Virus record (IMG/VR): IMGVR_UViG_3300044825_000639
Coordinates: 1 to 27,776 of that record
Source of the DNA: a virus
DNA: 27,776 nt
Reading direction: 5' to 3' (one strand)
The notes beneath the pieces were generated by a model that worked only from the letters and a program-made list of their open reading frames with translations, did no database searches and was not told the origin of the DNA. Positions 1 through 27,776 of this stretch are shown one piece after another (the stretch's first letter is position 1; each line of letters starts with the position of its first letter). The position numbers were made by a program, and so were the translations under genes.

Positions 1-70
1 GGGGGGGTGCCCGGTGGCGGGGGGTGTTCTGGTTTTGCTCCAGAATCCGTTCCCGGTTTGTCCGTGGCAT
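1..70 (-). CDS. Possible N-terminus of a gene running off the left edge
   Basis: An ATG at 70 on the minus strand opens a frame that stays open for 23 codons to the window edge (begins MPRTNRERILEQ). It lies 45 bases after the small-terminase stop, where the large terminase would be expected. Only a weak GAG stands before the start and the end is very G/C rich, so this may not be coding. No family can be assigned from this fragment. Confidence 0.25.
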   Translation of the reverse strand, partial: MPRTNRERILEQNQNTPRHRAPP

Positions 71-115
71 GCAAGCTCTGGTTGACTGGGCCTTGTTTGC
101 TAATTGTAAATTAGC

Positions 116-613
116 TTACGCCGTCTTACTAAGCCGTTGTAATCTTTCAATCAATTCCTTCTCGATGGTGCTCGAATCCCCCGAAATGTTCTCGATTTTC
201 ACTTGATCCGTGAGCATGCCAGCCATTTTTGCGGCAAGAGCAAGCGCCGCCTGCTGCACTGATGGAGGGATGCCCTCGCTTTCCGCCAATCGCCAGACCC
301 CCCGCCACACTCGCTCCTCTCGTTTGAGCGCCCCCATGCTGTTCCGAGCGGCCTTTTCCCCTAGCAGCGCGTTTACACGGGCGGTTACTCCATGGTGCTG
401 ACCTAGCTTCGCCGCCTCGTTATGGATCGTGGCCAGCGCCATCGTGCTGCAATCGTAAGACTGGCGATAGGCCTCTGCCAGCGTCATTCCGTCAGAGAGG
501 CACCGGGCGAATTTTTCTTGTTTTTCGGTCAAGCCTGATGGCGTGGCTTTGTTTCCCGTCCGGCCCTTCCCCCCCTTCACTATTGTCAGCTTTGGCTTTG
601 TGTCGTTTTCCAT
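116..613 (-). CDS. terS: Phage small terminase subunit (TerS-like)
   Basis: Product of 165 residues. It likely recognises phage DNA and delivers it to the large terminase for packaging. After a basic, Gly/Lys-rich N-terminus comes a segment starting LTEKQEKFARCLSDGMTL and continuing AEAYRQSY, then ATIHNEAAKLGQHHGV; this is the helix-turn-helix layout common in small terminases. The C-terminus is helical, ending in a Glu/Arg/Leu-rich stretch that could mediate oligomerisation. The frame is open further upstream to 757, but the ATG at 613 has an AGGGGAG ribosome site about 8 bases before it and starts the recognisable protein. The large subunit should follow on the same strand, off the left edge. 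The call rests on sequence resemblance only; a different DNA-binding protein is possible. Confidence 0.72.
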   Translation of the reverse strand: MENDTKPKLTIVKGGKGRTGNKATPSGLTEKQEKFARCLSDGMTLAEAYRQSYDCSTMALATIHNEAAKLGQHHGVTARVNALLGEKAARNSMGALKREERVWRGVWRLAESEGIPPSVQQAALALAAKMAGMLTDQVKIENISGDSSTIEKELIERLQRLSKTA

Positions 614-798
614 GCGCTCCGCTCCCCTCAGTCGCCGGGCGGCTCTCCGGGGTCTCAGTTTTCCTTCTCCCCATGGTAGCACCTTCCCGCCATTTCCCGA
701 ATTGCGGCCCCGTGTAAACGGGCGAATCACCTGCAAGCGATTGATATTGCAAGTCATTTTCTGCGCGTTTTAATCTCGGAAAGCTCCAGTTTCGTGAT

Positions 799-807
799 TT
801 ATCCACA
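799..807 (+). other. Consensus DnaA box
   Basis: TTATCCACA is an exact match to the strong E. coli DnaA-box consensus. It sits in the 287-base gap between divergent transcription units, next to an AT-rich stretch (808-845). I found no second full box nearby, so an origin is only a possibility; a single box can also be a DnaA-responsive control site or chance. Confidence 0.4.
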
Positions 808-844
808 GGCTAAACCATTGAAATCATTGACCGCAAAATAATTG

Positions 845-872
845 TTGAGCGCCCCGAATATCTAGCTATTAT
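845..872 (+). promoter_or_regulatory. Putative sigma70-like promoter for the accessory operon
   Basis: TTGAGC (845-850), a 16-base spacer, and TATTAT (867-872). Transcription would start near 879, about 20 bases before the first gene at 901. That argues for the start at 901 rather than the in-frame ATG at 876. Confidence 0.5.
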
Positions 873-900
873 CGGATGCATCAACAACGGAGAAAGCAGA

Positions 901-1106
901 TGAACTACACGGTTGAACAAACGCTTGAATCCCTTCGGAGCAAAATTGAGTCCGACTATGAGGGTTTCGGCGTCGTGTACCTAGATAACGCACGGCTCCC
1001 CGGCCAATCCGTCCATCAGTTCCGCGCTCATCTTGCCGCGCTTGCAAAGCGCGGCGAATACAAAGTGATGGATGGAGAATGCTTCGGAATGGTGCGCTTC
1101 GCCTAA
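901..1106 (+). CDS. Hypothetical protein, 68 residues
   Basis: First gene of the rightward accessory operon. I do not recognise the family. The protein is mixed alpha/beta with an N-terminal helix (VEQTLESLRSKI), no membrane segment and no signal peptide. The ATG at 901 has GGAG seven bases upstream; an in-frame ATG at 876 lies within the likely promoter and lacks a ribosome site. A GC-rich hairpin follows the stop. Confidence 0.6.
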
Positions 1107-1120
1107 CTTGCGCTTATCAG

Positions 1121-1139
1121 GCGGGGCCATTGGCCCCGC
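1121..1139 (+). terminator. GC-rich hairpin after the first gene, weak terminator or processing site
   Basis: Arms GCGGGGCC (1121-1128) and GGCCCCGC (1132-1139) with loop ATT. No T-run follows, so full intrinsic termination is unlikely. It could reduce readthrough into the next gene or stabilise the 3' end of the upstream message. Confidence 0.4.
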
Positions 1140-1172
1140 TCAATAAACGCAACACAACCAAAGGGTGAACAA

Positions 1173-1478
1173 ATGCAATTCAGCGTCACATACGAGCGCG
1201 TCACTGAAGAAAGCGCCGAACACGGCGAAGCAGAAGAAACGGGCTTTGAGCTTAAAGGCGTTTCGCTCAGGGAAGCTTACGATTTTCTCCGTTGGAATGG
1301 CGGCCATTGCGAGCCAAGCGATAGCGCATTGGGTCCGCACTCATGGCTCACGTTCTACGGCGAACAAGATTTCCACGATGGAAGCCATACCAACTATGGA
1401 TTGCATTTTCCGCGCAATCTAACGGCTTCAACGCGGCGCAGAATAGCGCGGGTTTTCCATTGCTATAACGTGCGCTAA
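1173..1478 (+). CDS. Conserved-type hypothetical protein, 101 residues, upstream of ardC
   Basis: Not a family I can name. The N-terminus is acidic (Glu-rich, residues 8-22); the C-terminal half is rich in aromatic residues and His (HSWLTFYGEQDF, then HTNYGLHFPRN) and ends in a basic helix. Proteins of this general look accompany antirestriction genes on plasmids and phages, which fits its place 28 bases before ardC, but that is inference. AGGGTG precedes the ATG by about 6 bases. The leader resembles those of several later genes. Confidence 0.6.
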   Translation: MQFSVTYERVTEESAEHGEAEETGFELKGVSLREAYDFLRWNGGHCEPSDSALGPHSWLTFYGEQDFHDGSHTNYGLHFPRNLTASTRRRIARVFHCYNVR

Positions 1479-1506
1479 CACAATACAACCAGAAGGGGAA
1501 CTACCA

Positions 1507-2415
1507 ATGTCTGACATCTACAACAAAATCACTGACCAGATAATCGCGGCAATTGAGGCCGGGGCGGGGAATTTCGTCATGCCTTGGCATCGCCCGAAGT
1601 CAAACGGGATGCCCTACAATCCCGCGCGGAAAGGCGGATACAAGGGCTGCAACGTGCTGGCATTGTGGCTTGCGGAACAATATCGCGGATATACAACTTC
1701 AAATTGGGCAACATACAAGCAATGGGCAACCCTTGGCGCACAAGTGAAGAAGGGCGAGAAAGCGACTTCCGTCGTCTTTTATAAGCCACTGGAAGTTGCA
1801 GACCGGAACAAACCAGAAGTTGAGGATGCAGACCCAACAAAAACGATTGTTCTGGCCCGTGAATACCACGTATTCAATGCGGATCAGGTAGACAACTGGA
1901 CAGCCCCGGAAATGGTCAAACCTACAGTTGCAAACCCTGCCGCGCCGCTCCCGCATGTTGACTTGTTTGTGAAAAATACCGGCGCGGATGTTAGAACTGG
2001 AGAACCCCGCGCATATTATGTACCATCGCGGGATTTCATAAACATGCCAGACCGGAGCCTGTTTACCGGATCACCTACCAGCACGCCAACGGAAACTTAC
2101 TACAGCACGCTCTTGCATGAGCTATCTCACTGGACCGGAGCACCTAACAGGTTGAACCGTGACAAGATGGGGGCGCGCTTCGGGAACGAACAATACGCCG
2201 CCGAGGAACTTGTTGCAGAACTTGGCGCGGCTTTCCTTTGTGCCGAGTTAGGCATCGCAAACGATCCTCGCCCTGACCATGCCCAGTACATCCAGAACTG
2301 GCTCACGGTCCTAAAGAACGACCCCCGCGCTATCTTTGTGGCGGCAAGCAAAGCGCAAGCCGTTGTCACCTACCTTGACGGCTTACAGGGAGAAAGGGAG
2401 AGTGTCGCGGCATAG
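1507..2415 (+). CDS. ardC: ArdC-family antirestriction protein (ssDNA-binding domain plus zincin)
   Basis: 302 residues, full length for the family. The N-terminal half is the ArdC/DUF1738 ssDNA-binding domain: IYNKITDQIIAAIEAG, then the PWHRP and NPARKGGYKGCN elements, and a WATYKQW stretch followed by VKKGEKAT. The C-terminal half is a metallopeptidase-like domain with HELSH at residues 204-208 and a downstream EELVAELGAAFLCAELG helix that supplies the usual third ligand region. Known ArdC proteins bind single-stranded DNA and protect entering DNA from restriction enzymes. Its place near the front of the accessory operon suits early expression on entry. AAGGGG lies about 8 bases before the ATG. 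Whether the peptidase site is active cannot be seen. Confidence 0.9.
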   Translation: MSDIYNKITDQIIAAIEAGAGNFVMPWHRPKSNGMPYNPARKGGYKGCNVLALWLAEQYRGYTTSNWATYKQWATLGAQVKKGEKATSVVFYKPLEVADRNKPEVEDADPTKTIVLAREYHVFNADQVDNWTAPEMVKPTVANPAAPLPHVDLFVKNTGADVRTGEPRAYYVPSRDFINMPDRSLFTGSPTSTPTETYYSTLLHELSHWTGAPNRLNRDKMGARFGNEQYAAEELVAELGAAFLCAELGIANDPRPDHAQYIQNWLTVLKNDPRAIFVAASKAQAVVTYLDGLQGERESVAA

Positions 2416-2417
2416 TG

Positions 2418-2494
2418 TCCTCAGACGCCGGACGGCTGGCGGGGTTTCAAAAATCCCGCCACCACAACCACCACAACCAAAAGGAGAGAGAGAT
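2418..2494 (+). repeat. Intergenic leader repeat, copy 1
   Basis: Contains CCTCAGACGCCGG, then GGGGTTTCAAAA (2441-2452), then an AC-rich stretch ending in AAAAGGAGAGAG before the next start. GGCGGG (2439-2444) and CCCGCC (2455-2460) can pair into a hairpin. Related copies stand at 3239-3299 and 4911-4960, always after one stop and before the next start, with a shorter relative at 12131-12158. Confidence 0.6.
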
Positions 2495-2674
2495 ATGGAC
2501 TCGCGCGAAGAAATCGCAAACATGACAGACAAGATGACGCAGTGGATCGTTGACCACATGGATCAGCAGGAGCTTATTAGTCTCGCTTACGAAATCGTAT
2601 CGGGAAATATTGGAGAGCTTCCAGACGAAGAAATCCGCGCACAATACGCCTCAATGCTCAGTGCGACAAATTGA
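2495..2674 (+). CDS. Hypothetical acidic protein, 59 residues
   Basis: Unrecognised. Highly acidic and helical (REEIANMTDKMTQWIVDHM), no membrane segment. The ATG at 2495 is preceded by AGGAGAGAGAGAT, a very strong ribosome site; the longer frame from 2336 would overlap ardC and is rejected. Confidence 0.6.
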   Translation: MDSREEIANMTDKMTQWIVDHMDQQELISLAYEIVSGNIGELPDEEIRAQYASMLSATN

Positions 2675-2732
2675 CGTATTGATCCGGCGTGAAGTTAATA
2701 CGACAAATGCGTACCAAACAAGGAGGTAAACC

Positions 2733-2954
2733 ATGTGCTTAGCCCGTGCGGAGTATCAAACGATTAGGAATTGCGCGGCGTTCAATGTGACTGGATATAC
2801 TGCCGCCCGCAAGCTGAACCAATACGCAACCAGATACTCTTTCAATGATGACTCGCTCCTGACGATACATGGACCGAACAGATACGCAACCGTTACCAAC
2901 TCATCCGGGCTGGTCATCCTGATTGGGGAAATCTTTATGGGAAAAATCCAATGA
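2733..2954 (+). CDS. Hypothetical protein, 73 residues
   Basis: Unrecognised. Starts MCLARAEYQTIRNC; the C-terminal third is hydrophobic (VILIGEIFM) but too short for a confident membrane helix. AAGGAGG is placed 6-7 bases before the ATG. Its stop overlaps the next start as ATGA. Confidence 0.6.
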   Translation: MCLARAEYQTIRNCAAFNVTGYTAARKLNQYATRYSFNDDSLLTIHGPNRYATVTNSSGLVILIGEIFMGKIQ

Positions 2955-3094
2955 ACCTGTATGTATTTGAAACCGAGGGCAAGTTGAGGGCATACTGGCG
3001 CGGGAAACACAAAACATTAGCCGAGGCATGGGAGGCAATTCAAGCGGAGCTTTCCGGTCACGCTACAGTGGTTTACGTAGAGAGGATCAAATGA
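2951..3094 (+). CDS. Hypothetical protein, 47 residues
   Basis: Reads MNLYVFETEGKLRAYW and continues to VVYVERIK before TGA. It overlaps both neighbours by ATGA, so translation is probably coupled on both sides. Composition resembles a small alpha/beta phage protein of unknown role. Confidence 0.55.
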   Translation: MNLYVFETEGKLRAYWRGKHKTLAEAWEAIQAELSGHATVVYVERIK

Positions 3095-3279
3095 CCAAGC
3101 GACAAGATTCAGGATTGCAGGAACTCAAGGCAAGGTTACACAGGGCAGAGGACAGGATAACCAGAGCCGACACTATTGAGGATTACCTGACAGATATGCA
3201 GATCGTCCAGCGAACAGTTGAGGAGATCAGGCAGTTGTCCCCTCAGTCGGCGGGTGCCTGTTCGGGGTTTCAAAATTAA
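3091..3279 (+). CDS. Hypothetical coiled-coil protein, 62 residues
   Basis: Charged helix-forming sequence (ELKARLHRAEDRITRA), likely a short coiled coil. Start chosen at 3091, where AGAGGATCAA precedes the ATG and the start overlaps the upstream stop; the upstream ATG at 3028 would run inside the preceding gene. The stop lies in the next intergenic repeat. Confidence 0.55.
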   Translation: MTKRQDSGLQELKARLHRAEDRITRADTIEDYLTDMQIVQRTVEEIRQLSPQSAGACSGFQN

Positions 3280-3299
3280 CGCAACGGAAGGATAGACAA
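3239..3299 (+). repeat. Intergenic leader repeat, copy 2
   Basis: CCTCAGTCGGCGG, then GGGGTTTCAAAA (3264-3275), AACGCAACGG and AAGGAT before the start at 3300. It matches copy 1 over about 35 bases with scattered changes. Here its first half overlaps the end of the preceding reading frame. Confidence 0.55.
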
Positions 3300-3515
3300 A
3301 TGACGCCTAGAGAATACTGGACCGCCTGTCGGCTGCACGACTGGCACCATAGCTATAGCGATGACCCCGGAGTGTTTCGCGCCGGGACGGACAACCGCCA
3401 CAGGCTGGTGAAACTGACCAGCGACCGGCCCGACCTTGCCGCGATATTCAAGGCATGGGAGGATCACGCATTCAATTCCGGCCCCGTGCCGACCGAGCCA
3501 AAACTGGAGGATTGA
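3300..3515 (+). CDS. Hypothetical protein, 71 residues
   Basis: Unrecognised. N-terminal segment rich in His and aromatic residues (YWTACRLHDWHHSYSDD). It ends LED-stop; the bases coding for that end (GGAGGATTGA) serve as ribosome site for the next gene, 3 bases further on. Confidence 0.6.
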   Translation: MTPREYWTACRLHDWHHSYSDDPGVFRAGTDNRHRLVKLTSDRPDLAAIFKAWEDHAFNSGPVPTEPKLED

Positions 3516-3518
3516 CAG

Positions 3519-3704
3519 ATGCCTAAATGGAAAGTTCGCGCTTGGTACTCAGTGCCGCGCTGGAAGGAAATAGAGGTGGACGCGCCCGACGAATGCACCG
3601 CCTATGAAATGGGCGAGGCATTATTTGAAAACGAGGACACTAGCTCTTGGCAAGAATGGAGCGTCGCCGAGGTGCAGGTTGATGTGGAAAGGATTTACAC
3701 ATGA
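3519..3704 (+). CDS. Hypothetical acidic protein, 61 residues
   Basis: Pattern PKWKVRAWYSVPRWKEIEV suggests a beta-rich start followed by an acidic helix (DECTAYEMGEALFE). Its layout, a beta strand followed by an acidic helix, resembles that of the protein at 3849 and may reflect distant relatedness; I cannot confirm this. Stop overlaps the next start (ATGA). Confidence 0.6.
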   Translation: MPKWKVRAWYSVPRWKEIEVDAPDECTAYEMGEALFENEDTSSWQEWSVAEVQVDVERIYT

Positions 3705-3847
3705 ACGCCGACAAGCTGATAGAGGAATATGGATACTGGGGCGAACATCCGCAGCATCCGCGACACGAATGGGCCTATGAGGTGTCCGAGGATTACACTC
3801 GCGAAGGTTACTGGGAATGGGTTGACGCAAGGGAACAGGAGGATTGA
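3701..3847 (+). CDS. Hypothetical protein, 48 residues
   Basis: Very acidic and rich in Trp, Tyr and His (GYWGEHPQHPRHEWAYE, then EGYWEWVD). It begins in an ATGA overlap and ends QED-stop with GGAGGATTGAC leading straight into the next ATG, so it is translationally linked on both sides. Confidence 0.55.
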   Translation: MNADKLIEEYGYWGEHPQHPRHEWAYEVSEDYTREGYWEWVDAREQED

Positions 3848-3848
3848 C

Positions 3849-4082
3849 ATGGAATACAGGCTAACCGTCACGCGAACCGTGACAATGATAAACACAATAT
3901 CAATCGAGGGTGACAGCCCGGATGATGCAATGGCAAGGTTCCAGCACCAGTTGGAGAGCAGAGAATGTTCCGCTATTGAGGATGAGGAAAGCTGGGGCGA
4001 ATCGTACTATTACCAAGTTGTCAAGGCTGGTCCCTACTGTGGGGAATACAGTGTCTTGAGCGCAGAACCTTGTGAGGACTGA
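3849..4082 (+). CDS. Hypothetical acidic protein, 77 residues
   Basis: Starts MEYRLTVTRTVTM, a beta-type strand, followed by DSPDDAMARFQHQLE and an acidic Tyr-rich C-terminus (GESYYYQVV). The start at 3849 is set by the GGAGG six bases upstream; the longer frame from 3729 would run through the preceding gene. Its first three codons and leader closely match those of the gene at 4084. Confidence 0.6.
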   Translation: MEYRLTVTRTVTMINTISIEGDSPDDAMARFQHQLESRECSAIEDEESWGESYYYQVVKAGPYCGEYSVLSAEPCED

Positions 4083-4083
4083 C

Positions 4084-4344
4084 ATGGAATACAAACTTTT
4101 TTCCGACCCCGGCCACGGATGGCTGCGCGTGGACGTACAGAGCGCCGCCAGTGTCGGGCTGGAACCGTCCAGCTTCTCCCGATATTCCTACAGATACGGA
4201 CACTGGCTCTATCTGGAGGAGGACTGCGATGCCAGCCTGTTCGTTAAGGCATACATGGCGAAGCACAATCGCCCGCCCGTTGTGCGGGAACACCACACAG
4301 AGGGACGGTCTGTGATTCGCAACTACCAGAGGATCGCGGCATGA
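4084..4344 (+). CDS. Hypothetical protein, 86 residues
   Basis: Begins MEYKLFSDPGHGWLRV and contains SRYSYRYGHWLYLEEDCD. I have the impression of a small phage family with this GHGWLRV / YLEEDCD pattern, but I cannot name it. Start 4084 uses GAGGACTGAC as ribosome site; the ATG at 4072 lies in the end of the previous gene. Stop overlaps the next start. Confidence 0.6.
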   Translation: MEYKLFSDPGHGWLRVDVQSAASVGLEPSSFSRYSYRYGHWLYLEEDCDASLFVKAYMAKHNRPPVVREHHTEGRSVIRNYQRIAA

Positions 4345-4592
4345 GATTCCCAGCCCACAAAATGAAACTGGAAACCAGAAATGAAAACGACTGGTATTCC
4401 GATTATATATTCCATGATGAATGCCGGAAAGGCATGAAACGTCTATGGATTCTGTCGCTGGGGAAGGGGGGTGAAAAGACGTACTCCATGCTGCTCAGAT
4501 CAGAAACAGATGACGGGGAATTTGACCACGGAGTTGTCCTGTCTAAGTCCATAACTCGATCACTGGAGGGACTGGTAAATGAAACGCAATGA
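4341..4592 (+). CDS. Hypothetical protein, 83 residues
   Basis: Unrecognised alpha/beta protein with a Lys-rich N-terminus (RFPAHKMKLETRNEND) and alternating strands (RLWILSLGKGGEKTYSMLL). Start overlaps the previous stop as ATGA, with GAGGAT 8 bases upstream. It overlaps the next gene by 14 bases. Confidence 0.6.
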   Translation: MRFPAHKMKLETRNENDWYSDYIFHDECRKGMKRLWILSLGKGGEKTYSMLLRSETDDGEFDHGVVLSKSITRSLEGLVNETQ

Positions 4593-4752
4593 CCCTTGCG
4601 CCCACATGCGGCCCGACTACGACCGCATGGAGGTGGCACACCACATAACCCGGAACCCCGTTACGGACGAGATAACATGGGAGCCGACTCAACTTGAACG
4701 CGAACTAGAACGCATGGGCCTTATAGAGCGCCGTGCCGACCCGGACACATAG
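4579..4752 (+). CDS. Hypothetical protein, 57 residues
   Basis: Reads MKRNDPCAHMRPDYDRM and ends ERMGLIERRADPDT. The C-terminal half is a helix of alternating acidic and basic residues (QLERELERMGLIERR), possibly a small helical or DNA-contacting unit. GGAGGG precedes the ATG by 8 bases. Confidence 0.5.
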   Translation: MKRNDPCAHMRPDYDRMEVAHHITRNPVTDEITWEPTQLERELERMGLIERRADPDT

Positions 4753-4761
4753 GAGGGAACA

Positions 4762-4845
4762 ATGGACGCGATTCTCTACTTCTCAGTGATGGGTGCCGGT
4801 GTAGCTGCCCTGTTGCTGTTCGTTGACGACCCCTACAGGAAGTGA
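4762..4845 (+). CDS. Very small membrane protein, 27 residues
   Basis: Reads MDAILYFSVMGAGVAALLLF followed by VDDPYRK and TGA. One hydrophobic helix fills most of the protein, with a short charged C-terminus. AGGAGGG lies 5 bases before the ATG, a strong sign that it is translated. It could be a holin-like or membrane-tuning peptide, but nothing proves this and no lysis gene is nearby. Confidence 0.5.
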   Translation: MDAILYFSVMGAGVAALLLFVDDPYRK

Positions 4846-4848
4846 GCC

Positions 4849-4908
4849 ATGTTCGGGATGCTTGTGGTTGCCATCATAGCTGCGGTGTGGTTGATCGAAA
4901 GGAAATGA
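4849..4908 (+). CDS. Possible 19-residue membrane peptide
   Basis: Reads MFGMLVVAIIAAVWLIERK then TGA. It is a bare hydrophobic helix with a basic end, beginning 3 bases after the previous stop. AGGAAG stands 6 bases before the ATG. It pairs naturally with the 27-residue membrane peptide just upstream. At this size chance reading frames are common. Confidence 0.4.
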   Translation: MFGMLVVAIIAAVWLIERK

Positions 4909-4910
4909 CG

Positions 4911-4960
4911 CTCGCCGCTGGGCTTTCGGGGTTTCAATTTCAACTCAAAGGAGAAGACAA
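4911..4960 (+). repeat. Intergenic leader repeat, copy 3
   Basis: CTCGCCGCTGGGCTTTC followed by GGGGTTTCAA (4928-4937), then CAACTCAAAGGAGAAG before the ATG at 4961. Same order of parts as copies 1 and 2, without the hairpin seen in copy 1. Confidence 0.55.
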
Positions 4961-5281
4961 ATGGATGACGTGACGAAGAAACTCGCCGACACTCACATGG
5001 TAGAACTGCCCGGAGCAGTTCTGCTGGCGCTGATGGAACGAATGATGGATGAGGTGGTGAGATCCGGCAAGCTCTCACAACTGATGAAGGCAAAGGGTTT
5101 CAGTGAAGAGGACAGGAGCGACATCGCCCTGAGCGCCAACGCCTCTTATGTGATCGGCGTCGTCCTATTCCGTGAAGCGAGGAAGGTCTTTGGCGACAAA
5201 TTCATCGACGACTTCTGCGCTGGCGAGGATGTCGTGCCGGAACCGCCGAGTGTTTTCGCTGGCAGCACCAGCATCAACTGA
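4961..5281 (+). CDS. Hypothetical protein, 106 residues, last gene of the accessory operon
   Basis: Helical N-terminus (MDDVTKKLADTHMVELPGAV), a Met-rich stretch (LMERMMDEVV) and a central helix after SEEDRSDIALSANA. No motif that I can tie to a function. AAAGGAG precedes the start by about 7 bases, and an intrinsic terminator begins 7 bases after the stop, marking the operon end. Confidence 0.65.
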   Translation: MDDVTKKLADTHMVELPGAVLLALMERMMDEVVRSGKLSQLMKAKGFSEEDRSDIALSANASYVIGVVLFREARKVFGDKFIDDFCAGEDVVPEPPSVFAGSTSIN

Positions 5282-5288
5282 AGGTTGA

Positions 5289-5318
5289 GGCCGGGCAAAG
5301 TCCCGGCCTTATTTTGTT
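5289..5318 (+). terminator. Intrinsic terminator of the accessory operon
   Basis: Arms GGCCGGG (5289-5295) and CCCGGCC (5302-5308), loop CAAAGT, followed by TTATTTTGTT. Classic stem plus T-rich tail. Confidence 0.85.
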
Positions 5319-5337
5319 CACCTTCCGTTCCAAAACT

Positions 5338-5352
5338 GCGACACAATGTCGC
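5338..5352 (+). promoter_or_regulatory. Palindrome upstream of the 5364 promoter, candidate operator
   Basis: GCGACA (5338-5343), CAA, TGTCGC (5347-5352): a perfect 6+6 inverted repeat ending 11 bases before the -35 box. The same half-sites recur as an inverted pair at 5773-5778 and 5801-5806, 22 bases apart. Confidence 0.45.
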
Positions 5353-5363
5353 GGATGGACTGG

Positions 5364-5392
5364 TTGACTTTGAAATTAAATCGCGATATATT
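5364..5392 (+). promoter_or_regulatory. Strong sigma70-like promoter
   Basis: TTGACT (5364-5369), 17-base spacer rich in A/T, TATATT (5387-5392). Best promoter match in the window. Transcription should start near 5399, at the edge of a second palindrome. It drives the 93-residue gene at 5443. Confidence 0.75.
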
Positions 5393-5398
5393 TTTTGT

Positions 5399-5416
5399 GT
5401 TGGCAGCGATGCCAAC
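5399..5416 (+). promoter_or_regulatory. Palindrome at the predicted transcription start
   Basis: GTTGGC (5399-5404), AGCGAT, GCCAAC (5411-5416). As DNA it could be an operator just after the start point; as RNA it would form a 6-bp hairpin at the 5' end of the message. Confidence 0.45.
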
Positions 5417-5442
5417 TTGCTGATTGAAAAGGAGAGAGAGCA

Positions 5443-5724
5443 ATGGACATAAGTGTATCCGCCGATCATTGGACAATCGATGTCAGGCACAGTCTGTCTA
5501 ATAAGATGGAAGCCGAAATGATTGGGAACCGAATGGGAGAACAGAGAAAAGAAGGCAGAGAAAGATACAAGGTTTGGCGCAAGGAAATGCGGTCACGCAT
5601 TCCCAAGAGGAACGGCCAAACGATCTACTTCAAGTCAATCGCAGAAGCAACGGAAGCCTTCAAGAGTGCCGGTTTGAAGGAAAGTGAGTACGAGATAAGA
5701 GGCGGCTTCTTCATGGGCTTCTGA
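5443..5724 (+). CDS. Hypothetical basic protein, 93 residues, with its own promoter
   Basis: Unrecognised. Middle part is very basic (RMGEQRKEGRERYKVWRKEM, residues 30-49) and followed by SRIPKRNGQTIYFKSI, compatible with nucleic-acid contact. It is a single-gene transcription unit with a strong, palindrome-flanked promoter on one side and a bidirectional terminator on the other. That arrangement suits a regulator, possibly self-regulating, but no known repressor fold is visible. AAAGGAGAGAGAG precedes the ATG. Confidence 0.65.
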   Translation: MDISVSADHWTIDVRHSLSNKMEAEMIGNRMGEQRKEGRERYKVWRKEMRSRIPKRNGQTIYFKSIAEATEAFKSAGLKESEYEIRGGFFMGF

Positions 5725-5731
5725 AGAACAA

Positions 5732-5761
5732 AAGGCCGGAGGGTGGGCATCCTCCGGCCTT
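5732..5761. terminator. Bidirectional intrinsic terminator between convergent units
   Basis: Arms AAGGCCGGAGG (5732-5742) and CCTCCGGCCTT (5751-5761) with an 8-base loop. Rightward the tail is TTCTTCTGTG; leftward it is TTTTGTTCTTC, the better T-run. It ends both the 93-residue gene and the leftward replication operon. Confidence 0.85.
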
Positions 5762-5824
5762 CTTCTGTGTGCGCGACATCTGGGTGAACGAAGCGCAACG
5801 TGTCGCCCTATTACGCGGGCAGCG

Positions 5825-6190
5825 TCATCCGGCTTGTGCCGAATCTCTCTTTTGAATTTCAGCGGCCAGCGCCACGTAGGCGACCGCATCAACATACGAA
5901 TCAGCGTGGCCCGGACTCTCGACCAGCCGGGACATTTTCAGCCATGCCATGCAAAGCGCGACCTCATGCGCCTTGACATCAACTCCCAAGACTTGCGACC
6001 AGCCGACCGCGATCCTCTTGTGCATCTCATAGGCATCGCCATAGTCACGCGCCCGATCCCCGTCGATAAGTTCACCGGCAGTCTTCAGAACCGACTGGCG
6101 GATTCCTATCATCTCTTGAACAACGGGACTCAAGCCGGGATGGTCACCATCAACCGGATAGCCAGCTTCAATCATGGTCTGCGCGTTCAT
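5825..6190 (-). CDS. DUF6378-like phage protein, 121 residues
   Basis: Last gene of the leftward operon. The core DRARDYGDAYEMHKRIAVGW, then a VDVKAHEVALCMAWLKMSRL helix and DSYVDAVAYVALAAEI, matches the small helical phage family I know as DUF6378. Its role is not established; the pattern of conserved acidic residues and helices recalls MazG-like all-alpha pyrophosphatases, but that is inference. The start at 6190 has GGAGGG 3 bases before it and overlaps the preceding gene by 23 bases, so an in-frame ATG at 6175 is less likely. Confidence 0.75.
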   Translation of the reverse strand: MNAQTMIEAGYPVDGDHPGLSPVVQEMIGIRQSVLKTAGELIDGDRARDYGDAYEMHKRIAVGWSQVLGVDVKAHEVALCMAWLKMSRLVESPGHADSYVDAVAYVALAAEIQKRDSAQAG

Positions 6191-6494
6191 TTTCCCTCCG
6201 ATATTCTAGGTGCCAGACGATCATGGCGATGTATCGGGCTACCTTCAACACTACCTTTTCCATCATCCAAGGGCAAGCTAAATGTAGTGCCTCGTGGATA
6301 ATCGTTTCAAGCCTCGCGCGGCCTTGCAACCGCGAATCAATCTCAAGCATGGGCTGTGCTGGCGGGGTTTCAGCGGGTTCGGTGTGGAGCAACTGCGTTG
6401 CCATACCATCAGCAGCATGACGCATCAGCGGCCTCTCGACAATGAGAGGCAGCTTACGTAGATCGACGCTGCCATCCTTTCTGAACCCCGGCAC
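6168..6494 (-). CDS. Small HExxH protein, putative zincin, 108 residues
   Basis: C-terminal half carries IDSRLQGRARLETIIHEALH (HEALH, residues 67-71), then a helical stretch (MMEKVVLKVARYIAMIVWHL). The HExxH helix followed by a helical bundle is the mark of small phage zincin-like proteins of unknown substrate found in replication operons. Function as a protease is not proven. The start is a GTG at 6494, 3 bases after the previous stop, with a poor ribosome site, so it may depend on coupling; an ATG at residue 24 is an alternative. Confidence 0.65.
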   Translation of the reverse strand: MPGFRKDGSVDLRKLPLIVERPLMRHAADGMATQLLHTEPAETPPAQPMLEIDSRLQGRARLETIIHEALHLACPWMMEKVVLKVARYIAMIVWHLEYRRENERADHD

Positions 6495-6497
6495 AGT

Positions 6498-6734
6498 CTA
6501 ATTCCGCTTCTCATCCAAGAATACATTCAAACGATGCTGGATGCGGGTGACATGGTACAGCGTCTCGGGAACGTCCGTCGTAGACACGCACTCGTAGACA
6601 TGCGTGTCCTTCGTCCGCCCGATCAGGATAAGCTCTGAGTACCTGTCCTTCGCCGCCTCCATGATCTTCTCAGGCGTGATCTCATCCTTCTCTGGATGGC
6701 TTGTGCCGGGGAAGTGAACGATGTTGTCACTCAT
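6498..6734 (-). CDS. Hypothetical protein, 78 residues
   Basis: Begins MSDNIVHFPGTSHPEKDEIT, an opening that I recall from small phage proteins next to primase-helicase genes. The middle region (ELILIGRTKDTHVYECVSTT) is beta-like, and a helix follows. No enzymatic motif. Start overlaps the primase-helicase stop as ATGA. Confidence 0.65.
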   Translation of the reverse strand: MSDNIVHFPGTSHPEKDEITPEKIMEAAKDRYSELILIGRTKDTHVYECVSTTDVPETLYHVTRIQHRLNVFLDEKRN

Positions 6735-8470
6735 AGCGTGAACCCTTCATTTGCCTGATCTTCTTGTTGCATTTCCTGATACTGTGTCGTGCCGACATTG
6801 TAAAGCAAGTTTGTCTGACCCTGCTTTCCAACCCACGAAAAGCGGCATTTCCAGACATGGATCTGAGCAATCGTTGGAGCATCCTTTTCGCGGTGGACTG
6901 TAAGCCCGCAGTCAGCCTTCGCAAACCACGCTGCTGATCCGCTAATATCAAATCCGCCGGGTGGAGGAATGCGGCCATCAGCGCCGCGCTGCATCTTTGT
7001 TGGATGAGCGACAAACCAGATGTGTATGCCGTGCCCCATCGCAAAAGCCTTAACCTCAGTGAGCATATCAGAGATCCACTCCGTCTCGCTCTTGTCCCGG
7101 TTATCACGGCTAATGAAATTGTAGGGATCAATAACAGCCCCACGAATGCCAAAACGAAGGATAGCAATGCGCAGCCGGTCCAGAATGCCGTCAAGGTCAG
7201 CAAGGCTACCATCGTCCTGATGTACGAACGAAAAGTGGCCGTTGATGTGATCGAATGCGGCATTGGCCTCTTCCTTGTTCATGCGCCTGTGGTAGCCGTC
7301 AAAAAAGTGAACCCCGGACCTCTTCGACATGAGCTTGGCAATATGAAAACGGGGTTCGTTCTCGAAAGAGCAAATGCCGAACTTCCAACCCTTCGATGTG
7401 GAAAGGTTGATCATGATCTGGTCGATGAACTCGGACTTGCCGCTCGAAGGAATGCCGGTCACAATCGTAACCTGCCCGGGCACTACCGTGTATAGCTCAT
7501 CCACCGATTCATAGCCCGTAGACTCGCCCCTGCCGACGCCCTTGTCGTATAGCTCCCATACAAGATCCCGAAACCGCTCGGCATCGTAGAGACCTTGGAC
7601 CGGCCACGGGGTCGGCTCGGATACTGCTTTCCGAAGACCTTCCGCGCCATGTTTAAGAAGCACATCGTTCGAATCTTTTGAACCTTCGGGGAAGCCGACG
7701 CGCCAGCAGCGCTCTTTGCCAACACGCCGCGCAATCTCTTCAGCGAGTGCTTCTCCCGGAGCATCTGCGTCCGTCGCAATAACAATCCTCTTGGCGGCAT
7801 CGACATACTCCTTCGCGTCCCAAAGGAACTTGAACTTCCGGTCTTCCGTCGGGTCTATCCTGCCTTCTGTGACCTTGAGGTTAGCCCCGTTCGGCACAGA
7901 TATGGCGTTTACACCAACCTCCGCCATGGCAAGGACATCCATCTCTCCTTCGACAATGATCAGGTCATCACCAACCTTGAGGCGGTCCAGTCCAAAGAAT
8001 GTGCCGGGGCCGTTGGTGCAAGCGAATCCCTTGCCCTCAAGCTTGCGGTGCTTGATTGCCTCAAGGCTACCCTTCTTGTCGAAGTACGGAAACCCGAGTG
8101 CCGGGGTGCCTTTGTAGTCGTCGCCGATCAGCCTGAACTTTGCTGCCGTTGCTGCGGATATGCCGCGCGAAGACAGGAATTCATAATGTCGCTCATCAAG
8201 GCTGTCATATTCGTTGACTGCCTTGAGCTGCTTCCGTTCTTCCATTTTTGCATACCCCTTATGCGTTTCTTGCAGCCACACAGCCCCGGCAACCCCGCAG
8301 TCGCCGTGGTAGCAACTGTACATGATGGCGTCGTAGCCCCTGTTGACCGAGAGGCAGGTGTCGTGCTTCTTTTTTCGAGATGAAGAACACCACGGACAGG
8401 TGTATCTGTGCTGTCCGGTTCTGGTGTTGTTCACCAGCCAAAGTTCTTCTTGTGAAAGATTGGAGAGCAT
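6731..8470 (-). CDS. T7 gp4-type primase-helicase
   Basis: 579 residues, close to T7 gp4 length. It should unwind the fork and make RNA primers. Zinc-binding domain: C25, C28, C53 and C58 (CPWC, then CYHGDC). TOPRIM primase core: VEGEMD (E175) and TDAD (D234, D236). DnaB/RecA-like helicase: Walker A GIPSSGKSE (339-347), Walker B-type GAVIDPYN (444-451), and the HPTK motif (489-492). The ATG at 8470 overlaps the upstream stop (TGATG) and has GGAGGG four bases before it; an extended frame to 8524 would run through the upstream gene. T7-like primase-helicases usually work with a phage polymerase, which is absent here. All key residues look intact. Confidence 0.93.
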   Translation of the reverse strand: MLSNLSQEELWLVNNTRTGQHRYTCPWCSSSRKKKHDTCLSVNRGYDAIMYSCYHGDCGVAGAVWLQETHKGYAKMEERKQLKAVNEYDSLDERHYEFLSSRGISAATAAKFRLIGDDYKGTPALGFPYFDKKGSLEAIKHRKLEGKGFACTNGPGTFFGLDRLKVGDDLIIVEGEMDVLAMAEVGVNAISVPNGANLKVTEGRIDPTEDRKFKFLWDAKEYVDAAKRIVIATDADAPGEALAEEIARRVGKERCWRVGFPEGSKDSNDVLLKHGAEGLRKAVSEPTPWPVQGLYDAERFRDLVWELYDKGVGRGESTGYESVDELYTVVPGQVTIVTGIPSSGKSEFIDQIMINLSTSKGWKFGICSFENEPRFHIAKLMSKRSGVHFFDGYHRRMNKEEANAAFDHINGHFSFVHQDDGSLADLDGILDRLRIAILRFGIRGAVIDPYNFISRDNRDKSETEWISDMLTEVKAFAMGHGIHIWFVAHPTKMQRGADGRIPPPGGFDISGSAAWFAKADCGLTVHREKDAPTIAQIHVWKCRFSWVGKQGQTNLLYNVGTTQYQEMQQEDQANEGFTL

Positions 8471-8661
8471 CAGCCCTCCGGATCGGCAAGCTTTACGAGG
8501 GACTGGTGCCCGTGCATGGGGCATTCCGCATTGATCCAGAATGCCGTCCAGCTTTCACCGTTGCCGGAAGCCGGAATGCCTTTGCCGCGACGGTTGTCCA
8601 TAACAGGGCATGAGCAGCCTTGTTCCACTGCTTCGCTGCTGCCGGGGTTTGGTTTTGTCAT
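8470..8661 (-). CDS. Small Cys/His-rich protein, 63 residues, putative zinc-binding
   Basis: Contains GCSCPVMDNRRGKGI, later FWINAECPMHGH. Two Cys, then Cys and two His, could bind one zinc. Similar small proteins precede primase genes in phages as far as I recall; function unknown. ATG at 8661 follows AAGGAGG by 6 bases. It ends PEG-stop, whose GGAGGG primes the primase-helicase start. Confidence 0.65.
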   Translation of the reverse strand: MTKPNPGSSEAVEQGCSCPVMDNRRGKGIPASGNGESWTAFWINAECPMHGHQSLVKLADPEG

Positions 8662-8684
8662 GTTGTCCTCCTTAAAGACCGCCA

Positions 8685-8713
8685 ACCATATCACGAAGCA
8701 GATACACCATCAA
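8685..8713 (-). promoter_or_regulatory. Putative extended -10 promoter for the primase operon
   Basis: On the minus strand: TTGATG (8713-8708), 17-base spacer, TATGGT (8690-8685), with TG one base before the -10 box. Start near 8678 leaves a short leader containing AAGGAGG. If active, it would leave the structured gap outside the main message. Confidence 0.4.
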
Positions 8714-9048
8714 GCCCTATTTCCTATACCCTTGAGTTCAGATCGTTAGATCTTTGGGCTAGGACCAATAGGCGAAGAACCCCGGCATTCCTGCCAAGGT
8801 TCTTCCGCCCGGTCAACTATACCCTTTGAGACGAGTCGTTGAGTCTCGGGGTCTGACTTAGGCACCTAGCCAGACTTTGCAGCCACTTCCAAGCGCATGT
8901 GCCGCGCCAGCCGTCCCCGCTTCTGCATTACGGACTGCGGTTGCCTCTGTGGACGATCCCCGTGGTAGAGGCAGGCTGATCGTACCCCACCGTGATTTCT
9001 CCGTCGGTACGACCAGATCTTTAGGCTAACACAAGGCGGGGTGCTTTC
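8714..9048 (-). other. Structured non-coding gap before the primase operon
   Basis: About 335 bases without a credible gene, rich in inverted repeats that form best as minus-strand RNA. Upstream to downstream on that strand: CGTACC/GGTACG (9011-9006 with 8986-8981), TGCCTCT/AGAGGCA (8973-8967 with 8948-8942), GTCTG/CAGAC (8875-8871 with 8855-8851), then two related units (8852-8817 and 8758-8724) each holding a hairpin inside a CCC/GGG clamp and ending GGGTATAG, with a 14-bp hairpin between them. It may be a regulatory leader, an RNA gene or a protein-binding region. No known RNA family was recognised. Confidence 0.5.
8774..8805 (-). other. 14-bp RNA hairpin with GGAA loop
   Basis: Minus-strand arms GAAGAACCTTGGCA (8805-8792) and TGCCGGGGTTCTTC (8787-8774) enclose GGAA, a GNRA-type tetraloop. 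Two of the pairs are U-G wobbles, which become C-A mismatches on the plus strand, so the structure favours minus-strand RNA. GGC/GCC and GACC/GGTC flanks can extend it. Confidence 0.6.
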
Positions 9049-9396
9049 TCAAGCCCCCCTTTTCTTGTCTACATCGCCTGTGTGTGACTCGACGTAGGTA
9101 CGCACTAAGAACCTGAATTCCATAGCCTTTTTGAATGCTCGCTTGCGGTTCCGATCCTTGAGCAATGCAGAAATTGCATGCCTGATATGCGCAGGATCGA
9201 GGCCAGCCATACCGCACACGATCTCGAAGTCTTCGTGGGCGATCCAGTCGGATACCTCCTTCCGGATCGCCCGATCTCTTGACGTAGCGTCAATAACAGC
9301 CTGCGCCATGACGTGCAGCCACAGCACCCGCTCCGGTTGAAGAGTGGGGTCTGGGAGCGTCATCAAAAACGCATAGCTGCTCTGACTATTCTGCAT
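9049..9396 (-). CDS. Hypothetical protein, 115 residues
   Basis: Helical protein containing RVLWLHVMAQAVIDATSRD, then DWIAHEDFEIVCGMAGLD and PAHIRHAISALL, with a basic C-terminus. This pattern recurs in phage proteins next to replication genes, but the family has no known function that I can name. Its start overlaps the preceding HNH gene by 11 bases and has a poor ribosome site; an ATG at 9363 is the alternative. The structured gap follows its stop. Confidence 0.6.
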   Translation of the reverse strand: MQNSQSSYAFLMTLPDPTLQPERVLWLHVMAQAVIDATSRDRAIRKEVSDWIAHEDFEIVCGMAGLDPAHIRHAISALLKDRNRKRAFKKAMEFRFLVRTYVESHTGDVDKKRGA

Positions 9397-9970
9397 GGCA
9401 GGCTGGCAGCCCCATCTTCAGCCGATCCTCGACCGCCTTGACCGCAGCGGCGATCTTGAAGAGTTCCTCGGAGGTGGCGTTGCTCTTGATGCGGTTCGCC
9501 CGGTAGGAGATCACCCACACGTTCCCCGGCACATAGCCCTTTGACGGGTCGATGCGGTCGAGTGTCGGCGAATCATCTGAGATTTTGTTGGCCCTGAAGT
9601 TGAGGATGACACCGCTGATGGGGCATGTTTCGCGCCGCGCAACATCATCCTTCGCGATGCTGAACTCGACGTTATTTTTCTTGCAGCGACTTTTTGCAGA
9701 AGTGAGCATAAGGTTGAGCCTGTTCTCGAACGATCCGAACCGGCTCTTCTCGTAGTAATATTGGTAGCGGGTCTTTCCGCCCTCAATAATTTCGTTCATG
9801 TACCGCCTGTTGTTTTCCTTCATTTTTTCGCGGTTGTTGTCGTACCAGAGGCGAGCCTTTTCCCGATTCCGTTGCTTCTTTTTGTTGATCTCGTCTAGTT
9901 GGGCGGTAAGTTCCCCCAACTGCTGACGGAGGGCTTCTTCATTTGAGGTAGTCAGAGTTTCGGTGAGCAT
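9386..9970 (-). CDS. HNH-type endonuclease with N-terminal coiled coil
   Basis: 194 residues. Residues 10-60 are a Lys/Glu/Asn-rich coiled coil. The nuclease part is CPISG (116-120), SPTLDRIDPSKGYVPGNVWV (134-153), then RANRIKSNATSEEL; the LDRID - GY - GN - WVIS - N order is the conserved core of phage HNH endonucleases. It could act in recombination or packaging, or as a free-standing homing enzyme. Its start overlaps the RusA stop (TGATG), so it is translationally built into the operon. A TTG three bases earlier is not needed. The N-terminal half is more AT-rich than its neighbours, a slight hint of separate origin. Confidence 0.82.
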   Translation of the reverse strand: MLTETLTTSNEEALRQQLGELTAQLDEINKKKQRNREKARLWYDNNREKMKENNRRYMNEIIEGGKTRYQYYYEKSRFGSFENRLNLMLTSAKSRCKKNNVEFSIAKDDVARRETCPISGVILNFRANKISDDSPTLDRIDPSKGYVPGNVWVISYRANRIKSNATSEELFKIAAAVKAVEDRLKMGLPACHAE

Positions 9971-10323
9971 CAAAGCTTCTCCACGGTTATCTCTGCCCGA
10001 GGGTTGAGTTTGTCGAGCGCCCAGTAAAGGTGCTGCTCTTTGATTTGCCGATCATTGACGTAAATGCGCTCCTGCATCAGGTCGAAAATCAGCGATGCGT
10101 CGAGGTCGGGCCGCCTCGAAGCATAGTGGATTCGGATGTTTACACGCAGGTCTCCGTCCATCAGCGGGTCGAGGACTGGACACTGCTTGGCGAATTCCTT
10201 GGCGTAGTTCAGAGCCTTCTCGCTCTTGATGAAGAACTTGCCGGTCCATCTGCGGCTGTTGGCCTTCGAGGCTGGCTCGCCGAGGACAACGAAATTAACA
10301 GTTGACGGCGCTTCGGGGTTCAT
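9970..10323 (-). CDS. rusA: RusA-family Holliday junction resolvase
   Basis: 117 residues, the normal RusA size. RusA dimers cut Holliday junctions and branched phage DNA. Key part: RRPDLDASLIFDLMQE and IYVNDRQI, giving D73, D75 and D91, which match the positions of the three RusA catalytic aspartates. The N-terminus VNFVVLGEPASKANSRRW fits the family. The ATG at 10323 is preferred; it lacks a clear ribosome site, and a GTG at 10359 would overlap the divergent exonuclease gene. First gene of the leftward operon; its start is 15 bases from the start of the rightward operon. Confidence 0.88.
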   Translation of the reverse strand: MNPEAPSTVNFVVLGEPASKANSRRWTGKFFIKSEKALNYAKEFAKQCPVLDPLMDGDLRVNIRIHYASRRPDLDASLIFDLMQERIYVNDRQIKEQHLYWALDKLNPRAEITVEKL

Positions 10324-10330
10324 GTATTGC
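10302..10330 (+). promoter_or_regulatory. Candidate promoter giving a near-leaderless message
   Basis: TTGACG (10302-10307), exactly 17 bases, then TATTGC (10325-10330). The -10 box is poor (first three bases match). Start would be about 10337, at most two bases before the ATG at 10339, which has no ribosome site. The promoter lies inside the start of rusA. Confidence 0.35.
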
Positions 10331-10338
10331 GAACGTCC

Positions 10339-11250
10339 ATGAAGCTGACAAACAAGCACGGCGTCCCGGAGACAATCGTTCGAGCGGTGGCTGACGACGA
10401 GTATGACAAAGGCGACTCCGTGCTATCGGTGACGCAAATCATCTCGCCACCACGGATAGTTGTACTTCAAAATCTAAACAAGGACAACCTCCAGTCGGAT
10501 GTTATCGACAGGGTGCCGTCGCTTCTCGGCACGGCGGTCCACAAGATCATCGAGAAGGGATCAAAGGACATACCGGGGCACATCATCGAGGAACGTCTGT
10601 ACGCGGATGTCCTCGGGTGGAGGATCTCCGGGGCCGTGGATTTGCAGATCGACAATTGTGACGGAACTTGGGCGATCAACGACTACAAGGTCACGTCCGT
10701 CTACTCGGTCCTGAGCGATAAACCTGAATGGGAACAACAACTTAACTGTTATGCCTATCTGGCTGGCAAGTCCCATGGCCGCAATGTAACCAGCCTCAAG
10801 ATTGTCGCAATCCTGCGGGATTGGCAACGCAAGCAAGCCGAAATCAAGGCAGACTATCCGCAGTCTCAGATCGTGATGGTTGACATCCCGGTGTGGACCC
10901 CGGAGCGGCAAGAGGCATATATCACCGAGCGCGTCGGGCTGCATCAGGCGGCACAAAAAGCTGTTGACACGGGTGAGCCGGTCGCCTATTGTACGGATCA
11001 GGAGCGCTGGGTTCGTGGCGAATCATGGGCTCTGATGAAGGAGGGGCGCAAGAGCGCCGTAAAGCTATATGACAGCGAAGTCGAAGCAAACGAAGCCTTA
11101 CGTGCCGCTGGAGAATGTGGATCTGGACACTCTGTCGAACACAGACCCGGCTCAGCAATACGTTGCAAAGGAAATTACTGCCTCGTGTCAATGTGGTGCA
11201 GGCAATGGCAGGAAGAGCTTGGCGACAGCACTGGCGAAAGCTCAGGCTGA
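10339..11250 (+). CDS. RecB-like PD-(D/E)XK exonuclease
   Basis: 303 residues. Likely resects double-stranded ends so that the ERF protein next door can anneal strands. Motifs in order: SVTQIISPPRI (30-40), GTAVH with H68, SGAVD with D101, INDYK with D115 and K117, and EQQLNCYAY with Q134 and Y138; this is the RecB/Cas4-type nuclease core. A Cys-containing tail (RCKGNYC, then MWC) recalls Cas4-like proteins, but four cluster ligands are not evident. Start at 10339 fits the MKLTNKHGVPE opening; there is no ribosome site. The end overlaps ERF, and its tail (HSVEHRPGSAIRCKGNYC) looks conserved, so the overlap is real. Confidence 0.85.
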   Translation: MKLTNKHGVPETIVRAVADDEYDKGDSVLSVTQIISPPRIVVLQNLNKDNLQSDVIDRVPSLLGTAVHKIIEKGSKDIPGHIIEERLYADVLGWRISGAVDLQIDNCDGTWAINDYKVTSVYSVLSDKPEWEQQLNCYAYLAGKSHGRNVTSLKIVAILRDWQRKQAEIKADYPQSQIVMVDIPVWTPERQEAYITERVGLHQAAQKAVDTGEPVAYCTDQERWVRGESWALMKEGRKSAVKLYDSEVEANEALRAAGECGSGHSVEHRPGSAIRCKGNYCLVSMWCRQWQEELGDSTGESSG

Positions 11251-11680
11251 GTGCCAGAACGTCACGATGAACAAGATCAACCCGCACTTCCGCAGCAAGT
11301 ACGCGGATCTTGCGGCTGTGCGTGATGCGATCATCCCCGTGTTTAACAAGCACGGGCTCTCAATCATCCAAGCCCCGACAAGCGATCTAGTCGGCGGGTT
11401 TACACTTGAGACGCGGGTCATACACTCGTCTGGTTCCGAGATCATCTGGAACTTTCCTCTCCCGCCGGACACGTCGAAGATGCAGTCAATCGGATCTGCA
11501 ATCTCGTATGCCCGGCGCTACACACTGAGCGCCATCGCTGGTATCGCAAGTGAGGAGGACGACGATGGCAACGCGGCGACGAATACCAATGGTCGGGGAT
11601 ACTCCGGTGGTAACAGTGCCGGTGGACAATCCCAAGGTAGAGGTGGATCTTCAAGCGAGACGGGAGGTATCACCCTCTGA
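11219..11680 (+). CDS. erf: ERF-family single-strand annealing protein
   Basis: About 153 residues. Promotes annealing of complementary single strands, as P22 Erf does. Core: ATALAKAQAEC, NKINPHFRSKYADLAAVRDA, HGLSIIQAP, MQSIGSAISYARRYTLSAIA and SEEDDDGNAA, all typical of ERF. The tail is Gly/Ser/Gln-rich. Start is uncertain: a TTG at 11219 with AGGAAG upstream limits the overlap with the exonuclease to 32 bases. An ATG at 11069 is in frame, but the added residues look like out-of-frame exonuclease sequence. The next gene begins inside its tail. Confidence 0.85.
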   Translation: MATALAKAQAECQNVTMNKINPHFRSKYADLAAVRDAIIPVFNKHGLSIIQAPTSDLVGGFTLETRVIHSSGSEIIWNFPLPPDTSKMQSIGSAISYARRYTLSAIAGIASEEDDDGNAATNTNGRGYSGGNSAGGQSQGRGGSSSETGGITL

Positions 11681-11885
11681 TGAGGAATTCGATTGGGACG
11701 CATGGTCGGGCCTTATGATTGCCGCCCTGATCGTGCCGCGCTCAACGGATCATCTGGTGGACTACTGGAAGGCCAACGTCAATCTACTCGATTGGGCCAA
11801 GAAGGTGAAGCCGGATGTATTTGAACGGATACGGGCAGCGTTCTCTGCCCGCAAACTTGAACTACAAGGAGGCCGAGATGGCTAA
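11565..11885 (+). CDS. Hypothetical protein, 106 residues, between erf and the SSB-like gene
   Basis: Body FDWDAWSGLMIAALIVPRST, then YWKANVNLLDWAKKV and DVFERIRAAFSARKLEL: helical, resembling small proteins encoded after annealase genes in other phages. Function unknown. The ATG at 11565 has an excellent AGGAGG six bases before it but makes a 116-base overlap with erf; a GTG at 11643 with AAGG would give an 80-residue protein with a smaller overlap. The C-terminus abuts the next ribosome site. Confidence 0.6.
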   Translation: MATRRRIPMVGDTPVVTVPVDNPKVEVDLQARREVSPSDEEFDWDAWSGLMIAALIVPRSTDHLVDYWKANVNLLDWAKKVKPDVFERIRAAFSARKLELQGGRDG

Positions 11886-12123
11886 TTTTGTACCGAAGCC
11901 CAACACCGGGCGCGTTTGGCCGAACAAGTATCGGAAGGAAAACGAGAAGGCACCACACTACAAGGGCAACGCCATGATTGAGGGCGTTGGCATGCGCGAC
12001 ATGGCGATGTGGGTTAACTACGTCGAAGGGACGAAGGACGTTAAGGATGTCGCGGTGAAGTTCTCTGATTACAAGCCGAAGGACGCCAATGGCAATGGGA
12101 CGAACGACGAAGTCCCGTTCTAA
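11878..12123 (+). CDS. Possible SSB-like protein with an SSB-type C-terminal tip
   Basis: 81 residues. It ends DEVPF, closely matching the DDIPF tip through which bacterial SSB recruits partner proteins. Before it lies a Lys/Asp/Asn-rich linker (DYKPKDANGNGTND). The N-terminal part (GRVWPNKYRKENEKAPHYKG, aromatic residues, beta-type spacing) could be a small OB-like fold, but I see no proven SSB domain and it is shorter than a normal SSB. Position after exonuclease and annealase supports an SSB-like role. AAGGAGG lies 6 bases before the ATG at 11878. Confidence 0.5.
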   Translation: MANFVPKPNTGRVWPNKYRKENEKAPHYKGNAMIEGVGMRDMAMWVNYVEGTKDVKDVAVKFSDYKPKDANGNGTNDEVPF

Positions 12124-12130
12124 CGACTAG

Positions 12131-12180
12131 CTGCCGAACGGCAGGGCCGGTGGGGTTTCCTCCTTTCTCCCGCGACCGGC
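12131..12180 (+). other. Leader hairpins with an anti-Shine-Dalgarno loop
   Basis: CTGCC/GGCAG (12131-12144, loop GAAC) stands next to GCCGGT (12146-12151) paired with ACCGGC (12175-12180). The second loop shows TTTCCTCC (12156-12163), which can pair with GGAGGAAG (12297-12304), the ribosome site of the methyltransferase gene. The segment GGTGGGGTTTC resembles the intergenic leader repeats further left. Confidence 0.45.
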
Positions 12181-12262
12181 ACCCCGATACGACCTCAGTG
12201 GAAGAACAGGAGAGGCTATAGTGGTAGTTGATTCTGTGTGGAGCCCCGCAATCTGAGGCGCT

Positions 12263-12296
12263 GCCCGCCCATAACGTGACGGCGGGCTTTTCTTTT
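12263..12296 (+). terminator. Intrinsic terminator just before the methyltransferase start
   Basis: Arms GCCCGCC (12263-12269) and GGCGGGC (12281-12287), 11-base loop, then TTTTCTTTT. The T-run touches the GGAGGAAG of the next gene, so this is either the end of the recombination unit or an attenuator. No convincing promoter lies between it and the ATG. Confidence 0.8.
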
Positions 12297-12306
12297 GGAG
12301 GAAGAT

Positions 12307-12879
12307 ATGAAACTGGAACCACGCCTCGATCCTGATGAGATCGAGTTCTTCAAGAACTTCATGGCTGAGACAATGGCAGCCGACCCCGAAACGCAGATGA
12401 CTGAATGGGGCAGCGGCGGATCGACCTTGATGTTCCTGCCGTACTTTACAACGGGCAAGCTGGTGTCAATCGAACACAACCCCGACTGGTACGACAACGT
12501 ATCGAAGGCCGTTGGCGAATCGGAGTTCCCCGAAGCCGTGCTGAACAACTTCACCTACTGCTACGAGCCGCCGATGGTGGACAAGCGGTTCTACGGTTAC
12601 GGGGTTCCATTCGAGGAAAACCCGTGCTTCGCGGCACGATACATTGACCCCGGCCTCAAATATACCAAGGTCTTTGAGTCGGACATCTATTTCGTGGACG
12701 GCATCTGCCGTGGCGCGGTGCTTGCCACCATCCAAGCGAAGGCCATGAAGCGAGACGCCGCAATCTTCATCCACGACTACTACGGCTACGAGGAACGTAT
12801 CCCGTGGTACAAGTGGGCCTCCAACCTGTACAGCAGGGTGGTACAGGTCGGATCTACGCTTGCAAGGCTATATCTGTGA
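12307..12879 (+). CDS. Class I SAM-dependent methyltransferase-like protein
   Basis: 190 residues. MTEWGSGGSTLMFL (31-44) is the Gly-rich loop that holds SAM; SIEHNPDWYDNV (54-65) ends the second strand with E56; SDIYFVDG (125-132) and AAIFIHDYYG (151-160) are later strands with acidic ends. This layout fits small Rossmann methyltransferases of the FkbM/Methyltransf_24 type. No DNA-methylase NPPY/DPPY motif is seen, so substrate is unknown; modification of a protein, sugar or small molecule is as likely as DNA. The ATG at 12307 sits behind GGAGGAAG. An attenuator-like terminator directly upstream may control it. Confidence 0.7.
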   Translation: MKLEPRLDPDEIEFFKNFMAETMAADPETQMTEWGSGGSTLMFLPYFTTGKLVSIEHNPDWYDNVSKAVGESEFPEAVLNNFTYCYEPPMVDKRFYGYGVPFEENPCFAARYIDPGLKYTKVFESDIYFVDGICRGAVLATIQAKAMKRDAAIFIHDYYGYEERIPWYKWASNLYSRVVQVGSTLARLYL

Positions 12880-13124
12880 CTTGGGGCGACCACGATATCG
12901 AAATCGAGGCCATCGTTGAGAACAGCGATGGCAGCCTCACGGTGACGCTTAACATGGGCTTCGAGGCGCTAAAGACCTTCGCGGCACTCGGCGTTTACAC
13001 AACACTTCTGGACAAGGCTAAGGAGGCCGAGGCCGATGGATATCTTAACCCCAAAGGGGCAGAAGACAAGGGAACAGGAGAGGGAGGCGCTGACCCTCTT
13101 TCTGGAGACTTTCCCACGGTATAG
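12876..13124 (+). CDS. Hypothetical protein, 82 residues
   Basis: Unrecognised. Begins with GTG overlapping the methyltransferase stop (GTGA). The first half alternates acidic beta-type strands (HDIEIEAIVENSDGSLTVTL), followed by a helix (FEALKTFAALGVYTTLLDKA) and a Gly/Asp-rich tail. That tail overlaps the next gene by 89 bases. AAGG lies 8 bases before the start. Confidence 0.55.
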   Translation: MTWGDHDIEIEAIVENSDGSLTVTLNMGFEALKTFAALGVYTTLLDKAKEAEADGYLNPKGAEDKGTGEGGADPLSGDFPTV

Positions 13125-13518
13125 CTTCGTTGAGACCCCGAAGGACAAACCCTCAGACCTTGATGGGTTCGTGACAAGGGATGGCGTGATCATCTCCGGC
13201 GTCGAGGTCAAGTGCCGCAACATGACGGCGTCAGAGCTTCGCAACAAGTTTGACAACCGATGGCTGATCACCGCAGACAAGCTGGACAGGTGTGTAAACA
13301 TCTGCCGATCCCTCTGTGTGGACTTCCGGGGTTTTCTCTATTTGGTGCCCGACAAGATGCTGATCGTGGTGCCGATCTTCTCCCACGATAAAGGCTGGCT
13401 TACGGAGCCGATCTACGACTGGACTGAGACACAGGCCACTGTGAACGGCGGGATCGCCGAGCGCCTTAACGCCTACGTGGATGTCGGACATGCCACTTCA
13501 ATCGTCGCGGCTGCGTAG
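13036..13518 (+). CDS. PD-(D/E)XK nuclease-like protein, 160 residues
   Basis: PSDLDGF (39-45) and GVEVKCRN (55-62) give the D43 - E57-x-K59 pattern of the PD-(D/E)XK nuclease fold, with KPSDLDG preceding as in phage and restriction-like nucleases. Later strands (FLYLVPDKMLIVVPI) fit the core. Substrate is unknown: it may trim recombination intermediates or cut host DNA. AGGAGG lies some 10 bases before the ATG at 13036. The 89-base overlap with the preceding gene is long but the N-terminus (DILTPKGQKTREQE) reads naturally. Confidence 0.7.
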   Translation: MDILTPKGQKTREQEREALTLFLETFPRYSFVETPKDKPSDLDGFVTRDGVIISGVEVKCRNMTASELRNKFDNRWLITADKLDRCVNICRSLCVDFRGFLYLVPDKMLIVVPIFSHDKGWLTEPIYDWTETQATVNGGIAERLNAYVDVGHATSIVAAA

Positions 13519-13777
13519 CAAAAAGCACCTTGCCCACGTTCGGAGCTTCGGGTGCTGCATCTGCAAGAACCCCGCAGCAGACGCCCACCATCTGAGATCC
13601 GAGGGCCATCTGGCTTCTGCGGCACTCAAGAACGGTGACGACTTCACGATACCCTTGTGCCGGGAACACCACGACGAGCTTCACGCTTTCGGGGACGAGA
13701 AATTATTTCTTGACTTGCACGGGATTGATGCTAAGGTGGTTCTCGCTCAAATGAAGGAGGGCAAAGATGACGTTTAG
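13490..13777 (+). CDS. Zinc-type HNH nuclease, DUF968/Ref-like
   Basis: About 95 residues. CCICKN, later ADAHHLRSEGH, then IPLCREHHDELHAFGDEKLF: paired Cys, HH, then C-x2-HH-x3-H, the layout of small phage HNH proteins of the DUF968 / Ref recombination-enhancement type. It probably nicks DNA during recombination. Starts at 13490 or 13481 (both ATG in frame, neither with a good ribosome site), overlapping the previous gene by 29 or 38 bases; it overlaps the next by 11. Confidence 0.72.
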   Translation: MPLQSSRLRSKKHLAHVRSFGCCICKNPAADAHHLRSEGHLASAALKNGDDFTIPLCREHHDELHAFGDEKLFLDLHGIDAKVVLAQMKEGKDDV

Positions 13778-14321
13778 GGTAAAGCTTCGAGAGAAGATTG
13801 AGTACGACGCCGCCGGGTCGTTCGCGCTGGAGCGACACGGTGAGCAGGAGCATGGCTGCCTCAAGATCGGGGACCATCTTCGTGACGTTGTGGCCAACGT
13901 CCGCAAGCACTACGACCCGCATGTAAACAGCCGCAGCCCCGAGGAACTGATAGCTGCCGCTTGGCTGCACGACATCGTCGAGGACACCAGCACGGACCCC
14001 GAAGAGATCGCCAAGAGGTTCGGGGATTCGGTCATGGAAATTGTGTTCCTTCTGACGGACAAGGCTGGCCGCAACCGGATGGAGCGCCACCTTCGCACGT
14101 ACCACATGATCCGCCGCGACCCGGATGCCCTGCTGATCAAGCTGTGTGATCGGCGGCACAACCACGAGAGGTCCATCAAGCATGGCGAACGCTACGCGGT
14201 CATGTACCGGGACGAGTACGTTTACTTCAAGTTCGCCCTCTGGACGCCCCACAAGTTCAAGGCCCTGTGGGAGGAACTGGACGATCAATACGAGCAAATG
14301 AAGAGGATGCTGTCATGGTGA
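13767..14321 (+). CDS. HD-domain protein resembling Mesh1/SpoT (p)ppGpp hydrolases
   Basis: 184 residues. H37 in a conserved helix (KIGDHLRDVV), LHDIVEDT with H68-D69 and E72-D73, and KLCDRRHN with D128 follow the metal-binding order of the SpoT/Mesh1 hydrolase domain. FGDSVMEIVFLLTD between them matches the family's helix after HD. No synthetase domain is present. It could break down alarmones to blunt the host stringent response during infection, or hydrolyse another nucleotide. GGAGGG lies 5 bases before the ATG at 13767. The best-supported clue to host-physiology control in this window. Confidence 0.75.
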   Translation: MTFRVKLREKIEYDAAGSFALERHGEQEHGCLKIGDHLRDVVANVRKHYDPHVNSRSPEELIAAAWLHDIVEDTSTDPEEIAKRFGDSVMEIVFLLTDKAGRNRMERHLRTYHMIRRDPDALLIKLCDRRHNHERSIKHGERYAVMYRDEYVYFKFALWTPHKFKALWEELDDQYEQMKRMLSW

Positions 14322-14788
14322 TGACGTATCTCGACGGCGGCTTGGTAAAAGATGTGTCCGAGCAGATTGATGTAAGCATCTCAAGAGCGGCCAAGGCTGT
14401 TGAATTTGTCCTACGGGATGTGGCAAAGAGGTTGGAGAATGTCTCCAATGAAGAGGACAACCCGATAAAATCATCCGCAATGAAGGATGTTGCAAGGGTA
14501 GTCAGGAAACACGCACGACATACAGTGAATATCTTTAAGGAAAATGAAATGGCAGACCGCAACTACAAAAAGGAATACGAGGAATTTCACGCGACCCCGG
14601 AGCAGAAAAAGCGCCGCGCTCAACGTAACACCGCCCGCAAGAAGGCCATGGCCGCTGGCAAGGTCAAGAAGGGCGACGGCAAGGAAGTGGATCACATCGG
14701 GGCACCCCGCAAGGGATCGCTGGATGGTGTGCCGACGCGCATTATCCCTAAGAAGGCCAACCGCACTAAGCAGCCAAAGAGGAGCTAA
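14315..14788 (+). CDS. Two-part protein: unknown N-domain plus basic HNH-like DNA-binding C-domain
   Basis: 157 residues from the ATG at 14315 (overlaps the HD gene by 7 bases). Residues 1-78 form a helical domain (MTYLDGGLVKDVSEQIDVSI) of unknown role. Residues 79-157 (MADRNYKKEYEEFHATPEQK, then KAMAAGKVKKGDGKEVDHI and KKANRTKQPKRS) look like a complete small basic phage protein with an HNH-like KGDGKEVDH signature. An AAGGAAA ribosome site stands before the in-frame ATG at 14549, so the C-part may also be made alone. Likely binds DNA. Confidence 0.65.
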   Translation: MVMTYLDGGLVKDVSEQIDVSISRAAKAVEFVLRDVAKRLENVSNEEDNPIKSSAMKDVARVVRKHARHTVNIFKENEMADRNYKKEYEEFHATPEQKKRRAQRNTARKKAMAAGKVKKGDGKEVDHIGAPRKGSLDGVPTRIIPKKANRTKQPKRS

Positions 14789-14790
14789 TT

Positions 14791-15063
14791 ATGTCAAAGA
14801 CAGGATACGGATATCGTTTTGCAAACCCCCTTCTTAGGCGCATTGAAGGCGAAAGAAAGGGCAAAATTATCGGCAAAATGTACGCAAGCTTCGCTGACGG
14901 CGAGGGTGATGTGACCTTAGATGTTGCGATAGACGATGAGTCGGCTTTGTGGCGTGTCGATGTCCTCGGCGATATCATCAACCTTCTTCAGGCTGAATAC
15001 AAAAAAGCTTACGAAGAGATGATGACCGGATTCAACAAGATTCGGGAGGAAACTGCAAGGTGA
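14791..15063 (+). CDS. Hypothetical protein, 90 residues
   Basis: Unrecognised. Basic start (GYGYRFANPLLRRIEGERKG), a beta-type acidic middle (GEGDVTLDVAIDDESALW) and a helical end (INLLQAEYKKAYEEMMTG). AGGAG lies 6 bases before the ATG. Confidence 0.6.
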   Translation: MSKTGYGYRFANPLLRRIEGERKGKIIGKMYASFADGEGDVTLDVAIDDESALWRVDVLGDIINLLQAEYKKAYEEMMTGFNKIREETAR

Positions 15064-15093
15064 GCAAGCACGAAGAGTTTGACGGAGACACCA

Positions 15094-15546
15094 ATGACTG
15101 AGTGGGCAGAGAAGAATACGCTCCAGTGCGAGGTGGTGAAGATCGCCATGTCGCAGGACAAGAATGGCCACATCCTCAAGCTGGCCATCCATCCCAATGA
15201 TCTGCCGAAGGATCTCGTCCTTGATCCTCTCGGATCCCGTTACGTGATGGTGCTTGCGCGTCTAAACGATCAGGACGAAGTCGTCCAGCCAAAGGAGAAG
15301 AGCGAAGGTGATAAGGCGGTGGATATTGCCGGTCTTCTGTGCCGTAATCCTCGGTTCACTGCTTGGCTTGCTGATCGGGGTTACAGTCGTGATGAATCTC
15401 AGGCTGCCGCAGCAGATGCCCTTAGAGAATTTTGTGCCGTTAAATCCAGAGCCGAGTTGGCCACCAACGAGGACGCACGTCGCAAGTTCAACGCCCTGAA
15501 AAACGAGTTCGAGCTTGCTGTGAAGAAAGGAGAAGTGCCGAAATGA
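15094..15546 (+). CDS. Hypothetical protein, 150 residues, before the integrase
   Basis: N-terminal domain LQCEVVKIAMSQDKNGHILK, then LAIHPNDLPKDLVLDPLG and SRYVMVLARL, resembles an uncharacterised beta-rich phage protein type. The C-terminal part (LCRNPRFTAWLADRGY, AAAADALREF) is helical. The ATG at 15094 follows GGAGACACC; the TTG at 15079 is rejected. Its stop overlaps the integrase start as ATGA, so the two are probably made together. Confidence 0.6.
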   Translation: MTEWAEKNTLQCEVVKIAMSQDKNGHILKLAIHPNDLPKDLVLDPLGSRYVMVLARLNDQDEVVQPKEKSEGDKAVDIAGLLCRNPRFTAWLADRGYSRDESQAAAADALREFCAVKSRAELATNEDARRKFNALKNEFELAVKKGEVPK

Positions 15547-16361
15547 ATTTCGCAAAGCTGTTCCGGCTATACGAGGCTTCGCCGGGGTTTGATAAATTGT
15601 CTCCCCGCTCGAAGCAAGCCTACGTCTACTGCTCGAAGAGGCTTGAGGACGAGCTTGGCAAGGAGGACGTGTCCAACCTTCGCCGCTCCACGTTCCTCGC
15701 AATGCAAGCCCGTCTCCGTCACCGTCCGGCACTGGTTAACCTGATGACCCGCGTTGCCTCTGTTACGATGTCCTATGGCGTTGACATGGACATCATCCCG
15801 GCGAACCCCGTTGCGGGGCTCAAGTCCTTGAAGATTGGCTCTCACGTTCGCTGGGAACCCGACGAGGTCAGGAAGGTGATTGCCCTGAATGATAGGAAGA
15901 TCTCTACGGCGGTGGCAATCGCGTGGTACACCGGCCAACGCGAGTCCGACATCCTCGGCTTGCGCTGGTCCGACATCGACGATGGCTACCTGTGCATTAC
16001 GCAGCAGAAGACCAAGCGTGAGTTGAAGATCCGGCTTCACAAGGATCTGATCGACTATCTGGACGCCATTCGCAATGGCGACCCCGAAGACTACTTCATC
16101 GTGTCTGGTAAGGTGCGTATGACGGACGGCGCTTTTCGTGCGGCATTCCGCAGGAAGATGGATGGGATCGGTATCGAGAAGACGTTCCACGGCATCCGCA
16201 AGGGCGTTGCTTCGTCTCTCGCGGAGAACGGAAGCTCTATAAACGAGATAGCCGCCATCCTTGGACACAAGTCCATACGAATGGCGGCGTACTACGCGGA
16301 ACAGGCAAGCGGGAAGAAGCTGGTCGAGAATGCTGTTAGCAGCATCACGTCCTGCGTTTAG
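15543..16361 (+). CDS. int: Tyrosine-recombinase integrase
   Basis: 272 residues, a short integrase with an N-terminal SAM-like core-binding domain (LSPRSKQAYVYCSKRLEDEL). Catalytic set: R133 in TGQRESDILGLRW, K156 in QQKTKRE, H216 and R219 in FHGIRKG, H242 in LGHKS, and the nucleophile at Y250 or Y251 in AAYYAEQAS. It should recombine phage and host attachment sites. All residues are present, so it looks active. It lacks a large arm-binding domain. Translated with the preceding gene by an ATGA overlap; its stop overlaps the stop of the convergent giant virion gene. No attachment site or repressor was found beside it. Confidence 0.93.
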   Translation: MNFAKLFRLYEASPGFDKLSPRSKQAYVYCSKRLEDELGKEDVSNLRRSTFLAMQARLRHRPALVNLMTRVASVTMSYGVDMDIIPANPVAGLKSLKIGSHVRWEPDEVRKVIALNDRKISTAVAIAWYTGQRESDILGLRWSDIDDGYLCITQQKTKRELKIRLHKDLIDYLDAIRNGDPEDYFIVSGKVRMTDGAFRAAFRRKMDGIGIEKTFHGIRKGVASSLAENGSSINEIAAILGHKSIRMAAYYAEQASGKKLVENAVSSITSCV

Positions 16362-19300
16362 GAGAAGAAGCTGGGGTATTTGTAGTCTACGTTCTCTTCG
16401 TAGAGCTTTCCAACCCGTCCGGTGATCTCTTCAATCTGCTTCTGCAACATCTCAATCCTCCGGCGCTTCTCCTCCGGAGGAATTTTTTCGTTCTCCCGAA
16501 GCTTCCTTACTTGGGCCGCAAGTTGGTTGCGCCGGTTTGCAAGGGCGCGAACCGTTGGGTATATCTTCAATTCGTCGGCAAACCTTGCCCTAACACTCTT
16601 CACGCTCTCTGGGTCTCCGCTCTTCATCGCGGACTTTAGTTCCTCACCACGAGCGAGGACATGATTGACCTTGTCAAAGTAGTCCTCGAAGGATATGCGC
16701 TCCGATACGTTCCCGTAAACCTTCCTGAAGAACGGGATGTCGTTTGCGTCAAGGGCCTCAAGATCGCCGTTCAGTGCGGCTGGTATCTTATTGGTGGCGG
16801 TGTCGTAGGTCCTACGAACAAACGCGCCCAATCCGCCAGTGAAGTAGTCGTATACGTACTCCAACACCGCAGGATTAAGGTCAATCGCTCCAGACACATA
16901 CTCAGAGCCGCCCGTGGCCTCGTTTAGGAAGTCAGCAGTCTTTTTGAAGAATGGGCTTGTTGATGTCCAATAAAGCTGGCTGTTGGCCTTCGGGACTGAT
17001 CCGGGGAATGGTTCTGGGTAGATCCTTCTCCCCGTGAAGTCTTGATTGATTGTGAGCGCGACAAGCGGGTCAACAGCCGTGGGCGACAGGAAGTTCAAGA
17101 GGCTTTCCGTCCCACCAATCGGATTGAAGGAGTCAATGAATGTTGATCCTATGGACGTCGCCGCCTCTGATGTCTTGTATTCACCGCGAACGCTCCTTGA
17201 CACCGCGCGACCAGCGTTCACAAATGCGTTGAACCCGTAAGGGAGGGGAATGGCAAAATAACCATTCTCGGTAATGCCCGTTGGATCCATGATGATGAGG
17301 TTGCTTTCAAGCTTGTAGTTCGGGATCTTGTCGTACAAAAGCTGTCCGTCATCATCCTCGTCGGACATCAAGCTGTTTATAATGTCTTGAAGCATTCCGA
17401 CAACAAACAGACCGGCAAATGCACGGCGAACCTTCTTCGAGCGGCCAGCGGCCATCGCCATCGCCAGAGTTCCCTGAACGGAGGCGTTGTAGAAAAGGTA
17501 CAAAGAATTCAGGAAGGGACCGTAGACGCCACGCTTGTCAAAGTTTACGGTCAGGTTCTTTGCGATCTGCGCAGCCCTCTTTCTTGGGACGCCAGCCTCA
17601 ATGGTGTTCTTGTAGACAGAGAGGCGAATGGCGTTTTCAAATGCCCCGTTCATGTTCTCAAGCATGTCACGAACGAAGCCAACGGCCTGACCAGCCCTCT
17701 TCATCGGAGACCCGCTCTGGCCTTGGGTTAGCTTCTCAATTTCCCTAAGCCTGTCGTTTAGCGTGAAGGTTCCGAAGAAGCCGTTTGTATTTCCACCATC
17801 CTCAAGGAACATCTTGTACCAGTCCGACCAAGCGTTCTGGGTGCCGGGGTTCCTCAGTATTTGGTGTACGCTTCTTATCGCACCTACGGCGTCTTTGAAA
17901 ACGCTCTTCTTGATCCCGTCAATCTCGTACTGAGAAATGTTTATCAAAGCCGTCTGTAGATCGCGCGGGAAGTTGACGAGCATGAACTCTGGATTGAGCG
18001 CCGTATTCACGGATGCCAGCCAGCGGTTTGTTCTCTGAAGGAAGTTAAGCGCCTTCTCGGCAATGTCTGGGCTTCCCGTCTTCTTGGACAGAAGAGCCTT
18101 CTGAAGGAATGGGTTGTCAATGCGAATTGGTATTTCTTCGCCGTTCCTCTTCACAACAAGAACTTCATCGCTGTTCTTGTACATCGGGTCAACCATGGAC
18201 TTAACGACGCCCTTGGATGAGATGTACTTCTTGAGCGGCTTCTTTCCGCTGACGATAACCTCGACGCCCTGCTGCGCCGCGAGTTCTGGGTTGTTCTCAA
18301 TGAGGCCGAGGAGCGAAAGGCCGACCTTGTTCTTTTCTGCCCGGATCAGTGCTTCTGTATTCTGCAAGATGGCGTGAGCCACAAGATCGGACGCCCTTGA
18401 GTGGCGACCAAAGGCCCGCATATCTTCACGGCCACGGATCTTGAAGCCCTGACCAACGCGGGCGCGGAGTTCTTCCTCAATCTCGCCTTCCGTTACAGAC
18501 TCATCAGCAAAACCCCGGAGAGGAACGTAGTTATCGTACTGCTTTATCCTTACGGGGTTTCCGTTTTCATCGTTCACAAACATCTGATCAAAGTCGGGCG
18601 TCAGTCCGGCATCAACGCGAAGCTGGTTCGTGTCGTCAACGATCCTGCGGAACATATCTCTTGCCGCGTAGAAATCGTTTCTCCGGGGATCCGCATCCAC
18701 CGCAGCAACAATTGCTCGTGCGTCTTCGTCGGACATGCCGGAGCCAAGTGCCGGGTCTGCGTTGGGGTTTATTTCACGGATGCGCTCATTCCTCTCTGGG
18801 GCATGAAGGCCATAGAGATAGTCCTCAAACTCCGCGAGAGTGATGTTGTTTTCCCTCAGGAAGGTGAAGAGCGGGGTGTAAAGGTCTTGCTCCCTCTTGT
18901 CTAGGAAGTTGCCAACGCGGCTGCGCATGAGATCTTCGTGCATGGCGGCGTCTAGGGCATCTGGCACGGTGCCGCCATTCTGACGAATGAAATCAACGAA
19001 CTGCCCAAGAGGCAGCATCTTGTCGGCAAAGTTCTGGATTAGGCGCGTCCATGTTGTTTTGTCCGGACGGTAAACATCTGGCACAAAGAACGTGGCAATC
19101 TTCCCGGTCCTTGAGTTCATAACTCGGTCAAGAAGATTTACAGCAGCCCCGTATTCTACAGCATGCTCAACGCGGTTAACCTGTGCCGCGTTAACCTCTG
19201 GAACTCTTTGCTCGTATGGATATTCGGGAGAATGCGCCAGAGACGGAAGTTGAGGCTTCGCCATGACACGCTTCTCGCCGGGGGTGAGAATGCGAGACTT

Positions 19301-21892
19301 GGGCTTCTGTCGCTCACGAGCGCCAATAACACCGGACTCAATGTCACGGAATACATCGTCGTAACCCTGCCTGCGCATGTTATTGAACATGCCGCGCACA
19401 GCCTCGACAACACGATTTATGAGGCCCCGAACATTGCTGGGAGGCCCAAGCTTCTTCAAGCGCCAGTCGCGGAACATCTCTGCGACCGCTTCCTCTCGTA
19501 TAACGGCGGGGTTCTGATATACGGCGTTGGTCCTGCCAAGCGGCTCGTATATCGTCTTGGCGCGATCAAGGTATGTGTATTTCTTCCCCGGCACCAAGGT
19601 CTCACCGGCTGCACGAAGAAGCATGCTCATCTCGTTTTCGCGGATGAGGCCGAGCGTGACAAGAGAGTGTATGGACTCGTGGTTTAGCACCTCGAATACC
19701 CTGTCCGTCAACTGCTCGACAGTTAGATCTGGATCATAGATGCCGGTGGCAATCGTAATGACAGACTTGCCACCGGGATTTGATTGTTCGCCAAGGGTTG
19801 CGCGGAACCGAAGATTGTCCATGAAGGCGGGAACAAACTTTGTTTGAACATCCTTGAGGCCGTACTTGTTAAGCTGATCTCGAACCCCGGAGGATATCTT
19901 GTCAATCCGCTCATCCATGCGCTTGCGGATCGCCTCCTGCTCTTGAGCGGATATAACCTCTATGTCAGCTTCAACATCTGCCGTGCCGACTGGCTCCGAG
20001 ATTATAGGCTCAGCAACGGGAACGGATGCGGGGGCAACGGCCTCGGCAACCTCTTTCGGGGTTGCAACTGTGGGTTCGGAGATGGGTGGATCAGACACCT
20101 CAACAATTTCATTTCCGGGATGATAACGCCTCCCGTTGTCCCAGACCTCTAGCGGCATAAGGCCAACCGAAGGTTGAGCAAACGTCTTTACGTCGGTATC
20201 GGGGATGAATTCATTTGCTTTCGGGCCATCAATGTACTTTACGCCAATGACGCCGGGTTCCCTTTCGGCCACAACAGGAGTGCCGGGGAGATCGTCTCTG
20301 CGCAACTTGCCAAGGTTGTAAAGATCCTCTGGGCGAATGAAGAAGGTCTTCTGAGACTTCTCCTTGACACCCACATCCGTAGGTGAGTGACCCGGATGCA
20401 GGCTCTTCACCCGAACTGTGCCGCCATCGGGGAAAAGCGTGTACTGAGACCCCATGGATGTCTTGAAAATCTTACTCGGCTTCAGCCCCTCGCCAAAAGA
20501 CGGCTTGGGAGGCTCTGGAGCGGCTTCCGCTGCTGGCGCTACCTCTGGGGCCTCAATGGCCGAAATGCCAGCCTCTGGCGCTCCCACGGGCTCCGCTGCG
20601 GGTGCCAATGGTTCAATCTTGGGGGCGGGCCGGGTTCCGGGCTTGAGTGTCTCAGTGGGGATCGCCTGTCCAGTCACAAGGTTCTGGAGGTTGACCTTCT
20701 TTCCGGCAATCTTTTGGTACTGGTTTACGGCATCAACCGCGTTAACGGGGTCGCTGAATTCAGCGATCTTCGCCCCCTGAAAATCAGTTACGTGATACCG
20801 CTCTATCGGAGCGCGAAGTTTGTTCTCCGGCGTTGGTTCAATGCGGATCTTGTTAAGCTTCAGCGTACCAATCTTGGGTTGTGCCGACAACTGCTCAACG
20901 CCGGTATTGATCTCGGCAAAGCGACCCATCTCGCGGGCCTGCTGCTTTTCAGTTGCGATATCACCGCGAAGCTCTGCTTGAGCCTGAACCCGCTCGGGGG
21001 TTTGTGCCGGGGCTGCAATTCTGGCGACGGTCTCAGCGCCACCACCGATAACACCGCCAGCCAATGCGCCCGCAGCAGCGGCGTTCAGAAGCTCGTTCTG
21101 AACCGATGCGTCGAACTCAAGAAGCTTTTCGGGGTTTGCCTGTGCAAGCTCAATCGCCTGCTGAGCGGGCTCGGTGAGAGCCTCTGTGCCCGCTATTGTG
21201 GCGACCTCCTTAAAGAAGGATTTCTTTGCCGCATCGTAAGCAATACCGGCACCCGGAAGCTTCCTTGCGACAAGAACATCAAATGCCGCGTCAAGGGGGG
21301 CCTGCGCAACAGCGCCAACAGTCGCAGCCGTGCCGCTGGTTTCCTCAAGCGGGATGCCCTGCTCTTGAGCCTGACGCTGAAGGTTTCCGCCAATAAAGAA
21401 TGGCAGCGAAGCCAAGGCGCTGCCTATAAGCGCACCAATGGGAATCGTCACAGGTGCGGCTGGGCCACCCAGCGCACCGACTGAAGCACCGACAAGAGCG
21501 CCACCAATTCCAACAGCAGTCTCGGGCGCAGATTGGGCAATGGTGGAACCTGCAAACTTAGCTACATCGCCGACGCCCTCAATCTCGGAGATGTCGGCAA
21601 CATCCGGCTTGTACTTGGCAGCGTAATCCTCGCTCTCTCTGGAGGTATCAAAAAGATATTGCGAGAGATCCTCAAGTCCAGCCGCTTGAGCAGCCTTGCC
21701 GCCCGCCGCACTGAGTCGGCCAATTGACGAATAGAATCCAGACTGAAGAGCGCCAATGCCCTCCTCCGGAACTGGTGCCGAAGGAGTTTTCGGGTATTTC
21801 GCAATAACGTAATCAACGACCTGTTGATCCGTCATGTCGTCGGGAAAGCTTAGTGCCCGACCGGCTTCCGGTACGTACAGGATTCTTGGCAT
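16358..21892 (-). CDS. Giant LPD38-type internal virion / polyvalent protein
   Basis: 1844 residues, last gene of the virion operon. N-terminal domain (residues 1-40), Gly/Ala-rich hydrophobic segment (about 125-170) that could insert in a membrane, a second such stretch (AAAAGALAGGVIGGGAE), Pro/Ala/Glu-rich linkers (about 420-470 and 610-645), a possible metallopeptidase motif HESIH (738-742), and, from about residue 1285, RWLASVNTALNPEFMLVNFP and following sequence typical of the LPD38 domain of phage polyvalent proteins. The C-terminus is a coiled coil. Such proteins are packaged in the particle and thought to enter the cell with the DNA. The ribosome site is weak (GAG). The stop overlaps the integrase stop, with no terminator between. 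Confidence 0.8.
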   Translation of the reverse strand: MPRILYVPEAGRALSFPDDMTDQQVVDYVIAKYPKTPSAPVPEEGIGALQSGFYSSIGRLSAAGGKAAQAAGLEDLSQYLFDTSRESEDYAAKYKPDVADISEIEGVGDVAKFAGSTIAQSAPETAVGIGGALVGASVGALGGPAAPVTIPIGALIGSALASLPFFIGGNLQRQAQEQGIPLEETSGTAATVGAVAQAPLDAAFDVLVARKLPGAGIAYDAAKKSFFKEVATIAGTEALTEPAQQAIELAQANPEKLLEFDASVQNELLNAAAAGALAGGVIGGGAETVARIAAPAQTPERVQAQAELRGDIATEKQQAREMGRFAEINTGVEQLSAQPKIGTLKLNKIRIEPTPENKLRAPIERYHVTDFQGAKIAEFSDPVNAVDAVNQYQKIAGKKVNLQNLVTGQAIPTETLKPGTRPAPKIEPLAPAAEPVGAPEAGISAIEAPEVAPAAEAAPEPPKPSFGEGLKPSKIFKTSMGSQYTLFPDGGTVRVKSLHPGHSPTDVGVKEKSQKTFFIRPEDLYNLGKLRRDDLPGTPVVAEREPGVIGVKYIDGPKANEFIPDTDVKTFAQPSVGLMPLEVWDNGRRYHPGNEIVEVSDPPISEPTVATPKEVAEAVAPASVPVAEPIISEPVGTADVEADIEVISAQEQEAIRKRMDERIDKISSGVRDQLNKYGLKDVQTKFVPAFMDNLRFRATLGEQSNPGGKSVITIATGIYDPDLTVEQLTDRVFEVLNHESIHSLVTLGLIRENEMSMLLRAAGETLVPGKKYTYLDRAKTIYEPLGRTNAVYQNPAVIREEAVAEMFRDWRLKKLGPPSNVRGLINRVVEAVRGMFNNMRRQGYDDVFRDIESGVIGARERQKPKSRILTPGEKRVMAKPQLPSLAHSPEYPYEQRVPEVNAAQVNRVEHAVEYGAAVNLLDRVMNSRTGKIATFFVPDVYRPDKTTWTRLIQNFADKMLPLGQFVDFIRQNGGTVPDALDAAMHEDLMRSRVGNFLDKREQDLYTPLFTFLRENNITLAEFEDYLYGLHAPERNERIREINPNADPALGSGMSDEDARAIVAAVDADPRRNDFYAARDMFRRIVDDTNQLRVDAGLTPDFDQMFVNDENGNPVRIKQYDNYVPLRGFADESVTEGEIEEELRARVGQGFKIRGREDMRAFGRHSRASDLVAHAILQNTEALIRAEKNKVGLSLLGLIENNPELAAQQGVEVIVSGKKPLKKYISSKGVVKSMVDPMYKNSDEVLVVKRNGEEIPIRIDNPFLQKALLSKKTGSPDIAEKALNFLQRTNRWLASVNTALNPEFMLVNFPRDLQTALINISQYEIDGIKKSVFKDAVGAIRSVHQILRNPGTQNAWSDWYKMFLEDGGNTNGFFGTFTLNDRLREIEKLTQGQSGSPMKRAGQAVGFVRDMLENMNGAFENAIRLSVYKNTIEAGVPRKRAAQIAKNLTVNFDKRGVYGPFLNSLYLFYNASVQGTLAMAMAAGRSKKVRRAFAGLFVVGMLQDIINSLMSDEDDDGQLLYDKIPNYKLESNLIIMDPTGITENGYFAIPLPYGFNAFVNAGRAVSRSVRGEYKTSEAATSIGSTFIDSFNPIGGTESLLNFLSPTAVDPLVALTINQDFTGRRIYPEPFPGSVPKANSQLYWTSTSPFFKKTADFLNEATGGSEYVSGAIDLNPAVLEYVYDYFTGGLGAFVRRTYDTATNKIPAALNGDLEALDANDIPFFRKVYGNVSERISFEDYFDKVNHVLARGEELKSAMKSGDPESVKSVRARFADELKIYPTVRALANRRNQLAAQVRKLRENEKIPPEEKRRRIEMLQKQIEEITGRVGKLYEENVDYKYPSFFS

Positions 21893-21913
21893 TTTACACT
21901 CGGATTGTGTGAA

Positions 21914-23236
21914 TTATCTCTTTGGAGGTATAACGCTTCTGCTGGCGGTGTCAACTGACGGGATCGCGCTGATTTGATAGTATTTGGACAAGAAGTCCTC
22001 CATGCCGCCCTGAATCGTGCCAAGCTCGTCTATCTGGTTCTGGAGCATCAATATGCGGGCATTGCCTTCTTCCGTGGTAAGGATGCCATCTCTTACGGCC
22101 TTGTTCACATCTTCGATGCGCTCATAAAGCCTGTTGCGCTCAGTTGTGATGCCTGACTGTCTGTCGGCGGCATACTCGGCACGAGCCCTCTGCGCAGCAG
22201 CAGCGGTGCTTCTGTCGTCTTCAGCCGCCGCCAAATCAAATTGATACTCTGCTTTCTTGAGTTCAAGTTCTGCAAGCCTGCGAGCCTGCTTCTCTCTTGC
22301 CGCTACCTCGCTAAATGCAAGGCCTGCATTCGCTATGCTTTCAGCAGTGCTTTGTCCGGGCTCTGCAAAAGCAGCAGCCATGGCAAACCACTTCTGCGCC
22401 CTCTCAACGCCAGAAGGCTCGGAGTAGCCATAAATTTCCAGCATCTTTTTCTTGAGCTCAGCCCTGTCGGGGGCCGTAAGATTTTCCTCAGACCCATCAA
22501 GTTTACCGGCATTTTCGTCGCGTGGGATTGGCGGTCTTTTAAGCATCTCTGCGTAACGCTCTTGCGCCTGAATGTCCCTTGACGCTTCAGCCGCCGAAAG
22601 GGAGTTGTCAAGAGCTTCCTGTGTAATTCTCTCCTCCCTTGTTGGCCAGCTAGGAATTGGAGAATTCGGAAGACGCCTTCCAAGATTAGCTATGGACTCA
22701 CCGACCGACCCCGCAACCTCCGGAATTTTATTGCCAACATAACCGGCAAACTCAGGGATTGTTTCCGTAAAGAAGGAAGTGAAAGGCGAGAGGTCAACCT
22801 CTCCAGAAGGGGAGGGTGCCGCAAGAGGGTCCGTGTATGTGTAAGGGGACGCTCCATCTCCCGAGGTGTAAACCAAGCCCTTGTCTTGATAACGCTGCAC
22901 CATTCCGCCCCTGCGCATTCCTTCGCCACCGGGGAGAGCAGCAACACCGGCCTGCGGCGGCATCTGGGGAGGCGGCATTTGGGGAGGCGGCATCTGGGGC
23001 GGGGCCTGCATTGGAGCCTGAATATTCTGCGGCACTTTCGCAAGCTGCTTGGTCAGTGTATCGACAACCGACTCCTGCGGACCACCGGAGAACTGCTGAC
23101 GAATTGACTGACGGCGCTGAGCCTCTGCCGCAACAAGGAACGGCGGGACTTCACCTGTAGGATTCTGCATAAGCGTCGAGATCCTGTCGTCAGGAAGACC
23201 CTTGAGAAGATCCGCGTATTCAATGAGGTTCGGCAT
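21914..23236 (-). CDS. Virion-associated structural protein, 440 residues
   Basis: Opens MPNLIEYADLLKGLPDDRI, then NPTGEVPPFLVAAEAQRR, a start that I associate with internal or head-tail proteins of uncultured podovirus-like phages. Residues 79-95 repeat PPQMP. A glycine motif (RRGGMVQRYQDKGLVY) follows near residue 107. The C-terminal half is Ala/Glu/Arg-rich coiled coil. Exact place in the particle is unknown. It begins 2 bases after the preceding stop and ends 21 bases before the giant gene's start. Confidence 0.65.
   Translation of the reverse strand: MPNLIEYADLLKGLPDDRISTLMQNPTGEVPPFLVAAEAQRRQSIRQQFSGGPQESVVDTLTKQLAKVPQNIQAPMQAPPQMPPPQMPPPQMPPQAGVAALPGGEGMRRGGMVQRYQDKGLVYTSGDGASPYTYTDPLAAPSPSGEVDLSPFTSFFTETIPEFAGYVGNKIPEVAGSVGESIANLGRRLPNSPIPSWPTREERITQEALDNSLSAAEASRDIQAQERYAEMLKRPPIPRDENAGKLDGSEENLTAPDRAELKKKMLEIYGYSEPSGVERAQKWFAMAAAFAEPGQSTAESIANAGLAFSEVAAREKQARRLAELELKKAEYQFDLAAAEDDRSTAAAAQRARAEYAADRQSGITTERNRLYERIEDVNKAVRDGILTTEEGNARILMLQNQIDELGTIQGGMEDFLSKYYQISAIPSVDTASRSVIPPKR
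22956..23000 (-). repeat. Three tandem 15-base repeats encoding PPQMP
   Basis: The block GGCGGCATCTGGGGA (plus-strand reading) starts at 22956, 22971 and 22986, encoding a Pro/Gln/Met linker on the minus strand. Copies differ by one or two bases; slippage could change the copy number. Confidence 0.8.
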
Positions 23237-23237
23237 G

Positions 23238-24515
23238 TCAGCGCTCGTACTTGCTGTAATACTGAGGTTGAAGATCGGCTAGTCCGCCACCGTTGTAGCG
23301 ACGGACCACTCTGTGACGCTGAAGGCCGCTTGGGACAAGTCCGCCTCGGCGTCCCTTCCAAAGATCTGAAGCGGCATCAATAGCGCCCAATGCAGTCGAT
23401 CCGAGGCTTGCCGCCGTCTGGAACCAGTTCGTATTTGGCTGACCCTGCGTCTGGACCTGCTGCACACCGCCAAAAAGAGACCCCGTCGCATTAGCCTGCG
23501 CTTGAGAGGCTGATAATCCATACATATTTTGAGCGAGGTTCCTTGCCTCTTCCTGCTGGCCCGCCTGCTGTAGCGCGGATATCGTTGATGCTTGCTTGTT
23601 GTAAGCCTGCTGAGCAAGAGCCGCCTGCTGAGCAGCAGATGCGCCCATGCCACGCAAAGATTCAAGTTCTGCCTCTTTGGCCGCAGCAACCTGTGCCGCA
23701 GTCTGCTGACGGGCGGCAAGAGCGCCTCCAATGCCCTGAAATTCAGCGCCTTTACCAAACTGACGAGACTGCTCCTCGGTTTGACGCGCGGCAAGGACAC
23801 CTTGAAGGCCCTGAAACTCAGCACCCTTGCCAAACTGACGCGATTGCTCTTCAGCAGTCTCGGCAGCCATTCGGTCGGCAACCTCCTTGCCGTAAAGCTG
23901 AACGGCAGCCTCATATCCAGCCTGAAGGCTCTGAGCATCAAGATCCGCAAGCTGCTCGGCGTAATTGCGTCGGGCAAGCTCCTCTTGAATCGCAGCACCA
24001 GAACCACCAAAAGCACCAGCGCGAGCAGCCTGAACCTCGCGCTCGCCACGGGCTTCGTCATAAGTTCGTTTCAGGCGAGCCCTCTGCCTGTCAGCTACAA
24101 GCTGTTCGTAGGGGGACATGCGCTCCTGAATGTTCTGGGTGCGGTAGTCGGAGCGAGAAAACTCGGAGGGATCATACTGACCAGCCTCACGATAAGCCCT
24201 GCGGAGCCCTTCAAGCTCCATGGCGTCATACTTGCCAGCCTTGCCGTACTTACGCTCAAGGTCCTCAAAATTTGTCTTGTCGTAATTACCGGCTTGTCTA
24301 TATTGGTTGAATAGCCTACCGCTACGAGCAAGCGCCTCTTTGGCTTCTTTGTTGCCAGCCTTTGATAGCTTTAATAGCTGCTGATACGCCGCATCAGTGA
24401 AGCCGCTCCTATCTGGGTATCCCTGAGATATTGCGAACTCATAAGCCGCCTGCTGCTGCTCAAGCTGCTTTTGGATTGCCTTTGCTACATCTTTGCCAGT
24501 TTCAGTCTTTGCCAT
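23238..24515 (-). CDS. Virion-associated coiled-coil protein, 425 residues
   Basis: Almost entirely Ala/Gln/Glu-rich helix, typical of a scaffold-like or internal virion protein. Repeating GNYDKTNFEDLERKYGKAGK-type units occur near residues 75-120 (GNYD, GKYD, GQYD). A 25-residue unit beginning EEQSRQFGKGAEFQG is duplicated in tandem (about 221-270). The C-terminus carries GRRGGLV, then VVRRYNGGGLADLQ, a motif shared with both neighbours. No enzymatic motif. Function inferred only from position between tail and internal proteins. Confidence 0.65.
   Translation of the reverse strand: MAKTETGKDVAKAIQKQLEQQQAAYEFAISQGYPDRSGFTDAAYQQLLKLSKAGNKEAKEALARSGRLFNQYRQAGNYDKTNFEDLERKYGKAGKYDAMELEGLRRAYREAGQYDPSEFSRSDYRTQNIQERMSPYEQLVADRQRARLKRTYDEARGEREVQAARAGAFGGSGAAIQEELARRNYAEQLADLDAQSLQAGYEAAVQLYGKEVADRMAAETAEEQSRQFGKGAEFQGLQGVLAARQTEEQSRQFGKGAEFQGIGGALAARQQTAAQVAAAKEAELESLRGMGASAAQQAALAQQAYNKQASTISALQQAGQQEEARNLAQNMYGLSASQAQANATGSLFGGVQQVQTQGQPNTNWFQTAASLGSTALGAIDAASDLWKGRRGGLVPSGLQRHRVVRRYNGGGLADLQPQYYSKYER
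23707..23856 (-). repeat. Tandem 75-base duplication within the coiled-coil virion gene
   Basis: Units begin at 23707 and 23782 (plus-strand reading TGACGGGCGG and TGACGCGCGG) and code for two 25-residue copies. DNA copies have diverged more than the protein, so the duplication is old and selected. Confidence 0.75.
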
Positions 24516-24517
24516 TT

Positions 24518-25273
24518 TTACACCGGAAGGAATTCGCTAGGGTTGATGGGTTCGGATCCTTTTATAAGCTCGGATCCTTCTTCTCTCAGACGCGCAACCA
24601 TGGCGTCCAGAACTTTCGCACCGGCCTCTGTAGAACCATCGCCAAGTGTGGCAACAGCCCATGCCGGAATAACGTATTCTCCGCTTGCAATGCGGACATC
24701 CTCGCGGCCATCAATAGAACCGGGGACCAAATCTGCGACCCCGCTTCCGGGGCCTGACACAACACCACCGTCGGCATAAGCCCGCATAAGCTCTGCGGTC
24801 GCCTCACGGCCAAACATTTCGTCGTAGTCGTTAAGCGCCTTGCGGGGGTTCGGATGCTGCCCACGAAGAGCCGCGATGCCATTCGATACCACGCCGCCCT
24901 TCTGGAGGGTCTGCTGGACTACGCCGCCACGAGCCATTGCCTGACCAGCCATCGGGCGCTGTAGGGGCTGAATCGGGCTGAGTGGCTTTGTTCCAATTCC
25001 GGTTGTGGAGGCCGTCGTCGAATACCCTTGGGTGTTGTAGCTGCCGGGCTGCGGAGCAGGCTGTGCCGGAGGCTGCAAGAAAGCGCCAATCTGTGTCTCG
25101 GACTTCTGGGGGTTCAAGTTCCCAAGCTGGGGTGCCGGACGAAACGGGGCCGGAGAATTCATCTGAAGCCCGCTGATACCCTGATTATAGCCGAAAGCGG
25201 GCTTGTTGAGAAGTTCTTGGGGCTGCTGATACTGCGCCTGACCGAAGCCTTGAGGGATGCCATTGAAGTACAT
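24518..25273 (-). CDS. Virion structural protein, 251 residues
   Basis: N-terminal half Pro/Gln/Gly-rich and low complexity (QAQYQQPQELLNKPAFGYNQ). From residue 100: MARGGVVQQTLQKGGVV, then MRAYADGGVVSGPGSGVADL, VPGSIDGREDVRIASGEYVI and PAWAVATLGDG. This GGxxxGPGxGxxD ... GEYVIPA pattern recurs in tail and virion proteins of phages (often at the end of tape-measure-like proteins) and probably mediates assembly. Only a weak ribosome site (GAG) precedes the start; coupling to the upstream gene by a one-base gap is likely. Confidence 0.65.
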   Translation of the reverse strand: MYFNGIPQGFGQAQYQQPQELLNKPAFGYNQGISGLQMNSPAPFRPAPQLGNLNPQKSETQIGAFLQPPAQPAPQPGSYNTQGYSTTASTTGIGTKPLSPIQPLQRPMAGQAMARGGVVQQTLQKGGVVSNGIAALRGQHPNPRKALNDYDEMFGREATAELMRAYADGGVVSGPGSGVADLVPGSIDGREDVRIASGEYVIPAWAVATLGDGSTEAGAKVLDAMVARLREEGSELIKGSEPINPSEFLPV

Positions 25274-25274
25274 A

Positions 25275-25529
25275 TTAGCTCACAATCTTTAGGACCCCTC
25301 CGTCAGACCAAACGCTGCCGGGGAGTAGGTCGGTTGAGGATGTCGGAACATTCACAATTGTCAGACCGGAGACCGGATAACCGGCGATCTGCCCAGAGAG
25401 GTCAGAAGCAACAGTTAGGGGAACAGCAGCATTCGCCTTGTTAATGGCAAAGCTGATCTGACGGATCAGGCGGTTCATGTATTCCTGATCGTATTCCTTT
25501 GGGGGAAGTGGAAGTGCTGTATTGGCCAT
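25275..25529 (-). CDS. Small virion-associated protein, 84 residues
   Basis: [20 protein letters not shown], then LIRQISFAINKANAAVPLTV, and a beta-rich end (VSGLTIVNVPTSS). This small protein type typically follows the large tail gene in podovirus-like genomes, as here. Start overlaps the tail gene's stop (TAATG). Role unknown; a tail-assembly helper is plausible. Confidence 0.65.
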   Translation of the reverse strand: MANTALPLPPKEYDQEYMNRLIRQISFAINKANAAVPLTVASDLSGQIAGYPVSGLTIVNVPTSSTDLLPGSVWSDGGVLKIVS

Positions 25530-27776
25530 TACCTACGTCCATCCTGCCGCATGTCAAAGCGTGGGGTGCCGAGACGCCAAGCGACATTTTCGGCGTCACT
25601 CTCGACCCTAAGTATAACAGACCTTGCACGAAGGCGTGTAAACACCTGATTTGTGAACCTGTCCACCTTCAGATCAAGGCTGCCGTTCCGTTGAACAGTC
25701 CGCTCATCCCCGGCACCAATAGCGCTTCCCGGATAGTCCTGCGGCCTAATCGTGAACGTAACCGCTGGCTCAGCGCCGTTGTCTGGGGAGTTCCGGAACG
25801 TGATGTCCGGTATGACACGATTGATGAACAGGAAGTGATCCCCGCTTTCGATCTCAATCGGGCTTGACTGAATGTAAGCGTTTATCGGGAGTGCCGGGTC
25901 GGTAGATCCATCGTTGAAGCCGGACTCCTGACTGTACAGGTATCCGTCCGGGCTCGCAGACCTCGGGGTTGAATTACCCTTGCGGTCGATCCAAGCCGTC
26001 CTAGACATCGTGCCGTAGTACCAGATCTGCTCTACATAGTTGTAGACGACGTACCTGTCGTTTTCCCGAAGCCCCGGGGTCCCACCTTGGCTGCTCGACG
26101 GGTAGAACCAATAGATCTCGTTGTTGCCCGAATCAGACGAGCAATACACCTTGTCGCCGTCTTGAATGCTAAGGTCGGAGAAGACGTAGTCCCTAACCGT
26201 GCAGGGCATGACCTGCGCCTTACCGTCGTACATATAGAAGTTGCTGGACCCCATCCAGTATGCCACGGCACCCGTGACAATCTTGGAGTTCGGGCCGATG
26301 ATATCGAAGTTCGCACCAACGAGGTTGAAGCCGTACCCATACGGGGGGCCAACGTAGGTCATCGAGAAAAGCGATGAATCCGTCCATATCAGGATTTCCT
26401 CGCGGTTCTGGATTGCCGTCACAATATACGACCCCGAAGAAAGCCGCGTCTCACCGGCTGTCTTTGTCGTGTCTGCGGAGTCCCAATTCGTCGGATCGTT
26501 TGAGTCGGACCAGCGGACAATCATCCTGTCCTGCCCTTGGTTCACGTCAAATGGGTTTGAACCAAGAGCAATGACCTGACGGTTCTGGTCCGAAACGAGA
26601 ATTTCCGTCGCCACATACGGCATGTATTGCTTGGCGTATGCAGACCCAAGGCTGCTAAGGCTAACGGCGGGGCCGTTGGTGTCGGTGACATCCCAATAGA
26701 TGATGGAAGAAATGTAAACGTAAGCGCCGAACCCGCCAGACGTTGTCGATGATGCGTTGGCCACAACGGTGAACGTGTATGCGTTCGAGTTGACCACGGA
26801 TATTGTGTGCGTCCCGTTTAGCTGGGCAACCGGCACACCGCCTATGCCGCTTGTCAGCCCACCGATGATAACGGCGTTGCCATTTGAGAAGCCGTGGTTG
26901 ACCTGCGTCACGGTAATGGTGTTGCTGCCGTTAGTGGTCCCGACCGCATTTGAGTCAAACTGATACCCGTTGGTAAGGTTCCTCGGGCATGCGATCATGT
27001 CTTCGCCGTAATTGTCTACGGTCCAGAGGCCGCTGTAATATGTGGTGACTGTAGTGTCGGGGCCGTAACCCCAGCCATAGCCAGATGTCAGGGTCGAAGA
27101 CGAGACGGTCTGCGACTGGCTCACGGTGTATGTGCCCGTTCCGCCGGTTCCAGTACCAAAGGCCGAAATAATTGTATTGTCCGTGACCCCGGTTCCATTT
27201 ACGGAGTTGCCCAAGGTTATAACGCCAGAAGATATGGCCGTGACATTCATTGTCGTGCCGGAGATGCTGGCGGTGAATGTTGCGCCAACGCTGCCGCCCC
27301 ATCCGCCAGATCCCCAGCCAGCGTAATTCGTGGAGCCGGAAATACCGGGGTGGAATTGATAAGCAACCGAAACGCCAGATCCGCCACCCGACCCCGTAGA
27401 TGTTGCGGTGCCGGTGGTTGTGACCGTGTATGCGTTTGCGTTCAAAACGCTTGAGACGAGAAATTCCTTGTTAATCTGGACGGCGGTTATGCCGTTTACA
27501 TTCGACGACCCAGATACGGTGATGTAGTCGCCGACCACAACCCCGTGGTTTACGTCCGTTATCGTGATGATGCTGGACGTGTTGGATGTGGCAATCGGGT
27601 CGGTGCCGAGAGTCACCGACCTCCTCAGTGGGGTTATGTCGATTACGCCAGTCGAGTTGTCCACGTAGAACTTGACGTTCGTGGGGCATGCCATATAGTT
27701 TGTGCCGACAAGGCTCGACCATTCATACAGCTTCCGGCACTCACCGATAAGCGCGGTTTGGTCCTCGTACAGCCTC
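25529..27776 (-). CDS. Podovirus-type tail protein (partial, runs off the right edge)
   Basis: At least 748 residues; the ATG at 27694 is not the start because the frame stays open 27 codons further to the edge ([20 protein letters not shown]). Contains [20 protein letters not shown], two related beta-rich modules ([20 protein letters not shown] and [20 protein letters not shown]), a Gly/Thr-rich insert ([20 protein letters not shown]) and a conserved body ([57 protein letters not shown]). This is a known podovirus tail or DNA-stabilisation protein type, often auto-annotated for its ubiquitin-E1 FCCH-like module. Precise role (tail hub versus fibre) is not proven. Confidence 0.8.

Follow-up and report, generated by a model that had tools for sequence, protein, structure and literature searches.

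An untranslated gap next to the DNA primase/helicase gene of a viral record (IMG/VR IMGVR_UViG_3300044825_000639, positions 1-27,776; the window in the following, 27,776 bases) almost certainly holds a structured minus-strand RNA. Comparative analysis of related phage genomes shows structure at the level of the RNA, the strand on which it lies, its single copy per genome and its fixed position; several of the helices are pseudoknots, and on the same comparative grounds their base pairs are under selection. As none of the 4227 families of Rfam 15 matches the RNA at the gathering threshold, it represents a new RNA family; no description of it was found in the open-access papers covered. Whether it is a product in its own right or the leader of the primase operon is more finely balanced, and we lean towards the former: the RNA is probably an independent phage RNA, which would be made as a discrete transcript from its own promoter and act in trans.

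The gap ahead of the primase operon

On the minus strand, a 115-residue gene is followed by the gap and then by the primase operon. According to the reading of open reading frames in the window, the gap spans 387 bases (8662-9048), between the stop codon of the 115-residue gene (9049-9051) and the next start codon (8661). The original prediction of some 335 bases without a credible gene was right as to the existence of the gap, in which there is no minus-strand open reading frame of at least 40 residues (8662-9048) and plus-strand frames are short, but it underestimated the length. The compensatory changes described below favour RNA over coding sequence here. The features of the locus are the following:

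9049-9396, minus strand, 115-residue gene with no family in PHROG, Pfam or NCBIfam; upstream neighbour in all relatives, homologues 45-100% identical
9023-9052, minus strand, promoter-like site P1 of the extended -10 type, directly before the RNA (TTGAGA - 18 nt ending in TGn - TAGCCT)
8722-9018, minus strand, structured RNA gene, inferred extent (folding z -3.73 sense versus -1.67 antisense; covariation)
8685-8713, minus strand, promoter-like site P2 between the RNA and the primase operon (TTGATG - 17 nt - TATGGT)
8473-8661, minus strand, 63-residue open reading frame after the RNA, with the Shine-Dalgarno sequence AAGGAGG at 8667-8673
6731-8455, minus strand, DNA primase/helicase (TOPRIM plus DnaB-type helicase; PHROG 239, E 5.8e-90; Pfam Toprim, DnaB_C), the downstream gene in all relatives

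The RNA is bounded by the two promoter-like sites (P1, 9023-9052; P2, 8685-8713) and hence extends from about 9018 to 8722; its 5' end was placed about 6 nt after promoter-like site P1, which overlaps the end of the 115-residue gene, and its 3' end by the last repeated loop motif, both approximately. The inverted repeats noticed in the gap are real, in that the fold of the minus-strand RNA reaches -141.1 kcal/mol (z = -3.29), a value matched by none of 100 shuffled sequences, although a simple inverted-repeat reading misses several helices that form pseudoknots. The expected preference for the minus strand is likewise borne out, the plus-strand fold reaching only z = -1.42; for the homolog L015 taken alone, energy favours the fold of the antisense strand. 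Independently of folding energy, the non-canonical cells among the conserved core pairs comprise eight G.U and no A.C. A plus-strand RNA would have left A.C cells here; the functional strand is accordingly the minus one.

Two further open reading frames of the window attracted our attention. A 121-residue frame (5825-6190, minus strand) has matches among PHROGs annotated as phosphofructokinase, which is surprising for so short a phage protein, and an 1844-residue frame (16358-21892, minus strand) matches very large phage proteins (PHROGs 14770 and 616) as well as, weakly, a DarB-like antirestriction protein.

Relatives and a second RNA in the same slot

Relatives were gathered by homologs of the 115-residue gene, by homologs of the primase and by matches to the RNA pattern. 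They share the order RusA-like gene, 115-residue gene, gap, primase, in some cases with an endonuclease VII or other HNH gene between the first two, or with a small open reading frame between gap and primase. Three near-identical contigs (L002, L003, L004) and four diverged phages (L015, L006, L112 and L113, with 86%, 77%, 59% and 52% core identity to the window, respectively) have homologs of the RNA at this position, one copy per genome, and core identity among the homologs goes down to 49%. In these close relatives the gap is thus neither absent nor unstructured nor coding, the outcomes that would have spoken against the original prediction. The small open reading frame behind the RNA is variably present, whereas the RNA persists: frames related to the 63-residue one are present in L015, L006 and L014 and missing or truncated in L002, L003, L112 and L113. 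In the near-identical relatives, which retain the RNA, it is cut to about 12 codons (L002:2290-2330, same position in L003), so that the 63-residue frame is dispensable.

The genome of L015 is represented by a contig of 63,236 bases (IMGVR_UViG_3300043399_000170; L164-L167), which carries a 195-base direct repeat at its ends and therefore probably is the full genome of a member of the group. It encodes terminase and portal, identifying the group as tailed phages. As far as the sequence searches reach, the RNA family is so far limited to one small group of such uncultivated phages. At the sensitivities used, we detected no DNA similarity to annotated phages or plasmids and no match of the RNA pattern in bacterial and archaeal (GTDB) genomes; the RNA was found in none of the cultivated phage, plasmid or bacterial genomes searched, nor in the distant primase relatives L017-L079, and looser RNA patterns returned from viral contigs only chance matches and members already known. 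A search of 274 genomes of one bacterial class also gave no match, but had no positive control and says little.

Two phage lineages carry something else in this position. Behind the same promoter and between the same neighbours, L014 and L109/L110 have, in the regions L014:1595-2701 and L109:3366-4491, another structured RNA, different from the first and about 350 nt long (folding z -4.0 and -3.4), which is followed by an HNH open reading frame. One of its helices, GGCAACC/GGUUGCC, becomes GUCAACC/GGUUGAC between L014 and L109, and the RNA has no match in Rfam. Its homology to the window RNA is unsupported, as models R1 and R2 (see below) give 3-9 bits, off position; a short shared ACAG..GCAA.CCGyAG after the second hairpin leaves a distant kinship of the two sequences open.

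Compensatory changes and the pseudoknotted fold

Covariation is visible already on three close members: the first model (R1, alignment A5), built from the window, L002, L015 and L006, contains seven pairs with double changes. As a covariance model, R1 finds the RNA in the same genomic place in L112 (49.4 bits, E 3.6e-9) and L113 (37.9 bits, E 8.9e-7); both sequences had been fetched only via a neighbouring protein, so that these matches are an out-of-sample success of the model. In the joint alignment A7 of the 129-nt core, 96.9% of cells pair, and compensatory double changes affect 21 of the 33 base pairs, in 31 cells. None of 500 shuffles reached the observed paired fraction, number of double-changed pairs or number of double-changed cells, and in slid controls, in which partners were moved by 1-3 columns, 35-44% of cells paired, with 4-8 double-changed pairs. 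The compensatory changes go beyond all controls, which is our mark of a structured RNA. In line with a selection on pairing rather than on sequence, stem columns of the core are less conserved (0.59 identity) than unpaired ones (0.65). The stems of the homologous gaps are, in other words, conserved with compensatory changes, as had been proposed for an undescribed phage regulatory RNA or leader.

The core and the helices within and around it are as follows, with arm sequences given for the window first:

8847-8975, minus strand, conserved 129-nt core (models R1/R2); the covariance model matches L015, L006, L112 and L113; 21/33 pairs double-changed
8976-9016, minus strand, helix P1 (9016-9006 with 8986-8976); arm sequences differ, yet 7-11 pairs form in all five divergent members; loop with conserved GACGG...ACGGUGGGG
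8943-8972, minus strand, helix P2 (8972-8967 with 8948-8943); 3/6 pairs double-changed; GCCUCU/AGAGGC, L112 GUUUCU/AGAAAC, L113 GUCGUU/AGCGAC
8911-8956, minus strand, pseudoknot helix P3 (8956-8951, in the P2 loop, with 8916-8911); 4/6 pairs double-changed, 100% of cells paired; UCGUCC/GGACGG, L015 CUAUCC/GGAUAG, L112 CUGGCC/GGCCAG
8917-8940, minus strand, helix P3a (8940-8937 with 8920-8917, CCGC/GCGG); largely invariant and only weakly tested, with 90% of cells paired
8878-8927, minus strand, helix P4, crossing P3 and P3a (8927-8923 with 8882-8878); 3/5 pairs double-changed; UGCAG/CUGCA, L112 GACAG/CUGUC, L113 UGCAU/AUGCA
8893-8907, minus strand, hairpin P5 (8907-8904 with 8896-8893); 4/4 pairs double-changed; GCGC/GCGC, L112 ACAG/CUGU, L113 GGGA/UCCC
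8851-8875, minus strand, hairpin P6 (8875-8868 with 8858-8851); 7/8 pairs double-changed
8959-8994, minus strand, loop-loop contact PKa, hand-read; GUGG of the P1 loop (within 8994-8985) with CCAC of the P2 loop (within 8968-8959)
8757-8871, minus strand, long-range contact PKb, hand-read; UAGG of the P6 loop (within 8871-8863) with CCUA of the 3' tail (within 8765-8757)
8775-8804, minus strand, hairpin P9 (8804-8798 with 8781-8775); arm sequences differ among five members, all pair
8817-8836, minus strand, loop motif 1, ACUC[GUCUCAAA]GGGUAUA; retained with a pairing stem in L015, L113 and L112, absent from L006
8725-8744, minus strand, loop motif 2, the second copy (GAACUCAAGGGUAUA); by eye in L015, L113 and L112, absent from L006

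Alignment A7 was fitted to R1, whose structure holds P2, P5 and P6, with P3, the re-read P3a and P4 lying outside it. Since P3 and P4 are absent from the R1 structure and nevertheless 100% paired, with four and three double-changed pairs, respectively, fitting bias does not explain the result, although P4 was re-read on L112 and L113, the same sequences on which it was scored, which flatters this helix somewhat. An earlier P4 pairing, GCAGUC/GGCUGC, was dropped, as only UGCAG/CUGCA covaries once L112 and L113 are included. Outside the core, helices P1 and P9 and the contacts PKa and PKb are hand-read pairings in five members, without controls. The arms of PKb pair in all five, with a shifted register in L112 and GCGG/CCGC in L113, and PKa, which reads GCAG/CUGU in L113, rests on one compensatory change event.

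By eye, the two loop motifs change together, reading GGGUAUA in the window and L015, GAGCAA in L113 and GGGUAA in L112, which suggests that both loops meet one common partner; the reading comes from four genomes, and L006 lacks the motif. No further exact copies of loop motif 2 occur in the window. The motif CUCAAGGGUAUA was rejected as a genome-wide site, as its other matches in the window carry two mismatches and some of them look coding.

Transcription, proposed role and known systems

The promoter pattern used here, TTG-N17/18-TAnnnT with TG one base before the -10 element, stands directly before the RNA in all relatives, whichever type of RNA they carry; as a sequence pattern, the architecture of promoter-like site P1 recurs in the same place in L015, L006, L014, L109, L112, L113, L002 and L003. 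The 63-kb genome of L015 holds three matches to the pattern against 3.5 expected by chance, two of them flanking the RNA, so that on pattern counts the number is ordinary and the placement unusual. The third and sole remaining extended -10 promoter-like site of this genome lies at L164:2947-2976 (minus strand). Equivalents of promoter-like site P2 are found in L015, L006, L002, L003 and L113 (TTGACA-17-TACAGT, without TG, in the last), with a doubtful one in L112 and none in L014 or L109.

The presence of this second site in most relatives is our main reason for preferring an independent RNA over a leader, and the main doubt comes from the missing terminator: the stretch from the RNA to the primase operon showed no intrinsic terminator, and transcripts from P1 may therefore read through, as those of a leader would. 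The explanation that we consider best, with odds slightly in its favour, is that the gap encodes a phage RNA of a new structured family, some 300 nt long and read from the minus strand. Transcription would start at the RNA's own sigma70-type extended -10 promoter (9023-9052). The hairpins P1, P2, P5 and P6 would be tied into a compact core by the crossing P3, P4, PKa and PKb, and the 3' domain would present two loops with the same CUCAA motif. Given the second promoter-like site that separates it from the primase operon, the RNA would be made in its own right and act in trans, early in infection together with the replication module, most likely as a scaffold or decoy that may bind a host or phage protein via its conserved loops. 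More speculatively, and with rather less confidence, it may stand for a new class of phage RNA machine, compact and multiply pseudoknotted, with an early host-type promoter of its own and acting in trans on host replication or defence machinery; the slot before the primase would then be reserved for such RNAs, and in some relatives its occupant would be another structured RNA, either unrelated or far diverged, that is paired with an HNH gene.

The strongest competitor, which we regard as unlikely though worth serious attention, is a cis-acting leader of the primase operon, in which the RNA would be the 5' untranslated part of the P1 transcript and serve in attenuation, ligand or protein sensing, or modification of RNA polymerase for read-through of later terminators, in the manner of the HK022 put RNA. 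In every relative the RNA begins immediately behind a promoter and has the same gene after it, as expected for a leader, and the lack of a terminator before the operon fits as well. However, the second promoter-like site in the window, L002, L003, L015, L006 and L113 would bypass such control, and neither a terminator/antiterminator nor a switch sequestering the Shine-Dalgarno sequence is evident near the start codon. To our knowledge, known antitermination RNAs are also smaller and have fewer pseudoknots.

An element of the replication origin, with the P1 transcript as a primer (R-loop or RNA II-like) or with single-stranded DNA hairpins loading primase, is improbable. The RNA does adjoin the primase/helicase gene, in keeping with the proposed replication-linked site, and in the window as well as in the 63-kb relative the cumulative GC skew changes direction close to the locus; this turn coincides, however, with the change in gene orientation, and being confounded in this way was discarded as evidence for an origin. 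G.U without A.C pairs points to RNA rather than DNA hairpins, and neither iterons nor an AT-rich unwinding region were noticed.

A ribozyme or the remnant of a self-splicing or homing element is still less probable. Its appeal lies in the helix order P3/P4/P5/P6, which resembles P3/P7/P8/P9 in the catalytic core of group I introns, in the 3' repeats of the RNA, which we take to resemble phage introns and which together with this helix order gave rise to the group I idea, and in the HNH open reading frame behind the different structured RNA in the same spot of L014 and L109. Unlike that core, the RNA has no P4-P6 domain, no conserved P7 sequence and no splice context, lying between genes and not inside one; at E up to 5-10, Rfam searches with the window, L015 and L006 gave no meaningful match, including to ribozyme and intron models, and the group I intron was rejected. 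In the same database, L076:1445-1525 weakly matches the Proteo-phage-1 RNA (E 0.96), the best conserved part lying over the start of a small open reading frame (codons NPGS), so that some coding sequence may have entered the Proteo-phage-1 family. Chance folding or a missed protein gene can practically be dismissed, as the long open frames that cross the RNA in L015 and L113 are met by a TAA stop in the window in the frame open in L015, by the 21 double-changed pairs and by stems more variable than loops, and the covariation refutes it unless the alignment is wrong.

The result adds an uncatalogued RNA small enough for structure work, for which a pseudoknotted structure with statistical tests, a search model and inferred boundaries are available. 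Its tie to one neighbourhood, the replication module, offers a concrete lead to function, and replication-module gaps of uncultivated phages can evidently hide RNA genes.

Among known systems, the put antitermination RNA of phage HK022, a short pair of hairpins that modifies RNA polymerase to read through later terminators, is likewise a folded RNA right after a phage promoter and ahead of early genes; our RNA differs from it in its length of about 300 nt, its crossing helices and the second promoter-like site behind it. With the antitoxin RNAs of ToxIN/AbiF-type systems and their phage mimics (PMC3475682) it shares a pseudoknotted RNA and a motif that occurs twice, but the copies sit in hairpin loops rather than in tandem repeats, and no toxin gene was noticed adjoining the RNA. 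In kind, it is closest to ROOL and GOLLD, large ornate RNAs of phages and prophages, which belong to the few large, intricately folded phage RNAs known and whose functions are open questions (PMC12286853). The Rfam models of both gave no match in the window, where there are also no tRNA genes near the RNA, as would be typical of the ROOL/GOLLD location, and where ARAGORN predicts no tRNA or tmRNA gene. The RNA described here thus differs from them in fold, in size, with about 300 nt against some 600 to over 800 nt, and in place, adjoining a primase gene instead of lying near tRNA arrays; like them (PMC12286853), it is phage-encoded and non-coding and has many pseudoknots and loop contacts.
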